64,000 bases of DNA from an uncultured Bryobacteraceae bacterium (GTDB taxonomy: Bacteria; Acidobacteriota; Terriglobia; Bryobacterales; Bryobacteraceae), in contig CALJAM010000026.1 in assembly GCA_938027685.1 (NCBI GenBank), positions 1-64,000 on the forward strand. Direction: 5' to 3'. The notes beneath the pieces are model-generated. The model was not told where the DNA came from. It saw nothing but the letters and a program-made list of their open reading frames with translations, and did not search any database. The position numbers and the translations under genes are program-made. Of this stretch, positions 1-64,000 are shown piece after piece; within the stretch, counting starts at the first letter, position 1; every line of letters begins with the position of its first letter.

Positions 1-1651
1 CCAGACCGGCACGACGCACCTTTTCATCGAGCAGCTCGCCCGGGGTGAAGAACTCGCCGTTCGGCTTTTTGAAATAGTCCGGACGCATTCGCTTCCCGAG
101 CTCGATGGCCACCCAGGCCAGGCCGCGGACTTCGAACAGCGGGCTGACCACGGCCTGACGAACCACCACCTGCGGCTTGGGCGCATGGTAACGGCGCGGC
201 ACCAGATCATTCGCCTCCAAATACGTGGCCGAAGGCAGGACGATGTCCGCGAAGGCGAGCGTATCGCCGGGCAGAATGTCCATGACCACCGTGAATTCGA
301 CGGTTTTCAGGGCCTCGGCGATCTGAAGCGGCTGCGGGAAGCTAAGGATGGTGTAGTTCGTGATGAAAGCACCCTTGATCATTCCCGGGTATTTGTTGAG
401 CATGCCGTCGGCCAGCGTGGAGAACAGACCCGCGTTTTCGGCGTCGACCAGCGGCAGCCGATCCCGCCCGTCCACCCGGCGGCCCTTCCTGGGTGGATAG
501 GCAGGCGGCGGGTAGACGGCGTCTACCCCGGGGATGGGAATGGTCCGCTCGAAATATCGACCGCCGGGCCGATCGATGGTACCGGCCAGGATATTCAGGA
601 TGGAGATCGCATGAGCAAGTTGGCCGGCGTTGGCATAATTGGCGCATAGGGATTTTTTATGGGCGGGCGCAATGGAGGGTCCCTGCGTTGCGAATTCGCG
701 TGCGATGCGCCGGATCGCTTCGGCCGGAACGTCGCTCAGATCGGCTGCCCACTCCGGAGTAAATTGGCGGAAGTGCGCGCGGATTTCCTTTTCGTATTGG
801 GGGAAGTTGGTGTACTGCTCGACGAACTCGCGGTTGTAAAGGTTCTCCTCGAGGATCACCGAGATCATCGCCAGCGCCACGGCCAGATCGGAGCCCGGCC
901 GAATGGGATACCACTCATCGGCGAAACGCGCCGTAGCCGTGCAGACGGGACTGAAGAACACGACCTTGGCGCCCTTGTCGCGCGCGGCGTTAAGCGTGTG
1001 GACAAAGACGAGCTTGGACCGAGCCACCAGGTCGAAGCCGAACAAGAGAATATATCGGGAATTTTCGAAGTCGTTGCCCCATCCCTTGCCGCCGGTGGTG
1101 TAGCGTTGAATCACGCGGTCCGTAAGGTAGCATTCATCGATGTGATCCACGCGGTTGACCACGCCCAGCGAGTTCATGAAGCGCACCCAGACGTCGGGCG
1201 CAGGCCGGCTGATGAACAGCAGGGACTCAGCTCCATAGCGCTCGATGTAACTGGAAAAGCGCGCCGCGATCGTGTCGAGGGCCTCCGCCCAACTAATTCG
1301 CACCCAGCCCGGATCCTCGTCCAGGCCCTTGCGCGGGTTCGTGCGCTTCATCGGGTATTTCAGACGGTCAGGATCATAGAGCAAGCCCGCGCCGGAAGCT
1401 CCTTTCCCGCAAAGCTTGCCCCGACCGCAGATATCGCCGGGCAAGCCCTCCAGAAACAACAACGCACCATCCTTGACCCAAGCCTGTAAACCGCAAACCG
1501 AGTCGCAGATACCGCATGCCGATACCAGCACCTGCACCCCGGCGGGCGGCGATGCGGTTCGGAAATAGTCGTCTAGGCCGAACAAAGCACGGGCGGGCAT
1601 CAGCCCTACCGCCCCCGCCCCCTGCAGCCATTCACGACGGCTCAGCGCCAT
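1..1651 (-). CDS. Tat-exported molybdopterin oxidoreductase catalytic subunit (PsrA/PhsA/DmsA type), 3' end outside window
   Basis: The reading frame is open from the ATG at 1651 to the left edge, giving about 550 residues without a stop, so the C-terminus lies outside. The N-terminus has a twin-arginine motif (SRREWLQ), predicting export of a folded cofactor-loaded enzyme. A CxxCxxxC cluster at residues 46-53 followed by GKLCGKG near residue 81 is the [4Fe-4S] signature of the DMSO-reductase superfamily. A Cys in the segment DECYLTD (about residue 165) sits where the molybdenum ligand is expected, as in polysulfide/thiosulfate reductases rather than Ser-ligated DMSO reductases. The start follows a good ribosome site (GGGAGG). 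The gene lies 15 bp behind the ferredoxin subunit and surely forms a complex with it. The substrate cannot be read from sequence; polysulfide, thiosulfate or an arsenic oxyanion are possible. Confidence 0.9.
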   Translation of the reverse strand, partial: MALSRREWLQGAGAVGLMPARALFGLDDYFRTASPPAGVQVLVSACGICDSVCGLQAWVKDGALLFLEGLPGDICGRGKLCGKGASGAGLLYDPDRLKYPMKRTNPRKGLDEDPGWVRISWAEALDTIAARFSSYIERYGAESLLFISRPAPDVWVRFMNSLGVVNRVDHIDECYLTDRVIQRYTTGGKGWGNDFENSRYILLFGFDLVARSKLVFVHTLNAARDKGAKVVFFSPVCTATARFADEWYPIRPGSDLAVALAMISVILEENLYNREFVEQYTNFPQYEKEIRAHFRQFTPEWAADLSDVPAEAIRRIAREFATQGPSIAPAHKKSLCANYANAGQLAHAISILNILAGTIDRPGGRYFERTIPIPGVDAVYPPPAYPPRKGRRVDGRDRLPLVDAENAGLFSTLADGMLNKYPGMIKGAFITNYTILSFPQPLQIAEALKTVEFTVVMDILPGDTLAFADIVLPSATYLEANDLVPRRYHAPKPQVVVRQAVVSPLFEVRGLAWVAIELGKRMRPDYFKKPNGEFFTPGELLDEKVRRAGL

Positions 1652-1666
1652 GGCGATCCACCTCCC

Positions 1667-2275
1667 TCAAACGCTCACGCCCGGCCGGGCAGCGGCCGCA
1701 ACCACGGGCTGGGGCTGTGAGCCTTTGGCCTGTTTCCAGCCCTCAGCGACAAACCGGATGCGCGGCCTGGTAGTGCTCGGCGACTTGAAGCCCGGGACCT
1801 GGCTGACGCCCTGACCGCGGATTTGGTCCCACTCGCCCCACCGCAGGGCCCCGGTCGGACAGACCGAAGAGCACGCGGGCTCGAACCCGATGGCAATGCG
1901 GTCATAACACATGGTGCATTTCTGCATTTTTCGGAGCTGCATGTTGAACTGCGGGGCGTCATAAGGACAGAACTGTTCGCAAAACCGGCAGCCCACGCAG
2001 CGTTCCTGGTCGATCAGAACCGCGCCGTCCTCGTCTCTGCGCCAGATCGCCTTGACCGGACAGGCCTTCAGGCACAAGGGATTGTCGCAATGATTGCAGG
2101 CTAGCGACAGAGCCTGCACACGTACGTCCGGAAATTGACCGTACTCGATGACATGAACTCGCCGATAGCGCACGTTGATGTCGGTGGAGACCCCGTTCCA
2201 CTGCTTGCAGGCCACCTCGCAGGCCCGGCATTCGATGCAACGCTTGGGATCCAGTAACCACCCATAAGCAGGCAT
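1667..2275 (-). CDS. Four-cluster ferredoxin subunit of molybdopterin oxidoreductase (DmsB/PsrB type)
   Basis: The 202-residue electron-transfer partner of the molybdoenzyme. It opens with YGWLLDPKRCIECRACEVAC, close to the DmsB N-terminus, and carries four Cys groups: CIECRACEVAC, CNHCDNPLCLKAC, CVGCRFCEQFC and CTMCYDR followed by a distal CSSVC. That is enough for four [4Fe-4S] clusters carrying electrons between a membrane anchor and the Mo site. The start at 2275 is chosen over longer frames because it follows GAAGGGG at normal spacing and matches family N-termini. It is the first gene of the leftward unit and is divergent from the ArsR-type regulator. The membrane subunit (NrfD or DmsC type) is not in the window; it would be expected beyond the left edge. 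Confidence 0.92.
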   Translation of the reverse strand: MPAYGWLLDPKRCIECRACEVACKQWNGVSTDINVRYRRVHVIEYGQFPDVRVQALSLACNHCDNPLCLKACPVKAIWRRDEDGAVLIDQERCVGCRFCEQFCPYDAPQFNMQLRKMQKCTMCYDRIAIGFEPACSSVCPTGALRWGEWDQIRGQGVSQVPGFKSPSTTRPRIRFVAEGWKQAKGSQPQPVVAAAARPGVSV

Positions 2276-2438
2276 GGCATGCCCCTTCGTGAAAATCGCT
2301 ATAGGGATCTGCAACTCTTGTGCCGCCGCGCCGGGCAAGCAGTACAACGACATGTAGCGCGGTACGGCGAAGGCTGGGGCCCCAGTACCGCGGGATTTCA
2401 CCCAGTCCCCCGGGCTGCAGGGTCTTTTTGCGCAGCGT

Positions 2439-2504
2439 ATTCGCCTCAGCGAATGACCCGCTCATTCGCCTTAACGAATCACCGCACTTCTTCGTCCCGA
2501 CGAA
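2439..2504. promoter_or_regulatory. Three tandem operator-like dyads in the ArsR/oxidoreductase intergenic region
   Basis: Three inverted repeats of the form TTCG...CGAA lie in a row: ATTCGCCTCAGCGAAT (2439-2454), ATTCGCCTTAACGAAT (2464-2479) and TTCGTCCCGACGAA (2491-2504). Their centres are 25 and 26 bp apart. The last one ends two bases before the ArsR start codon. ArsR/SmtB dimers usually bind such imperfect dyads, so autorepression and repression of the divergent molybdoenzyme operon is the simple reading. Confidence 0.7.
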
Positions 2505-2505
2505 T

Positions 2506-2850
2506 ATGCCCCGGAGCGCCGCCCAGGTCGACCTGATCTTCCGGGCCTTCGGCGAGCCCACGCGCTTGCGCATTCTCCACTTGCTGCTGCACGCAGAGCT
2601 CTCGGTCTCCGAGTTGGTCAAGGTGCTGCGCCGTCCTCAACCCACGGTCCCGCGCCACCTGGCCTATCTGCGCAGGGCCCGCCTGATCCGGCTGAGGCGC
2701 AGCGGCATGCGCGTTTACTACCGGCTCGCACCGCCGCGCTACGCGTTCCATCGCCGCCTGCTCGAGTGCGTGAAAAGCGCCTTACCGCACATTCCCGCGG
2801 TGGCCGGGGACTTGATGCGGCTCAGGGGCCTTCGCAAGCAGCGCCGGTGA
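2506..2850 (+). CDS. ArsR/SmtB-family winged-helix repressor
   Basis: A 114-residue winged-helix DNA-binding protein. The early segment LIFRAFGEPTRLRILHLLL and the recognition region RRPQPTVPRHLAYLRRARLI are typical of ArsR. The metalloid-binding CVC pair of classical ArsR (helix 3, ELCVCDL) is replaced by ELSVSEL, and only one Cys remains (LLECVKS), so arsenite sensing by the canonical site is unlikely. The start at 2506 matches the usual family N-terminus; longer frames run through the operator region. It faces the molybdoenzyme operon across three dyads and is presumably its regulator. The inducer is unknown. It converges on the VOC gene with a 13-bp gap. Confidence 0.88.
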   Translation: MPRSAAQVDLIFRAFGEPTRLRILHLLLHAELSVSELVKVLRRPQPTVPRHLAYLRRARLIRLRRSGMRVYYRLAPPRYAFHRRLLECVKSALPHIPAVAGDLMRLRGLRKQRR

Positions 2851-2863
2851 GATCGGCCTTCCT

Positions 2864-3397
2864 TCACCGGGCCGGGCTCGGCCGGTCCGAGTGAAGCAGT
2901 TCGATCACAACGCCCAGCGCGTCCTTGGTATCCATGTAGACGTAGGTGCCGTTGTCCTGATCGTAGCGGCCCCGATGCAGCTCTTCGATGCCCAGCCGCT
3001 TCAGGCCTTGCAGGGTGCGCTCGAGGTCCTGAACCTGAAATCCTAGGTGCTGGACGCCCTCCCCGTATTTTTCCAGGTGTTCGCTCCAGCTCGTCGGGCC
3101 GCCCACGGGTTCGAGGAACTCGAGCGACACCTGTCCCAGGCGGATGAAGGCCAACTTGACGCGTCCGTCCGATGGGCGTCCGCGATAAACGAGCCTCACC
3201 TCGCGACCGGGCCGGGTCGTGCGGATCGCCGGGGGCTCGACGCCGAGCAGCGCTGCCCAGCGCTTGGTCGTGGCTTCGATGTCCTTGCAGACGATTGCGA
3301 CCTGCACGACGGTTTTCAGGCCGGGATCCCGGTAGATTTCCTGCCCGAAGAGAGCGGACGCCGCCACTAAAGCCGGGAAGAACAGAACTGACCTCAT
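2864..3397 (-). CDS. Secreted VOC-fold (glyoxalase/bleomycin-resistance superfamily) protein
   Basis: A 177-residue protein whose first 19 residues (MRSVLFFPALVAASALFGQ) look like a Sec signal peptide, so it probably acts in the periplasm, which is unusual for this mostly cytosolic fold. The body has the two beta-alpha-beta-beta-beta halves: a first strand with VQVAIVCKDIEATTKRWAALLG, then VQHLGFQVQDLERTLQGLKRLG and a closing DALGVVIELLHSD. The closing E and the HLGF histidine fit metal-ligand positions of VOC enzymes. Substrate not recognisable. Longer upstream frames lack family character, so the signal-peptide start is used. Confidence 0.8.
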   Translation of the reverse strand: MRSVLFFPALVAASALFGQEIYRDPGLKTVVQVAIVCKDIEATTKRWAALLGVEPPAIRTTRPGREVRLVYRGRPSDGRVKLAFIRLGQVSLEFLEPVGGPTSWSEHLEKYGEGVQHLGFQVQDLERTLQGLKRLGIEELHRGRYDQDNGTYVYMDTKDALGVVIELLHSDRPSPAR

Positions 3398-3476
3398 GTT
3401 GGGATGGTAGCGCAAACCTCGGGCGCCAGAACGCTCAGAGGTCCCCCGACGGATACAATGGTGGTAAGGAGGGGCC

Positions 3477-3545
3477 TTGGACTGGCTCTGGATCCTGCTC
3501 ATCCTCGCCCTCTGGCTGATCGTGAGCCGCTTCACCGGGGGTTGA
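3477..3545 (+). CDS. Possible 22-residue single-pass membrane peptide
   Basis: A TTG codon at 3477 follows a strong ribosome site (AAGGAGGGG, 3466-3474) and opens a 22-codon frame ending at TGA 3543-3545. The predicted peptide is almost entirely hydrophobic (WLWILLILALWLIV) with a short basic/Gly tail (SRFTGG), that is, one transmembrane helix. An 8-bp GC hairpin follows 11 bp after the stop, which together with the ribosome site argues for a small expressed unit. No homologue is recognised. The TTG start and short length keep confidence low. Confidence 0.4.
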   Translation: MDWLWILLILALWLIVSRFTGG

Positions 3546-3556
3546 GGAGCTTTCGG

Positions 3557-3575
3557 GTCCGGTCGTGGACCGGAC
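3557..3575. terminator. GC-rich 8-bp hairpin, terminator-like without T-tract
   Basis: GTCCGGTC (3557-3564), three-base loop, then GACCGGAC (3568-3575): a perfect 8-bp stem. No run of T follows, so intrinsic termination would be weak. It stands 11 bp after the stop of the small membrane peptide. The rest of 3576-3779 holds no gene that I can support. Confidence 0.4.
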
Positions 3576-3779
3576 GATTCATGCCGCCTGCCGCCGAGCC
3601 GCTAAGGTGCCGGAAGGCGAGATCTGGACTGCGCCGCGGTCTGGGGGTGGGTCACCCTGCCGCGCAAAGACTGCCTGTCTGCGCGCGCAGAATTTGCGCT
3701 GTGCAACCCCGAAGTGGTTCAATCGGCATCGGAAAGTGCGGGCATCAGAATTGCACAGCCCTGGAGGGAGACGAATCGC

Positions 3780-4202
3780 ATGCGGCTGACCTGGCAGGCG
3801 TCGGTGGTCCTTTTTGCTGCGCTGGCCCATGCGCAGCCGGCAACCCGCCCGCCGTTCAGTCGCGATCAAATTATCGAGATTCGCGGGCAGATTGTGAAGG
3901 TCACCGCCGGACCCGCCTTGGGTATGCCCGCGTTGGAGGTTTCCGACGGCGAGCGCACTTGGAGAGTATGGCTCGGATCGCTGCGTTACCTCGTGGAGAA
4001 CGACTTCAACCCGCGCGCCGGGCAGCGTGTGGTGATTCGCGCGTTTCGTGCCTCCCCCCAAGCGAGCGAGGTCTGGGCGGCTGCGGTGACGCTCGTCGAA
4101 CCAAGACGAACGTTGCGCCTGCGCGATGAGCACGGCCGACCGCTGTGGCGTGGGGGCCCGGGCCCCGCGCGGCGAGGACGCTGGGGGCCTAAAGCTTTCT
4201 GA
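3780..4202 (+). CDS. Secreted hypothetical protein, small beta-rich domain
   Basis: A 140-residue protein with a clear signal peptide (MRLTWQASVVLFAALAHAQ) and a core of alternating strands (IIEIRGQIVKVTAG, ALEVSDGERTWRVWLG, QRVVIRAFRA) resembling an OB-fold-like barrel. The basic, Gly/Arg/Pro-rich tail looks unstructured. The start at 3780 follows GGAGGGAG. It lies 55 bp upstream of the OPT transporter on the same strand, so co-transcription is possible. No specific family is recognised and no catalytic motif is visible. Confidence 0.65.
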   Translation: MRLTWQASVVLFAALAHAQPATRPPFSRDQIIEIRGQIVKVTAGPALGMPALEVSDGERTWRVWLGSLRYLVENDFNPRAGQRVVIRAFRASPQASEVWAAAVTLVEPRRTLRLRDEHGRPLWRGGPGPARRGRWGPKAF

Positions 4203-4257
4203 AGTTAGGCACTGCTGCCATCCTTCGGCCCTCCTGTTACCCTCATAGCTTAGGCGT

Positions 4258-6255
4258 ATGCACCGTTCCGGCGACTCCGAGCCCGCTGAACTGACCCCGA
4301 GGGCGCTCGTGCTGGGTCTCTTCCTGGCTTTCGTGTTCGGCGCCGCCAACGCGTACCTGGGGATGAAGGCGGGGCAGACGGTGGCGGCGACGATCCCGGC
4401 GGCCGTGATCGCCCTGGCAGTCTTCCGCTCCCGGCGAGTGGGAGGAAGCGTGCTGGAACAGAACATCGCGCGTACCGCGGCCTCGGTGGGTGAAGCCTTG
4501 GTCGCAGGCGCGATCTTCACCATCCCTGCGTTCACGCTTGTCCGCACCAGCCAGGGTCGCCTATGGGCCGATCTGGGCGCGCATTATTGGGAGGCCTCGC
4601 TGATCCTGCTCGCCGGTGGCTTGCTCGGCGTATTCTTCGTGGTCGCGCTGCGGCGGCCGTTGTGCGTGGAAGCCGGGCTGCCGTGGCCGGAGAGCGTGGC
4701 TAGCGCGGAGATCGTGCGCGCAGGAGAGAGCGCGGGTACGGCGTCGCGGCGCTTGTTCGGCGCGATGGGGCTGGCAGCAGTCATCGAGGTACTGAAAAGC
4801 GATCGGGGGCTGCCGGTAATTCGCGAGTCGGCCGCGGGCTTTGTGGAATTCCCCCGCGCCCTCCTTCGGCACACGGATCCGGCCCAGCACACCCTGGCCG
4901 AAGTGGTTCACCGCGGAGGCTTACCTTGGAGTACGCCCAGCCTTTCGCCGGCCCTGTTGGGCATCGGCTACATCGTGGGCCCGCGGGTGGCGGCCGTGAA
5001 CGCGGCCGGCGGCATCTTGGCGTGGTGGGTTCTGATCCCGGCGCTGCTCCTGTTTGACCCCGATCTGTCGAGCCGGCTGGGCGTGAGCGAGGCGGCCTGG
5101 GACGTCGCGGCCTACTCGGTCTGGCGCAGCGTGGTCCGGCCGATGGCGGTCGGCGCGATGCTGGTGGCGGCAGCCTGGACGCTGTATTCAATGCGCGATG
5201 CGATTGTGCGGTCGCTGGCCGGTCTGTGGCAGGCGCGGCGCACAGCAGCCGCGCAGCCTGCCGAACGAACCGAACGCGACCTGCCTCCGCGATGGATCGC
5301 TATCGGGTTGCTGATCTCGGTGATACCCGTGGCCGGAATCTACCATCACTTCACCGGCGGAGTGTGGGCGGCTCTGGCCGCCACGGCGATCATGGTCGTG
5401 GCGGGCTTTCTGCTATCGGCCGTCGGCGCGTATCTGGTGGGACTGGTCGGCAGTTCGAATCAACCGGTATCCGGCCTCACTTTGGCCGCGCTGGTGCTGG
5501 CTGCGGCGATGATGCTGGCTGCCGGAGAGAGGGGCGCTGCGGGGATGGCGGCGGTGCTGGGCGTGGCAGCGGTGGTCTGCTGCGCGTGCTGCGTGGCGGG
5601 CTCGCTCGCGCAGGACCTGAAAGCAGGGCACCTGCTCGGCGGCACACCTTGGAAGATGCAGTTGGTCGAAATCCTGGCGGTGGCGGTGCTTTCGGCCTTC
5701 CTGATGCTCCCGATCCTCGTGCTTGACCGAGCCAATCGCGCCAGCGGCGGAATCGGCGGGGTGGACTTGCCTGCGCCACAGGCCGGCCTGATGGCACAAC
5801 TGGCCCAAGGCATGGTAGGCGGAGAAATGGCATGGATCCTGTTCGCAGCCGGCGCGGCCCTGGGTGGCATGTTCATCATGGCGGGAGTCCGCTCGCCCAT
5901 GCTGGTGGCCGTGGGGATGTACCTGCCGTTCAAGACGGTGGCGGCGATCTTCGCCGGTGGTCTGATTCGCCGGCTTGCGGACCGGCTGGCTGCCCGCCGC
6001 GGTCTCCAGGCAGAGGCGGAAGAACGGGGGACCCTGATCGCTTCGGGTCTGATCGCCGGTGAAGCTGTCATGGGCATCGGTCTCGCCGTTCTGGCCCTGC
6101 GTCCCGAGATCCCGTCGCTGGCGCAGTTACTAACAGGCGCCGAGGAACTTGCTTTGCCCCCAGCGGTCACTGCGGCGCTCTCCCTCGGGGTGTCTGCTCT
6201 GCTGGCCTTCCTCCTCGCGCGTCCGCCCGCGGGATGCGGAACTCCGCGAAGTTAG
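4258..6255 (+). CDS. OPT-family oligopeptide (or metal-chelate) transporter
   Basis: A 665-residue integral membrane protein with about 14-16 hydrophobic segments. The N-terminus LTPRALVLGLFLAFVFGAAN followed by AYLGMKAGQTVAATIPAAV is the standard start of bacterial OPT proteins, and the internal SSNQPVSGLT is a variant of the family's NPxSGxT motif. The family imports oligopeptides or metal chelates by proton coupling. Paired Cys residues (VVCCACCVAG) lie within a hydrophobic segment at about residue 443, an odd cluster that could bind metal but may be incidental. Start at the ATG of 4258; the ribosome site is weak. It stands alone and converges on the M16 peptidase genes. Confidence 0.88.
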   Translation: MHRSGDSEPAELTPRALVLGLFLAFVFGAANAYLGMKAGQTVAATIPAAVIALAVFRSRRVGGSVLEQNIARTAASVGEALVAGAIFTIPAFTLVRTSQGRLWADLGAHYWEASLILLAGGLLGVFFVVALRRPLCVEAGLPWPESVASAEIVRAGESAGTASRRLFGAMGLAAVIEVLKSDRGLPVIRESAAGFVEFPRALLRHTDPAQHTLAEVVHRGGLPWSTPSLSPALLGIGYIVGPRVAAVNAAGGILAWWVLIPALLLFDPDLSSRLGVSEAAWDVAAYSVWRSVVRPMAVGAMLVAAAWTLYSMRDAIVRSLAGLWQARRTAAAQPAERTERDLPPRWIAIGLLISVIPVAGIYHHFTGGVWAALAATAIMVVAGFLLSAVGAYLVGLVGSSNQPVSGLTLAALVLAAAMMLAAGERGAAGMAAVLGVAAVVCCACCVAGSLAQDLKAGHLLGGTPWKMQLVEILAVAVLSAFLMLPILVLDRANRASGGIGGVDLPAPQAGLMAQLAQGMVGGEMAWILFAAGAALGGMFIMAGVRSPMLVAVGMYLPFKTVAAIFAGGLIRRLADRLAARRGLQAEAEERGTLIASGLIAGEAVMGIGLAVLALRPEIPSLAQLLTGAEELALPPAVTAALSLGVSALLAFLLARPPAGCGTPRS

Positions 6256-6394
6256 CCGCAGCCGAGGCCACGCCCGCTAACTCACCGCTGGAACGAGTTA
6301 CTGACCGACATCGTGTGTCGATGAACGATCCCCGTAACCTGCACCCGAGCGCGCGTGGAAAGTTAGGGAAGGAGGGTGAGCGACGATCGCCGGG

Positions 6395-8530
6395 TTACTG
6401 TGGCTTGCGGTAGGCGGCCTCCTCCACCCCGGGGTTGATCCGGACCTCCCTGAGGGTGCTTTCGCCGATCTTGCGGCCGTCGCGGTAAAGAACGGTCTTG
6501 TGCGGCCATTTAAGGCCGCCGGCCTCCCGCCAGTCCGAGTAAACCTCCTGAATCTCGCCCGGTGCGCCCAGGAGGGACGCCGTATAACTCTTGCCTGCCG
6601 GCAGGTTGGTCACGGGATCCACAAACAGTTTCACCTGAAAATCGCCCGGCCGGCGAGTCACGGCCAGCGCCTCGACTTTCTTGCCTTCCAACTCCGCTTC
6701 GCCCAGCGCCTGGACGGTGACGCCCGGCTCCTCTGGGTTACGCAGCAGCCGGATCGTCTCGCGGAAAAAGGCCTTTTCCACGTCGCCCTGCTGCGAAGCG
6801 GGCAACTCTCGCACCCCCTGCGGCGTGCGGATCCAGGCCGCCTGCCCGTCGAAGCCTTGCGTCATCTCGCCCGCCGGCGTACTCATCCTGCTGAGCATGC
6901 GACCTTCGAGATTGACCGTGGTTTCGGTCTGAATCGAGAACTGCCCTTGCGGCGTCTCTAGGATCAGGTCGGCCGAAAGCGTGTAATCCCGGATCTCGCG
7001 CAATCGCGCCTGCCCGCCCACGGCCTCGCTGACTTTAACCAGCAGCTCCCTGCCGCGCGCGACGCTTTCCGGCGTCGCCTCCCCCAGCGCCGCCTGCCTT
7101 GGCGGGGGAATAGTGATATCCACCGGCGTAACTTTGCCGAACGCGTTAAGCGGCGGCTCAAAGCCTGCACCTTTACCTAAAACGAGAATCGCCAGTTTGT
7201 CGGTGACGAGATACTTAGCCGCAACCCGCGCAATGTCCTCGCGCGTAACTTTCTCGATGCTATCCCGGTAGCGCCGGAGGAAATCCCGGGGATATCCGTA
7301 ATATTCGTAACTCATTAGGCGCGTAATAATTTTACCCGTCGAGTCGAATTCGAAGGCGAAACCTTTAAGAATGGAATCCTTCGACCGCGCCAACTCCTCC
7401 TCGCTGACCCCGCTTTCGGCCAGGCGGCGGATCTCGGTTCGTATGGACTCGAGGATCCGAGTGGTGGATTCCGTCTTGGTCGACCCGAGCGCGACGAACA
7501 GGCCGGGACGGTCCCAGCCCGCCGCCCACTGCGAGCCCACGGTATAGGCCAGGCCCTGTTCGGTGCGGACCTTGTTGAACAGACGAGAGGCGAAGCCGCC
7601 CCCAAGGATGTCGTTCATGACCTCGAGCGCGAAGTAGTCGGGATCGTCGCGGCGGCCGGCGAGAAACCCCATGGCCACCCAAGAGTTCGGCATATCGTCC
7701 TTGACGATCTGATAGATGCCGGCGCGGCTGGCGGCCGCCGGGTCGACGGGAGGCGGCTGCGGACGCGGGCGCCCGCCGCGAGGCCACGACCCGAAGATCT
7801 GCTCGATCTTCCTGCGCATCGCAGCGGCTTCGAAATCTCCCCAGACGGCGAGAATGACGTTTTCTGGCTGGAAAAACTCCCGGTGGAAACGCACAAGATC
7901 ATCGCGCGTGATGGAATTGACGGTGTCATATTCGGGCTGGCGCGCGTAGGGGCTGTCGTTGCCGTAAATGATGCGGCGGAACTCGCGCATGAGAATCCCC
8001 TGAGGATTGTCGTTGCGACGCGCGATGCGGTCCCGCTGCTGGATCTTGGCGAGCTCGATCTTGTCTTCGGGGAACGCGGGATTGCGCAGGATGTCGGCCA
8101 ATATCACCAGGCCTCGGTCGATATCTTCTTTGAGAACGGAAACGGAGGCCCGGCCGGAGTCTTCGCCGATCGTGGTTTCCACCGAGGCGCCCAATCGGTC
8201 CAGTTCCTCATCGAGCGCGTCACCGGGGAACTTCTCGGACCCGCCCGTACGCATGACGGTTCCTACGATGGCCGCCAGTCCGGCCTTCTCCGCCGGCTCC
8301 CAGCGCCAACCCGTACGAATCAGGGCCGAGGCCTGGATCAGGGGCAGTTCATGATCCTCGAGCAGGTAAACCACCATGCCGTTGGCGAGCTCGAACCGGA
8401 TCGGCTCCGGCACCTCGATGCGGTTCAGCGGCGGGTATTTCAGTTGCTTGTAGCTGGCCGGAATTTGAGCCGCGGCGGGCGTCGCCAGGATGCTCGCCGC
8501 CAGCAAAGCCAAAAAAGCCCTGCGTTGCAT
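6395..8530 (-). CDS. Secreted M16-fold protein without zinc motif, fused to a LolA-like domain
   Basis: 711 residues with an N-terminal signal peptide ending in ATPAAAQ. Residues about 40-480 form the two-domain M16 (insulinase/processing peptidase) fold, but the zinc-binding HxxEH is missing: the place is filled by KAGLAAIVGTVMRTGG. It is therefore the non-catalytic partner of an M16 pair, as in many two-subunit bacterial M16 systems, and the gene just upstream encodes an HxxEH partner. From about residue 490 (VARGRELLVKVSEAVGG) to the end there is an extra beta-rich domain resembling outer-membrane lipoprotein carriers of the LolA kind, which may bind lipid or hydrophobic peptide. The start follows GGGAGG; the gap to the partner is 10 bp. 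Confidence 0.87.
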   Translation of the reverse strand: MQRRAFLALLAASILATPAAAQIPASYKQLKYPPLNRIEVPEPIRFELANGMVVYLLEDHELPLIQASALIRTGWRWEPAEKAGLAAIVGTVMRTGGSEKFPGDALDEELDRLGASVETTIGEDSGRASVSVLKEDIDRGLVILADILRNPAFPEDKIELAKIQQRDRIARRNDNPQGILMREFRRIIYGNDSPYARQPEYDTVNSITRDDLVRFHREFFQPENVILAVWGDFEAAAMRRKIEQIFGSWPRGGRPRPQPPPVDPAAASRAGIYQIVKDDMPNSWVAMGFLAGRRDDPDYFALEVMNDILGGGFASRLFNKVRTEQGLAYTVGSQWAAGWDRPGLFVALGSTKTESTTRILESIRTEIRRLAESGVSEEELARSKDSILKGFAFEFDSTGKIITRLMSYEYYGYPRDFLRRYRDSIEKVTREDIARVAAKYLVTDKLAILVLGKGAGFEPPLNAFGKVTPVDITIPPPRQAALGEATPESVARGRELLVKVSEAVGGQARLREIRDYTLSADLILETPQGQFSIQTETTVNLEGRMLSRMSTPAGEMTQGFDGQAAWIRTPQGVRELPASQQGDVEKAFFRETIRLLRNPEEPGVTVQALGEAELEGKKVEALAVTRRPGDFQVKLFVDPVTNLPAGKSYTASLLGAPGEIQEVYSDWREAGGLKWPHKTVLYRDGRKIGESTLREVRINPGVEEAAYRKPQ

Positions 8531-8540
8531 TGTCCCTCCC

Positions 8541-10025
8541 TCAGCGCGACTCCAGCGGCTCGATCACGCCCACCGTCTTGTTGGTGCGCCGGAAAGTCGC
8601 CTTGGCCACGCGCTGAATATCCTCGGGCGTGACGGCGTTGATCTTTTCCAGCTGGCGGAAAAGGTTTCGCCAGTCGCCAGTGAGCGCCTGGTAACTTGCG
8701 AGCTGAATCGCCAGGCCGAGATTGTCGTCGAGCTGCCGCAACAGGCTTGCGCGGGCCCGTCGCTTCACACCGTCCAGTTCCTCTTTGCTTACCGGTTCCC
8801 TGATCAGTCTCTCGATCTCCTCCTCGATGGCCTTCTCTACCTCTTCATTGGTGCGTCCGGGTGCGGTCATGGCGTAGAAGATGAAAAGTCCCGGGTACTT
8901 CTGTCCGGGGAGCCCGGGGAAGCCGAGAACCTGCGTGGCGACCTTGCGGTCGCGCACCAGACCGCGGTACAGACGCGAGGAACGGCCTTCGCTCAGCAGA
9001 CTGCCGATCGCGTCGTAGACGGCATCGTCCGGATGATTGATGTCCGGTTTATGGTATCCGACAAGAACCGTCCGCTGGGCCTTCAGCCATAGCGTGACGC
9101 GGCGTTCGGCCTCTTGCTCGGGCTCGCGGGTGCGCAAGGGCTCGGGTTTGGGGCCGCTGGGAATCCGGCCGAAGTAACGCTCGGCCAGTTCACGGATCCG
9201 TTTCGCGTCCACGTCCCCGACGACCGCGGCGATGAGGTTGCTGGGAATGTAATATTTGCGGAAGAAGGCGGCCGCGTCCGCCGTCGTCAGATTCTCGAGG
9301 TCACTCATGTGGCCGACCACGGGCTCGCCGTAGGGATGAGCCTTATACGCCGCGGCCAGAAACTCTTCGAGCAGACGGCCGACAGGCTGGCTTTCCATCA
9401 GCCGGCGCTCCTCCATGACCACGTCGCGCTCCTTGTAAAACTCCCGAAAGACCGGGTTGAGGAAACGCTCGGATTCCAGCCAGAACCAGAGTTCGGCATG
9501 ATTGGAAGGCAGACTGAAGAAGTACATCGTGCGATCGGCGCTCGTGGTGGCGTTCAACTGCCGGCCGCCGGCCCGTTCCACAGCCTCTCCGAACTCGTTG
9601 GGAACCACGTAGCGGCCCGCTTCCTCCTGGGCCTGTCGGAAGGCCTCCTCGAGTTTCTTGAGTTTCTCCCCGTCGGCCTTGGGACCCTTGCGTTTTTCCT
9701 CCATCAAAGCGGCGTAGGCCCGCTCGACCGTCTCGAGGGCTGTCTTTTCTTTGGCGTAATCTCGGGTCCCGATCTTGTCGGTCCCCTTAAAGGCCATGTG
9801 CTCGAACAGGTGCGCCAGCCCGGTGATGCCCTTGGTTTCCTGGGCCGACCCTACGTCGGCGTAAGTCAGAAAGGAAGCTACCGGAGCCTTCCTGCGCTCC
9901 AGCACCAGGAATTTCATCCCGTTTTTCAACGTGAATTCGTTGACTCGGGATTCGATTTCGCGGAATTCCTGTCCCGCGCCGGCCAGCGCAGTGCAGACCA
10001 AAAGGACAAGACTGCGGACTTGCAT
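8541..10025 (-). CDS. Secreted zinc-dependent M16 peptidase (catalytic subunit)
   Basis: 494 residues with a short signal peptide (MQVRSLVLLVCTALAGAGQ). The zinc motif HLFEH lies at about residue 78 and the third ligand Glu in FWLESERF further on. A charged insertion rich in Lys/Glu (about residues 100-145, predicted coiled coil) separates the HxxEH helix from the second conserved segment. It degrades peptides in the periplasm, probably as a heterodimer with the downstream non-catalytic protein. The ribosome site AAGGAGG overlaps the stop of the PduT-like gene upstream, so the four genes 11908-6395 look like one operon. Confidence 0.9.
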   Translation of the reverse strand: MQVRSLVLLVCTALAGAGQEFREIESRVNEFTLKNGMKFLVLERRKAPVASFLTYADVGSAQETKGITGLAHLFEHMAFKGTDKIGTRDYAKEKTALETVERAYAALMEEKRKGPKADGEKLKKLEEAFRQAQEEAGRYVVPNEFGEAVERAGGRQLNATTSADRTMYFFSLPSNHAELWFWLESERFLNPVFREFYKERDVVMEERRLMESQPVGRLLEEFLAAAYKAHPYGEPVVGHMSDLENLTTADAAAFFRKYYIPSNLIAAVVGDVDAKRIRELAERYFGRIPSGPKPEPLRTREPEQEAERRVTLWLKAQRTVLVGYHKPDINHPDDAVYDAIGSLLSEGRSSRLYRGLVRDRKVATQVLGFPGLPGQKYPGLFIFYAMTAPGRTNEEVEKAIEEEIERLIREPVSKEELDGVKRRARASLLRQLDDNLGLAIQLASYQALTGDWRNLFRQLEKINAVTPEDIQRVAKATFRRTNKTVGVIEPLESR

Positions 10026-10040
10026 TTGGGTAAGCCTCCT

Positions 10041-10592
10041 TCAGATCATTTCCCGCAGCAGCTCGGCGCGCGGCGAGGGGATCACCACGCGATTCACCAG
10101 AAGTCCCTTTTGGGCCACCACGGCTGCGCCGGCGCTCACCGCTGCCTCCACCGCGGCCACGTCTCCCGTCATGGTCACGAAGGCTTTGCCTCCCAAAGCC
10201 ATGGCCAACCGCAGCTCGATCAACCTGACGTTGGCCGCCTTCACGGCCGCGTCGGCGGCCTCGATCAGCGAGGCTACCGAGAACGATTCGATCGCGCCCA
10301 GCGCTTGCAGTACCTCCACCTTGTTGGTGCCCGCGATGGCCGGGAAGATCTGTTCGTCCACGTTCGGGATCACGAAGCTGTCGATGACGGAGAACTCGCC
10401 CGCCGTCGCGCCCGCGCGGACGCTGGCCTCGACGGCGGCCACGTCGCCGCGCACCAGCACCATGTACTTACCGGAGCAGATGGTGCGCGCCAGCAGCAGC
10501 TCGACGTCCGCGGCCTTGAGCATGGCGTCGGTGACGGCGAAACCTGCTGCGATGCTGGAGAGCTCAATCAGGCCGATGGAGTTCCTCGCCAT
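10041..10592 (-). CDS. PduT-like tandem-BMC microcompartment shell protein with pore Cys
   Basis: 183 residues containing two consecutive BMC domains (starts SIGLIELSSIAAGFAVTDAM and VLQALGAIESFSVASLIEAA). Such tandem proteins trimerise into pseudohexameric tiles of bacterial microcompartment shells. The first domain has ARTICSGK with a Cys at residue 39, corresponding to the PduT cysteine that holds a [4Fe-4S] cluster in the central pore. The next gene upstream is a PduS-like electron carrier, the usual partner. No BMC-H hexamer, BMC-P pentamer or core enzyme gene lies in the window, so this pair is a satellite of a shell locus elsewhere or serves without a full shell. Confidence 0.93.
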   Translation of the reverse strand: MARNSIGLIELSSIAAGFAVTDAMLKAADVELLLARTICSGKYMVLVRGDVAAVEASVRAGATAGEFSVIDSFVIPNVDEQIFPAIAGTNKVEVLQALGAIESFSVASLIEAADAAVKAANVRLIELRLAMALGGKAFVTMTGDVAAVEAAVSAGAAVVAQKGLLVNRVVIPSPRAELLREMI

Positions 10593-10597
10593 ATGGT

Positions 10598-11908
10598 TTA
10601 CGCACGGATCTCGATGTAAGTTCCCGTGACCTCGCTCACCCGGCCGCTGATGCTCGCGTGCACGTTCGCACCCAGTTCCCCGTCGGGCACACGACCAACC
10701 AGCGAACCCTTCTCCACCAGGTCCCCTACGCGCACGGCAGGGACAGCCGGACGACCGGCGTGTTGGGAAAGCAGGATGCGCACCCGCTCAGGACGCCAGT
10801 CGGTCTCGCAGTAAGGCGTCTCGGTCTCGTAGGCCTCGATCTGCAGCCGTTTGCGGAGCTGAGCCTGCGGCACCCGCCGCGCCTCCTTCATAGGATGCAC
10901 CCGCACCGGAGCCTTCTGCTCGAAGCGGATGCCCGCCGCCCGCAGATCGGCTTTGGCCTGATCGCAGGCCTCTTTGGGGAACAAGTCCTCCGGGCAAGCG
11001 TACAGGGTGCATAGGCCGCAGGCGCAGCACAGCGCGCCCCACTGGTTCCAGAAGCGCGAGCCGCTGGCGGTGAAACCCAGGCTTCGCATCACCTTATGTG
11101 GCATGACTTCGTAGCCCAGCAGGTATCGAGGGCAGAACTCCGTGCAGTAGCTGCACTGATCGCAAGCCGACTTCCCGATGCGATTCTGCGCCTCCACGGG
11201 CAGGCTCTTGCGCACGACCACCGGATGTCGCCGCGGGAGCACGATCAGGCCGGCGGTGGTCTTGGTGACGACCTCATCCAGATCGAAGGTCAGCCGCCCC
11301 ATCATGATGCCGCTGACGAAAACAGCAGGATCCGGCTCCGTCGCTCCCCCGGCCTTTTCGATGACTTCGCGCAAGGTCACGCCCAGGGGCGCCCAGAACG
11401 CCGCCGGCCGGCGCACCGCGCCGCTCACGGAAAGAAACTTTTCCGTCACCGGCAGACCCTGCCGCGCGCGGTGGACGTTGTAGAGCGTTTCCACGTTGTT
11501 GACCACGCAACCGACCTGCAGCGGCAGACCTGCGGGCGGGATCAGGCGACCGGTCGCGAGATAGACGACTTCATACTCATCACCCGAGGGATAAAAGTCG
11601 CCGAGCAGAACCAGCTCGACATTCTTCGCCCGCCCGTGCGAGCGGATGGCTTCCAGCGCGCGCGCGTTTTTCTCCTTGATCGCGAACATTACGCGCTGAG
11701 CTTGAACTGCGCCCGCCATCAGGTGTAGGCCCGAAAGGATTTCGCCCGGGAAGGCTTGCATGAGCTCTACGTCCTTGTGGATGAGCGGCTCGCATTCGGC
11801 GCCGTTGGCGATCATGCACTCGACGCGCGCCTGCGCCTTCACGTAGGTGGGAAAGCCGGCGCCGCCCGCGCCCACCACGCCGTGCTCCCTCAGTTTTTCC
11901 GCCAGCAT
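10598..11908 (-). CDS. PduS-like RnfC-type flavo/iron-sulfur oxidoreductase
   Basis: 436 residues. It opens with a Gly-rich nucleotide/flavin segment GVVGAGGAGFPTYVK, continues with the SLBB-like and RnfC core (VGCVVNNVETLYNVH), and carries two Fe-S motifs, CDQCSYCTEFC and CCACGLCTLYAC, at about residues 250-305. The C-terminal part (PAVRVGDLVEKGSLVG) is a barrel-sandwich lipoyl-like fold. PduS reduces the cobalamin cofactor in propanediol-degrading microcompartments; whether the same role applies here is unknown because no B12-dependent enzyme is nearby. The gap to the PduT-like gene is 5 bp. RNF subunit C is the main alternative, but the tandem-BMC neighbour favours PduS. Confidence 0.9.
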   Translation of the reverse strand: MLAEKLREHGVVGAGGAGFPTYVKAQARVECMIANGAECEPLIHKDVELMQAFPGEILSGLHLMAGAVQAQRVMFAIKEKNARALEAIRSHGRAKNVELVLLGDFYPSGDEYEVVYLATGRLIPPAGLPLQVGCVVNNVETLYNVHRARQGLPVTEKFLSVSGAVRRPAAFWAPLGVTLREVIEKAGGATEPDPAVFVSGIMMGRLTFDLDEVVTKTTAGLIVLPRRHPVVVRKSLPVEAQNRIGKSACDQCSYCTEFCPRYLLGYEVMPHKVMRSLGFTASGSRFWNQWGALCCACGLCTLYACPEDLFPKEACDQAKADLRAAGIRFEQKAPVRVHPMKEARRVPQAQLRKRLQIEAYETETPYCETDWRPERVRILLSQHAGRPAVPAVRVGDLVEKGSLVGRVPDGELGANVHASISGRVSEVTGTYIEIRA

Positions 11909-11976
11909 GCAGAAACCTCAATTATACGGTGAGGGCTCTAAGGGCCTCGCACGCGCGGCGGCGCACGTCGTCGGGC

Positions 11977-13002
<1,026 letters not shown>

Positions 13003-13068
13003 GCTTACTTTTAAGCACACGGCGGGGCAGGACGACAAGGCCGGTGCGCTGCGGCTTAGAATGAAAGC

Positions 13069-14856
13069 GTGGCGGGGTCACGGGGCCTTCTGCTGCTCTG
13101 GCTCTTGGCGGCGCTTCCGTACGGGCAGTACGGGCAGAGCCCCTTCTATCCCCTGGAACGGGTGCGGCCCGGCATGAAGGGCACGGGCAGAACGGTCTTT
13201 GCCGGGGACCGCATCGAGGAGTTCGGCGTCGAAGTCCTGGGGGTGCTGGAAAACGTCGGTCCCAAGCAGTCGCTCGTGCTGGTCCGTCTTTCCGGAGGTC
13301 CGCTGGAGAAAGCAGGGATTCTTCAGGGAATGAGCGGGAGCCCCGTCTACCTCGAAGGACGTCTGCTGGGCGCCGTCGCCATGGCCTTTCCTTTCTCCAA
13401 GGAGCCCATCGCAGCCGTCCGCCCCATCGCCGACATGCTGGCGGTAAGTCGGCCGGCCGAGGCCAGGGTTGCATCCCAGCGGGTGTCGCTGTTCGACACG
13501 CGCGTTGTGGCAGGGTTGCCCCCGCGCAGCGAACTCGTGGCCGGCGGCCAACGGCTGGTCGAAATCGGCATCCCCTTGGCCTTGAGCGGCTTCACGCGTC
13601 GCACCATCGAGCAATTCGCTCCGGACCTGAGGGCTTTGGGGCTGGAGCCTCTCGAGGCCGTAACCTCCGGCGGCCGCTCGCCGGTGCGCTATGGCAACCC
13701 CGCCGACGTCAAGCCCGGCTCCATGATCAGCGTGCAGTTGCTCTCGGGTGACATGAGCGTCGGCGCCGACGGGACCGTCACGCACGTGGCCGGGAACCGG
13801 ATCTACGCCTTCGGCCATCGGTTCCTGGCCATCGGCCGCACCGAACTTCCCTTCGCCCGCTCGGAGGTGCTGGCACTGGTGCCGACGCTGGCGACATCTT
13901 TCAAGGTCACCGCGCCGCGCGAATGGATGGGAACCATCACCGAGGACCGCAGCACGGGCGTGGCCGGGGAACTAGGGCGTCGGACCGAACTGGCGCCGCT
14001 TTCCATCGAGGTGTTCCGGCAGGGGAAAACGGCCGCGCGTGAGCGGACCGCATCCTACCGCATGGAGATGGTGCGGGACCGGCTTCTCTCGCCGTTGCTG
14101 CTGCAAATGGCGGTCTTCTCCGTCATTGATGCCACGGAACAGGCGCTAGGGCGCGCGACCTTCCAAGTGCGGGGCGAATTCCAGTTTCGCGACGGCAGCG
14201 GCCCGCTGCGCACGGAAAACATGTTCGCCGGAGATGTCAATCTGCCCCTGCAGGTCTCAGCCGCAACGGCTGTCCCGCTGGCCTACGTCCTGCAAAGCGG
14301 TTTCGATGCGCTGGAGCTCAGAGGCGCGCGGCTGGAGATCGTCTGTTATCCCGAGCGTCGTCAGTTGCAGATCGAGCAGGTCTGGAGCTCGCGCCGCCAG
14401 GTGCGCCCGGGGGAGACGGTGGAGATCCACGTGGTGCTGCGTGGCGAGAACCAGTTCGAGATGGCGCGGCAGATCACTTACACCGTCCCGACGGGCGCGG
14501 TGCCGGGCGCACTCCAGATCACGGTCTCCGACGGCAACACGGCCAATCTGGCGGAATACCAGGGACGGCTCGCGCAGCCGCCCAAGTCGGCCAGTCAGTT
14601 GATCCAGTGGGTCAACGCGCTGCGTCCCAACACTCGCGCCTACGTGCGGATCACGCGCGCGGATCCGTCCTTCGACGTACTGGGCAGCCTGTTGCCTTCG
14701 GCGCCGCCCTCGCTCGCGCTGATCCTGGGGCGCTCGCAGGCAGCCTTGGGCGCGGGTCTGACCGCGCAAAGCTCGAAGCTGGCCGAACTCGTGGTGGACG
14801 CCGGGCCGTGGGTTGTGACCGGCTCGAAATCCATTCAGGTGGAAGTGAAAGAATGA
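13069..14856 (+). CDS. Secreted SpoIVB/S55-type serine peptidase domain protein
   Basis: 595 residues starting at GTG 13069, with a hydrophobic signal segment (LLLLWLLAALPYGQ). The early sequence LERVRPGMKGTGRTVFAG and the nucleophile motif GMSGSPVYLEG (about residues 86-96) are those of S55 peptidases, first known from Bacillus SpoIVB; acidobacteria have long secreted versions without the sporulation context. A His in YAFGHRFL further on is a candidate catalytic residue. The C-terminal half is beta-rich and unassigned. Its stop overlaps the start of the next gene (ATGA), so the two are translationally coupled. Confidence 0.82.
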   Translation: MAGSRGLLLLWLLAALPYGQYGQSPFYPLERVRPGMKGTGRTVFAGDRIEEFGVEVLGVLENVGPKQSLVLVRLSGGPLEKAGILQGMSGSPVYLEGRLLGAVAMAFPFSKEPIAAVRPIADMLAVSRPAEARVASQRVSLFDTRVVAGLPPRSELVAGGQRLVEIGIPLALSGFTRRTIEQFAPDLRALGLEPLEAVTSGGRSPVRYGNPADVKPGSMISVQLLSGDMSVGADGTVTHVAGNRIYAFGHRFLAIGRTELPFARSEVLALVPTLATSFKVTAPREWMGTITEDRSTGVAGELGRRTELAPLSIEVFRQGKTAARERTASYRMEMVRDRLLSPLLLQMAVFSVIDATEQALGRATFQVRGEFQFRDGSGPLRTENMFAGDVNLPLQVSAATAVPLAYVLQSGFDALELRGARLEIVCYPERRQLQIEQVWSSRRQVRPGETVEIHVVLRGENQFEMARQITYTVPTGAVPGALQITVSDGNTANLAEYQGRLAQPPKSASQLIQWVNALRPNTRAYVRITRADPSFDVLGSLLPSAPPSLALILGRSQAALGAGLTAQSSKLAELVVDAGPWVVTGSKSIQVEVKE

Positions 14857-17102
14857 GCCGCAACAGACCGGCGCTTTGGCGCCATGCAGTGGCGCTGCTG
14901 GTGGCGTCCGCGATCTCGCCGGCGTCCAGTCCGACTGCGTGGGAGCTTAATTCCTGGCGCGACTTCGTCACGGGACGCTTCCAGGGCGTCGCGCTCACTC
15001 GCGACGGGCGCTTGATGCTGGGGCCGCGGCTGGAAACCGTCTTCGCTGCGGATCAGCCGGTGATCTGGAGCGTGGTGCGAGCCCCGGACGGCAGCCTTTA
15101 CGCAGGCACGGGCCACCGGGGCCGCGTCTACCGGATCGCCCCCGGGGGCCAGGCGGAGTTGCTGTGGTCCGCGGAGCAGCCTGAGGTGTTTGCCCTCGCG
15201 CTGGACGGGCGCGGCGTCCTTTACGCCGCCACCTCGCCCGACGGCAGGATCTACCGCTTCGAGAACGGCAAGGCGGTCGAACACTTCGCGCCGGGCTCCC
15301 GCTATATTTGGGCGCTGGCTTTCGGCCCCGACGGGCGCCTCTACGCGGGCACGGGCGACGACGGCAGGATCTGGCGCATCGAGGGCCCGGGCCGGGGCGA
15401 GGTCTATTACGAGACCGGCCAGGCCCATGTGACCTGCCTCGCCTTCGATCCCGAAGGGCGGCTGCTCGCGGGCACCGAGCCTAACGGGATCGTTTATCGC
15501 ATCACATCCAAAGACAAGGCCTTTACGCTGTACGACTCCACCCTGCCTGAGATCCGGCGGATGGCGGTCGCGCCGGACGGAACCATTTACGTAGCCGCGA
15601 TGGGGGGCTCACTGCTTAAGCGAACCCCGAGCGCCGTCACACCCGCGGCCGGCACCGTCACCACCCAGGCGACGACCTCCGTAACCACCACGGTCACGGT
15701 GACCGAGACGACTCAGACTGGCGTCGAGCTGAAGCCCGCAGGCGAGCAGGCCAAGCCCGTCCCAGCTCCCTCGCCTCCGCCCTCTTCTCTCGTCATTGAT
15801 ATCTCGGGCATCGAAAAGTCAGCCATTTATCGAATCGGCGCCGATCACACTGTCGAAACGCTGTGGAGTTCGAAGGAAGAAAACGTGTATGACCTGCTCC
15901 TGTCCGGCAGCGATCTGTACTTCGGCACAGACGGTCAGGGTCGCGTGTACCGGCTGAGCCTGCCGGAGCGCAAGCTCGCGCTCGCTGCTCAGACCAATGA
16001 AGGCGAGACGTTGCGGCTGACCGAGGCCGAGAACGGTCTGCTGGCGGCTACGGGGGATGCCGGACGGATCTACCGTCTGGCCGGCGCGGCAGACTCGGGG
16101 GAATACGAATCTCCGGTGCACGACGCCGGCACGGTGGCGCGCTGGGGACGCATCAGCTGGCGCGGCGAGAACTGCGAGAACGGCCGCGTCCGCATCCGCA
16201 CGCGCACAGGCAATTCCGCCCGTCCTGACCGCACGTGGAGCGACTGGTCGGAACCGCTTGCCAACGGTGACCCCATCCCCAGCCCCAACGCGCGCTACAT
16301 CCAATGGAAAGCCGAACTGAAGACGGTGGGCGGCCGTGCACCCGTGATTGACTCCGTCACCGTGGCTTACCTGCCCCAGAACTCGGCGCCGGTGCTGAAG
16401 AGCCTGAGCGTGACGACGCAATTGGCGACCGCGGCGCAAAGCAAGAGCCCAACCGCGACGCCAGCGGCCTCCGCCACTTACACCATCACGGTCACCGACA
16501 CGGGCGAGACTCCGCCTGCGCCCAGCACCGGCACGCCCGTGCAAACCGTTGGGCGCGCGGGAGCCCAACAGTTGCAAATCACGTGGCTGGCGGAAGACCC
16601 CGATGGCGACCGTCTCTCCTACACGCTTTATTTCCGCGGAGAGGACGAGAAGGAGTGGAAACTGCTCAAGGCCAACCTGACTGAAAACAGCTACACGATC
16701 GAGAGCGAGGCGCTGGCCGACGGCCGCTACTTTTTCCGCGTGCTCGCCTCCGATGCGCCCGCAAACCCGCCCGCCGCCGCCCGCCAGGCCGAACTCGTCA
16801 GCTCGCCGATCCTCATCGATCACACGCCCCCTATGGTTCGCGCCGGCCCGCCCCGCCGGACGGGTTTCCATCTGGAAGTGGAGGTGGAAGCAGCCGATGC
16901 GGCCTCACCCCTCCGCCGAGGTGAATACTCACTGGATGCGGGCCCCTGGATCCCGCTCGAGCCGCTGGATGGCGTGCTCGATTCCCTCACCGAGCGCTTC
17001 CGCATCGTGCTCGAGAATCTGTCGCCTGGTGAGCACCTGCTCGTGGTGCGCGTCTTCGACGCGTGCAACAACGCGGGCCTGACCAGGGTGGTCTTGCGCT
17101 GA
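14853..17102 (+). CDS. Secreted beta-propeller protein with C-terminal fibronectin-like region
   Basis: 749 residues beginning at the ATG that overlaps the previous stop. After a signal peptide there are propeller blades with a recurring phrase such as GSLYAGTGHRGRVYRI, GVLYAATSPDGRIYRF and GRLYAGTGDDGRIWRI at roughly 40-50-residue spacing (residues 60-250). A Thr/Pro-rich low-complexity linker follows (about residues 260-315), then two more blades, and from about residue 500 a fibronectin-like region (LQITWLAEDPDGDRLSYTLY). Probably a periplasmic or surface scaffold, perhaps a partner of the S55 peptidase to which it is translationally coupled. No enzymatic motif is seen. Confidence 0.8.
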   Translation: MSRNRPALWRHAVALLVASAISPASSPTAWELNSWRDFVTGRFQGVALTRDGRLMLGPRLETVFAADQPVIWSVVRAPDGSLYAGTGHRGRVYRIAPGGQAELLWSAEQPEVFALALDGRGVLYAATSPDGRIYRFENGKAVEHFAPGSRYIWALAFGPDGRLYAGTGDDGRIWRIEGPGRGEVYYETGQAHVTCLAFDPEGRLLAGTEPNGIVYRITSKDKAFTLYDSTLPEIRRMAVAPDGTIYVAAMGGSLLKRTPSAVTPAAGTVTTQATTSVTTTVTVTETTQTGVELKPAGEQAKPVPAPSPPPSSLVIDISGIEKSAIYRIGADHTVETLWSSKEENVYDLLLSGSDLYFGTDGQGRVYRLSLPERKLALAAQTNEGETLRLTEAENGLLAATGDAGRIYRLAGAADSGEYESPVHDAGTVARWGRISWRGENCENGRVRIRTRTGNSARPDRTWSDWSEPLANGDPIPSPNARYIQWKAELKTVGGRAPVIDSVTVAYLPQNSAPVLKSLSVTTQLATAAQSKSPTATPAASATYTITVTDTGETPPAPSTGTPVQTVGRAGAQQLQITWLAEDPDGDRLSYTLYFRGEDEKEWKLLKANLTENSYTIESEALADGRYFFRVLASDAPANPPAAARQAELVSSPILIDHTPPMVRAGPPRRTGFHLEVEVEAADAASPLRRGEYSLDAGPWIPLEPLDGVLDSLTERFRIVLENLSPGEHLLVVRVFDACNNAGLTRVVLR

Positions 17103-17105
17103 GCG

Positions 17106-17828
17106 CTATTCGTAGCGAAGCAGCACGGCGGTCACGTTGTCGGGCGCGCCATGCGCCTTAGCCGCCTCCACCAGCCGCTCGGCTTTGCTTGGGAGCGGAT
17201 CGGGCGTCGCCAGGATCGCGGCGATCTCCGGCTCCGGCACGGGGCCGGACAGACCGTCCGAGCAGAGCAGCACTTGATCGCCGGGGATCAGGCTCTCGAC
17301 ATGCGTACGGACGGTGACCTCCGGCCCGGTTCCCACGGCCATGGTCAACACGTTCTTGTGCGGGAAGTTGCTCACTTCTTCGGCCGTAAGGCCGAATTTC
17401 ACGCGCAGTTCATTGACCAGCGTCTGGTCGTAGGAGAGCTGAATCAGTTGCCTGCCGCGACACAGGTAGGCGCGGCTATCCCCCACGTTGGCTATGTAAA
17501 TGCGCGGCAGGCGCCACAGCGCGGCCACGATCGTAGTGCCCATGCCCTGGCAACCTTCCTGCGTCTGGGCGTGATGAAACACGCGGCGGTTGGCTTGGCG
17601 CACCGCCTCTTCTAACAGCTCTTCGGGTGCGCCGGCTACTGCCGGGTTCCGCAGGTACTCGACGACGGCCTCCACGGCCAGTGCGGCAGCCACTTCACCG
17701 CAGGAGGCGCCTCCCATCCCGTCGGCAACGATCGCCAGGCCCAGCGATGGATCGATGAGCCAGGCGTCCTCGTTGTTCTGCCGCACAAGGCCGCAATCGG
17801 AGATGCCCCAAGTATCTAGCGTTTCCAT
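17106..17828 (-). CDS. PP2C-family Ser/Thr protein phosphatase (Stp/PrpC type)
   Basis: 240 residues with the metal-binding motifs of bacterial PP2C phosphatases: DCGLVRQNNEDAW near the start, IVADGMGGASCGEVAA, VGDSRAYL, LCSDGLSGPV and the closing GAPDNVTAVL. These hold the two Mn/Mg ions used for dephosphorylating Ser/Thr of protein substrates, usually opposing a Hanks-type kinase; no such kinase gene is in the window. The start at 17828 is fixed by GGAGG six bases upstream. It converges on the propeller gene with only a 3-bp gap. Confidence 0.93.
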   Translation of the reverse strand: METLDTWGISDCGLVRQNNEDAWLIDPSLGLAIVADGMGGASCGEVAAALAVEAVVEYLRNPAVAGAPEELLEEAVRQANRRVFHHAQTQEGCQGMGTTIVAALWRLPRIYIANVGDSRAYLCRGRQLIQLSYDQTLVNELRVKFGLTAEEVSNFPHKNVLTMAVGTGPEVTVRTHVESLIPGDQVLLCSDGLSGPVPEPEIAAILATPDPLPSKAERLVEAAKAHGAPDNVTAVLLRYE

Positions 17829-17962
17829 GCGGAACCTCCGACGAGGAGCTCGCTGCATCGCCCGCCCGCGGGCCCCCCTCGGTTTTACCTTGGGTGTATG
17901 GTAACACGTGGAGCCCCGCGCGCAATCGCGGACCCTCGCGCCTGGAGAGTCGGACTTCGGCC

Positions 17963-18844
17963 ATGAGCGACGCGCAAAGCATCGGAGTGGCCGGCACAGG
18001 CAGAATGGGACAGGCCCTGGGACGCCTGCTCATGGAGGCCGGGTGCCGTGTCGCGGCTGTGGCCGGACGAGACCCAGGTCGCACGCAAGCTGCAGCCCGG
18101 TTCGTGGGCGCTCACGCGGCGACGCTTGAGGAACTGCCGCAGCTGGCCTCACGTCTGTTGATCGCCGTCAGCGACGATGCCCTCGCGACAGTGGCTGCGA
18201 GGCTGGCTCGCGCCGGTGCGCGGCACGGCGTGGCCCTGCACACATCGGGCGCGCACGGGCCCGAAGTGCTGGCGCCGCTGGCGGCTTCCGGTTTCTCCTG
18301 CGGTGCGTTGCACCCGCTGCAAACCGTCGCAACCCCCGAACAAGGGGTCCTGGCTCTCCGGGGCGCGGCGTTTGCGGTTACCGCGGAAGGCGCCGCTGCC
18401 TTGTGGGCCGCTGAGATCGTCCGCCTCGCACAGGGATGGATGCTGACGATCCCTGCCGAGCGGCGTTCCCTTTACCACGCGGCCGCGGTACTGGCGAGCA
18501 ACTGTTTCGCCGCGCTGCTGGACGCGGCGATTGCGCTGATGAGTACGGCAGGCGTGCAGCCGTGCGATGCCCTGCGGGCGCTGGCCCCGCTTGCACGCGC
18601 CAGTTGCGAAAACGTTCTAGCGCTGGGTCCTGCAGCGGCCCTGACCGGACCCATCCGCAGGGGCGACGTCGAAACGGTTCGGAGGCACTGGGAAAGGCTG
18701 GCCGATGCTTCCGCCGACCTGCGCGAACTTTATCGTGTTTGCAGCCTGCGCCTGATCGGACTGGCCAGACGGAGCGGGTTGGAGCCCGCCGCCGCGCAAC
18801 GGCTGCAGGATCTCTTTCGCGGAGGTGGACAAGATGACGCCTGA
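17963..18844 (+). CDS. DUF2520/Rossmann-fold reductase, candidate ketopantoate reductase
   Basis: 293 residues: an N-terminal NAD(P)-binding fold ([17 protein letters not shown], residues 8-24, GxGxxG) and a helical C-terminal DUF2520 domain ([21 protein letters not shown]). It sits directly in front of panB, overlapping it by 11 bp, and panC follows, so it belongs to the pantothenate operon. No panE-like gene is seen nearby. The missing step between the PanB product (ketopantoate) and the PanC substrate (pantoate) is an NADPH reduction, for which this protein has the right cofactor fold and place. The role is inferred from context; the fold assignment is firm. Confidence 0.82.
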
Positions 18845-19646
18845 GCCCACAAGACCCGTTCGTGTGCCCGACCTCAAGGCCATGAAACGGCGCGGCGAAA
18901 AAATCGTCATGCTGACGGCGTACGATGCCAGCATGGCGCGGCTGCTCGATCGGGCCGGAGTGGATGTGCTGCTGGTGGGCGACTCGCTCGGCATGGTGAT
19001 CATGGGCTGCGAGACGACGCTGCCGGTCACCATGGAGGCGATGTTGCATCACGTCCGCGCCGTGCGCCGCGGCGCCCGCCGCGCGTTGGTGGTGGCCGAC
19101 ATGCCGTTCCTCAGCTATCAGGTGAGCCTGGAGGGCGCGGTGCGCAATGCAGGTCGCCTGATTCAGGAAGGCGGCGCCTCGGCGGTGAAGCTCGAGGGCG
19201 GACGGCCGGTTCTAGAGGTGGTGCGCAGGCTCTGCGACATCGGCATCCCGGTCATGGGCCACCTCGGCCTGGTCCCTCAATCGGTGCACAAACTGGGCGG
19301 TTTCCGTCCGCGGGCGCGCGATGAACGGGAGGCCGCACAGCTGTTGGAGGAAGCCCGCGAGCTGGAGGCGGCCGGCGCTTTCGCCATCGTGTTGGAATCC
19401 ATCCCCGCCGACCTGGCCCGCGCCGTGACCGCCTCGCTCGAGATCCCCACCATCGGCATCGGCGCCGGTCCGCACTGCGATGGACAGGTGCTGGTGAGCT
19501 ACGACATCTTCGGCCTGTATGAAGGACCACGTCCGCCCTTCGTCAAGCAGTACGCGCGCCTCGGCGAACTGATGGTCGAGGCGGCGCGTGCATACGCGGA
19601 AGACGTGCGCCAAGGACGGTTCCCCCCGCCGGAGGAACAGGCATGA
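18834..19646 (+). CDS. panB: 3-methyl-2-oxobutanoate hydroxymethyltransferase
   Basis: 270 residues, the usual length. It transfers a hydroxymethyl group from methylenetetrahydrofolate to 2-oxoisovalerate, giving ketopantoate in pantothenate/CoA synthesis. Visible signatures are [19 protein letters not shown] with [10 protein letters not shown] (Mg/substrate site), [18 protein letters not shown] and [17 protein letters not shown]. The ATG at 18834 is preferred over the GTG at 18825 because GGAGG (18821-18825) then has an 8-base spacing. It overlaps the DUF2520 gene upstream and panC downstream, so the three are coupled. Confidence 0.97.
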
Positions 19647-20506
19647 GCCTCGAGCTGGTTCACACGATCGCCCAGACGCGTGCACTCGTCGCGGAGGCGC
19701 GGCGTCGCGGACGGACGATCGAGTTCGTACCCACCATGGGCGCGCTGCACGAGGGACACGGAAGCCTCATGGATCTGGCTCGCCGCCCCCAGGGCTTCCT
19801 CGTGGTAAGCATCTTCGTCAATCCCATCCAGTTCGACCGGGCCGACGATTACGAACGCTATCCGCGTACGTTGGAATCCGACGTGGAGTTTTGTCAGGCG
19901 CGCGGCGTCGATCTTGTCTTCGCACCCGCCATCGAGGAAATGTACCCTCAGCCGCAGCGCGCGTTCGTGGAAGTCACGGGTCTTACCGAGCACCTGTGCG
20001 GGCGCTTTCGTCCAGGTCACTTCCGCGGCGTGACGACCGTCGTCGCCAAGCTCTTCGGCATCGTGCAGCCTGACCGCGCCTACTTCGGCGAAAAGGACGC
20101 CCAGCAGCTCGCCGTGGTTCGGCGCATGGTGCGGGACCTGAACATGCCGGTGCAAATCGTGGCCGGCCCGACGGTGCGCGAACCTGACGGCCTGGCCATG
20201 AGCTCGCGCAACCGCAGGCTGACGCCCGAGGAACGGCGGGCAGCTCCTGCCATCTACCGCGCGCTTCAGGCCGCTGCGGCTGTCGTGGCTGCGGGCGCTG
20301 GCGGCACCGTCGAAGTTCGGCGCGCCGCCCTGGCTGTGCTGGAAAGCGAGCCGCTGCTGAGGATCGAATACCTCGAAATTGTCGATCCGGATGAGATCCA
20401 GCCGGTTGCCGAAATTGACCGGGAGGTTCTCATTGCCTGCGCGGTTTGGGCGGGGAACACGCGGTTGATCGACAGCGTGCGCGCGCGTCCGCCGCACGCC
20501 GCCTGA
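19643..20506 (+). CDS. panC: Pantoate--beta-alanine ligase
   Basis: 287 residues, normal for PanC. It condenses pantoate with beta-alanine using ATP through a pantoyl-adenylate. The nucleotidyltransferase motif [13 protein letters not shown] (HxGH) is near the N-terminus; [19 protein letters not shown] and the MSSRN loop follow. The usual Leu or Phe after HEGH is Gly here, a harmless-looking variant. The ATG overlaps the panB stop (ATGA), completing the operon. No panD is present in the window. Confidence 0.97.
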
Positions 20507-20594
20507 TCGAGGCGCCGCCACAGCCCGCCGCCCGGCGCGGCTTACTCTCGCTCGTCCGCTCGGGCAGTCCGCGCCTACGGTGAAGAAGGACTCC

Positions 20595-20747
20595 ATGAGG
20601 CTACGAGCCGATTCCATCCGGGATTTCCCCGTGCTCGACATGGACAGGGCGAGCATCATCGTGAGCTTTTTTGGCGATCAGGACCGCACACGCCATCGGA
20701 TCGAAATTCAGCGAAGTCGAAAATTCGGCCCGCAACCGCCGATATGA
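20595..20747 (+). CDS. Possible small protein of 50 residues in the panC-CotH gap
   Basis: The 296-bp gap after panC (20507-20802) holds one candidate frame: ATG 20595 behind AAGAAGGA, 50 codons, TGA at 20745. The product is basic and soluble in character (MRLRADSIRDFPVLDMDRAS at its start), with GC-rich third positions in its first half. No homologue is recognised. It may be a chance frame; the rest of the gap shows nothing else. Confidence 0.25.
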   Translation: MRLRADSIRDFPVLDMDRASIIVSFFGDQDRTRHRIEIQRSRKFGPQPPI

Positions 20748-20802
20748 GGTAACGGACCGGCATCGGTCGGCATCTTAGTAAGCAAGGAGTCCCGCCCACC
20801 CT

Positions 20803-22704
20803 ATGAATCCGAGCCGCAAAATCGCCGGCCTTCTCCGTGTCGCGACAGCCGTCCTGGCCCTGACCAACCTCGCTGCAGGAGGCTTGGCGCAAACATCTTC
20901 TCGCCTTTTCGACGATTCTACGCTGCAGGACGTGCACCTCTTCGTGGATCCGGCCGACTGGCAGAAGTTGCGCGAAAACTACCTGCTTGACACCTACTAC
21001 CCCGCCAAGCTCGTCTGGAACGGGCTCGAACTCGACCGTGTCGGTATCCGTTCCCGCGGCAGCGGCAGTCGCAGCCCTTACAAGCCCAACCTCCTCGTCT
21101 CTTTCAATCGTTACGAGAGCAGCCAGAAGCCGTTCGGGCTGGCCTCCGTGGTGCTCAAAGCCAACAACCAGGATGCCTCGCTGCTGCGCGAGGTGCTGGC
21201 CATGAAACTGTTCCGGCGCATGGGTCTGCCTGCGCCGCTGGAAGCGCCCGCGCGTTTGTATGTCAACGGTGAATTTTTCGGGGCCTACACGCTGGTGGAA
21301 AGTATCGACGAAGCCTTCCTGATGCGCAACTTCGGAGAGGACTCGGGCTATCTTTACGACTGGCAAGAAGACCGCACTAACGGCTATCGCTTCGAGTACT
21401 TAGGGCCGGATCCCGCGCTGTACGTGCCAAGGCTGTGGGATCCCAAAACCCGGAAATCGAATCCCGATGCGGCCACGATCGAAGCCATGGTGCGGGCGGT
21501 CAACCAGGCGCCCGACGGCGAGTTTGTCCGAGCTGTCTCGCGCCATATCGACCTGAACCAATTTGTGCTGTACCTTGCGACCGAGAACTTCCTCGCGGAT
21601 TTTGACGGCTTCCTGGGGCGGCCGTTCGGCATGAACAACATGTATTGGTACCGCTTCGCGGGCGGCGACGGCTTCGTGCTGATCCCGTGGGACAAGGACG
21701 GCACTTTCGGTTGGCCCGAGACATCGGTGTTCGACGCCGTCGACGACAACGTCCTGTCGCGGCGGGTGTTGCAGGATCCGGAGCTGCGCCGCCTCTATCT
21801 GGAGGCGGTCGTAAAAGTCGCCGAATTGGCGGGAGGGCCGGGCGGCTGGCTCGGGCAGGAACTCGAGCGTCTCTACGAACAGGTTCGGGAGACCGCTCAC
21901 GCCGACCCGCACAAGCAGTGCGCCGTGGACGGCACGCTCGTTGCGTGCACCGGTGAGGACTTCGAGCGCGACATGGAATGGTTGCGCGAGTTCGTACGTG
22001 CCCGCTCCGCTTTCGTGCAAGCTGAGGCGACGGCTGCGGGTTATGATCCGTCGTCCGCCGGGAATGCTCCACGCGTCGACTCCGTAGGCAACGCCGCGTC
22101 GGGGGAGACGGGTGTGGTGGGCATCGGATCGCTCGTCAGCGTGTATGGGCAACGTCTTGCCCCTCGGACCATGGAAGCGCCGGGCGGCCAAGCCGTGAGC
22201 AAGCTGGGTGGCGTGGTCGTCGCCGTGAACGGCGCGCGAGCGGCGCTGCTGTACGTGTCGCCTGATCAGATCAATGCGCGGCTGCCGGAGAACATGACGC
22301 CCGGCTTTGCCGACCTTACGGTCTTTGTCGAAGGCCGCCCGAGTAATACAGTCACCCTTCTGGTCGCAGACTACGCTCCGGGCATCTTCGCCGTGACACA
22401 CGCCGATGGCCGTGCGGTGAGCGCGGCGTACCCCGCGCAACCCGATGAGCCGGTTCACGTTTACGCCACGGGCCTGGGGCCTACGACGGGTGCGCCGGAT
22501 GATCGAGGGGTAGCGGTTTTGCCCGAGATTACTCTGGGAGGCGCCGAGGCCAGGATCGAACTGGCGCGCGGATTGCCACAGTTGGGCGGATTGTACGAGA
22601 TCCGCCTCAAAGTTCCCTCGAGTCTCTCCCCGGGTCGCGCCGTACCCATGATCCTGAGCACGGCGGGACACAGTACGGCATTTTTCCTAGCGGTCGGCCG
22701 GTAA
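20803..22704 (+). CDS. Secreted CotH-kinase-domain protein with Solibacter-type C-terminal domain
   Basis: 633 residues: signal peptide (to about residue 29), a CotH domain (about 40-400) and a C-terminal domain from about 440. CotH signs are DVHLFVDPADWQKLRENY, VGIRSRGSGSR, VLKANNQDASLLRE and VLIPWDKDGTFGWPE; CotH is an atypical protein kinase first found in spore coats and is widespread in secreted acidobacterial proteins. The tail has SLVSVYGQRLA, LLYVSPDQINARLPE, APGIFAVTH and YATGLGPTTG, shared with the next gene and characteristic of the TIGR03437 family of Solibacter. The tail probably serves secretion or surface display, but its function is unknown. Confidence 0.88.
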   Translation: MNPSRKIAGLLRVATAVLALTNLAAGGLAQTSSRLFDDSTLQDVHLFVDPADWQKLRENYLLDTYYPAKLVWNGLELDRVGIRSRGSGSRSPYKPNLLVSFNRYESSQKPFGLASVVLKANNQDASLLREVLAMKLFRRMGLPAPLEAPARLYVNGEFFGAYTLVESIDEAFLMRNFGEDSGYLYDWQEDRTNGYRFEYLGPDPALYVPRLWDPKTRKSNPDAATIEAMVRAVNQAPDGEFVRAVSRHIDLNQFVLYLATENFLADFDGFLGRPFGMNNMYWYRFAGGDGFVLIPWDKDGTFGWPETSVFDAVDDNVLSRRVLQDPELRRLYLEAVVKVAELAGGPGGWLGQELERLYEQVRETAHADPHKQCAVDGTLVACTGEDFERDMEWLREFVRARSAFVQAEATAAGYDPSSAGNAPRVDSVGNAASGETGVVGIGSLVSVYGQRLAPRTMEAPGGQAVSKLGGVVVAVNGARAALLYVSPDQINARLPENMTPGFADLTVFVEGRPSNTVTLLVADYAPGIFAVTHADGRAVSAAYPAQPDEPVHVYATGLGPTTGAPDDRGVAVLPEITLGGAEARIELARGLPQLGGLYEIRLKVPSSLSPGRAVPMILSTAGHSTAFFLAVGR

Positions 22705-22750
22705 CTTGAGTTAAACTCTAAGGTGCGTTGGCGAGGGAGCCTCGCACCTG

Positions 22751-24628
22751 ATGAGGGCGCAGCTCGGGCTGTGGCTGAGTCTGGCTTGGGTCTGTCCTGC
22801 AGCCACCCTACTGCGTTCCCCCTATGTTCAAAATGTCGCTGGTGATCGCGCCACGATCGTATGGGTCACGCGCGAGCCGGTCGCAGCTTCCATCCAGTAC
22901 TCGCCGGACGGCAGACAGTGGCGCTCGGCGGCGGCTGCTTCAACCCCCTTTGTGGCCCGCCACACGGGCGAGACCCGGTATCAGCACCAAGTCGAGCTCG
23001 CGGGCCTAAGCCCAGGCACCGTTTACCATTACCGCATTCTCGCCGATGGCTTCGTTCAGCGTGACGGCCTTCGCTTTCGCACCGCGGCTCCGGGGCCGTT
23101 CACCTTCCTTGTACTCGGTGACAGCGGCGCCGGCAGCGTAGCTCAAGCCGAACTGGCGCGCCGGATGAGCGCCGAGGGTGACGCGTCCTTGGTGCTCCAC
23201 GTGGGTGACATTTCGCAGGACGATGGCTCGCTAGACTGCTTGGAGGCGCACTACTTCGCGGTCTACGCGCCGCTGATGAGCCGTGTGCCCATTTACCCGG
23301 CACTCGGCAACCACGACTACGGACCCGACCTTGCCGCCCCTTATTTGTTCGTTCATCGGTTGCCCTCCTCACGCGTCCCTGCAGCTGACGCCGGCCGGTA
23401 CTATTCGTTCGATTGGGGCGAAGCTCACTTCGTTTCGCTGGATACGAATCTCCTGGTCCATGCGGAGATCGCCGAGCGCATGCTCGGATGGCTCGATCGC
23501 GATCTTGGGTCGACCTCGCGATTTTGGAAGATCGTGTTCTTCCACCACCCGCCCTTCCCTTCGGGCCACCACCGGGAAGACGCGATCAGCGCCTCCGTTC
23601 GCAAGTCGGTCCTGCCCGTTCTGGATCGCCACGGCGTGCACGTGGTCTTCAGCGGGCACGAGCACAACTACCAGCGGAGCAGGCCCCTGCGTAACGGCGT
23701 GCCGGTCGCGCCGGAGCGCGGCACGGTTTTCTTCATCACGGGTGGCGGCGGGGCCGACCTGCATCCGGTAGGCTCGCGGCCCGAGCTGGCCTTCGGCGCC
23801 AAGGTGCACCATTACCTGCGGGTCGAGGTGGGTGCCTGGAGGATGCGGGTAACCGCCGTCACTGCCGAGGGAGGCATTCTGGACCGCGTGGAACTCGCGC
23901 CCGAACCCGAGCTGGCGCCGGGCGGACCGGTCAACTCCGGATCCTTCACGCCGCAGTTGGCTCCCGGCTCGCTGATCAGCGTGTTCGGGATCAACCTCGC
24001 CTCCGGCCACCTCCGCGCTGCCGGTTTCCCCCTGCCTGCGGAACTGGACGGCGTCGTCGTAACGTGGAACGACCAGCCCCTACCGTTGTTGTTCGTTTCG
24101 CCGCGGCAGATCAATGCGCAGCTGCCTTACGGGATTGAAGGTGAGGGAACCGTCCGAGTGCGTACGCCCAACGGGTCGGCGGAGGCCACAACCAAGTTGG
24201 AACGCGCGGCACCTGCAATCCTGCATGTCGAGCTTGGGGACGCGCTCGTCCCAGCGGTGATTCGTTATTCGACGGGCGAGCTTGTCCACTCGCTTTCACC
24301 CGCGCTGCCGGGCGAGACGCTGATCATCTACGCAGTGGGCCTCGGACCGGTCGCCGCCGCAGTCAGCGCGGGACAGGCCGCAGCCGGCCCGGTGCCTGTG
24401 CGGCACCGAACCGAAGTGCAGTTGGGTCCCCTCCTGCTCACTCCCTCCTTCGCCGGCCTAGCGCCGGGCTTCTCCGGCCTTTACCAGATCCGGATCGAGG
24501 TGCCCAGGGCGCTTCGGCCCGGCGCTTACGTGCTGCGTGTGCTCACGGCGGGCGTGGCCAGCGAAGCGGTGACGGTGCCGATCGGTCAGGAGGCGCTCGC
24601 GGCGGAGTGGGATGCGGAAGGACCTTGA
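22751..24628 (+). CDS. Secreted purple-acid-phosphatase-like metallophosphoesterase with Solibacter-type tail
   Basis: 625 residues. After a signal peptide there is an N-terminal fibronectin-like domain (SPYVQNVAGDRATIVWVTRE, about 22-115), then a calcineurin-like metallophosphoesterase with all motifs: VLGDSGAGS, HVGDISQDDGS, ALGNHDYG, VFFHHPPFPSGHH and FSGHEHNYQRS. These bind two metal ions and predict extracellular phosphomonoesterase activity for phosphorus supply. From about residue 390 comes the same TIGR03437-like tail as in the neighbour (SLISVFGINLA, LLFVSPRQINAQLP, YAVGLGPV). It lies 46 bp after the CotH-domain gene and may be co-transcribed with it. Confidence 0.9.
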   Translation: MRAQLGLWLSLAWVCPAATLLRSPYVQNVAGDRATIVWVTREPVAASIQYSPDGRQWRSAAAASTPFVARHTGETRYQHQVELAGLSPGTVYHYRILADGFVQRDGLRFRTAAPGPFTFLVLGDSGAGSVAQAELARRMSAEGDASLVLHVGDISQDDGSLDCLEAHYFAVYAPLMSRVPIYPALGNHDYGPDLAAPYLFVHRLPSSRVPAADAGRYYSFDWGEAHFVSLDTNLLVHAEIAERMLGWLDRDLGSTSRFWKIVFFHHPPFPSGHHREDAISASVRKSVLPVLDRHGVHVVFSGHEHNYQRSRPLRNGVPVAPERGTVFFITGGGGADLHPVGSRPELAFGAKVHHYLRVEVGAWRMRVTAVTAEGGILDRVELAPEPELAPGGPVNSGSFTPQLAPGSLISVFGINLASGHLRAAGFPLPAELDGVVVTWNDQPLPLLFVSPRQINAQLPYGIEGEGTVRVRTPNGSAEATTKLERAAPAILHVELGDALVPAVIRYSTGELVHSLSPALPGETLIIYAVGLGPVAAAVSAGQAAAGPVPVRHRTEVQLGPLLLTPSFAGLAPGFSGLYQIRIEVPRALRPGAYVLRVLTAGVASEAVTVPIGQEALAAEWDAEGP

Positions 24629-24691
24629 GGTCTTCGGTCGCGGTGCGGACCTTCCTTGAAGGCGGTCCTCGCAAAGCCGTACCCTGAAGGT

Positions 24692-25990
24692 ATGATCGTG
24701 TTGCGCGTCGCCGCCCTGGTGTGGTCTGCCGCGTGCCTGTTGTCCGCCGCAGCTCAGGAAATCGATCACCCTGACCCCAAGCGCCGGGCCCGCGCCGCTC
24801 GCGAACTGGCGCGTCAGGGCTTCGAAGCGATCCCGCGCCTGGAACGATTGCTGTCGGACCACGCCCTCGAGGTGCGCATCGAAGCGGTCAAGGCCATTGT
24901 GGAGATCGGCGGGCCCCGCAGCATCGATCCGCTGATCCGGGCCACCGAGGACAATGACCCCGAAATCCAAATCCGCGCGACCGACGGCCTGGTCAACTTC
25001 TATCTGCCCGGCTACGTCCGGACGGGGCTCAGCGCCACGCTGCGCCGCGTCGGCACCGCGCTGACCAGCCGCTTCACGGACACCAGCGACCAGGTCATCG
25101 AACCCTGGGTGCAGGTCCGGCCGGAGGTCATCCGCGCCCTTGGGAAGCTGGCGCGCGGGGGAGCGAGCATGGAAGCGCGGGCCAACGCGGCGCGCGCCGT
25201 CGGGATCCTACGGGGAGCGGAGGCTATCCCGGATCTACTTCAGGCCATTCGCTCCAAAGACGACCGCGTCATCTACGAGTGCCTGATCGCTTTCCAGAAG
25301 ATCCGCGATCCCAAGGTAGGGCCCGAGATTGCCTTCCTGCTGCGCGATCTCAACGAGCGTGTGCAGATCGCGGTCATCGAGACCACCGGGCTGTTGCGCA
25401 ACCGTGAGGCGCTGCCTCAACTGCGGGAGCTTCTTCAGAGCGCGCGTAGCGAAAAGGTCCGCCGGGCCACGCTCACGGCGATGGCCATGATGCCGGACGA
25501 GCAGGATCGCTCACTTTTCGCGCGTTATCTTGGGGACCGCGACGAGCAGATGCGCGCGGCCGCCGCCGAAGGTCTCGGCCGGCTCCGCAACCGGGCGGAT
25601 CTGCTCGCGCTCGAGAAGGCTTTCAACGAGGAACGCAAAATGCCCGCCCGTCTAGGCGCTGCCTTCGCTCTCGTACTGCTTGGCAGGACCGAAATGAGCG
25701 AGTTCAGCCCGCTCCAGTATTTGGTGAACACGCTGAACTCTGCAGCCTGGAAAGGAGTGGCGCGTGCCTACCTGATCGAGTTGGCGCGCGAGACGCCTGT
25801 CTTAAGGAGTCTGGAGAGATCACTGCCCCGCGGCACTCGCAGCGAGAAAACCGAGCTGGCCCGCATTCTCGGCCAGAGCGGTGACCGGGAGACGCTGCCC
25901 CATCTGGAGAACCTGACCAAGGATTCCGACCCCGAAGTCCAGCGTGAGGCCCTCAGTGCGGTGCGCACTCTCAAGGCGCGGCTGCCTTGA
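24692..25990 (+). CDS. Exported HEAT-repeat protein
   Basis: 432 residues from ATG 24692 (after GAAGG); the signal peptide ends near LLSAAAQ. The body is a solenoid of HEAT-like repeats with recurring phrases such as RRARAARELARQGFEAIPRL, LEVRIEAVKAIVEIGGPRSI, EARANAARAVGILRGAEAIP, RVQIAVIETTGLLRNREALP and DPEVQREALSAVRTLKARLP. Such repeats form protein-binding scaffolds and have no catalytic residues. One segment (about residues 100-130) is less regular. The partner is unknown. Confidence 0.82.
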   Translation: MIVLRVAALVWSAACLLSAAAQEIDHPDPKRRARAARELARQGFEAIPRLERLLSDHALEVRIEAVKAIVEIGGPRSIDPLIRATEDNDPEIQIRATDGLVNFYLPGYVRTGLSATLRRVGTALTSRFTDTSDQVIEPWVQVRPEVIRALGKLARGGASMEARANAARAVGILRGAEAIPDLLQAIRSKDDRVIYECLIAFQKIRDPKVGPEIAFLLRDLNERVQIAVIETTGLLRNREALPQLRELLQSARSEKVRRATLTAMAMMPDEQDRSLFARYLGDRDEQMRAAAAEGLGRLRNRADLLALEKAFNEERKMPARLGAAFALVLLGRTEMSEFSPLQYLVNTLNSAAWKGVARAYLIELARETPVLRSLERSLPRGTRSEKTELARILGQSGDRETLPHLENLTKDSDPEVQREALSAVRTLKARLP

Positions 25991-26005
25991 GCGCGCGGCG
26001 AAGCC

Positions 26006-26215
26006 TCACTTCGACTTCCGCTGCTTCGATGCGCTGACGCGGATCTGGAAGCGTTTCTGCTTGCTTTCCTGGAAGGCCTTGTGATCGTGCCGCGCCACGA
26101 CTTCCTTCAAATAGGCCTCTACGTCTTCGCCCTTGGGCAGGACGGCCATCACCGTGAAATGCTCGTTACAAACCGGGCAGAAAGGGCGGAACCGCTTGAC
26201 GTTCGGGATGCGCAT
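26006..26215 (-). CDS. Small hypothetical protein with CxxC
   Basis: 69 residues, very basic at the C-terminus (Lys/Arg/Ser-rich tail), with one CPVC motif followed 21 residues on by a His-rich stretch (ARHDHKAF). A single zinc knuckle completed by the His residues is possible. It is the last of a leftward series starting at dacB. No family is recognised. Confidence 0.6.
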   Translation of the reverse strand: MRIPNVKRFRPFCPVCNEHFTVMAVLPKGEDVEAYLKEVVARHDHKAFQESKQKRFQIRVSASKQRKSK

Positions 26216-26261
26216 AGGTCGCTTGTCTCATCTTAGCATGACGGCACGGCGCTGCCGAACT

Positions 26262-27554
26262 TTACGGATGTTTCTCGCGGGGCCAGCAGAATACCGCGGG
26301 TTCACCAGCATCCCCGGGCCGCCACGCTTTGCGGTTCAAACGTATCTCGAGCACCCACTCGGCCAGAATGGGTGCGTACGGGAAGCACCGTACCTCGACC
26401 GGGCGGTCGGTCCTGGCCGCAAATTCCACGAGCGCCTCGGTGGGAGCGGCCCGCTCGCGGTACTGCCGCTGCTTGCGGGTCCACAGGTAACCGCAGTTGT
26501 GTGCCAGCACGAGCAGGGCCAGAGCCGCAGGCGCCCATCGCCGCCAGGCCGCCAGTCGCCTCCGTATCGTCAGAAAGCCCGCCGCCACCAGCCAGCTCAG
26601 GCCCACGCTGGCCAGATAAGTGTGACGGCTCGGTACGTGCGGCATGTAAGTGAGAAAGCTGTAGGGTAGAAACGTGATCAGAACCCAGGCAGCCGCCGTT
26701 GCCAGCAGGAAGCGGTACCGTCTGCGCCTCAGCCGGAGCACCACCGCCAGCGCCAGCAGACCCCAGAACCACAGCAGCCTACGGGTGCTGTTGGCCAGCG
26801 TCCGCCAAAAAGGCGCGCTGAGCGAGAAAGTGCCGTCGTTGAAATGCAGATGGCCGGTCCGGGCTGCGAAGATGGCCAGGGTATAGGCCACCGCCAGCAG
26901 CAGGAAAGGCGCCATCGCAGCCATGGCCGCCAAGCGCCGCCTCTTCGCGAACCGCATGGCGACGAGTTGGAGGCCCAGGACTGCGACGGCGGACTCTTTC
27001 GAATAAAGGGCCAGCACGAAACTGGCCAACGAAGCCGCGTACCACGCGGCGCGCGCCGTCTCGAGCCACCTTATCCAGGCCAGCAAACAAAGCAGGACGA
27101 AGGTGAACACCAACAGCTCGGGCAGCGCCGCGTACCAGATGACGGCTTCCTGATGGCCTTCGTAAATGGCGAAAAAGGCCGCCGCCGGGAGCGCCAGCCG
27201 CGGCCCGATGACCCGCCACCGTGCCAACGCGAGCACCAACCACGTGTTGAGAATGTGAAGCAGCAAACTGCTTAGCCGGTACGCCAACGGCTCCATCCCG
27301 AAGAGTCGCTCGGTCCAGTAAGTCATGACCAGCGAAGTCGCGCGCGAGCGATACAGCGCGTCTGCAGCCAGCGACGGCCACCCGGACACCGGCCCCCAGT
27401 CCCGTGCCAGCCGAATCTGCACGTAGTCGTCGGCGATGAACGGCAAGGTCAGCGAGGGTAGGTACGCCAGAACGCACAGGAGCGCCAAGACGCCGAGGAG
27501 CGCGGCCCGCTTGCGCACCCTCTGCCTATCAGGCCCTGCCCTCAGTTGCCCCAT
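26262..27554 (-). CDS. GT-C-fold membrane glycosyltransferase (PMT/ArnT-like)
   Basis: 430 residues with about ten hydrophobic segments. The first periplasmic loop after helix 1 starts LPFIADDYVQIRLARDW; an acidic pair at this place is the metal/donor site of GT-C polyprenyl-phosphate-dependent glycosyltransferases. A further loop holds PHVPSRHTYLASVG. Such enzymes move a sugar from a lipid carrier onto lipids or proteins on the periplasmic side. The donor and acceptor cannot be told. It follows metW by 33 bp on the same strand, though there is no obvious functional link to methionine synthesis. Confidence 0.8.
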   Translation of the reverse strand: MGQLRAGPDRQRVRKRAALLGVLALLCVLAYLPSLTLPFIADDYVQIRLARDWGPVSGWPSLAADALYRSRATSLVMTYWTERLFGMEPLAYRLSSLLLHILNTWLVLALARWRVIGPRLALPAAAFFAIYEGHQEAVIWYAALPELLVFTFVLLCLLAWIRWLETARAAWYAASLASFVLALYSKESAVAVLGLQLVAMRFAKRRRLAAMAAMAPFLLLAVAYTLAIFAARTGHLHFNDGTFSLSAPFWRTLANSTRRLLWFWGLLALAVVLRLRRRRYRFLLATAAAWVLITFLPYSFLTYMPHVPSRHTYLASVGLSWLVAAGFLTIRRRLAAWRRWAPAALALLVLAHNCGYLWTRKQRQYRERAAPTEALVEFAARTDRPVEVRCFPYAPILAEWVLEIRLNRKAWRPGDAGEPAVFCWPREKHP

Positions 27555-27587
27555 CCTACAGGCTCGACTGATTTCCGCCGCGCCGAC

Positions 27588-28217
27588 TTACTTGCGGAGC
27601 AGAAAGACGGCCACCTCGGCCAGCAAGTTGGCCCACAGTCTCCCGCTGTAGCGGCCGGAGAGGAAAATCTCCCGTTCCACCGTCCAACCCTGTTCCCGCG
27701 CCAGCGCTTGGAAATCCTTGATGGTCAGGAAATGAATATTGGGCGACTCGTACCACTCGTAGGGAAAGCAGCGTGTGACCGGCGCCCGGCCCCGCAGCAG
27801 CAGCGAAAACCGAACCGACCAGTGGCCGTAATTAGGGAAGGCCACGATGGCGTGCCGGCCTACTCGGAGCATCTCGCGCAAAACATGCAGCGGCCGGCGG
27901 GTCTCCTGCAGGGTCTGGCTGAGGATGACATAATCGAAGGACTCGTCCGGGTAGTCCGTCAGGCCCTGATCGATGTCGCCGTGATAGACGGAGACGCCGC
28001 GCGCGATCGCTCGCTGTACCTTGCGTGCGTCGATTTCGATGCCGCGGGCCTGTACCCCTTTGTTTTCCGCCAGCCATGCCAGCAGCTCGCCGTCCCCGCA
28101 ACCCAAATCCAACACGCGCGAGCCCGGCTCGATCCATTCGCTGATGATGGCGTAATCGCTGCGCCCGAGGATCTCACGGACGAATCCCCGTCGTCGGCTA
28201 TCGCTGGAACCGCTCAT
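27588..28217 (-). CDS. metW: Methionine biosynthesis protein MetW
   Basis: 209 residues with a class I SAM-methyltransferase fold: [15 protein letters not shown] (motif I), GIEIDARKV (motif II), then [20 protein letters not shown] and [17 protein letters not shown], which are specific to MetW. MetW acts with MetX in the activation of homoserine acylation; its exact reaction is not settled. The start codon overlaps the metX stop by four bases (ATGA), so the two are translationally coupled. Confidence 0.95.
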
Positions 28218-29326
28218 GTCGAGCTCACCATGCGGTAGGTGGAGGCCAGGAAGCCCCGAATGATCTCGCTCTGTTCGGCGATGTCCACCAGGAAGGCGTC
28301 GTGGCCGTAATTGGACGGAATCTCGCAGTAGGCGACGTCGCGGTTCAAGGCGCGCAGCGCGTTGACGATTTCCAGCGACTGATAGCTGGGATAGAGCCAG
28401 TCCGAGGTGAAGCTGATCACCAGGAAGCGCGCCCGCACATTGCGGAAGGCCTCCACCAGCGAGCCCGTTCCGTTCGTCAGATCGAAGTAGTCCATCGCCT
28501 TGGTCAGATACAGGTAGGAGTTGGCGTCGAACCGGTTGACGAACTGACTGCCGCGGTAGCGGAGGTAGCTTTCGACCTCGAAGTCGACGGAAAAATCGAA
28601 ACCGAACTCCTCTTTCTGACGCAGGCGGCGGCCGAACTTGACGCGCATGGATTCGTCGCTCATGAAGGTAATGTGGCCTATCATGCGGGCCACCGCCAGT
28701 CCTCGGGCGGGAGGCTGCTTATCGTAGTAATCCCCTCCGTTCCAGTCCGGATCGGCCATGATGGCCTGTCGGCCGACTTCGTTGAAGGCGATCTGTTGGG
28801 CGCTGCTGCGTGCCGTGGTAGCGATGGGGATCGCCGAAACCACCATCTCCGGGTACGCTACGGCCCACTCCAGCGCCTGCATGCCTCCCATCGAACCGCC
28901 GCAGACCGCAAGAAGCCGTTCGATTCCGAGGTGGTCCACGAGCTTCTTCTGCAGCCGGACCATGTCGCTGATGGTGATCACGGGGAAGGAAAGGCCGTAG
29001 GGTCGCCCTGTGGCGGGATTGATCGAGGAGGGACCGGTCGTGCCGCGGCACCCGCCGAGCACGTTCGAGCAGATCACGAAATAGCGCTCGGTGTCGAAGG
29101 CCTTACCCGGCCCGATCATGTTGTCCCACCAGCCCGGCTTGCCGTCCGTGCGCGAGAGACCGGCCGCGTGGGCGTCGCCCGAAAAGGCGTGAAGAATGAG
29201 TATGGCGTTGGTGCGTTCTTTGTTCAGGGTGCCGTAAGTCTCGTACGCCACGTCCACAGGCGAGAGCGTCGCGCCACAATCGAGCGGGAGCGAGTCGAAG
29301 CGAACGTACTGAGTATCTACGATCAC
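28214..29326 (-). CDS. metX: Homoserine O-acyltransferase
   Basis: 370 residues, alpha/beta-hydrolase fold, the usual MetX length. The nucleophile lies in [13 protein letters not shown], the Asp in FTSDWLYPS and the His in [19 protein letters not shown] and [13 protein letters not shown] are also family hallmarks. It acylates homoserine in the first committed step to methionine by direct sulfhydrylation or transsulfuration. Acetyl- versus succinyl-CoA specificity cannot be told from what I can see. The start is a GTG. It is coupled to metW; fmdB and dacB lie upstream on the same strand. Confidence 0.95.
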
Positions 29327-29383
29327 GGCTAGCCGCGTTTACCTGCCATCTTAACAGAGCAGCCCGCGGGAGCCCGGTTGCGG

Positions 29384-29614
29384 TCAGGTCAGGCCGCAGG
29401 CGCCGGGCGTGGGACAGGGACCGCCCGCGGGGCACATGGGCGCGCTTGCGGAAACCGCTGCCGTGCTGCGGCGCGTCGCGAAAAGGGAAAGCTCGGTATG
29501 GAGACGCCCGCCGCCGCAAGCAGGGCAGGCCAGCGCCGAGCGATCCTCCACATTGCGAATCAGGCGCTCGAAACGCTGCCCGCAATCCTCGCAGCGGTAT
29601 TCGTAAATGGGCAT
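29384..29614 (-). CDS. FmdB-family zinc-ribbon protein
   Basis: 76 residues. The start MPIYEYRCEDCGQRFE and the second pair LACPACGGG form the CxxC...CxxC zinc ribbon of the FmdB/regulatory-protein family (PF09723 type). The tail is Ser/Ala/Pro-rich and contains two further Cys. The function is unknown in most bacteria; an old link is to formamidase regulation. It starts 6 bp after the dacB stop, hence co-transcribed. Confidence 0.88.
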   Translation of the reverse strand: MPIYEYRCEDCGQRFERLIRNVEDRSALACPACGGGRLHTELSLFATRRSTAAVSASAPMCPAGGPCPTPGACGLT

Positions 29615-29620
29615 CGCGTA

Positions 29621-31072
29621 CTACTCAGTCAGCAATAAGCTTATTTTATCAATGACTGCTCGGACCTCGGCGGCCGGCGCTAGCGCGTTATTGACCAGAA
29701 TCGCGAAAGCGAGGGGGCCCCGGGCCGAGTCCGCGTATCCGGAGAGCGCGTTCGACAGACTCAGGGTCCCCGTCTTGGCTCGGATCCGCCGCGCTGCCGC
29801 TACGCCGCCAAAGCGCGCCGCGAGCGTTCCGTCCTCGCCGCCCACGGGCAGTAACCCTAGCCAGGCATCCCGGTGCGGGCTGCGGTACATGTACTCGAGC
29901 AGCCGCACGATCGCGGACGGCGTCACCAGGTTCAGCCGCGACAGCCCCGAACCATCCAGGAACCGGTACTCACCTCGCCGTACCCCCACTTCGTCCAGAA
30001 ACGCAGCCAGCTCCAAAAGACCGGCCTCGCGGCTGCCTTGGCCGCGCATCACGCGCCCGACTTCCCGCAAGACGATCTCGGCGTGCAGGTTCTGGCTCAC
30101 CTTGTCAATCACGCGCAGCACTTCGACCAGCGGCGGCGACTCGCGCCGCGCCAGCTCGATCCCCTGCGGCTGCGGAGCCGCAACTTCGTTCGCGTAACGG
30201 TGACGCGCCAGGACCCTTCCCCGCAGCACCACGCCGCGACGCCGCAGGGCATCCGCAAGCGCTCTGGCTGCGTACAGCGCAGGATCGTGCATCGCCACCG
30301 CTACCTCCCTGGTCTCGCCAGGCGCCATCACGCCCCACAGGCGCAGGTGCCAGGAGCCCGGCAGCCGCTCCACCCAGATGCGCCCGCCCTCGCGCTGCAC
30401 CCTCACGCGACAGTCCACCATGTAGTACGGGAGCGGAGGTGTGAGCGCCAGTGAAACCGGGTGTGCCTCACCTTCGGCCTTGAGACGCAGCCGGATCACG
30501 TTGTCGCTGACGGTGAGAGCGCTGACCGGCGCCCCGTATTCCCAGACCGCATCGTCCAACGTCCAGCCTTCCGGGTAAGGCTCCCACTCGTAGGCCGTGT
30601 CGTCGCCCACCACATCACCTTCCAAGCGTCGCAGCCCCGCCTGGTAAAGCATCGCGGCCAAGTCCTCGATGCCTTGTAAGGGATCCCCGCGTGGAAGCCC
30701 TTTAGTGTACGGGTAGGCGCGGTTGGAAAGGGTCGGATCGCCCCCGCCCGCCAGTACGAGATCGCCGCGGAGGCGCCCCTCCGCGTCTGGGCGTTCAGGC
30801 GCCAAAACGCGGGTCTGGAAGCGGTAATCGGGGCCGAGCCGCACCAGCGCCAGCGCCGTGGTGAACAGCTTCGTGTTCGATGCCGGCAGGAAAAAATGCT
30901 CGGAGTTGACTTCAGCCAGCGCTTCGCCCCGCTCCAAATCCACGATCCGGATGCCCCAGAAGGCCCGGCGGGCTACCGAGCCCGACAGGACCGCTTCGAT
31001 GCGCTGCCCGAGGCTCTGGGCTGCCACGGGTCCGACGGCGCACAGCAGCAGGACGGCGAGCCGCCTCGTCAT
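29621..31072 (-). CDS. dacB: D-alanyl-D-alanine carboxypeptidase/endopeptidase, PBP4 type (S13)
   Basis: 483 residues with a signal peptide (to about PVAAQ). The three penicillin-binding motifs are in place: SxxK as PASNTKLF (about residue 65), SxN as SQNLHAEIV and KTG as AKTGTLS. The long insert between SxxK and SxN is that of class C PBP4 proteins. It trims or cleaves peptidoglycan cross-links in the periplasm. It is the first gene of the leftward series dacB-fmdB-metX-metW; the 40-bp gap to the DUF362 gene upstream may allow read-through from there. Confidence 0.94.
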   Translation of the reverse strand: MTRRLAVLLLCAVGPVAAQSLGQRIEAVLSGSVARRAFWGIRIVDLERGEALAEVNSEHFFLPASNTKLFTTALALVRLGPDYRFQTRVLAPERPDAEGRLRGDLVLAGGGDPTLSNRAYPYTKGLPRGDPLQGIEDLAAMLYQAGLRRLEGDVVGDDTAYEWEPYPEGWTLDDAVWEYGAPVSALTVSDNVIRLRLKAEGEAHPVSLALTPPLPYYMVDCRVRVQREGGRIWVERLPGSWHLRLWGVMAPGETREVAVAMHDPALYAARALADALRRRGVVLRGRVLARHRYANEVAAPQPQGIELARRESPPLVEVLRVIDKVSQNLHAEIVLREVGRVMRGQGSREAGLLELAAFLDEVGVRRGEYRFLDGSGLSRLNLVTPSAIVRLLEYMYRSPHRDAWLGLLPVGGEDGTLAARFGGVAAARRIRAKTGTLSLSNALSGYADSARGPLAFAILVNNALAPAAEVRAVIDKISLLLTE

Positions 31073-31112
31073 GGCCGGCGATTATAACCAAACCGCGCAA
31101 AGGGCGACGCAA

Positions 31113-32192
31113 TCAGCCGAGCTTGGGTGGCACTTCGGTCAAGGGCCCCATCCACTGGAGCTCGCGCTCGATGTCCCGGTGCAGGCGATAAGTGCGGCGC
31201 ACGCTCGCGATCGCTTCCCCTCGAATGTCGATCTTGCCCAGATCGTACTGGCCAAGGCCCACCTGCCAGCAGTACTGCAAATAGCCCATCCAATTGGGAT
31301 CGATGCCCATGACTTCGACACCGACGCGGTCCGCTGCGATGAAGTCCGTGGAGGCGATGGCGATGCGGTGCGGTACCGGGGTCCCCGAAGTGGGGCCATT
31401 GCCCTCCATACCCTCGAAGCCGTCCAGAACGGCCACGCTCCAATAGGGCGCCATCTTCTGCGCCGTCAGCATCATGTTGTAATGCGTCTGTCGTACGCCG
31501 CCGTGATACTTGCGCTTGTCGTTCCAGCGCGGCGTCTCTTTGGGTCGGTTCCGCAAGGGGGCGCCCAGCGTCATGTTTTTCACCGACAGCGTCGCCACCA
31601 CTGTATTGTGCGTCTTTAGGATGCCCGCCGAAATGATGAAGGCGTCCGGATCGAGGAGGCGCGCCGCCAGCCTCACGGGCTGCACGTGCAGATCAGGACT
31701 GAGCAGCGGGATCACCACGTACTTCGCCTCGTCGTTGAGATCCACCAGGCTGACCTTCAACGAGCGGAACTCGCGCGCCACCTCCGGATACTTGAAGTTA
31801 TGGTAACCCTCCATGGTCTCGCCGGCCGAGGACTCCGCGATGACCACGGGACCCTTCGTGCGCCGCGCGAGGTAGTCGAGAATGCCGCGCAGCGTGTCGG
31901 CGTGGGTGGATGCCAGCTGGTTGACCGTGGACACGTTGTTCGGCTTGATGACGACATACTTCTTGCGCTTCAGCAGCGGGCGGATCTGGTCGTCGATGGC
32001 TTCGAGCGCGTCATGGATGAGCTTGCGCCGCTCTTCGCCCTTGACCAGCGACACCACCGCACGCCGCTCGTACGGAAAAACCGGCTGCGGATCGTACTTG
32101 GCCGGCGCCTGCTGCGCGCTTGCCGCACCCACCGTGAGCGGCGCTGCCGCCGTCCATCCCAGGAATCCGCGTCGCGAAATCTGATCGGCCAT
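31113..32192 (-). CDS. Tat-exported DUF362-domain protein
   Basis: 359 residues from the ATG at 32192, which follows AAAGAGG (the longer frame uses a TTG). The N-terminus has the twin-arginine motif SRRGFLGW. The body is a DUF362 domain: KYVVIKPNNVS, GPVVIAESSAGETM, DAFIISAGILKTHN and TLSVKNMTLGAP. DUF362 occurs with and without ferredoxin modules; no Cys4 motif is present here. The Tat signal implies export in folded state, perhaps with a cofactor. It is divergent from a Tat-exported aldo/keto reductase across a symmetric promoter-like dyad, so the two may be co-regulated. Confidence 0.85.
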   Translation of the reverse strand: MADQISRRGFLGWTAAAPLTVGAASAQQAPAKYDPQPVFPYERRAVVSLVKGEERRKLIHDALEAIDDQIRPLLKRKKYVVIKPNNVSTVNQLASTHADTLRGILDYLARRTKGPVVIAESSAGETMEGYHNFKYPEVAREFRSLKVSLVDLNDEAKYVVIPLLSPDLHVQPVRLAARLLDPDAFIISAGILKTHNTVVATLSVKNMTLGAPLRNRPKETPRWNDKRKYHGGVRQTHYNMMLTAQKMAPYWSVAVLDGFEGMEGNGPTSGTPVPHRIAIASTDFIAADRVGVEVMGIDPNWMGYLQYCWQVGLGQYDLGKIDIRGEAIASVRRTYRLHRDIERELQWMGPLTEVPPKLG

Positions 32193-32234
32193 GCTCAAAC
32201 CTCTTTCCGCAGTGGTTCACCTACCGCCTGAAGC

Positions 32235-32262
32235 TATAATCGTAGGTTCGAATCCGATTATA
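32235..32262. promoter_or_regulatory. Face-to-face TATAAT dyad between divergent Tat-protein genes
   Basis: TATAATCG (32235-32242) and CGATTATA (32255-32262) form an 8-bp perfect inverted repeat around a 12-bp centre that itself contains the palindrome TTCGAA. Each arm is a consensus -10 hexamer, one reading right toward the aldo/keto reductase and one left toward the DUF362 gene. No good -35 hexamers are seen at 16-18 bp, so an activator or a repressor bound to the dyad is possible. Confidence 0.5.
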
Positions 32263-32310
32263 CCGGAGCCTCGCTGCGCACCGTCGGGCGGGGCTGGAAA
32301 GGGGAAGCCG

Positions 32311-33471
32311 ATGAGTCGAACCACACGCCGAACTTTTCTTGCCGCGAGCCTGGCAGCGCCGGCCGCCGGGTTGGCATCGCCGTCCACCTCTCGTCCATAC
32401 GGCCTTCAGGCGTCGGCTAGTCGCAGAACGGAGTTACAGTACCGCACCCTCGGCCGCACCGGTCTGCGAGTCAGCACCGTCGGCTTCGGCTGCATGCTGA
32501 CTTCGGATCCCAGCGTGATCGAGCGAGCCGCTGAGGCCGGCATCAACTACTTCGACACGGCCCGCGGATACCAGGGCGGCAACAACGAGCGCATGGTGGG
32601 CGCTGCCCTGAAGAGCCGTCGCAAGCAGGTCTACATTTCGACCAAGACGCACGGTTCGACCAAGCAGGCGGCCCTCGCCGACCTGGAGACCAGCCTGCGC
32701 GAAATGGGCACCGATTACGTGGACGTCTGGTGCCTGCACGCCGTGGGAGATCCGAACCGGCTCACCGAGGAGATGCTGGACGCTCTGGAGACCGCCAAGA
32801 AAGAGGGGAAAGCCCGCTTCCTGGGTCTGAGCACGCACTCCAACCAGGCGGGCGTAATCGAGGCGGCGATCAAGACCGGCAAGATCGACGTGGTCATCGT
32901 AGCTTACAACTTCACGATGTTCAAGACGTTGGAACCCGCGCTGGAGGCGGCGGCGAAGGCGGGCTTGGGTGTGGTGGCCATGAAGACCATGGCCGGAGGC
33001 TTCCGCAAGGCGCGCCCGGGCAGTGACCTGCACGCCAAACTGAACCGCGAAGGCGCCATGCTGGCCGCGCTGAAATGGGTGCTGCGCAACCCGAACGTCC
33101 ATACCACGATCCCGAGCATGACCGACATGGAGCAGCTTGAGGAGAACCTACGGGCCATGACCGAGCCGTTCAGCGAAGCCGACGAGAAAATTTTGGCTCG
33201 GCGTCTGAAGGAGATCGGTCCGCTGTACTGCCGTGGCTGCAACGGCTGCGCAAGCCAGTGCCCGCACGGGCTGCCCATTCCCGATATGCTGCGTTGCCTG
33301 ATGTACGCGGAAGGCTACGGCGAGTTCGCGCTCGCGCGCGAGCAGTTCCTGACGCTGCCGGCCTCTGCTCGCATGGTGCGCTGCGCCGATTGCGATCGTT
33401 GTGCGGTTCGCTGCCCGAACGGCGTGCGCGTGGCGGAAAGGCTGGTGCGTGCGCAGGAGTGGCTGGCGTGA
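32311..33471 (+). CDS. Tat-exported aldo/keto reductase with two C-terminal [4Fe-4S] motifs
   Basis: 386 residues from ATG 32311 (after GGAAAGGGGAAG). The N-terminus carries TTRRTFLAA, a twin-arginine signal. Residues about 45-300 are an aldo/keto-reductase barrel: LGRTGLRVSTVGFGC, NYFDTARGYQGG (Asp/Tyr), a catalytic Lys in ISTKTHG and the His in WCLHAVG. Near the C-terminus are CRGCNGCASQC and CADCDRCAVRC, each able to hold a [4Fe-4S] cluster. The combination is known in acidobacteria and planctomycetes, but substrates are unknown. Its stop overlaps the next start (GTGA). Confidence 0.9.
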   Translation: MSRTTRRTFLAASLAAPAAGLASPSTSRPYGLQASASRRTELQYRTLGRTGLRVSTVGFGCMLTSDPSVIERAAEAGINYFDTARGYQGGNNERMVGAALKSRRKQVYISTKTHGSTKQAALADLETSLREMGTDYVDVWCLHAVGDPNRLTEEMLDALETAKKEGKARFLGLSTHSNQAGVIEAAIKTGKIDVVIVAYNFTMFKTLEPALEAAAKAGLGVVAMKTMAGGFRKARPGSDLHAKLNREGAMLAALKWVLRNPNVHTTIPSMTDMEQLEENLRAMTEPFSEADEKILARRLKEIGPLYCRGCNGCASQCPHGLPIPDMLRCLMYAEGYGEFALAREQFLTLPASARMVRCADCDRCAVRCPNGVRVAERLVRAQEWLA

Positions 33472-34307
33472 AAGCCCGGCTCTTCCTGCCTGCCCTGTTC
33501 TGGCTCGCGGCCGGCGGGTCCCTGCCGGCGCAAAAGCCCGACTGCGGCCTTGTGCCCGGCTGGACCCAGCACGGGCCTTTCCGCACCTACGACGCCGAGA
33601 ACCTTTACGAGTACATGAACGGCAACGCCGAGGGCTACCTTCTCTATCGCTTCGTCCGCATGCAGGGCGTCACGTGCAAATCGGGCGAGGATACGATCGT
33701 CTTCGACGTCTCGGAAATGTCCGATCCCGAGTGGGCCTACGGCATCTTCACGGCCAATCGCGATCCGCGCCGGCCCACCGAGCCGATCGGCATGGCAGGC
33801 CAGGTGCTGCCGCGCAAGGCCACCTTCGCCAAGGACCGCTTCTACGTAGAATTCTCGGCGGAACCGGACAAGGACCACAGCGCAGCTCTGCGTGCCTTCG
33901 CGTACGCCATGGCCGAACGCATTTCCGGCCGAATCGAGCTCCCGGAGACTCTGAAGTGGTTTCCAACCGAGCGGCTTATCGAGGGCTCGATTCGCCTGGT
34001 GCCGGAAAGCGTGCTCGGAATCCGCCTGCTGCGTTACGGGTACGCGGCCGAGTACGAATTTGGCAAGTGCTTCATCGTGGCCGAAAGCAGTCCCGATGCA
34101 GCCGCCGCAGTCATGAGAAAGCTGCGTGAACGCTTCGGCCAGACCACGGAGGTCGACGTCGCGGACGAGGCCTTCGCGGCCTCCGACCGCTACCTAGGCC
34201 GCCTTTGCTTTTTCCGCAAGGGCCGCTACCTGGGAGGCTGGGCAAACCTCAAAGAGGGAGAGGACGGCGCGACTCTGGCCCGCGCGCTCGCTGCCCGCCT
34301 TCCCTGA
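33468..34307 (+). CDS. Secreted DUF6599-type hypothetical protein
   Basis: 279 residues starting at GTG 33468, which overlaps the stop of the aldo/keto reductase. A signal peptide (LFLPALFWLAAGGSLPAQ) is followed by a domain with AENLYEYMNGNAEGYLLYRF and VFDVSEMSDPEWAYGIF, typical of the DUF6599 group seen in acidobacteria. No catalytic motif is visible. Tight coupling to the reductase suggests a shared periplasmic role, but this is inference. Confidence 0.75.
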   Translation: MKARLFLPALFWLAAGGSLPAQKPDCGLVPGWTQHGPFRTYDAENLYEYMNGNAEGYLLYRFVRMQGVTCKSGEDTIVFDVSEMSDPEWAYGIFTANRDPRRPTEPIGMAGQVLPRKATFAKDRFYVEFSAEPDKDHSAALRAFAYAMAERISGRIELPETLKWFPTERLIEGSIRLVPESVLGIRLLRYGYAAEYEFGKCFIVAESSPDAAAAVMRKLRERFGQTTEVDVADEAFAASDRYLGRLCFFRKGRYLGGWANLKEGEDGATLARALAARLP

Positions 34308-34310
34308 GCT

Positions 34311-34811
34311 TCAGGCCGGAAGCGCCGGCCGGAAAGCGACGCGGCGCACCAGCTGAGTCCGTGTTGCCTCCAGCAGCTCGCGGATCGGTCGCCCGTCGAC
34401 CGGGTGACGCAGTTCGGGCGCCAGCTCAGCCAGCGGCTCGAGCACGAAGCGGCGCTCGTGCATGCGAGGATGCGGCACGGTAAGCTCCGGCGTGCGGAGG
34501 ACCGTACCCCCGATTAACAGCACATCAATGTCGATGGGGCGCGGGCCCTTGGGGGCGAGACGTCTCCGACCCAGCTCGAATTCGATCCGCCGGATCCGCA
34601 TCAGCAGCATGCGGGGGAACAGGTCCGTCTCGGCCTCCACTACGATGTTCAGGAACCAGGGTTGGTTGCGGCGATCCAAGGGTTCGGTCTCGTACACCGA
34701 TGAGACACGCAGCGGCCGCACCGCCGCGGCACTCAGCTTTGCGAGCGCCCGCTCGAGCAGGCGCTCCCGCTCCCCGAGGTTGGACCCGATCGAGAGGTAC
34801 ACCCGCTTCAC
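34311..34811 (-). CDS. folK: 6-hydroxymethyl-7,8-dihydropterin pyrophosphokinase
   Basis: 166 residues, normal for FolK. It transfers pyrophosphate from ATP to the pterin alcohol in folate synthesis. Signatures are YLSIGSNLGERE at the start, VSSVYETEPLD, FLNIVVEAET and the PROSITE-type stretch RRLAPKGPRPIDIDVLLIGG, followed by VPHPRMHERRFVLEPL. The start is GTG 34811, three bases after the ruvB stop, so it is the last gene of the ruvA-ruvB-folK unit. Confidence 0.95.
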   Translation of the reverse strand: MKRVYLSIGSNLGERERLLERALAKLSAAAVRPLRVSSVYETEPLDRRNQPWFLNIVVEAETDLFPRMLLMRIRRIEFELGRRRLAPKGPRPIDIDVLLIGGTVLRTPELTVPHPRMHERRFVLEPLAELAPELRHPVDGRPIRELLEATRTQLVRRVAFRPALPA

Positions 34812-34814
34812 GGC

Positions 34815-35843
34815 TCAAAACAGCGTCCGCTGCGCGCTATTGCGCCAGCGCGGCGTGATGCCGAAGTAACGGAAGGCGTTCTCGGTGGCCACGCGACCCC
34901 GCGGCGTGCGGTCCAGGAATCCGAGCTGGATCAGATACGGCTCGTAAACTTCCTCGATCGTATCCGGCTCCTCGTCGATGGAGGCGGCGATGGTGTTCAG
35001 GCCCACGGGCCCACCGGAGTATTTCTCCAGGATCGTGAGCATGATCTTTTGATCGATCTCGTCCAGTCCGAACCGATCCACTTCCAGCAGGTCCAGTGCC
35101 GTGCGGGCCACGTCTTCGTCGATGGCCCCGGCGGCGCGGACCTGTGCGTAGTCACGCACGCGGCGCAGAAGGCGGTTGGCAATGCGCGGAGTTCCACGGC
35201 TGCGGCGTGCGATCTCGGCGGCGCCCGCCTCGTCGATCGTCACTTCAAGCAACCGCGCCGAACGAAGCACGATCTGCGTGAGTTCCTCGACGGTGTAATG
35301 ATTCAAACGCAGCAGCAGGCCGAAGCGACCGCGCAACGGCCCGCTGATCAGGCCTTGGCGCGTGGTGGCGCCCACGGCGGTGAAACGCGGTATCGGCAGC
35401 GAGTGCGTCCGAGCGCCCGGACCGGACCCGATGACAATATCCACGCGGAAATCCTCCAGCGCGGCATACAGCATCTCCTCCAGGTCGGGCAGCAGCCGGT
35501 GGATCTCGTCGATGAAGAAAACCTGCCGCGGGCGGATGTGGCTCAGGATGCCGGTCAGATCCAGTTTCTTTTGCAGGATCGGTCCCGCGGTTTGCTCGAA
35601 GGGAACGCCGAGCTCGGCGGCGATGATGCCGGCCAGCGTCGTTTTGCCCAGACCCGGCGGCCCGCACAGCAGCACGTGATCCATCGCCTCGCCTCGCTGC
35701 CGCGCGGCCTCGATGGCTATGCCCAGGATCTCCTTCAGGCGGTTCTGGCCGACAAATTCCTCCAGCCGCCGCGGGCGTAGACTGGCTTCGAACTGACGGT
35801 CCTCCTCGCGCGCGGCCGCGGAAATGACGCCCCGATCGCGCAT
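34815..35843 (-). CDS. ruvB: Holliday-junction branch-migration helicase subunit RuvB
   Basis: 342 residues, standard length. An AAA+ motor that drives branch migration on RuvA-bound junctions. Walker A is GPPGLGKTTLAGI, Walker B FIDEIHRL, sensor 1 VGATTRQG, and SRGTPRIANRLLRRVRDYA holds sensor 2; the C-terminal winged helix ends in LGFLDRTPRGRVAT. It is 34 bp downstream of ruvA and 3 bp upstream of folK. No ruvC is in the window. Confidence 0.97.
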   Translation of the reverse strand: MRDRGVISAAAREEDRQFEASLRPRRLEEFVGQNRLKEILGIAIEAARQRGEAMDHVLLCGPPGLGKTTLAGIIAAELGVPFEQTAGPILQKKLDLTGILSHIRPRQVFFIDEIHRLLPDLEEMLYAALEDFRVDIVIGSGPGARTHSLPIPRFTAVGATTRQGLISGPLRGRFGLLLRLNHYTVEELTQIVLRSARLLEVTIDEAGAAEIARRSRGTPRIANRLLRRVRDYAQVRAAGAIDEDVARTALDLLEVDRFGLDEIDQKIMLTILEKYSGGPVGLNTIAASIDEEPDTIEEVYEPYLIQLGFLDRTPRGRVATENAFRYFGITPRWRNSAQRTLF

Positions 35844-35877
35844 CCTGTATCAAGCGTAACGCAACACGGCCGTCCTT

Positions 35878-36471
35878 TCATCGCACCAGCTCGAGCGCAC
35901 GCCGGAAGAGCGGTTCGAACTCCTCGGGCGTCCCGGCGGCACGCGCCTTGCGCACGGCCGCCTCCGCCGCCGCCGCCGTGCAGCCCAGGTTGACCAGGGC
36001 CGAGAGCACGTCCTGCTCGACGGCGCTCATCGCGCCCGCCGCGACGGTCTCCCGTGCCGCCGCCGGCGTCGCGGGCAGCTTCTCCCTGAGCTCGAGCACG
36101 ATCCGCTCCGCCGTCTTCCGCCCCACGCCCGGGATGCGCAGCAGTCGCTCGACCGCCCCGCCGCGGATCGCTGCGTAGAGCTCGGTCACGGGCAGCCCCG
36201 AAAGCACCGTGATGGCCAGACGCGGCCCGATGCCGCTGACCGTAATCAGGCGCTCGAACAGCGCCTTTTCCTCCTCTGTTGCAAACCCGTATAACGCCAA
36301 CGTGTCCTCGCGCACGTGCGTGTGAATCCTCAGTCGTACTTCGGCGCCGGGTTCGGGCAGCGCCGAATAGGTGGACACCGGGATGGTCACGTCATAACCA
36401 ACCCCTCCGGCCTCCACGACGGCCTGGTTGGGGTGCTTCTCGAGCAGCACGCCGCGAAGGTGGGCGATCAT
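35878..36471 (-). CDS. ruvA: Holliday-junction-binding subunit RuvA
   Basis: 197 residues. The N-terminal OB domain (MIAHLRGVLLEKHPNQAVVE, VRLRIHTHVREDTLALYGF) is followed by the helix-hairpin-helix pair (FERLITVSGIGPRLAITVLS and LLRIPGVGRKTAERIVLELR) that grips the junction, and by the RuvB-binding C-terminal domain (DVLSALVNLGCTAAAAEAAV). It is the first gene of the leftward unit; its start lies 28 bp from the start of rsmE, with a perfect palindrome between. Confidence 0.96.
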   Translation of the reverse strand: MIAHLRGVLLEKHPNQAVVEAGGVGYDVTIPVSTYSALPEPGAEVRLRIHTHVREDTLALYGFATEEEKALFERLITVSGIGPRLAITVLSGLPVTELYAAIRGGAVERLLRIPGVGRKTAERIVLELREKLPATPAAARETVAAGAMSAVEQDVLSALVNLGCTAAAAEAAVRKARAAGTPEEFEPLFRRALELVR

Positions 36472-36483
36472 ACAGCCACCGGA

Positions 36484-36499
36484 GTAGAATTAATTCTAC
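36484..36499. promoter_or_regulatory. Perfect 16-bp palindrome between ruvA and rsmE
   Basis: GTAGAATTAATTCTAC is its own reverse complement and fills most of the 28-bp gap between the divergent start codons. Each strand contains TAGAAT, a passable -10 hexamer, so it may be a symmetric bidirectional promoter, an operator (ruvAB is often under LexA), or both. If TAGAAT is the rsmE -10 element, the message would be nearly leaderless. Confidence 0.5.
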
Positions 36500-37234
36500 A
36501 TGGCGCGGCGCCGCTTCTTCGTCGACGCGGTGCGGGAGGGCCGCGCCGTGCTCGCCGGGGAGGCCGCTGAACATCTCAGGCGCGTCTTACGTGCGCGCCG
36601 CGGCGAGCGCTTCGAGCTCTCCGACAACCGCAACCTGTACGTGGCCGAAATCGAGGGCTTCGGTCACAGGGAGGTTCTCTTCCGCATCGTCGAGCACCTG
36701 CCGGCCGAGCCCCTTCCCCTCCGGCTTGTCCTGCACGCGGCCCTCATCAAGTTCGACCGCTTCGAGTGGATCATCGAGAAGGCGACCGAGCTGGGCGTCG
36801 AGCGCATCCTGCCCGTGATCGCGGCACGCAGCGAGAAGGGCCTGGAGACGGGCGCACTCAAGCGGCTCGAACGTTGGCGGCGCATCGCTCGTGAGGCAAG
36901 CCAGCAGGCGCGCCGGGCGCATCTGCCCGAGATCAGTCGTCCGGTCAGCTTTCGCGAGGCTCTGACCGGCGAGTTTTCTTGGCGGGCATTGTTGGATGAG
37001 CTGCGCACAGGCACGCCGCTGCTCGCGTCGCTCCCCGCGGCCGGTGAACGGCGTGCGCAAGACCGGGTCGGGCTTCTCGTCGGTCCGGAGGGAGGCTGGA
37101 CGGAGGAAGAGCGCGAGGCTGCCCGGGCAGCGGGCTGGCGCGCGGTCACGCTCAACGCCAACATCCTGCGGGCTGAAACCGCTGCCATCGCCGCGGTCGC
37201 GATCGTCATGAACGCTTGGATGGCCGAAAGCTGA
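36500..37234 (+). CDS. rsmE: 16S rRNA (uracil-1498-N3)-methyltransferase
   Basis: 244 residues, the usual RsmE size. The N-terminal PUA-like part begins MARRRFFVDAVREGRAVLAG; the SPOUT domain has VLHAALIKFDRFEWIIEKAT with ELGVERILPVIAARSE, then GLLVGPEGGWTEEERE and VTLNANILRAETAAIAAVAI, the deep-trefoil SAM site. It methylates U1498 of 16S rRNA. It is divergent from ruvAB-folK; no ribosome site is visible because the palindrome occupies the region, in keeping with leaderless translation. Confidence 0.95.
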   Translation: MARRRFFVDAVREGRAVLAGEAAEHLRRVLRARRGERFELSDNRNLYVAEIEGFGHREVLFRIVEHLPAEPLPLRLVLHAALIKFDRFEWIIEKATELGVERILPVIAARSEKGLETGALKRLERWRRIAREASQQARRAHLPEISRPVSFREALTGEFSWRALLDELRTGTPLLASLPAAGERRAQDRVGLLVGPEGGWTEEEREAARAAGWRAVTLNANILRAETAAIAAVAIVMNAWMAES

Positions 37235-37247
37235 GCGCTTGGGGCTC

Positions 37248-38285
37248 TTAGTTCAGCGGTCTGGTTTCCAGATATCGCGCCAACTCGTCGCGCTCGAAGA
37301 CCGGCAGGGGCCGAGCGCGATCGCCCTCGATCAGGACTCTTCCCTCGCAAGCTGGGCGGGCCTCGCCGATGACGGAGGCCGGGATTCCGGCTGCCTCGAG
37401 CCGCTCCACGGCAAGTCCTGCCGCCTGCGGATCCACCGCCGCCAGCAGCGCGCCAGAGGCCAGCAGGCCCAGCGGGTCCAGGCCAAGTGCCTCGCAGATC
37501 GCGCGGCATTCTGCTAACACGGCGATGGCTTCCCTTCGAACCCAGAGGCCGACTCCAGCCGCCTCCGCCAACTCGTGCAGCGCGGTGGCAAGCCCGCCCT
37601 CGGTGGGATCGTGCAGGGCGTGCACGCCCCCGGCAGCCATCAGCAAGCGGGCTGCCGGAAGGACCGAAATGCCGGGGTGCTCGAGCCAGTCGGCAGCCGC
37701 CTGAATTACGCTTTCCGAAACGCCCCTTCGCCTGAGCTCATCCGCGTGCTCGGCGGCCAGGATCGCGGATCCCTCGATCGCGAGTCCGCCGGCAAGGATC
37801 AGGGCGTCGCCTGGGCGCGCGCCCGAGGTCCGGACGAGGCGGTCCCGGGCGACGGTCCCGAGCAGACAGCCGACCAGAATCGGACGGTCCAGCCCGACCG
37901 TCATCTCTGTATGGCCGCCAACCAGTGAGACCCCCGCCTGTTCACATGCCAGGCGCAACTCCTCGAACAGGGTTTCAGCATCGCTCTCGGCGATCCCTGC
38001 CGGCAGTAACGCCGTAACCAAAAGCCAACGCGGCCGGGCGCCCATGACCGCCAGATCGTTGGAGTTCACGGCCAGCAGGTAGCGCGCGGCATTTCGTGCG
38101 GCGAAGGTGATCGGGTCCGTCTTGGCGACCAGTAGCTCCCCGAACCCCAAGTCAAGCACCGCCGCGTCCTCGCCCACGGCAGGCCCCACGACGACCGAGG
38201 CATCGCTGGGAGTCACACGGCCGAGCAGCACGCGGAGCAGGCGGGCGGGAAGCTTGCCGGCGGAAAGCCTGGTCCCCTCTGCCAT
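37248..38285 (-). CDS. HypE/ThiL/SelD-like AIR-synthase-family protein
   Basis: 345 residues from the ATG at 38285 (MAEGTRLSAGKLP); an ATG at 38324 is a possible longer start. It has the two-domain PurM-like fold: VVGPAVGEDAAVLDLG and VAKTDPITF (Mg-ATP site), VNSNDLAVMGARPRWLLVTAL, SLVGGHTEMTVG, GDALILAGGLAIEGSAILA and HDPTEGGLATALHELA. It resembles HypE most, but the HypE C-terminal PRIC cysteine is absent (the end is ARYLETRPLN), and the SelD Cys loop is also missing. The product is therefore an ATP-using member of unknown reaction, not a standard hydrogenase-maturation protein. A foldable 99-nt element lies just upstream. Confidence 0.85.
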   Translation of the reverse strand: MAEGTRLSAGKLPARLLRVLLGRVTPSDASVVVGPAVGEDAAVLDLGFGELLVAKTDPITFAARNAARYLLAVNSNDLAVMGARPRWLLVTALLPAGIAESDAETLFEELRLACEQAGVSLVGGHTEMTVGLDRPILVGCLLGTVARDRLVRTSGARPGDALILAGGLAIEGSAILAAEHADELRRRGVSESVIQAAADWLEHPGISVLPAARLLMAAGGVHALHDPTEGGLATALHELAEAAGVGLWVRREAIAVLAECRAICEALGLDPLGLLASGALLAAVDPQAAGLAVERLEAAGIPASVIGEARPACEGRVLIEGDRARPLPVFERDELARYLETRPLN

Positions 38286-38349
38286 CGGCAGCGCTCTGCA
38301 AACCGAACCGATATATTTTGTCATGCCCGCGATGCGGCGGCGGGTGCGC

Positions 38350-38448
38350 GCAACCTCTCCGGCCACTGGGTCAGGTTCCGCACCCACCTCAGCAGGGGTG
38401 GGTGAGGCCCACACAGCACCGCCGTGAGAGGACGAACCGAGAGGTTGC
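38350..38448. ncRNA. Candidate structured RNA element (10-bp closing stem, 8-bp inner hairpin), class unknown
   Basis: GCAACCTCTC (38350-38359) is exactly complementary to GAGAGGTTGC (38439-38448). Inside, CACCCACC (38381-38388) pairs perfectly with GGTGGGTG (38397-38404) around an 8-base loop. A second GAGAGG at 38426-38431 could compete for the closing arm, as in a switching leader. Read leftward it would be the 5' leader of the HypE-like gene; read rightward it would be a free RNA or the leader of the receiver-like gene. The size and a GGTCAGG stretch recall small SRP RNA, but the GGAA tetraloop is missing. I do not recognise the class. Confidence 0.45.
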
Positions 38449-38572
38449 AAATTCACCCATTTCCCTGGAAATTGGGCCATGCGGGGCGGCAGGGAATTGG
38501 CGATCCGATTGCAACGGCTTTGAGTGGCAGCCTGCGCGCCTCGGAAGCGCCCAGCCGCTGCGCAGCACGCGG

Positions 38573-39007
38573 ATGGCGAAAATCCAGCTTGCCATGGCGG
38601 ACGCAGCCTACGCCCAGGCGCTGCGCCAGCGCTTGGAAAGCAGCGGCATGGCTGAGGTGTGCTCGGTCGAATCCCCGGATCCCGAGCAGGAAGGCGTGAT
38701 CGTGGTGGATTCGGCGGCCTTGGGCCGGCTGCCGGCGCCGCTTGCGCACCCCGAGAGGATCGTGTTGATCACACGCAACGACCCGGACGAGCTCTCGCGA
38801 GCCTGGAACGCGGGCATCCGGTCGGTGGTATTCTGTAATGACCCCCTGAACACTGCGGTGTTGGCGATCATGGCGGCGGCCCTGCGCTGCAGCCATCCGC
38901 CGCGCAGAGGTCCGGCGGCGCGGTGCTCCGGTCCGGTTCCGGGGAGCAGTAAGAACGTCGAGGAGCAGAACGGGCGCAAATCGAAAGCGCCGGAAACCGG
39001 GGGCTAG
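38573..39007 (+). CDS. Receiver-like (CheY-fold) hypothetical protein
   Basis: 144 residues from ATG 38573; no clear ribosome site. The pattern IQLAMADAAYAQALRQRLES, GVIVVDSAALG, RIVLITRNDPDELSRAWNAG and GIRSVVFCNDPLNTAVLAIM follows the alternating strands and helices of a response-regulator receiver domain. An Asp in VIVVD is at the phosphoacceptor place, but the N-terminal acidic pair is reduced to a single Asp, so phosphorylation is doubtful. The tail is disordered and basic. It is followed after 2 bp by the Cys-rich gene of the cytochrome cluster. Confidence 0.6.
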   Translation: MAKIQLAMADAAYAQALRQRLESSGMAEVCSVESPDPEQEGVIVVDSAALGRLPAPLAHPERIVLITRNDPDELSRAWNAGIRSVVFCNDPLNTAVLAIMAAALRCSHPPRRGPAARCSGPVPGSSKNVEEQNGRKSKAPETGG

Positions 39008-39009
39008 CC

Positions 39010-39366
39010 ATGAGGCCGCGGCTTCACGAACTGGAAGCGATGGTACGCAGCCGGATCTGCCGGGAATGCGAGGTGCGGACCGCCGAAGGCGCCTGCGACC
39101 TGCCAGAAGGTGAGAACTGCCGGCTCTTTGAGCTCTTCCCGCTGGTGGCGCAGGCGATCCTGGCGACCGATAGCGACGACATCCAGGACTACATTCGCGC
39201 AATTCGGGAGAACGTCTGCTCGGTCTGTCTCGATCAGCGGCTGGATGGGGAATGCCCGCTCCGCGGTCAGACAAGGTGTGCGCTGGACTCCCATCTGGTC
39301 GAGATCATCGAAGTGATCGAGGAGGCTACGGGCAAGTCTTTCCGGCGCGAGAACCTGACGGCATGA
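39010..39366 (+). CDS. Small protein with two identical Cx2Cx8Cx7C motifs
   Basis: 118 residues with two copies of the same eight-Cys-scale pattern: CRECEVRTAEGACDL...C (Cys at about 17, 20, 29 and 37) and CSVCLDQRLDGECPL...C (about 70, 73, 82 and 90). Both follow Cx2Cx8Cx7C exactly and are 53 residues apart, so the protein is an internal duplication with two Cys4 metal sites (zinc or Fe-S). No signal peptide, hence cytoplasmic. It stands at the head of the multihaem cytochrome genes. I do not recognise the family; a redox or regulatory partner of the cytochromes is inferred. Confidence 0.72.
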   Translation: MRPRLHELEAMVRSRICRECEVRTAEGACDLPEGENCRLFELFPLVAQAILATDSDDIQDYIRAIRENVCSVCLDQRLDGECPLRGQTRCALDSHLVEIIEVIEEATGKSFRRENLTA

Positions 39367-39417
39367 GGCGAGCCGTGGAATGCGGCGAGGCGAAAAGTAC
39401 CAGACGAGGATGAAGCT

Positions 39418-39699
39418 ATGAACCTGATGCTGTTCTCGGCGATTTTCCTGGTTCTGATCGTGGCCATCATCATCGTGGCGATCTACCGGGCGCGACTGTC
39501 GCGCAGGGAGCAGGAAAGTCTTCATGTTCTGGGCACCGATCCTGCGGAGATCTCGCAGAAGATGACCATCGCTCAGAAGCTGCTCTCGGTGGAACGGTGG
39601 ATGAAGATTCTTACGATCGTGACGGTCATCTACGGCATCGGCCTGCTGGGCCTGTTCTTGTGGGACGCGTGGGAGCGGACCAGTCGAGGCGCGTTCTGA
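39418..39699 (+). CDS. Small two-helix membrane protein of the cytochrome cluster
   Basis: 93 residues with one helix at the N-terminus (LFSAIFLVLIVAIIIVAIY, about 4-23) and one near the C-terminus (ILTIVTVIYGIGLLGLFLW, about 64-82), joined by a charged cytoplasmic-type linker (RLSRREQESLHVLG). The ribosome site GACGAGG precedes ATG 39418. The position between the Cys4 protein and the nine-haem cytochrome suggests an accessory subunit of that complex. No known family. Confidence 0.68.
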   Translation: MNLMLFSAIFLVLIVAIIIVAIYRARLSRREQESLHVLGTDPAEISQKMTIAQKLLSVERWMKILTIVTVIYGIGLLGLFLWDAWERTSRGAF

Positions 39700-39731
39700 G
39701 GGGGCGCGCCGTTTCGAGGTCCGATGTTCTT

Positions 39732-41408
39732 ATGCGGTGGGGGCTGACGACGCTGCTGGTGTTGTTGCCGGCGGCATTAGGCCGGGCGCAGCAGGCCGCC
39801 GATTGCTCGGCCTGTCACGAGCAGGGCAAAGCGGTGGCCGCCTCCGCGCACGCACAGGTGCGGTGCGTGCAATGCCATCCCGGCCGTGAAACGTACCCGC
39901 ACCCTGCGGGCCTGAAAGTCGCCGGCTGCGAGACCTGCCACGCCGAAGTGGTCGGCGAGCAGCGGCGTAGCGTGCACGCAGAAGCGGCGCGACGGGGCGA
40001 GGCCGCCCCGAGCTGCGAGGTCTGCCACGGCAATGTGCATGAACTGAAGTCGGCGCGGTCGGTGGAGTTCCACCGGAACGTGCCCGAGCTTTGCGGAATG
40101 TGCCACGCCGAGGCGCTGGACCACTTCAAGATGTCGGTGCACGGGACGGCCCTGGCCAAAGGCGTCCGTGACGCGCCGGTCTGCACCAGCTGCCACGGCG
40201 AGCACGCGATCCTGCCGCCCAGCCGGCGCGGCTCGACGGTGGCTCCCAGCCGCGTGCCGGAGACTTGCGGGCAGTGCCACGGAGACGTGCGCCTGAGTCG
40301 ACGCTATGGGCTGCCCCCCGATCGGCTGGTCAGCTTTCAGGCTTCATTCCACGGGCTGGCTGCGCGCGCCGGTTCGCAAACCGTGGCCAACTGTGCCAGT
40401 TGCCACGGAGCCCACGACGTCCTGCCCTCTTCGGATCCCCGATCGCGCATTCACCCCCGGAACCTTCCCCGCACCTGTGGCGAGTGCCACCCCGGCGCCG
40501 GACAGCGCTTCGCTCTCGGCCCGATTCATCAGATCGCCGGAGGCGCCGAGCCCCTCGGAGTCCGGTGGGCACGGGGCTTTTACCAAATCATCATCCCGAT
40601 CACCATTGGCTTCATGCTCATCCACAACTTGGGGGACTGGGTCCGCAAGTTGCGGCGTAAGATGCGCGGCATGGCGCCGCTGCACACGGCGGCCTCCTTG
40701 CGAATGCTGCCCTTGGAGCGCATCCAGCACGCCTTACTGGCCACGTCCTTCCTGGTCCTGGTGTGGACCGGCTTCGCCCTTCGCTATCCTGAGCAGTGGT
40801 GGGCGCAGATCCTGGTCCGCTGGGAATCCCGGTTCCCGGTGCGCGGCACCGTCCACCGCGTCGCCGCGGTCGTCCTCATCGCCACGTCCATCCTGCACGT
40901 GATCACTCTGCTGACGAGCCCGCGCCTGCGACGCCGTTGGCAGGAGCTGTGGCCGAAGCGGCGCGACCTGACCGAGGCGGTCGCGCAACTGGCCTACAAC
41001 CTGGGGCTGACCAACCGAAGGCCCCTGCTTTCCGAGCACAGCTACGTCGAAAAGATCGAGTACTGGGCCGTGGTCTGGGGCACGGCGATCATGGCCCTGA
41101 CCGGCATCGCTCTGTGGGCCAACAACTGGGTCCTTGCGCATCTGCCCAAGAGCGTGTTGGACTTCGCCTCCACCGTTCACTTTTACGAAGCCGTACTCGC
41201 AGCGCTGGCCATCGTGGTCTGGCACTTTTACACCGTCATATTCGACCCCGACGTCTACCCGATGGACACGGCGTTCCTGACGGGCTGGAGCCCCCGTCCG
41301 CGTGTGGTGTCACGTCACCGCGAGGAGCTCGGGAGGGCGGCGCCCGTGTCCGAAGCTGCGACCGCGCCGGCGACTGCTCCGGAAGAGGAACATGATCCGA
41401 ATGGTTGA
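39732..41408 (+). CDS. Nine-haem cytochrome c fused to a b-type cytochrome membrane domain
   Basis: 558 residues. After a signal peptide (to about GRAQQ) there are nine CxxCH motifs in the first 265 residues: CSACH, CVQCH, CETCH, CEVCH, CGMCH, CTSCH, CGQCH, CASCH and CGECH. From about residue 280 there are five hydrophobic segments with the His pattern of diheme b-type subunits of the FdnI/hydrogenase-gamma kind (RIQHALLATSFLVLVWTGFA, HRVAAVVLIATSILHVITLL, YWAVVWGTAIMALTGIALW, FYEAVLAALAIVVWHFYTVI). It should move electrons between the quinone pool and periplasmic haems in one polypeptide. The next gene overlaps it by 17 bp. Redox partner and direction are unknown. Confidence 0.88.
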   Translation: MRWGLTTLLVLLPAALGRAQQAADCSACHEQGKAVAASAHAQVRCVQCHPGRETYPHPAGLKVAGCETCHAEVVGEQRRSVHAEAARRGEAAPSCEVCHGNVHELKSARSVEFHRNVPELCGMCHAEALDHFKMSVHGTALAKGVRDAPVCTSCHGEHAILPPSRRGSTVAPSRVPETCGQCHGDVRLSRRYGLPPDRLVSFQASFHGLAARAGSQTVANCASCHGAHDVLPSSDPRSRIHPRNLPRTCGECHPGAGQRFALGPIHQIAGGAEPLGVRWARGFYQIIIPITIGFMLIHNLGDWVRKLRRKMRGMAPLHTAASLRMLPLERIQHALLATSFLVLVWTGFALRYPEQWWAQILVRWESRFPVRGTVHRVAAVVLIATSILHVITLLTSPRLRRRWQELWPKRRDLTEAVAQLAYNLGLTNRRPLLSEHSYVEKIEYWAVVWGTAIMALTGIALWANNWVLAHLPKSVLDFASTVHFYEAVLAALAIVVWHFYTVIFDPDVYPMDTAFLTGWSPRPRVVSRHREELGRAAPVSEAATAPATAPEEEHDPNG

Positions 41409-42846
41409 GGGCGGCGTGCGGCAGTGGCTCTCGCCGCTCGTTTATCTGTCGAGCAACTGGATCAGTCTACTGGGCGTTGTGGCTGTGACCACGGCGTCCA
41501 TTCTGTGGCTGCTCCACCTGCCTCTTTACCTGCGCGGTGACGTGGACAACCCCTACACGGGGATCCTGACCTTTCTGGTGCTGCCCGGCGTTTTTTTCGT
41601 CGGCTTGGTCCTGATCCCCTTGGGCATCGTGCGCGAGATCCGGCGCCGGCGCAAGCGGGGCGAACCCGCGCGAGTCTTCCCGCCACTGGAGTGGCACAAC
41701 CCGGAACTCCGTCGCCTGGTGGCCTTCTTCGGCGTGACGACCCTGGCGAATCTGATCATCGGATCTCAGCTGACTTACCGCGCTGTTCATTACATGGATA
41801 GCGTGACCTTCTGCGGCAAAACTTGCCACAAGGTCATGGCCCCGGAGTTCACCGCTTACCAGGGCTCGCCGCACTCGCGCGTTGCCTGCGTGGCCTGCCA
41901 CATCGGTCCCGGCGCCAGTTGGTTCGTACGCAGCAAACTCTCCGGCGTCGGACAGGTCTTCGCCACGATCCTGAATACGTACCCGCGCCCCATTCCCACT
42001 CCCGTGGCCAATCTGCGGCCGGCTCGGGAGACCTGCGAGCAATGCCACTGGCCGCAGAAGTTCGGGGCGGACCGACTGCGGATCCTAACTAAGTTCGCCG
42101 AGGACGAGGCCAACACGCGCATGCTCACCGTGTTGCTCATGCATATCGGCGGCGGCCACGAAAAGCGCGGAATTCACGGCGCGCATCTGGATCCTGGGGT
42201 GACCATCGAATACGCGCATGCCGATCCGGGGCGGCAAACCATCCCCTGGGTGCGTTACAGCAACTCGATCACTGGGCGCACCACGGTCTATCTGGCGGCC
42301 GACGCCACGCCGGAAACCGTGCGCAACCTGCCCCGGCGCGTGATGGATTGCATGGACTGCCACAACCGTCCCACGCATGCCTTCGACTCGCCTACAGCCG
42401 CCGTGGACCGTGCCATGGCTCAGGGCCAGATCCCGCCCACGTTGCCCTGGATCCGCAAAGTGGGCGTAGAACTCCTTCAGAAAGAGTATTCCGACCGCGA
42501 TGCGGTCGCCAGGCTCATCCCCGCCGCCCTCGAACAGTACTACCGAAAGGAGCATCCGGCCGTATTCGCGAAGTTCCGGGACGAGATCGTGCGCGCCGGC
42601 CGTGCGCTCGTGGAGATCCACCAGCGCAACGTCTTTCCCGAGATGAAAGTCACCTGGGGCACCTACCCGAACAACATCGGCCACATGGACTTTCCGGGCT
42701 GCTTCCGATGCCACGATGACCGCACCTCGGCCGACGGCCGCAAGATCACGCAGGATTGCAACTCCTGTCATCGTGTGTTGGCCATGGACGAGCCGGCCCC
42801 GAAGATTCTCTCCGACCTGGGTCTGTTGCAGGCCAACGGACACTGA
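41392..42846 (+). CDS. NapC/NirT-like membrane-anchored multihaem cytochrome c
   Basis: 484 residues from ATG 41392 after GGAAGAGG. Two N-terminal hydrophobic segments (SILWLLHLPLYL and LVLPGVFFVGLVLIPLGIV) and a third at about residue 110 anchor it. The first haem motif is FCGKTCHKVM, a CX3CH variant seen in this family, followed by CVACH, CEQCH, CMDCH, CFRCH and CNSCH: six haems. NapC/NirT proteins oxidise menaquinol and pass electrons to periplasmic reductases. Overlap with the nine-haem gene implies one complex. No terminal reductase lies next to it. Confidence 0.87.
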   Translation: MIRMVEGGVRQWLSPLVYLSSNWISLLGVVAVTTASILWLLHLPLYLRGDVDNPYTGILTFLVLPGVFFVGLVLIPLGIVREIRRRRKRGEPARVFPPLEWHNPELRRLVAFFGVTTLANLIIGSQLTYRAVHYMDSVTFCGKTCHKVMAPEFTAYQGSPHSRVACVACHIGPGASWFVRSKLSGVGQVFATILNTYPRPIPTPVANLRPARETCEQCHWPQKFGADRLRILTKFAEDEANTRMLTVLLMHIGGGHEKRGIHGAHLDPGVTIEYAHADPGRQTIPWVRYSNSITGRTTVYLAADATPETVRNLPRRVMDCMDCHNRPTHAFDSPTAAVDRAMAQGQIPPTLPWIRKVGVELLQKEYSDRDAVARLIPAALEQYYRKEHPAVFAKFRDEIVRAGRALVEIHQRNVFPEMKVTWGTYPNNIGHMDFPGCFRCHDDRTSADGRKITQDCNSCHRVLAMDEPAPKILSDLGLLQANGH

Positions 42847-42873
42847 GTCGCGTTACAATCCGGGGTGACCGGG

Positions 42874-43746
42874 ATGCTCGCGCTCGAAAAGATCCTGCTG
42901 CCGGTGGACTTCTCCGACCGCTGCCTAGGCGCAGCGCGCTACGCGCAACTGCTCGCTGCGCGCTACGGCTCCGAGATTCTCATCCTGCACGCGGTCGAGC
43001 CCATCCGTTATGAGTTCAGCGCGCTCGAGTTTGGCGGCGCGGTGCTGACGGACCTGGCCGCCAACCGCAAGGCCCAAGCTCGCGAAAGGCTCGAGACTTT
43101 CCTGGCCCACGAACTGGAGGGGGTCCGGGTCCGCCGCCTGCTGGCCGAGGGCGAGGCAGCTCAGACCATCGTCGAAACGGCCCGCACGGAGCAGGTCAGT
43201 CTGATCACCATGCCCACGCACGGCTACGGACGGTTCCGCCGTTTCATTCTGGGCTCTGTCACCGCTAAGGTGCTCCACGACGCTCAGTGCCCGGTGTGGA
43301 CCGGCATACACCTTGAGCAGGCGCCCGTGCCCGAGGCCATCCGTCTGCGGACCATCCTTTGCGCGGTTGATCTGGGCCCGCAGAGCGCCGAACCGCTGCG
43401 CTGGGCTGCCGCGTTGGCCCGGGATTTCGAAGCCGGATTACTGGTCGCTCATGCCTGCCCGCGCGTAGAGCTGCGACCCGGCGAGTGCGGGGATCGGAAC
43501 CTCAATGCCGAGTTGGCCGCCACAGCCCGGCAGCGCCTGAAGAGCCTCCTCGATGAGACCGGGGCCGAGGCTGAGCTGGTCATCGAGTTCGGTGACGCCC
43601 CTAAGGTGGTCTGCTCGGTGGCGGCGAGTCGGCAGGCCGATCTGATGGTCATCGGGCGGGGTTCGGCCGCGGGCATTTACGGAAGGCTGCGCACCAACGC
43701 TTACGCGATCATTCGCGAGTCTCCCTGCCCCGTGGTCAGCGTGTAG
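42874..43746 (+). CDS. Universal stress protein with two UspA domains
   Basis: 290 residues from ATG 42874 (GTG 42865 is an alternative). Two UspA domains are in tandem: ALEKILLPVDFSDRCLGAAR with TMPTHGYGRFRRFILGSVT (about 3-145), and RTILCAVDLGPQSAEPLRWA with MVIGRGSAAGIYGRLR (about 155-290). The first has the ATP-binding G-rich loop; in the second it is altered. Cytoplasmic. It follows the cytochrome genes by 27 bp and may be part of that unit, as Usp genes often accompany anaerobic respiratory genes. Confidence 0.88.
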   Translation: MLALEKILLPVDFSDRCLGAARYAQLLAARYGSEILILHAVEPIRYEFSALEFGGAVLTDLAANRKAQARERLETFLAHELEGVRVRRLLAEGEAAQTIVETARTEQVSLITMPTHGYGRFRRFILGSVTAKVLHDAQCPVWTGIHLEQAPVPEAIRLRTILCAVDLGPQSAEPLRWAAALARDFEAGLLVAHACPRVELRPGECGDRNLNAELAATARQRLKSLLDETGAEAELVIEFGDAPKVVCSVAASRQADLMVIGRGSAAGIYGRLRTNAYAIIRESPCPVVSV

Positions 43747-44261
43747 CCGGCGGTCGCGATGGCGGGCGCCATTCGGGCTCTGCAGCCTCCGCTTTTCCGT
43801 TGATCAGGCAGGACCTTGCAAGCCGGCTTTGACGAACGCCGAATAGCCTTTGGACGGGAACCTACGCCCTGGCAGGAGGAAATCGTGGACGCGGGCAGCT
43901 GGGTCAACGAATTGCGCCGAAGCGCGCACGGGAAGAGCACTCCCCAGCCGCGGGTAGGTCATGACGTACCGGGCCTTTGACGGCTTTCGAGGCCCCCTTG
44001 TTCTGCTGGCCGAACTTACCCCGAGGACTGACTTTCCGCAAGGACAATAGCGGTGGCCGCCGTCGCTGACGAGCAAGGGGGTCGCGAAAAAGTTCGCGCA
44101 GCTCGGGCTCCGCCGGGCCGCCGCCGCTCGCCTCGCCCGGTTCGGCGTCGGTCACATCGACTTGCAATCTTTCAAGAGGGCGGATCCATTGGGCAGGTCC
44201 CAAGGGGTCGCTCCGCGTTTCTTACACGAGCGGCCTCAGTGCGAGCCCTCTTCGGCCCCTG
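43747..44261. other. Non-coding stretch upstream of the TonB receptor promoter
   Basis: About 515 bp without a supportable gene. Open frames of 60-100 codons exist on both strands, but none shows domain character, a ribosome site or neighbours that would explain it. The composition is somewhat less GC-rich than the genes around. I see no insertion-sequence ends. Confidence 0.5.
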
Positions 44262-44291
44262 TTGACGCCTGACGGCTCGCGGAAGTATAAT
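44262..44291 (+). promoter_or_regulatory. Sigma-70-type promoter of the TonB receptor gene
   Basis: TTGACG (44262-44267), an 18-bp spacer and TATAAT (44286-44291): a near-consensus promoter. The predicted transcription start near 44298 leaves a leader of about 100 nt before the ATG at 44399, which is preceded by AAGGGAGGGGG. Confidence 0.75.
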
Positions 44292-44398
44292 CCGTGCGGC
44301 GAGAGCCAGGCACGTGACCTACGGGTTAGGGTGATGGAATCGCCAGGCAGCACTCAACCGGGGTTGCGACAACTTGGTCAACGAAGGGAGGGGGCGAC

Positions 44399-47300
44399 AT
44401 GCATCTCCGAGGTCCGTTTCTTGGGTTTCTTTGCGCGGCTCTTCTGACGGCGCAGACTGAGCGGGGGCTCATCAGCGGCACGGTGCAGGACGCTTCCGGC
44501 GCGGTAGTGCCGGCGGCGCGGGTCACGGTGACTAACGTGGCGACGCGTGCCGTTTTCACTACTGAAACGACGGCCACAGGTAACTTCACGGTTCCCTCGC
44601 TTCCGCCCGGAACGTATACGGTGCGCATCGAGGCGCAAGGCTTCAAGGCATTCGAGCAGACAGGGGTGCTCGTGGCGGCCGGCCGCACCGTCCCCATCAC
44701 AGTCACCCTCGAGCTGGGGGCGCTGACCGAGTCGATCTCGGTGACGAGTTCACTGGCTCAGATTCAAACTGAGACCGCCAAGGTGACCACGCAGGTCTCC
44801 AGCAGGATGGTGGACCAATTACCGCTGGTGGTCGGCGGGGCAATGCGCGGCGCCTTCGATCTGGCCATCATCGCACCGGAGGCGTCTAAGCCTGCGATTG
44901 ACTCCGATAAGGCCTTCAACGTCGGCGGGGGACAGGCCGGGGGCTACGGTGCGACGCTGGATGGTGTCTCGATTCTCACCGGCCGTTTCAACTCGGTCGA
45001 ATGGGCCAATGTGAACACGCCGTCCGTAGAGGCGATCACGGAGTTCGCGGTCGAAACCAACGGTTTCAAGGCCGAGTATGGTCGCGCGCAGGGCGGCCTG
45101 ATCACGTTCGCCTCCAAGTCGGGCACCAACGAGCTCCACGGCAGCCTGTACGAGTTTCTCCGCAACGACGCGCTGGACGCCCGACGTTTCTTCGAGGCCC
45201 GCAAGGGCGTTTACAAGCAGCACGACTTCGGGTACAGTCTGGGAGGCCCCGTCTACCTGCCCAGCCTGTACGATGGTCACAATCGCACCTTTTTCTTCAC
45301 CACCGGTGAGTGGTTCCGCAATCGGGTCGGCGCCGCGAGCGGCCGCTTCAGCGTGCCGACGCCCGAAATGTACCAGGGAGACTTCCGCTACTGGGTGGAC
45401 GGGACCGGTCGATTCGTACCCATTTATGATCCTGCGACGACCCGGCCCAACCCGGCGGGTCCGGGTTTCATCCGGGATCCCTTCCCCAACAACATGATCC
45501 CCCAGGCGCGCTTCAGCCGCCTGGCTTCCAACTATATCAAGCTGGTAGGCAACCTAGCTTTCCCCAACAACAATGCCGCGCCCGGAACCAGCGACTACGT
45601 GCGCAATAACTACATTAACAACAAGGGCACGGCCCTCGACCCCTGGACTAAGTACTCGGTCAAGGCGGATCATAACTTCTCCGCGCATACTAAGGTCAGC
45701 TTTCTGTACAATTACGGCTTGCACGAAAGGGTGCCGGGGCCGGACGGGTTCCCGGGTCTGCCCGGCATCCTCAACGAAAATCGCATCGACCGGCAGCGCA
45801 GCGACGTCTACCGCGGGACCTTCACCAAGGTAATCAGCCCGACGTTGGTCTTCTATGCCTACGGAGGAGTCAACTTCTGGAAAGAGCGGCATGACGCCTT
45901 AACCTTGGACGGCAACTGGTCGCAGAAAGGGGTCTGTCTGGAAGGCGCGTGGGACTGCAACCGAAACCTTCTGATCGTGCAGTACTCCGATTACAACACG
46001 TGGGTCGCCAACGCACACGACGGCTCGGAGAACTTCATCTTCAGCTACGGCAACGATCTGACCTGGATCCGAGGCCGTCATACACTGAAGATGGGCTACC
46101 TTTGGGAGAGAATCCATTACAACGGCTTCGGTCAACAGACCATCGGCGGCCTGGCGCGGGGCGACCGGCGCTCGACGAGCGTGCCGGGCAACAACAACTT
46201 GAGTACAGGCGGCGGTAACGGTTTCGCCTCCTTCCTGCTCGGCTATGCTTTCTCCGGCGGCACCGAGAACGACCGCTTCGTCGGTCAGCAGTGGCGCAGC
46301 CATGCCTGGTATGTCCAGGATGACTGGAAGGTCACGCCGCGGCTGACGTTGAATCTCGGGGTGCGCTACGAGTTCACGCTGCCGCCGCTGGAGCAGAAGG
46401 ACAAGTGGAGCGACTTCACGCCCACGAAACCCAATCCGCGTGCGGACAACTTACCGGGGGCCCTTCGCTTCGCGGGCTTCGGCCCGGGACGGGAAAACTC
46501 GCGGACGCTGGTTCCCGGTTGGTGGGGCGGCATCGGGCCGCGGCTGGGTTTGGCCTATCAGCTCGGACCGAAAACAGTGGTTCGTGCCTCGGGCGGCATC
46601 AGCTACGGCGTAGCCAAGACCGTCACCGGCAGCACACACTTCGAAGGCGCGGTGCTGATTTTCCGGCCCTCGAGTCTCGATGACGGCATCACGCCCGCCT
46701 TCCTGCTGGACCAGGGACTTCCGCCCTATACCAAGCCGCCGGTGATCGATCCCAGCTTCTCTAACGGTAACAACACAGCCTATTGGGACAACGAGGCCGT
46801 CCGGCTGCCCACCAACTATCAATGGACACTCTCCCTTCAGCGGCAGCTTTCCGGCTCCGTCGTCCTCGAAGCCGCATACAACGCGACGATGGGGGCGCAT
46901 CTGGTGGCCGGCCTGAAACGCATGAACCAGTTGCCCTTCAGCGTCTTCGAGAAGTATGGGCGGGCGCTGTTAACTAGCAATGTCGATTCCCCTGCCGCGA
47001 AGGCTGCGGGCATTAAGCGCCCGTATCGGAATATCGACTGTGATTTCAGCCGCACCTGCGCTCCGGTCAGCGTCGCCCAGGCCTTACGTCCCTTCCCGCA
47101 ATACCTCGACATCGACACCCGCGCGGGGCAGGGCGACAAAAGCGGGCACTCGACGTACCACGCCATGGTGCTGAAGATCGAGAAAGCCTATTCGGCGGGC
47201 CTCACGCTTCAGGGTTCCTACGTGCTTTCGAAACTGATCACGGACTCCGATTCTTACGACGCCGATAACAGCGCGCTCGACCATTACAACCGGCGCCTCG

Positions 47301-47881
47301 AAAAATCCATCGGCCAGTACGATCAAACGCATAACCTGAAGTTGGCTTATATTTACGAGTTGCCTGTGGGCAAGGGCAGACGCTGGCTCAGCGCTCATCC
47401 CTTGCATTGGGTGTTGGGTAACTGGCGCGTGGCCGGCATCCATTTCTACTCGAGCGGCTTTCCCCTCGAGCTTTTCAACAACGTGACTTTCCCGATTTTC
47501 AACGGCCGGAACGCCGCCCATGCGACCACCTACGAGGGGTGGATAGTCAAGCACAAGAACCCGAACTGGCTCGGAGGCGACCGCTTTTTCCAGCCGCCCT
47601 CTTACTTCGGACCTCAGTGGGACACCCGGCCGGGCAATACCACGCGACACAATCCGAAAGCACGGTTCCCATGGCAGCATGAGGTCAACTTCTCGCTCGC
47701 GAAGACGTTTCCGGTGAAGGAATCCGTCCGGTTGGACCTCCGCTGGGAAATGTTCAACGCCTTCAACACGCCGCGTTTCAATCCGGGCAGCCGGAACCTG
47801 CAGGCGCCCACGTTCGGCCAAGTCACCAGCACACTGAACGAGCCGCGACGAATGCAACTGGGACTCAAGCTGTACTGGTAG
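44399..47881 (+). CDS. Oar-like TonB-dependent receptor with N-terminal carboxypeptidase-regulatory domain
   Basis: 1160 residues. A short signal peptide (MHLRGPFLGFLCAALLTAQ) is followed by a CarboxypepD_reg-like beta-sandwich (GLISGTVQDASGAVVPAARV, about 23-105), a plug domain (VSSRMVDQLPLVVGG; YGATLDGVSILTG; YGRAQGGLITFASKSGTNEL) and a large outer-membrane barrel ending in LNEPRRMQLGLKLYW with the terminal aromatic residue needed for assembly. This is the type expanded in acidobacteria, importing oligosaccharides or other large substrates with TonB energy. Its promoter and ribosome site are strong. The GntR/FCD regulator downstream may control it, but this is inference. Confidence 0.93.
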   Translation: MHLRGPFLGFLCAALLTAQTERGLISGTVQDASGAVVPAARVTVTNVATRAVFTTETTATGNFTVPSLPPGTYTVRIEAQGFKAFEQTGVLVAAGRTVPITVTLELGALTESISVTSSLAQIQTETAKVTTQVSSRMVDQLPLVVGGAMRGAFDLAIIAPEASKPAIDSDKAFNVGGGQAGGYGATLDGVSILTGRFNSVEWANVNTPSVEAITEFAVETNGFKAEYGRAQGGLITFASKSGTNELHGSLYEFLRNDALDARRFFEARKGVYKQHDFGYSLGGPVYLPSLYDGHNRTFFFTTGEWFRNRVGAASGRFSVPTPEMYQGDFRYWVDGTGRFVPIYDPATTRPNPAGPGFIRDPFPNNMIPQARFSRLASNYIKLVGNLAFPNNNAAPGTSDYVRNNYINNKGTALDPWTKYSVKADHNFSAHTKVSFLYNYGLHERVPGPDGFPGLPGILNENRIDRQRSDVYRGTFTKVISPTLVFYAYGGVNFWKERHDALTLDGNWSQKGVCLEGAWDCNRNLLIVQYSDYNTWVANAHDGSENFIFSYGNDLTWIRGRHTLKMGYLWERIHYNGFGQQTIGGLARGDRRSTSVPGNNNLSTGGGNGFASFLLGYAFSGGTENDRFVGQQWRSHAWYVQDDWKVTPRLTLNLGVRYEFTLPPLEQKDKWSDFTPTKPNPRADNLPGALRFAGFGPGRENSRTLVPGWWGGIGPRLGLAYQLGPKTVVRASGGISYGVAKTVTGSTHFEGAVLIFRPSSLDDGITPAFLLDQGLPPYTKPPVIDPSFSNGNNTAYWDNEAVRLPTNYQWTLSLQRQLSGSVVLEAAYNATMGAHLVAGLKRMNQLPFSVFEKYGRALLTSNVDSPAAKAAGIKRPYRNIDCDFSRTCAPVSVAQALRPFPQYLDIDTRAGQGDKSGHSTYHAMVLKIEKAYSAGLTLQGSYVLSKLITDSDSYDADNSALDHYNRRLEKSIGQYDQTHNLKLAYIYELPVGKGRRWLSAHPLHWVLGNWRVAGIHFYSSGFPLELFNNVTFPIFNGRNAAHATTYEGWIVKHKNPNWLGGDRFFQPPSYFGPQWDTRPGNTTRHNPKARFPWQHEVNFSLAKTFPVKESVRLDLRWEMFNAFNTPRFNPGSRNLQAPTFGQVTSTLNEPRRMQLGLKLYW

Positions 47882-47919
47882 CGCCCTGCGCGGGCTGATG
47901 ATTGACTTGGGAAGGCGCT

Positions 47920-47940
47920 GGTAGGACGGCCCACCCTACC
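47920..47940. terminator. Hairpin 38 bp after the TonB receptor stop
   Basis: GGTAGG (47920-47925) and CCTACC (47935-47940) around a 9-base loop. No T-tract follows, so it is at best a weak intrinsic terminator. The remaining part up to the GntR promoter (47941-48330) shows no gene that I can support. Confidence 0.3.
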
Positions 47941-48330
47941 GGGCTTTGCGAGACAAGCCCGTTCCGCCCGTGAGGGAGGGCGCCCCGCCGGTGCGGCAGG
48001 CAGCGGCTGCCCCGCTCCGGGGCCGTCGGGTTGCTCCCCGCGGCTCGCCGGTGGGGCTCAGCCAATGTGCCCGGACGAATCGATCGATGGGAGCGATGAC
48101 GGCCGATCTGAACGCGGTGGGTGGCTTTTGTTCCCGTGAGTTCGCCCCTTAGGCGGAACTACATGGGCGGTCGCACGCCGATTGACGTGATGGCGCGGCC
48201 AGCCCAGCTGTGACGGTGCGGTTGGCCGACCCCGATCCAAACATGTCCCCTATCCTCCGGCGTTTCGACCGGGCGCAGTGCAAACGCTACGCGGTTCGGG
48301 TCGCCGGAGATGATCCTTCTCCGCAACGAG

Positions 48331-48360
48331 TTGACAGGGCGGAGCGGGTAGCTCTAGATT
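48331..48360 (+). promoter_or_regulatory. Sigma-70-type promoter of the GntR regulator
   Basis: TTGACA (48331-48336), 18-bp spacer, TAGATT (48355-48360), 42 bp before the ATG at 48402. A small dyad CGGAGA...TCTCCG (48305-48323) lies just upstream of the -35 hexamer and could be an operator arm. Confidence 0.6.
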
Positions 48361-48401
48361 GGTGTTGCGTATGCACTTGAATCCGCAATTCAACTGAGGC
48401 C

Positions 48402-49235
48402 ATGAAGACCCCACGTACACGTGACGGCTCACTGCACGAGAAGGCCTACGCCTTCATTCAGGAACAGATTCTCACCGGGCGCCTCGCGGCGGGCGCGGCC
48501 ATCTCGGAAGTCGCGCTGGCGCGCCAGATCGGCGTCAGCCGCACACCCGTCCGCGAAGCCATCGGGCAGCTTGTCGCCGAAGGGTTTCTGGAACGCATCC
48601 CCGGCCGGGGCGTAGTGGTCGTGCAACCTACCCGGGAGGATCTCGTCGAGCTCTACGAACTGCGCGAAGCCCTCGAGGTCTATGCCGTCGACAAGGTGGC
48701 CAGGCAGCGGCCGAATCCGTCCGAAACCGCCCACCTGCGGGAAGCTTGCGACGAGATCCGCCGGATGGCCGACGAGCTGCGCCGCTCGAACCGCGAACGT
48801 CTGGACGAGGCCGAGATGCAGCGGTTTTTGGCCACCGATCTCAAGTTCCACATGCTGCTGCTCCGACTGGCGGGCAATCGCCGCATCATGAAGGTGGTCG
48901 CCGATACGCGGCTGCTGACGCGCATATTTTCCTATCGGCGGGAGGGGCACGATGCGCTGCAGCTTGAATCCATCCACCGCTACCACAGCCAGATCTTGGA
49001 TGCCGTAGAGGCCGGAGATCCTGCCACCGCCGCGGAGCGATTGCGCGAGCACATCCGGGTGAGCCGCCAAGAGCGGCTGGACGCGTACGATCGTTGGGAA
49101 CGCGAGCACGAATTGCGCCGCATGGTTCCGCTGCCGGCTGCCTTGTGGCGCCCCGCGGAGGCCCCGCCCGCGGCAGGCGAACGCGAAGCGCGGTCCGGCA
49201 AGCGCGCGCACGCTCGGCTGCATCTGAGCTCCTGA
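48402..49235 (+). CDS. GntR-family regulator, FadR/FCD subfamily
   Basis: 277 residues. The N-terminal winged helix has LHEKAYAFIQEQILTGRLAAG and ISEVALARQIGVSRTPVREA with GQLVAEGFLERIPGRGVVV (about 10-85). The C-terminal FCD domain is all-helical with metal-binding Asp/His positions in ATDLKFHMLLL, HRYHSQILDA and LREHIRVS. FCD regulators respond to small organic acids or sugar acids. The C-terminal 30 residues are a basic extension. It lies downstream of the TonB receptor gene but has its own promoter. Confidence 0.92.
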   Translation: MKTPRTRDGSLHEKAYAFIQEQILTGRLAAGAAISEVALARQIGVSRTPVREAIGQLVAEGFLERIPGRGVVVVQPTREDLVELYELREALEVYAVDKVARQRPNPSETAHLREACDEIRRMADELRRSNRERLDEAEMQRFLATDLKFHMLLLRLAGNRRIMKVVADTRLLTRIFSYRREGHDALQLESIHRYHSQILDAVEAGDPATAAERLREHIRVSRQERLDAYDRWEREHELRRMVPLPAALWRPAEAPPAAGEREARSGKRAHARLHLSS

Positions 49236-49705
49236 AGGCGCCTGCCCGGAGCCTCGCAACCCAGCAATCTCAACACGCCCCGGCAGGTTCACACGGGTGA
49301 ATTTCCGCCAGCTCCGGGTGGGGACGCATCCCGAACATACACACGGGAAACTGTTACCATCCCGGCCCCGGCGTAACAGGCGGTCCGGCCGCTGCCGCGC
49401 CGGGTCCTCCGCAACTGCACGCGCAGTGCATCCGAATGGAGCGCCCCGGCGTCGCAGGAGGGGTCAGGGCTGCCTTGGCGCCCGGGACAACCTCCGGCAG
49501 GCACGCTCCGTCCGCCGTGACCGCGACCCGTACTCGCGTTTTGGCTGCACGGCGCGGCAGCTCGACCGCCGTCCCCCTCATCCACGGCAGGATTGCGCCG
49601 CGCGGCGCCACGGCCGTTCCCTGGGCTCCGTATTCACCCAGGCCCCGGCGGTCATTGCTGCGAGGCCGCCGGTGTTCTTGCCGCGGGTTGTTATAGTGGG
49701 ATCGG
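49236..49705. other. Non-coding stretch between the GntR and LPS-export genes
   Basis: 470 bp, GC-rich, with long open frames on both strands that look like composition artefacts: Arg/Pro/Ala-rich and without ribosome sites or domains. A TTATAGT hexamer-like stretch just before 49700 may be the -10 of the following gene. Nothing else is seen. Confidence 0.5.
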
Positions 49706-51925
49706 ATGTGGGGCAAGCGCGGGCTGTTGCCGCTCGCCATCTTCGGCATCGTTGCCGCTGTGGCCTTCACCTATTGGGAGCGCCGCCAGGCTCAACTGCG
49801 CCAGAGGCCCGTCCAGCCGGCTGTGCTGCCTGCCGGGGTCGGTGCGGCGGCGCAGGATTGGCAATGGTCACGCAACATCGGCGATCGGCCCGGCGTCGAG
49901 ATCCGCGCCCGCACCTTCCGACATCTTCAGGACCCCGAAAGAATCGAGCTGGAGCAGGTCGAGCTGCGTCTTCACCACGCAGACGGGACTCGTTTCGACC
50001 AGGTTCGCTGCGGCCGTGCCGTCTTCGACCCCGCACGGGCCGTCCTTTACTCCGAGGGCGAGGTCGAGTTCGTCATGGGACTGCGCCCCGGGGGCGCTCA
50101 TGCGCGGCTCGTCTGGATCCAGACCTCGGGCGTCACATTCGACAACCGCACGGGCCGCGCTTCGACCGAACGGGCGGCGCGTTTCCGTCTGGAGGAAGGC
50201 GAGGGCAGCGCGGTGGGCGCCTCCTACGACCCGGGCAGTCGCGAGCTGCACCTGCGCAGCCAGGTCGAGCTGAACTGGAGGGGCCGCGGCCCCGGCAGCC
50301 GCCCCATGCGGCTGCAGGCGGGCGAGCTCATTTACAAGGAGAACGATGCGCTCATTCTCCTGCTTCCCTGGGCGCGTCTGCACCGTGGTGACGCTGCGAT
50401 TGATGCCGCCGACACTATCGTCGTCCTGCGCGAGGGTTCCATTCGGCGAATCGAAGCGCGCCGCGCGCGCGGCCGGGAGCGCCGGCAAGGCGGGCTCTGG
50501 TCGTTCGCCGCAGACCATCTGTACTTGGATCTGACGCCGGAGGGCGAGCTGGAGAAACTGACCGCCGAGGGTGAGGCCAGGGTGGAATCCGCAACTGCGG
50601 CGGCTCGAACTGTCGCCACGGCCGCTCGCATGGACCTCCTCTTCGAACCCCGTGCGCGGGCTACCATCCTGCGCAGCGCGCTGGCTGCGGGAAATGCCAC
50701 GTTGGTGACGGAGCCGGTTCCGCGGCCGGGCAGTTCGCTGCCGGACGCCCGCCGGCTGGCGAGCGAAGTCATTCAGCTCGAAATGCGACCCGGCGGCGAG
50801 GAGATCGAGCAGGTGCGCACGGAGACGCCGGGGACGCTAGAGTTCGTGCCCAACCGCAAAGGAAAGCCGTTACGTCGCGTGCAGGCCGAGCGACTGTGGA
50901 TCAATTACGGCCAGGCCAACCGGGTCCGGTCGGTGCGGGCCGTCGACGTCGTGACGCGCACCGAGCCCGGGTCCGACGCGGCGCAGCAGCCGCCCATCGA
51001 AACCCGCAGCCGCGATCTGCTGGCGCTGTTCGATCCGGCCGCGGGCGAGCTGGTGCGGCTCGAACAGTGGAACGACTTTCAGTACCGCGAAGGATCCCGG
51101 GAGGCCAGGGCCGGCCGCGGCGTCCTAGATCAGGTTTCCGCCAAGCTCCTGCTCGAGCAATCCGCCCGCGTATGGGATGCCCAGGGCTCGATCGCAGCGG
51201 AACGCATCGAGCTCGATCGCGCGACGGGCGACGTCATCGCCGAAGGGCGCGTCCGCTCCACCTCTCGGAGCCGGCAGAAGGACCGACCGTCGACAATCGT
51301 CTCCAGGGAAGAAAACTTCGAAGCCCAAGCCGATCGCATGCAGACCTTCGCAGGCCGCAGCCGCGTGCTCTACGAGGGGCGTGTCCAGCTCTGGCAAGGC
51401 TCCGAGCGTCTGGAAGCGGACCGCGTGGAAATCGATCGGGCGGCACGCCGACTATGGGCGGAAGGTAATCTCGTGAGCCGATTCGCAGAGCGCCGCCCCG
51501 GCGCCGCGAGACCGACACTGCTGACCGTCCGCGCCGGCAGGTTGCTTTACGATGAGTCTGAGCGCATGGCGCATTACAGCGGAGGCGTCCGCCTGCGCCG
51601 CGAAGAGCTTGAGATCGAAGCGCCGGAACTCCGAGCCTGGTTCCGCCAGACCGGCGAGGAGACGACGCTGGAGCGGGCTTTGGCCAGCGGCGGGGTGCGC
51701 CTGACCCACCGCTCAGGCCGCGGCGCGCGGACCGGATCGGCGGAAATGGCCGAATATTTCGCACCGGAGGAGCGTGCCGTCCTCAACGGCGGTACCCCTG
51801 TGGTAGAGGATGCCGCCAAAGGGCTGGCGCGGGGCCGCCGCATCAGTTGGCGGCTGCGCGATGATACCTTGGAGGTGGAGGGCGGCCCCGGACAACCTGC
51901 GCTCAGTCGGCTGCGCCGGCAGTGA
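49706..51925 (+). CDS. LptC/LptA(OstA)-like fused lipopolysaccharide-export protein
   Basis: 739 residues. A single N-terminal anchor ([18 protein letters not shown], about 6-23) is followed by an LptC-like beta-jellyroll ([20 protein letters not shown] and [20 protein letters not shown]), then further OstA/LptA-type repeats up to the C-terminus ([60 protein letters not shown]). Typical LptC and LptA are each under 200 residues; this protein joins an anchored LptC head to a long jellyroll bridge. It is followed after 4 bp by lptB, supporting the assignment. It would carry lipid A-type molecules across the periplasm. Confidence 0.83.
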
Positions 51926-51929
51926 ATCC

Positions 51930-52679
51930 ATGCGCACGCTACAGGCGGAAGAGATCAGCAAGAGCTACCGCGGTCGACGCGTGGTGGATGATGTTTCGCT
52001 ATCGGTCGCGCAGGGCGAGGTCGTCGGTCTGCTGGGGCCGAACGGGGCGGGCAAGACGACGTCGTTCCACATGATCGTAGGTCTGGTCGAACCTGACTCG
52101 GGCCGCGTCCTGCTGGACGGCGAAGACATTACCTCGCTGCCCATGTATCAGCGCGCGCGACTCGGCATCAGCTACCTGCCTCAGGAGCCGTCGATCTTCC
52201 GCCGCCTGACCGTCGAGGAAAACCTGGCCGCCGTCCTGGAGATGATGCCGCTCAGCGCCGCCGAGCGCAGGGCCCGGCTGAACCGGCTCATTGAGCAGAT
52301 GGGCCTCGAGAAGGTGCGGCATAACAAGGGCTACGCACTCTCGGGCGGCGAGAGGCGCCGGGTCGAAATCGCTCGTTCGCTGGTCATCGAGCCGGCGTTC
52401 CTGTTGCTGGACGAACCCTTCTCGGGCATCGACCCCATTCAGGTGCTCGAGATCCAGCGAATCATTTTCGAGCTGAAACGTTCCGGCATCGGCGTTCTCG
52501 TCACCGATCACAACGTGCGTGAAACGCTGGCTGTCACCGATCGCGCCTATATCATCAATAATGGGCGGATATTCCGCGCGGGCGCGCCCGAAGCCCTGGG
52601 CCGCGACCCCGAAGTGAAGAGGGTTTACCTGGGCGAGAGTTTCAGCCTGGGCCTGGAGAGCCGTCCGTTGACGGATTGA
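51930..52679 (+). CDS. lptB: LPS export ABC transporter ATP-binding protein LptB
   Basis: 249 residues. Complete ABC ATPase: Walker [14 protein letters not shown]-loop [14 protein letters not shown], signature [17 protein letters not shown], Walker [14 protein letters not shown] and H-loop [12 protein letters not shown]. The sequence around [20 protein letters not shown] is LptB-like. It powers extraction of lipopolysaccharide from the inner membrane with LptF/LptG, which are not in the window. It starts 4 bp after the LptC/A fusion. Confidence 0.95.
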
Positions 52680-52683
52680 GGCC

Positions 52684-52980
52684 GTGCGCGTCAGAACCGC
52701 ACAGGGCAGGCTCAAAGTCGAGCACAGCATGATCGTGGGTCTGCGCGAGGTACTGGAGCGCCTGCTCGCGAGCACCCCGGAGATCCGCTCGGTTATCCCC
52801 GGCGTGATCCGGCGGGTGCGTGACGCGCGCGGCCCGGTCAGGGTACGCGTCACCGTGCCGACGACAAACGGATGGAAGGCGATTGCGCTGAGCGCAGGCG
52901 CGCGGCAGGAACTCTTCATCAGCACGGCGCTCGACCGTGCAGCCCTGGAAAGGGCAATCCGGCAGGCGCTCGCCGATTGA
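52684..52980 (+). CDS. DUF2103-like small protein
   Basis: 98 residues from GTG 52684, 4 bp after the lptB stop. The sequence KVEHSMIVGLREVLERLLAS, IRSVIPGVIRRVRDARGP and VTVPTTNGWKAIALSAGARQ fits the DUF2103 group (predicted metal-binding), known from archaea and scattered bacteria. No Cys; the single His near the N-terminus is the only obvious ligand. Its place behind lptB, where rpoN often stands, gives no functional clue. Confidence 0.6.
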   Translation: MRVRTAQGRLKVEHSMIVGLREVLERLLASTPEIRSVIPGVIRRVRDARGPVRVRVTVPTTNGWKAIALSAGARQELFISTALDRAALERAIRQALAD

Positions 52981-53024
52981 ACACACCTCGATTGCGCGTT
53001 CACCCGCCCCGCCGTGTCACGAGC

Positions 53025-53474
53025 TCAGCCGGTCCAGGACTGCACGACGTAGCCGGCGTACTCGCTCATGGTCTCCGGGGGCGGCTCGGTCGCGGCGCGC
53101 GCCGGGTGCATCTCCGGACGGCACTGGTTCCAGCCCTCCAACAGCGTAGCCAGTAGCGCGCTCACCTCGACCAGCGGCCCCTCGGTTTGCGTGACGTGCG
53201 CCTCCAGCAGACGCCGCTGCATGTAGTCGTACAGCTCGGCGAGATTGCCCGCGATCGGGCCGGCCTCGTGATTGAGGCTCAGCGTCAGCTCGGTCAGAAT
53301 GGAATGCGCCCGCGTGATCTCCCGCGAGCGGCCCGGGATGTCGCCCTCCGTCAGACAGCGGCGCGCGTTCGCCACGGCCTCGATCGCCGCTTGGTAAAGG
53401 ATACGGATCAGCTCGAGCGGATCCGCCGCAAGCACCTTACTTTCCAGATAGGCATCACGGGCCTGATAGGACAT
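53025..53474 (-). CDS. fliS: Flagellar export chaperone FliS
   Basis: 149 residues. The start MSYQARDAYLESKVLAADPL and the four-helix body (ELIRILYQAAIEAVANARRC, AHSILTELTLSLNHEAGPIA, NLAELYDYMQRRLLEAHV) are typical of FliS, which binds the flagellin C-terminus before export. A proline-rich tail of about 25 residues extends past the normal end. It is 58 bp downstream of flaG; flagellin and fliD are not in the window, so this is a small detached flagellar unit. Confidence 0.93.
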   Translation of the reverse strand: MSYQARDAYLESKVLAADPLELIRILYQAAIEAVANARRCLTEGDIPGRSREITRAHSILTELTLSLNHEAGPIAGNLAELYDYMQRRLLEAHVTQTEGPLVEVSALLATLLEGWNQCRPEMHPARAATEPPPETMSEYAGYVVQSWTG

Positions 53475-53532
53475 CAGTCCACCTCCGGGAGACCTCGGCT
53501 CCGCCCGCTTCCCTTCCGACCGGCGCGCGGCC

Positions 53533-53823
53533 TCATTTCTCGCCCCGAAGCAGGCTGAGATCCTGAGCCAGTCGCAACACCAGCTCGGGGGGGATCTGGC
53601 GAATCACTTCGTTCGTCTTGCGGTCCACGATACGGACCACCGGCCGGCGGGTCTCCCGGTCTACTGCGAAGGTCAACTCTTGGTTCTGGCCGAAGAGCTC
53701 AGCGGCATTCAGCGCCTTCACCGCCTGGATCAGCTCCCGGTGCTCGGAGAGCTTTTCGATCGGCAGAGGGGCTGCGGCGGCGGCCAGCGGCTGCCCCAGC
53801 GAATGCAACGAATCAATGTTCAT
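53533..53823 (-). CDS. flaG: FlaG-family protein
   Basis: 96 residues. The second half LTFAVDRETRRPVVRIVDRK with TNEVIRQIPPELVLRLAQDL is the FlaG signature, seen in proteins that affect flagellar filament length and usually encoded near fliD and fliS. The ribosome site AAGGAGG precedes the ATG. It heads the two-gene unit with fliS. Confidence 0.9.
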   Translation of the reverse strand: MNIDSLHSLGQPLAAAAAPLPIEKLSEHRELIQAVKALNAAELFGQNQELTFAVDRETRRPVVRIVDRKTNEVIRQIPPELVLRLAQDLSLLRGEK

Positions 53824-53927
53824 GGCGCCTCCTTCGGCATCTGCGCAGAGCGCGCGGGAATGCCGGGTGAGGTGTCACCCGTCTTCTCTTATCGGTCCCA
53901 GGCGCCTGGGTTTCAGCGAAAAGGGAC

Positions 53928-54497
<570 letters not shown>

Positions 54498-54619
54498 GCT
54501 TTCATTGTCTCACGCGGCGCCGGCGAGCGTGCGCGCCCGCCGGCCGAATACAATCAAAGATAAGCGCCTGGGTGCGGTCATGTCGCTCGCGTCCGTACAA
54601 ATCCACGAACTCTTGTTCC

Positions 54620-56908
54620 ATGCGTGAAGAATCGCCCTCCCAGTCTTCCCCGCCCGACGACCTTACGCTCCAGCGCGCGGCTGCGCTGTGGGGCGTCCTG
54701 CCCGAGTACGAAGACGTCATGGGCGTCAAGCACGCGCCTACCCGCCGGACCCAGATCGCCATCCTGAAGGCGCTGGGCGTTCCCGCCGACGACGAGCGCT
54801 CGCTGCGAAAGGCGATCGAGCAGCGGCTTCTCGAGGAGTGGGAAAAGCCGGTCGTGGAAACACTCGTCATCCTGGAGGGCGCCAGAGAATTTCCGCTGCA
54901 CGTCCCTGCCGCCGAGCGTGAGGGGGAGGTTTCCGTTGTGGTTCAATGCGAGGATGGTTGGCGGCAGCAGCGGCGCCTCCCCCTGGCCGACCTGCGCGAG
55001 CTGGCTCGAACCGAGATCCGCGGCCGCGACTTCGTGCGCCTGGCGGCGCCGCTCCCCCCCGGTCTGCCCCTCGGCTATCACGAGCTGCGCGTGGTGCTGC
55101 GCGCCGGTCGTCGGCGCCGCAGCGCGCGCTCGCGTCTCATCGTTTGCCCGCACCGTGTCTACGAGCCCGCCGGCCTGGACGGCGAAAGGCGCGCCGCCGG
55201 GCTGGCCGTCAGCCTCTACGGGCTGCGATCGGCACGCAACTGGGGCTGCGGCGACTTCACCGATCTGCAAGCGTTGATCGACTGGCTGGCGCAGGAAACG
55301 CCGGTCAGCTTCGTGGGATTGAACCCGCTGCACGCCATCGCCAACCGCCAGCCGTACAACACCAGCCCTTATCTGCCTTCCTCGGTCTATTACCGAAATC
55401 CGATTTACCTGGACGTCGAACGGATCGAGGATTTCCGGCGTTCCCGCCGCGCGCAGCGCTGGTTCCGCCGGCCCGAGATCCAGCAGGAACTCGAACGGCT
55501 GCGGAGCGCCGATCTCATCGAGTACGAGCGGGCCTGGGCGCTGAAGCTGCGGGCCCTGAAACTGGCTTTCGTGGAGTTTCTGCGGCGCGAGTGGCGGACC
55601 GGCTCGGCTCGCGCCGCGGAATTCAGGGCCTGGTGCCGGGCCGAAGGTGAAATGCTCGAGCGCTTCGCCGTGTATTGCGCGCTGGACGAGTGGATCCGCA
55701 GGCGTCATGCCGGCGTGTGGGTATGGCCCGACTGGCCCGCGCCGTACCGCGACCCGCGCTCGCGCGCCGTGCGCGAGTTCCGAAAAAAACACTGGCGTAG
55801 TGTTCTGTTTTATTGCTGGCTGCAGTGGGAGACCGATCGGCAACTGGCTGCCGCCCAGACTCATGCTTTGCAGCGCGGCCTCACTCTGGGCCTCTATCAC
55901 GATCTGGCTCTGGCCACGGACCGCTGTGGCGCCGATTTCTGGGCCTACCGCACGCTCTACGTTTCCGGTTGCCGCGTGGGCGCGCCCCCGGACGACTTCT
56001 CCCCTAGCGGCCAGGACTGGTCCTTTCCGCCCGTCGATGTGGATCGACTCCGACGCGACGGCTACCGCCTGTTCATCGCCGCCATCCGCAAGAACTGCGC
56101 TCACGGCGGCGCGCTGAGGCTGGATCACGTCATGCGGCTCTTCCGGCTCTACTGGATCCCGGAGGGCCATACGGCCGTCGAGGGCGCTTACTTGCGCCAG
56201 CCGCACGAGGATCTGCTGCCCATTCTTGCCCTGGAAAGCGTGCGCAACCGGGTGGTCATCGTGGGCGAGGATCTAGGTACGGTGTCGCCGGAGATCCGCG
56301 CCGAGCTTGCCCGCTGGGGCGTGCTCGGCTACCGCGTACCCTATTTCGAAAAACACCCCGACGGACGCTTCCGCAGACCCGAGCAGTACCCCGAGCAGAG
56401 TCTGGTTTGCTCGACCACGCACGATTTACCCACGCTGGCCGGCTTCTGGCTGTCCCGCGACATTGAGGCGCGTCGCCAGGCCCGCTTGATCGACGAGGAA
56501 ACCGCTCGCCGCCAACGCGCCGACCGGGAGGCGGACAAGCAGCGCCTGCTGGACCTGCTGCACGAGCTCGGCCTGCTGCCCGAATGGTTTCCGCGTCGGG
56601 CGGAGCTGGCGCCGGAGTGGGCAGGGGAACTGCACAATGCGATGGTCGGTTTGGTGAGCCTTTCGGCCTCGCGCCTGATGGTGCTGACCATCGAAGACCT
56701 GTTCAAAGAAACGGACCAGCAGAATTTACCCGCCTCAACCTGGCAGTACCCAAATTGGCGGCGGAAGACGCGATTGGCGCTGGAGGAGTTGGGCAGCCTC
56801 CCGTTTGCGCGGGATTGTACGCGTATGTTCCGCGAATGGGTGCGAAGGTCGGGGCGGGGCAGGCGCCCCGTGGCGCTGGCGCAGCAGCGCCCAACTGGGT
56901 CAGAATAA
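54620..56908 (+). CDS. malQ: 4-alpha-glucanotransferase (GH77)
   Basis: 762 residues from ATG 54620; the start is not fixed by a clear ribosome site. About 200 N-terminal residues form a beta-rich extension as in E. coli MalQ. The GH77 barrel follows with YGLRSARNWGCGDFTDL, GLNPLHAIANRQPYNTSPYL, the nucleophile Asp in LRLDHVMRLFRLYWIP, the acid Glu in VVIVGEDLGTVSPEI and CSTTHDLPTLAGFW. It transfers maltosyl or longer units between glucans (glycogen and maltodextrin metabolism). It lies 6 bp ahead of the PAP2 gene, though its function has no clear tie to the lipid genes downstream. Confidence 0.94.
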   Translation: MREESPSQSSPPDDLTLQRAAALWGVLPEYEDVMGVKHAPTRRTQIAILKALGVPADDERSLRKAIEQRLLEEWEKPVVETLVILEGAREFPLHVPAAEREGEVSVVVQCEDGWRQQRRLPLADLRELARTEIRGRDFVRLAAPLPPGLPLGYHELRVVLRAGRRRRSARSRLIVCPHRVYEPAGLDGERRAAGLAVSLYGLRSARNWGCGDFTDLQALIDWLAQETPVSFVGLNPLHAIANRQPYNTSPYLPSSVYYRNPIYLDVERIEDFRRSRRAQRWFRRPEIQQELERLRSADLIEYERAWALKLRALKLAFVEFLRREWRTGSARAAEFRAWCRAEGEMLERFAVYCALDEWIRRRHAGVWVWPDWPAPYRDPRSRAVREFRKKHWRSVLFYCWLQWETDRQLAAAQTHALQRGLTLGLYHDLALATDRCGADFWAYRTLYVSGCRVGAPPDDFSPSGQDWSFPPVDVDRLRRDGYRLFIAAIRKNCAHGGALRLDHVMRLFRLYWIPEGHTAVEGAYLRQPHEDLLPILALESVRNRVVIVGEDLGTVSPEIRAELARWGVLGYRVPYFEKHPDGRFRRPEQYPEQSLVCSTTHDLPTLAGFWLSRDIEARRQARLIDEETARRQRADREADKQRLLDLLHELGLLPEWFPRRAELAPEWAGELHNAMVGLVSLSASRLMVLTIEDLFKETDQQNLPASTWQYPNWRRKTRLALEELGSLPFARDCTRMFREWVRRSGRGRRPVALAQQRPTGSE

Positions 56909-56914
56909 CTGCGA

Positions 56915-57850
56915 ATGCCCCAGGTTCTGGCGGAACGGCTTTGGTCGGCATGGTCGCGCGCAGCAGCCCTGGCATGGCGGCCCGTGGATACCCTCATGGC
57001 CGCTTACCTGCTGACGACCGGGCTGCTTATCGGCTGGAATTACAGCCGTGTTCCCGCCGCCGGGCCCTTGTTGGCGCTACACGCGGCGGGCATCGTCCTG
57101 ATCGGCCTGCTCGCTCGCTCCGAGCTGACGCGCCGCGCGGGTGCGGTGTGGTTCCTCCGGCATTGGTACCCGCTGCTGTATCTGCCGGCTTGTTACAAGG
57201 AAATGGCGCTCCTGATCCCTGCCATCCGCCGGACCGATTACGATGCGGTGCTGGCGCGGTTCGATTTGGCGCTGTGGGGCGTCCATCCAACGCTGTGGCT
57301 CGAATCCTTCCAGCGCCCCTGGCTGACTGAGTTCCTGCAAGTCGTCTACACGCTGTTTTTCGCGGCCATCCTGGTGGTGGCGGGAATCCTGTGGCGGAGG
57401 AGAGCCATCGAGGAATTCCGCGCTTACGCTCTTGCCGTTTCGCTGGGGTTCCTTGCCTCCTTTGTCGGTTATTTCGCGGTGCCGGTCCGAGGCCCCCGGT
57501 TTCTTCTGGCCGATCTGTACCGGACGCCGCTCGAAGGGCTATGGTTTTTCGGCCCCTTGCGGGCGGGACTTGACTGGCTGGAATCCGTCCACTACGACTG
57601 CTTCCCCAGCGGCCATGTCGCACTGACGCTGATCGCCTGGTGGGGCGCCCGGCGGCTGTCCCGCGGCTGGGGCCGGCTCTACGCGCCCTACACCGCGCTG
57701 ATGGTCCTCGCGACCGTTTATCTCCGCTACCATTACACGGTAGACCTGCTGGCGGGCGCGGCGCTCGCCGCGGCGGTTCTGGCCGTGACGCCGCAGGCCG
57801 CGAAGGGGCGCGTAATTGGTCGCCATCGAAAGGGTGCAGAGCCGGCGTAG
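56915..57850 (+). CDS. Aur1/PAP2_3-like membrane phosphatase or phosphotransferase
   Basis: 311 residues with about seven hydrophobic segments. The acid-phosphatase motifs are YDCFPSGHVALTL and RYHYTVDLLAGAALA, each with its catalytic His, near residues 227-235 and 273-283. The first PAP2 motif (KxxxxxxRP) is replaced by VPVRGPRF, and the N-terminal part has AVLARFDLALWGVHPTLWL with FLQVVYTLFFAAILVV, as in the PAP2_3 family that includes inositol-phosphorylceramide synthases (Aur1). The next three genes point to sphingolipid synthesis, so a head-group transfer to ceramide is a fair hypothesis. It overlaps the acyltransferase gene by 35 bp. Confidence 0.82.
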   Translation: MPQVLAERLWSAWSRAAALAWRPVDTLMAAYLLTTGLLIGWNYSRVPAAGPLLALHAAGIVLIGLLARSELTRRAGAVWFLRHWYPLLYLPACYKEMALLIPAIRRTDYDAVLARFDLALWGVHPTLWLESFQRPWLTEFLQVVYTLFFAAILVVAGILWRRRAIEEFRAYALAVSLGFLASFVGYFAVPVRGPRFLLADLYRTPLEGLWFFGPLRAGLDWLESVHYDCFPSGHVALTLIAWWGARRLSRGWGRLYAPYTALMVLATVYLRYHYTVDLLAGAALAAAVLAVTPQAAKGRVIGRHRKGAEPA

Positions 57851-58928
57851 CCGGCGCGAATTCATCGAGTTCCCGTATCGCCACTACCGCTACGATCCCC
57901 ATTGGGTCCCCCCGCTGCGCGTCGAGCAGCGTGCGCTGTTCGACGTGCAGCGTCATCCCTTCTACCGTGAGGCGGAGATGGAACGGTTCCTCGCCGTGTC
58001 GGATGGGCGGACTGTCGGCCGCATCGCCGCCATCATCGACCACCGCTACATCCGTCATCAGGGCGAGACGGCGGGTTGGTTCGGCTTCTTCGAGACGGAA
58101 GAGGATCCCCAGATCGTGGCTGCGCTGGTGCAAGCCGCCTCGGACTGGCTGGTTCGCCGCGGCATCCGCGTCATGCGGGGGCCCATGAATCCTTCGGCCA
58201 ACTACGAATGCGGCCTGCTGGTGGAGGGCTTCGATTCGCCGCCCTACGTGATGATGCCCTACAATCCGCCGTACTACGGGCGGCTTTTGGAACAGGTCGG
58301 GCTGCGAAAGGCCCGGGATCTCTACGCGTACCACACGACGGCGACCGAGATCCAGCTCGCGCGGGCCGAGCGTTTGGCCGAGCGCGCCGCCCATGAACAC
58401 GGAGTGCGGGTGCGCCCGGTGCGCCTGAAGGAGTTCCAGGCGGAGCTGGAACGCTTCTTCCAGGTTTACAACGCCGCCTGGAGCCGCAACTGGGGGTTCG
58501 CGCCCATGAGCCGGGAGGAAATGGAGTATCTCGGCAGGCAGATGCGACCCATACTGGATCCCAACCTGGCCTTGCTGGCCGAGGTGCACGGGCGGGCGGT
58601 GGGCTGCGCGCTGGCGCTGCCGGACATCAACCAGGCGCTGCGCCATGCCCGCGGTCGCCTGTTTCCACTCGGGCTCCTCAGGATCCTGTATCATAAGCGT
58701 GCCATCCGGCGGATGCGCGTGCTGATCCTGGGTGTGCTGGAAGAGTACCGAACCATGGGCGCCGCCGCCGCCCTTTATGCCGCCCTGTTCCGCAACGGGC
58801 GGCGGGCTGGCTACGAGGAAGGTGAATTCTCCTGGGTGCTCGAAGATAATGTGATGATGAACCGTTCGCTCGAGGCGCTTGGCGCCCGGCGTTACAAGAC
58901 CTACCGCATCTACGAGTGGAAAGGGTGA
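57816..58928 (+). CDS. GNAT-fold acyltransferase, candidate bacterial ceramide synthase
   Basis: 370 residues, starting at TTG 57816 eight bases after GAAGGGG. The N-terminus RREFIEFPYRHYRYDPHWVP followed by PLRVEQRALFDVQRHPFY, and the phrase FLAVSDGRTVGRIAAIID, mark a large GNAT-type family often annotated as N-acetyltransferase. The C-terminal GNAT half has LALLAEVHGRAVGCALALPD and EYRTMGAAAALYAALFRNGR. Members near serine palmitoyltransferase genes, as in Caulobacter bCerS, acylate the sphingoid amine to ceramide. Here the SPT-like gene follows after 4 bp, so that role is likely, though inferred from context. Confidence 0.8.
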   Translation: MVAIERVQSRRSRREFIEFPYRHYRYDPHWVPPLRVEQRALFDVQRHPFYREAEMERFLAVSDGRTVGRIAAIIDHRYIRHQGETAGWFGFFETEEDPQIVAALVQAASDWLVRRGIRVMRGPMNPSANYECGLLVEGFDSPPYVMMPYNPPYYGRLLEQVGLRKARDLYAYHTTATEIQLARAERLAERAAHEHGVRVRPVRLKEFQAELERFFQVYNAAWSRNWGFAPMSREEMEYLGRQMRPILDPNLALLAEVHGRAVGCALALPDINQALRHARGRLFPLGLLRILYHKRAIRRMRVLILGVLEEYRTMGAAAALYAALFRNGRRAGYEEGEFSWVLEDNVMMNRSLEALGARRYKTYRIYEWKG

Positions 58929-58932
58929 ACCG

Positions 58933-60213
58933 ATGAGCTCGGACGCTGGCAGCGCAACCCCAGGCCAGGCGATCATCGCCCGGCCGGACCTTTTCGAGAA
59001 GTGCCGTAACTACGGTCGCATGGTGGGGGGCCACTTCATGAGGCCCCAGGACGCCAAGGCCGCGGGTCTATACACCTATTTCGAGGTCTTCGGGCCGCGC
59101 GAGGGCTGTCGGCCCGGGGAAGTCCGCTGGGGCGACCGAACCGTGCTGATGTTCGGCTCCAACGACTACCTTGATCTGATCAACCATCCCCGGGTCAAGG
59201 AAGCCGCCATGGAAGCCGTCAGGCGCTACGGCAGCGGGTGCAGCGGCTCCCGCCTGCTGAACGGGACGCTGGACCTGCACGTGCGCCTGGAAGCGGAGCT
59301 GGCCGCCTTCGTGGGCAAGCAGGCGGCGATGACTTTCGGCACGGGGTTTCAGACCAACTACGCCACCCTCAGCGGCTTGACCGAAAAGGGCGACGTGCTG
59401 GTGTGCGACCACAACCTTCATGCCAGCCTCGTCGAAGGCGCGCTGCGCTCAGGCGCCCGCAAGGTGCGCTTCCGCCACAACGACATGGACCATCTGGAGC
59501 GCTGCCTGAAAGCCTGCGCTCCGGACGAGCGCATTCTCATCGTCAGCGAGAGCGTCTTCAGCATGGAGGGCGACGTAGCCGATCTGCGCAACACCGTGCG
59601 GCTGGCCCGGCAGTACCACGCGCGGGTGTTCGTCGACGAGGCCCACGGCATCGGCGTCTTCGGCCCTACCGGCGCGGGCGTGGCCGAAGAGCAGGGCGTG
59701 CTGCCCGAGGTGGACATCGTCATGGGTACCTTCAGCAAGTCCTTCGCCTCCGTGGGCGGGTTCGTGGCCGCCGAGCAGGACGTCATCGAGTACCTTCGCC
59801 ACACCACGCGCGGCTTCGTCTTCTCGGCGGCTCTGCCGCCGGCCTCGGTGGCCGCGGTGTTGGCCGCACTCGAGATCATCCGCCAGGAGCCGGAGCGGCG
59901 CCTGCGTCTGCTGCGCACGGCGCAACGGTTGCGCAACGAGCTGCGCTCGCGCGGCTTCTGGGTCTACGATGGCCAGACGCCTATCGTCCCGGTGGTGATC
60001 CCCAACGAGCTGGATCTGTTCCGCGTGGTGCGCGCGCTGCTGGAGGAGGGCATTTATGTGAACCCCGTGCTCAAGCCGGCCGCTTCGCAAAATCTCGTTC
60101 GCATCTCCTGCACCGCCGCCCACACCGACGCCCACGTGGATCGGCTGGTGGAAACGCTGGTCGCCGTCACGCGACGCCTGAATATCGACCTGACGCCTGC
60201 ACAAGCGATATGA
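58933..60213 (+). CDS. Serine-palmitoyltransferase-like alpha-oxoamine synthase
   Basis: 426 residues from ATG 58933 after AAGGGTGA. PLP-dependent fold type I, alpha-oxoamine synthase family: FGSNDYLDLINHPRVKEAA, YGSGCSGSRLLNGTLDLHVR, VFVDEAHGIGVFGPTGAG and the PLP Lys in GTFSKSFASVGGF. The long N-terminus before the core (YTYFEVFGPREG) is typical of serine palmitoyltransferases rather than of KBL or BioF. SPT condenses L-serine with an acyl thioester to 3-ketosphinganine, the first step of sphingolipid synthesis. It is coupled to the carbamoyltransferase gene (ATGA overlap). A 3-keto reductase is not in the window. Confidence 0.88.
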   Translation: MSSDAGSATPGQAIIARPDLFEKCRNYGRMVGGHFMRPQDAKAAGLYTYFEVFGPREGCRPGEVRWGDRTVLMFGSNDYLDLINHPRVKEAAMEAVRRYGSGCSGSRLLNGTLDLHVRLEAELAAFVGKQAAMTFGTGFQTNYATLSGLTEKGDVLVCDHNLHASLVEGALRSGARKVRFRHNDMDHLERCLKACAPDERILIVSESVFSMEGDVADLRNTVRLARQYHARVFVDEAHGIGVFGPTGAGVAEEQGVLPEVDIVMGTFSKSFASVGGFVAAEQDVIEYLRHTTRGFVFSAALPPASVAAVLAALEIIRQEPERRLRLLRTAQRLRNELRSRGFWVYDGQTPIVPVVIPNELDLFRVVRALLEEGIYVNPVLKPAASQNLVRISCTAAHTDAHVDRLVETLVAVTRRLNIDLTPAQAI

Positions 60214-61787
60214 TCATCCTGGGCATCGGGGGCATCCTCAGCGAGGCCGCAGCCGCCGTTCTCAAGGATGGGATGCTCGCCGGCGCCGCCGAGCAGCGCA
60301 AGCTCGTCCGCCGTCTGCGCCCCGGAGAGCTGCCCGAGGAGGCCATCGCCTGCTGCCTTTCGATGGCGGGCGTCGGCCCGAACGAGGTGGACTGCGTGGC
60401 GGTGGCGCGGCCGCTGGCCATCGGCCCTGAGGCGTCCATGCACTTGCAACTGCGGGCACGCTTCCCCGGCAGCCGCATCGTGGTCGTCGACCACCACACG
60501 GCCCACGCCGCCTCGGCCTATTTCGCCTCGCCCTTCGAAGAGGCCGTCGTGCTCACATTGGATGCCACGGGCGACTACCGTTGCGGCGCGCGCTGGATCG
60601 CTGCGGACAACAGCCTCACTCTGGACAAGGAACTCTATTACCCGGACTCGCTGGGCGACCTTTACGCTCGCGTGACCGCTCTGCTCGGATTCGAAGCTCA
60701 CGCCGACGAGCATAAGGTGCAATGGCTTTCGGCGCAGGGCGACGACCGTTTTGAGCCGTTGTTTACCGAGATCCTGGGCATGGGCGACGGCGACTGGCCG
60801 CGCCTGGATCGCTCCTATTTCGACAGCGAACGTCTCGGACGCGGCGGCTTCAGCGCACGCTTTTACCGGCGGCTGGGTCTTGCGGACGGCGCTCCTATAC
60901 CTGAATCCCTTCGCGCGGCGGTCGCCGGCGGGTTGCAGCGCGCGATCGAGCGGGCCGTGCTGTGCATGGCAGGCAGCGGGCGCAACCTCTGCCTGGCGGG
61001 AGGGTTGGCGCACAACGCCTTGCTGGTGGCCGCGCTGGAGCAGTCGGGCCGCTGGGAAAACGTCTTCGTGCAGCCCGCTGCGGGCAACGCAGGAACCGCG
61101 CTGGGCGCCGCCTTCTGGGCCTGGCACAACGTTTACGGGGAGCGGCAACGCGCGGGCATCGGCAACCTCTGCCTAGGTCCGGAATACGACGCTGAGCAGA
61201 TCAAGCAGGTGCTCGAGAACTGCAAACTGCGTTTTCGCTACCTGCTCACCACCGAGGAGCTGATCGAAACCGCCGTGCGCGAGTTGGGCGACAACAAGAT
61301 CATTGCCTGGATGCACGGTCGCATGGAGTTCGGCCCGCGCGCCTTGGGCAATCGCAGCATCCTGGCCTCGCCGCTCGATCCTTACTCCACCGAGAATCTC
61401 AACATTTACATCAAGCACCGCGAGCCCTTCCGCAAGTTCGCCGCCTCCGTGCCCGCCGAACTGGCAGGCGAGTACTTCCAGGTCGGACCGAACGCCCGCT
61501 TCCTCGCCACGGTGGGGCGTGTGCGCCCGGCGCACCGGAAAACCTTCGCGAGCGCCCTGCTCGACGAAGACCGCATCCGCGTCCACACCGTCTCCGAGCA
61601 GGACAATCCGCTCTACTGGCGCCTGCTGCACGCCGCCGGCAAAGTCACGGGACTGCCCGTGCTCTACAACACCTCGTTCAACCTGTTCGGGGATCCCCTG
61701 GTCTGCACGCCGCGCGACGCCGTGCGCAGCTTTTACTCCTCGGGCATTGATTCCATGTTCGTCGGCCAGTTCTGGCTTCAGAAGTGA
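60210..61787 (+). CDS. NodU/CmcH-type carbamoyltransferase
   Basis: 525 residues from the ATG that overlaps the SPT stop. The N-terminal ASKHA-like domain has VVDHHTAHAASAYFASPFEE (the HxxxH metal/active-site pattern), LTLDATGDYR and AHADEHKVQWLSAQG; then LCLAGGLAHNALLVAAL. The C-terminal Sua5/YrdC-like carbamoyl-adenylate part has WMHGRMEFGPRALGNRSILA, RKFAASVPAE and PVLYNTSFNLFGDPLVCTPR. Such enzymes carbamoylate hydroxyl groups of sugars or antibiotics with carbamoyl phosphate and ATP. A place in a sphingolipid-type operon is unusual and suggests a carbamoylated lipid head group. Confidence 0.9.
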   Translation: MIILGIGGILSEAAAAVLKDGMLAGAAEQRKLVRRLRPGELPEEAIACCLSMAGVGPNEVDCVAVARPLAIGPEASMHLQLRARFPGSRIVVVDHHTAHAASAYFASPFEEAVVLTLDATGDYRCGARWIAADNSLTLDKELYYPDSLGDLYARVTALLGFEAHADEHKVQWLSAQGDDRFEPLFTEILGMGDGDWPRLDRSYFDSERLGRGGFSARFYRRLGLADGAPIPESLRAAVAGGLQRAIERAVLCMAGSGRNLCLAGGLAHNALLVAALEQSGRWENVFVQPAAGNAGTALGAAFWAWHNVYGERQRAGIGNLCLGPEYDAEQIKQVLENCKLRFRYLLTTEELIETAVRELGDNKIIAWMHGRMEFGPRALGNRSILASPLDPYSTENLNIYIKHREPFRKFAASVPAELAGEYFQVGPNARFLATVGRVRPAHRKTFASALLDEDRIRVHTVSEQDNPLYWRLLHAAGKVTGLPVLYNTSFNLFGDPLVCTPRDAVRSFYSSGIDSMFVGQFWLQK

Positions 61788-61799
61788 GACGTTCCCCGG

Positions 61800-62856
61800 T
61801 CACGCAGCGCCGCGGGCCCGAGCGATCACGCCCCGCGTGTGTTCGGCCGCCAGCCGTGCGCCGGCATCCACGTAGTCGATGCTCACTGTCCGGCCGTGGA
61901 CGACCGGCAGCGGGTGGCAAAGCTCCTAGTTCATCCAACCTCGGCAACCGATCTCGCAAAGGGCGCCCGCGAAGGCCGGGTGGTAATCGCTGGCCGAATC
62001 CTCGTAGCCGAACCTCTCGTAACGGCCGTCTGGGAGGGGGCGCAGTGAAGCCCTGCGTATAGGGCCGGCTGGGTCGACTCGTTCGTATTCCCCGCCGAAG
62101 TGTGATTGCACCGGAAGATCCCCCGTTTCGAGCACCGCGCGCCGCACGTTAGCCGGATTCTTGTTCTTGAGGATGGGTGCGTCGAGGCAGGCCTTCAGGT
62201 GAGGCGAATCGACCTCGCGGATCATGCGTAGCATCTGCCGGTAGTTGTCGATCAGGGGCTTGTGATGGTGAAGCGCCGGCGTGACGCCGAAATCGCCGGC
62301 GTAACGCGCCGCCTCGACCAGGCACTGGCGGCACCACTGCCAAGCCTGCTCCACCGGCACGCCCTCGTGCGCCGCATCCCAGGTGCGCCGGGCCACGTCG
62401 TAGCGGCCGCCGCCTTGGGGCGCCTTCACGGCCCCCGGCCACGCCGGAAAGAACGCGCAGGACGCGTGCGCTGAAGTCGGCCGTCATGCGGATCATCTCG
62501 CGCACCCAGGCGAGTTGCGCCTCGCGGTGTTCGGGGATGGAGCTACTGAAGTCGGTATTAGCCGCCACACCCGCAATCGCGATCCCACGGTCCTCGGCGT
62601 ATTGTCGCAGCTTGCGGCAACGCTCGGTCGTCCAGAGCAGGGGGCACCCGTGCGGGCGTTTGCCGTCGGTTTCGATTCCCTGGTAGCCGAAACGGCGCGC
62701 CCGCTCGACGAGCCGCTCCCACGTCAGCGCTTCGCCGCGATACCACAGCCCGAGATACGTGATGCTATAAAGGCCGATCTTGATCTCTGCGGGCGGAGGC
62801 GGAGCGGCGGCGGCCGTTGCGCCCAAGAGTTGCCGCCGTGTGAAGTCGCGCGGCAT
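61800..62856 (-). pseudogene. Tat-exported sugar-phosphate isomerase/epimerase-like gene with frameshift and internal stop
   Basis: The frame opens at ATG 62856 with a twin-arginine signal (TRRQLLGATA) and a TIM-barrel of the xylose-isomerase/AP-endonuclease-2 kind (IKIGLYSITYLGLWYRGEAL, RARRFGYQGIETDGKR). Near 62448-62454 the frame breaks: removing one base of GTTCTTTCC restores RVFPAWPGAVKAPQGGGRYD. The second frame goes on (GVTPALHHHKPLIDN, LKACLDAPI, VQSHFGGEYERV) until TAG at 61926-61928, right where the family has a Tyr before E(L/M)C. After this stop the same frame runs 41 more codons (ELCHPLPVVHGRTVSIDYVD) to TGA 61800-61802. Two independent lesions argue for a real pseudogene rather than one sequencing error. 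Confidence 0.8.
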
Positions 62857-62948
62857 GGCCTAACCTCGATGCCTGCCATCCCAGCCCGGACCTGTGCCCC
62901 GAGCGACCGCCGCCGGCAGGCTGGAAGGCCGAGACGACCTTGCAGAAG

Positions 62949-64000
62949 CTACAACGTACGCGTGATCTTGGTGAGACCTGCGGGGCGGTCGGGATCCAAA
63001 CCCTTCTGCTCGGCGAGCGCACAGGCAAACAGTTGCGCGGGGACAACGTACGGGATGGGCGTGTAAATGTCCGCGGGCAAGGATCTTCCGTGCAGCTTGT
63101 CCAGCGCGAGACGGATCAGGCAGCGAGCGCGCCGGTCGACTTCCCGGTTCGATCGGTCCGTGATCACCAGCGTTTCGGCGCCGCGCTTGGCCAGCTTGTC
63201 CAGCAGGTCGCGCATGGCGCGCCATGTCGGGCCGGGCGGGGCGAACACGAAAACCGGAAAAGACCTTTCCACCATGGCGATGGGCCCATGCAGGAAGTCG
63301 GCCGAGGAGAAACCCTCGGCCACAACCGCACAGGTCTCCATGAGCTTCAGGCTGAACTCGAGGGCATTGGCGTAGTTCAGGCCGCGCCCTACGATCGCGA
63401 CGTCGTTCATGAAACGATACCGCACGGCTAGCTGCCGGATCTCCGGCTCCGTTTCGAGCGCGGCCGCGGCCAATCCAGGCAAGCGCCTCAGGTCGTCCGG
63501 ATTGATGCGGGCGCCGAGGGCCCAGGCGAGCAGGTAGAGCGCCATCAGTTGTCCGGTATAGGTCTTGGTCGCAGCGATGCTACGCTCTCGCCCCGCGTGC
63601 ACCAGGACCACGTGCTCGGCGATCCGCGCCAGGCTGCTCCGCGCCTGGTTCGTGATGCCCACGGTCATGGCGCCCAGTTCTTTCGCGCGCTCGAGGACGA
63701 AATTCGTGTCCGTGGATTCGCCGGACTGGGAAATGGCCACCACGAGCGATCCCTCCAGGCGCGGCTTGGCGGCGTACACAGTAAAGACCGAGGGCGCGGC
63801 CAGAGCGCAGGGGATCCCGGTGGCGATTTCCAGCAGGTAACGACCGAAATGGGCCGCGTTGTCAGAGGTGCCGCGCGCTGCGAGCAGCACGAAGCGGGGG
63901 CGCTCCCTCTCAAACAGCCTTCGCAGTGCGTCCAGCCGCGGCAACTCACGCGCCAACGTGCGTTCCAGCGCCGCCGGCTGCTCACGGATCTCATCCAGCA
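62949..64000 (-). CDS. Double-SIS-domain sugar-phosphate isomerase/deaminase (GlmS C-terminal type), start at window edge
   Basis: About 350 residues; the frame runs to base 64000, where the last two bases would complete an ATG just outside (next residues LDEIREQPAALERTL). The GlmS-type isomerase core has two SIS domains: LLAARGTSDNAAHFGRYLLE, AISQSGESTDTNFVLERAKE and IAATKTYTGQLMALYLLAWA, then DVAIVGRGLNYANALEFSLK and SADFLHGPIAMVE. The glutaminase domain of GlmS is absent. Proteins of this shape are glucosamine-6-phosphate deaminases (NagB-II) or AgaS-like isomerases. A nearby broken sugar-isomerase gene may once have belonged to the same amino-sugar pathway. Confidence 0.88.
   Translation of the reverse strand, partial: LDEIREQPAALERTLARELPRLDALRRLFERERPRFVLLAARGTSDNAAHFGRYLLEIATGIPCALAAPSVFTVYAAKPRLEGSLVVAISQSGESTDTNFVLERAKELGAMTVGITNQARSSLARIAEHVVLVHAGRERSIAATKTYTGQLMALYLLAWALGARINPDDLRRLPGLAAAALETEPEIRQLAVRYRFMNDVAIVGRGLNYANALEFSLKLMETCAVVAEGFSSADFLHGPIAMVERSFPVFVFAPPGPTWRAMRDLLDKLAKRGAETLVITDRSNREVDRRARCLIRLALDKLHGRSLPADIYTPIPYVVPAQLFACALAEQKGLDPDRPAGLTKITRTL

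Follow-up and report, generated by a model that had tools for sequence, protein, structure and literature searches.

A probable shortened sphingolipid cassette beside a carbamoyltransferase gene of an order-specific subfamily in an uncultured Bryobacteraceae bacterium

The window, which is the whole stretch of 64,000 nucleotides analyzed here, comes from contig CALJAM010000026.1 of an uncultured Bryobacteraceae bacterium and carries four adjacent forward-strand genes at positions 56915-61787. The first gene (56915..57850, 311 aa) encodes a PAP2_3 membrane protein (PF14378, E = 1e-17, 65 bits), a candidate head-group transferase similar to Aur1 and IPC synthases. It is followed by a GNAT acyltransferase of the YghO kind, a candidate ceramide synthase (57816..58928, 370 aa, TTG start; PF00583 Acetyltransf_1, 23.6 bits), by a serine palmitoyltransferase-type alpha-oxoamine synthase (SPT; 58933..60213, 426 aa; Aminotran_1_2, with SerpalmtaseCFB as best NCBIfam match), and by a class III (NodU/TobZ-type) carbamoyltransferase (CT) of a divergent, order-specific subfamily (60210..61787, 525 aa; Carbam_trans_N and Carbam_trans_C). 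Read directly from the sequence, the junctions are -35 nt (PAP2_3/GNAT), +4 nt (GNAT/SPT) and -4 nt (SPT/CT), the last being an ATGA at 60210. Open reading frames, the sequence reading and the profile matches all bear out this layout and its gaps as given in the initial annotation. A codon-usage gene caller chose the same four genes, with a later PAP2_3 start (56984), but since these genes made up part of its training set, it is no independent proof. The malQ gene on the same strand (54620..56908 by gene call), encoding a 4-alpha-glucanotransferase of family GH77 (Pfam Glyco_hydro_77, E = 7.6e-116, 388 bits, in the frame from 54572), ends 6 nt before PAP2_3 and extends the tight co-directional run to five genes. 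It also adjoins PAP2_3 in a congener (G130), so that the same tight run is present in both genomes. The malQ gene is not known to have a lipid role and is probably outside the lipid pathway, and its position 6 bp upstream of PAP2_3 indicates that tight packing by itself is little evidence of a joint role.

The phylogenetic tree places the window SPT inside a 27-row clade (support 99/95) that also contains synthases of Bacteroides, Parabacteroides, Rubrobacter, Aureispira, Streptomyces, Roseomonas, Priestia and the E. coli yghO locus. No record of a synthase in this clade carries an SPT annotation; the SPT labels used here are ours, based in part on gene company. On the opposite side of the tree (99/96) are BioF, HemA and KBL together with three paralogues from the order (8 rows). 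The tree therefore rules out a BioF, KBL or HemA identity and upholds the SPT-like identity initially proposed. The best PDB matches of the window SPT are the SPTs 8guh and 3a2b (best SPTs 337.7 bits); entries that we take to be Sphingomonas-type SPTs score at most 236.7 bits, against 250.5 bits for a presumably BioF/KBL-type enzyme.

SPT is present in 20 of the 150 studied genomes of the order, and all 20 are among the 22 genomes with GNAT (a search at E 1e-30 returned 26, of which four with 29-31% identity were dropped). Two genomes, G038 and G137, have PAP2_3-GNAT without this SPT. The cluster order in relatives is DUF3047-SDR-PAP2_3-GNAT-SPT. Among the 20 loci fetched, GNAT is directly upstream of SPT in all 16 that hold that sequence, and PAP2_3 precedes GNAT in all 15 relative loci that hold it. 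An SDR gene is next to PAP2_3 in 13 of these 15, with a cut-off copy in L117 and none in L129. The best SDR candidate in the genome under study is at C35:11022-11972, 54% identical to a cluster SDR (E = 2.5e-99), the next best being 32% identical. In a tree with 11 of the 13 full SDRs from the clusters (L118 and L127 were missed by a motif filter), it groups with 10 of the 11 with moderate support (88/91), L132 falling outside. Thus both the match and the tree point to a candidate on another contig for the reductase that is absent from the cassette and had been expected elsewhere.

Outside the order, the window GNAT is 34-44% identical to GNATs on six plasmids. We viewed the neighbors of GNAT in 6 of the 44 plasmid records with a match and found a synthase and an SDR beside it in four (Rubrobacter, Aureispira, E. 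coli and Streptomyces); the Roseomonas marmotae plasmid has an SDR near GNAT and no synthase within 6 kb, and the Diaphorobacter stretch has neither nearby. In the wider phylum, 79 of 294 genomes encode relatives of this GNAT. The gene company in other phyla and the co-occurrence with SPT support the ceramide-type acyltransferase role suggested in the initial annotation. Among the ceramide enzymes of Caulobacter, bCerS belongs to the GNAT family and CerR to the epimerase-type SDRs. The SPT, bCerS and CerR assignments made here are candidate ones, drawn in part from the company of the genes and the names of PDB entries. A GNAT fold predicted from the single sequence has a pLDDT of 34.5, too low for use.

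In the PAP2_3 protein, residues R195, PSGH (H234), R271, H273 and D277 are kept in all 15 aligned rows, the window included and the short L117 copy left out. We take H234, H273 and D277 to be the catalytic His-His-Asp motifs of PAP2, as in Aur1/IPC-type transferases. Inositol-phosphate synthase was considered as a marker of an inositol head group. It is encoded in all 20 cassette genomes and in 141 of the 150 genomes of the order (140 over the cut-off), and this near-ubiquity makes it uninformative, since it does not discriminate the cassette genomes.

The distribution of CT is another matter. CT is found at orthologue level in 145 of the 150 genomes, against 20 for SPT (at E 1e-60 there are 148, of which G086, G131 and G149 have a best E of only 1e-73 to 1e-79). 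It is present in 18 of the 20 SPT genomes and in 127 of the 130 others, showing no positive association in a Fisher test, which treats related genomes as independent. Among the matches listed at E 1e-60 or better from 294 genomes of the phylum outside the order, none exceeds 44% identity to CT. Of 80 database loci with CT, one has an SPT of this type next to it; the loci are 3.0 to 21.6 kb long, and its absence from the others holds within the sequence of each. In the sample of the order, CT adjoins SPT in one of the 19 SPT genomes other than the one under study. The two cases are a single 4,612-bp contig from the congener (L003 and G130). The usual place of CT is behind ksgA-gltX(-glnS), and in 63 of 77 loci the gene directly before it is gltX or glnS. 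In the genome under study, gltX is at C26:96127-97536, 34 kb away from CT, and is followed by a sulfurylase-like gene (named by eye) and not by CT. The ATGA junction between SPT and CT (gap -4) is kept in G130, and thus in both sampled genomes of the genus, so the arrangement is older than the split of the two species. Conserved adjacency of SPT and CT in other genomes, set beforehand as a test of whether CT belongs to the lipid operon, is therefore not observed. The adjacency is probably a genus-level rearrangement, and CT is probably a separate core gene of the order, a neighbor and not a member of the lipid pathway. Because linkage and co-occurrence both fail, we reject a carbamoylated ceramide as the best explanation. 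Our literature search returned, among the matches listed, nothing relevant on a carbamoyltransferase with sphingolipid or ceramide, nor on one with Acidobacteria or gltX.

These results make it quite likely that 56915-60213 is a shortened bacterial sphingolipid cassette and that CT is a separate core gene that moved beside SPT. What we observed directly are the families of the genes, their placement in trees, the conservation of the clusters, and how the genes co-occur, are distributed and are linked; all enzymatic steps, serine as the substrate, the head group and a rearrangement behind the adjacency are inferred. SPT would condense serine with a fatty acyl thioester, GNAT would N-acylate the 3-keto base, the SDR on contig C35 would reduce the ketone, and the PAP2_3 protein would add a phospho-head group. 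CT would have left its place behind ksgA-gltX(-glnS) in an ancestor of the genus and is now behind SPT. Of the pathway in the initial annotation, SPT, GNAT and a reductase encoded elsewhere are thus retained, and the role of CT in the lipid is not. The ATGA junction kept in G130 leaves some room for a shared use of CT with the cassette within this genus.

The CT model matches TobZ (3ver) with a Z score of 38.9 and an rmsd of 2.7 over 506 residues, and has the Kae1-like and YrdC-like domains of class III O-carbamoyltransferases. H95, H99, D118, E167, K169, N269, R377, R382 and NTSFN are invariant in all 98 CT rows (91 distinct sequences, given 7 duplicate pairs), and by these residues CT is predicted to keep the carbamoyl-adenylate half. 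The transfer site differs. The general-base His of GdmN (H27, to which TobZ H14 presumably corresponds) deprotonates the acceptor hydroxyl, and its change to Asn abolishes GdmN activity. The window has Ser11 at this site, and the His is found in 8 of the 91 distinct orthologues and lost in 83. Five changes at column 11 were counted on the CT tree, a count affected by the shift of this column in several paralogues; by eye, the His is kept in 13 of the 18 paralogues. Similarly, residue 333 of GdmN, an Asp listed with the iron and its His residues, corresponds to Asn293 in the window. Asn is found here in 90 of the 91 sequences and Asp in 15 of the 18 paralogues. Since L190-L192, the closest three relatives from outside the order, have the Asn too, the change from Asp is older than the order. 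It is also evident that Arg67-Pro68 is conserved, in 90 of the 91 sequences. Relative to one congener, CT has a dN of 0.08 and a dS of 0.94 (dN/dS of about 0.09), which suggests purifying selection and does not favor a decaying CT.

We tentatively suggest that CT could be an active enzyme whose transfer site has been remodeled and which would pass the carbamoyl group from carbamoyl-adenylate to a new kind of acceptor by different chemistry. The loss of the acceptor-activating His, the replacement of an acidic residue near the metal by Asn, and the conserved Arg-Pro of its own are the observations behind this suggestion. If true, nearly all members of one acidobacterial order would share this conserved function, its gene mostly lying with gltX or glnS. 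The same replacements at Ser11 and Asn293, the first at a site where the change to Asn inactivates GdmN, are also consistent with a pseudoenzyme or regulatory protein that has kept the fold and lost carbamoyl transfer. This is rather unlikely, given the invariant core residues and NTSFN, the low dN relative to dS, and the conservation of Arg67-Pro68.

It is less probable still that the cassette makes a related amide lipid and not a serine-derived ceramide, the synthase using another amino acid such as alanine, glycine or cysteate. The window SPT misses every SPT equivalog cut-off of NCBIfam (446 against 640 bits for SerpalmtaseCFB; 365 against 500 and 276 against 670 bits for others), the branch leading to the order's own clade is long (length 1), and the cysteate acyltransferase 28eh is among the PDB matches. 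However, 28eh scores 224.6 bits against 337.7 bits for the best SPTs, and the company of GNAT and SDR also speaks against it. There is a slightly slimmer chance that CT has a role in translation, with a tRNA, an rRNA or a translation protein as its target, an idea that its usual position after ksgA, gltX and glnS might suggest. The first half of CT resembles YgjD/TsaD (Z score 23.1), and PMC8670742 describes a carbamoyltransferase whose target is 5-hydroxymethylcytosine in DNA and, at a much lower yield, RNA. Yet gene order by itself is weak evidence, of which the present window is an example, and CT left the gltX/glnS place in this genus without being lost. That CT was recruited in this genus for carbamoylation of the ceramide or of its head group is very improbable: the ATGA coupling kept in both genomes and the carbamoylation of lipid-carrying Nod factors by NodU count in its favor, but the near-universal CT with no positive association with SPT, the single adjacent locus among 80, malQ in the same tight run of both genomes, and Ser in place of the acceptor-deprotonating His of GdmN all count against it.

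A soil lipidome study openly asked whether Acidobacteriota make sphingolipids (PMC9969633). The presence of the cassette in 20 of 150 genomes of the order, together with GNAT relatives across the phylum, makes this question testable in cultured strains. Our literature search on sphingolipids and serine palmitoyltransferase in Acidobacteria yielded one paper, PMC11334938, which names Acidobacteria a single time, within a reference. The locus also illustrates that an overlap of 4 bp between a pathway gene and its neighbor may be confined to one genus, and it brings to light a conserved CT subfamily with an altered active site.

According to PMC11334938, bacterial sphingolipid genes often occur in clusters. 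The ceramide pathway of Caulobacter consists of an SPT, an acyltransferase and a reductase (Spt, bCerS and CerR; PMC11087976), the same three kinds of activity as proposed here. Compared by description, the present genome differs in having its reductase on another contig and a PAP2_3 gene in the cluster. Homologous synthase, GNAT and SDR genes are close together at the E. coli yghO locus (NZ_MG591698) and in Rubrobacter, Streptomyces and Aureispira. Unlike the cluster of the order, these four loci have no PAP2 or DUF3047 product named within their 4-6 kb flanks, and the yghO locus has an acyl carrier protein and a fatty acyl-AMP ligase beside the genes. The Aur1-like inositol phosphorylceramide synthase BT_1522 of Bacteroides, described in PMC9246714, is the kind of enzyme proposed for PAP2_3, a relation judged by Pfam family and motif alone. 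Finally, CT shares with TobZ, GdmN and NovN the whole-length fold (Z scores of about 38), two domains and the core motifs, but has other residues in place of the acceptor His, of a conserved Tyr and of the Asp at position 333 of the GdmN chain.

The find is a sphingolipid-type cassette, of a kind already known, beside a carbamoyltransferase (CT) specific to the order Bryobacterales. The four-gene run that the initial annotation placed at 56915-61787 is borne out in its coordinates, junctions and families. Assigned by profile, the genes encode a PAP2_3 protein (56915-57850), a GNAT acyltransferase (57816-58928), an SPT-like alpha-oxoamine synthase (58933-60213) and a NodU/TobZ-type CT (60210-61787); all are co-directional, with junctions of -35, +4 and -4 nt as read from the sequence. 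A fifth gene of the run, malQ, ends 6 nt ahead of PAP2_3. The window is the start of a 132.6-kb contig (C26) in a genome of 3.93 Mb and 45 contigs. On the minus strand at 61926-62856, a sugar-isomerase-like gene is seemingly split across two frames (61926-62429 and 62149-62856, by eye), which appears to be a frameshift or sequencing error.

Judged by its sequence, the window synthase resembles an SPT. Among NCBIfam models SerpalmtaseCFB scores highest (446 bits, under a cut-off of 640), and BioF reaches 372 bits. In the PDB, the SPTs 8guh and 3a2b match best (337.7 bits), compared with 250.5 bits for the best BioF/KBL-type enzyme; further SPT entries (2x8u, 2jgt) score below the latter, at most 236.7 bits. 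In a 43-row tree the synthase falls within a 27-row clade (support 99/95) shared with synthases from Bacteroides, Parabacteroides, Rubrobacter, Aureispira, Streptomyces, Roseomonas, Priestia and the E. coli yghO locus, and the opposite side (99/96) holds BioF, HemA, KBL and three paralogues from the order. SPT annotation is absent from the records of the named-organism synthases in the 27-row clade, which we take to be SPT-like, partly from their gene company. Because several rows sit on long branches or are unusual in composition, the inner branching was not used. Order genomes (loci L103, L105-L107 and L110-L112) also have a second clade of oxoamine synthases, 39-42% to the window SPT and adjacent to the SPT clade in the tree; next to the second-clade gene, G045:C33 and G054:C57 carry another synthase gene that is more distant (33%).

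bCerS is a GNAT, and the window GNAT, as read from gene neighborhoods, is in the company of ceramide synthesis. Its relatives occur in 44 plasmid records, of which six, with GNATs 34-44% identical to that of the window, were viewed with their surroundings. The order synthase-GNAT-SDR (SDR, short-chain dehydrogenase/reductase) is found on the Rubrobacter and Streptomyces plasmids, and SDR, synthase and GNAT on that of Aureispira. The E. coli yghO locus (L170, NZ_MG591698 3855-16967), with an oxoamine synthase, acyl carrier protein, SDR, fatty acyl-AMP ligase and YghO, has the make-up of a sphingolipid-type cluster. In the stretches viewed, Roseomonas marmotae has an SDR and no synthase, and Diaphorobacter has neither. 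The Caulobacter pathway starts with Spt and bCerS, and reduction by CerR comes later (PMC11087976); ceramide-pathway genes of this kind are reportedly often clustered (PMC11334938).

Among 150 order genomes, an SPT orthologue (at least 68% identity) is present in 20 and a GNAT orthologue (at least 52% identity) in 22, the two occurring together in 20. G038 and G137 (loci L203 and L204) have a PAP2_3-GNAT pair without an SPT orthologue, perhaps served by another synthase of the genome. Since GNAT relatives are found in 79 of the 294 acidobacterial genomes of a phylum sample (E 1e-30), sphingolipid capacity may be widespread in Acidobacteriota.

We fetched 20 SPT regions from 19 genomes; four of these regions start at or within SPT at contig ends. 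GNAT lies directly upstream of SPT in all 16 others, and PAP2_3 upstream of GNAT in all 15 with more sequence. Next upstream is a NAD-epimerase-type SDR in 13 of the 15 (cut off in L117, none in L129), and further upstream a DUF3047-like gene in 14 (by eye; one member confirmed by Pfam). The relatives' cluster is longer than the window cassette, which lacks the SDR. The ketosphinganine reductase had been expected elsewhere in the genome, and an SDR of that kind is indeed found at C35:11022-11972 (54%, E 2.5e-99; next SDR of the genome, 32%), grouping with ten of the eleven cluster SDRs in the tree at moderate support (88/91), the eleventh (L132) just outside. PAP2_3 keeps H234, R271, H273 and D277 in 15 of 15 aligned rows, and the most natural guess for its role would be that of an Aur1-like enzyme such as Bacteroides BT_1522 (PMC9246714). 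Inositol-phosphate synthase, over cut-off in 140 of the 150 order genomes, is uninformative on the head group because it is nearly universal. At the gene level, the SPT tree, GNAT company, co-occurrence and SDR support the sphingolipid reading of PAP2_3-GNAT-SPT well.

The proposal that CT belongs to the sphingolipid route and makes a carbamoylated lipid is not supported, given SPT-CT linkage in one of 80 loci and no positive co-occurrence. At E 1e-60, all but two of the 150 order genomes have CT (148), 145 at orthologue level; in a phylum sample of 297 genomes the three order members carry it at 62% identity or more, and among the matches listed (E 1e-60 or better) for the 294 genomes outside the order none exceeds 44%. 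Within the best 80 of 150 database matches, SPT adjoins CT in one locus, L003 (RSWS6 MAG, 88%), the same 4,612-bp contig as C238 of the congener G130; L048 carries a 38% synthase some 8 kb from CT, and neither GNAT nor PAP2_3 occurs in the locus sequence fetched. Where 300 nt or more precede CT (77 loci), the gene directly upstream is glnS (41), gltX (22), ksgA (one) or other genes (13, L003 included); a role for CT in translation, argued from gene order, is speculation. Among the 19 other SPT-bearing genomes, SPT and CT share a contig in G130 and lie on different contigs in 16, and orthologue-level CT was not found in G086 and G131. CT is no more frequent in SPT genomes (18/20) than in others (127/130). 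Of the fetched SPT regions, only L136, from the congener, contains CT, as SPT-CT; in that genome, malQ-PAP2_3-GNAT occupies one contig end and SPT-CT another, which makes the arrangement a feature of the genus (2/2 genomes). Loci L137-L152 have a conserved block of gltX and/or glnS, often ksgA, and CT last, with sigma and anti-sigma genes ahead in several (partly by eye). CT has left this block in the window genome, where C26:93938-97536 reads sigma factor, anti-sigma factor, ksgA and gltX, with a sulfurylase-like gene next (names by eye); this gltX is the sole match of a glnS model search, and the window copy of CT is the only one. The simplest account is that a rearrangement would have brought CT to one side of a shortened cassette and malQ to its other side.

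The order-specific CT deserves a separate look. Low dN/dS (0.08/0.94 against the congener) indicates purifying selection, and residue substitutions show an unexpected change in the transfer site. All 98 rows keep the metal His pair (95, 99), D118, E167, K169, N269, R377, R382 and NTSFN unchanged. In 91 distinct orthologues, Arg67 and Pro68 are each present in 90, residue 293 is Asn in 90 and residue 11 is His in 8; in a quick CT tree, the rows with His comprise the sister family f3 plus a few more. Of 18 paralogues, 15 carry Asp at position 293, and the three closest outside the order have Asn. The structure predicted from 34 sequences (pLDDT 86) matches TobZ, GdmN and NovN over its whole length (Z about 38). 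A TobZ H14N variant was crystallized with carbamoyl-adenylate (PDB entry title). In GdmN, according to PMC9633730, His27, called universally conserved in its subclade, deprotonates the acceptor, Tyr82 is also needed (H27N and Y82F are dead), and residue 333 is in the quantum region with iron, His133, His137 and residue 156; the paper prints Glu for 156 and 333, and the chain has Asp at both. By alignment, the window CT differs from these enzymes in having Ser11 for His27 of GdmN and NovN, Ala66 for Tyr82 of NovN, and Asn293 for residue 333 of GdmN.
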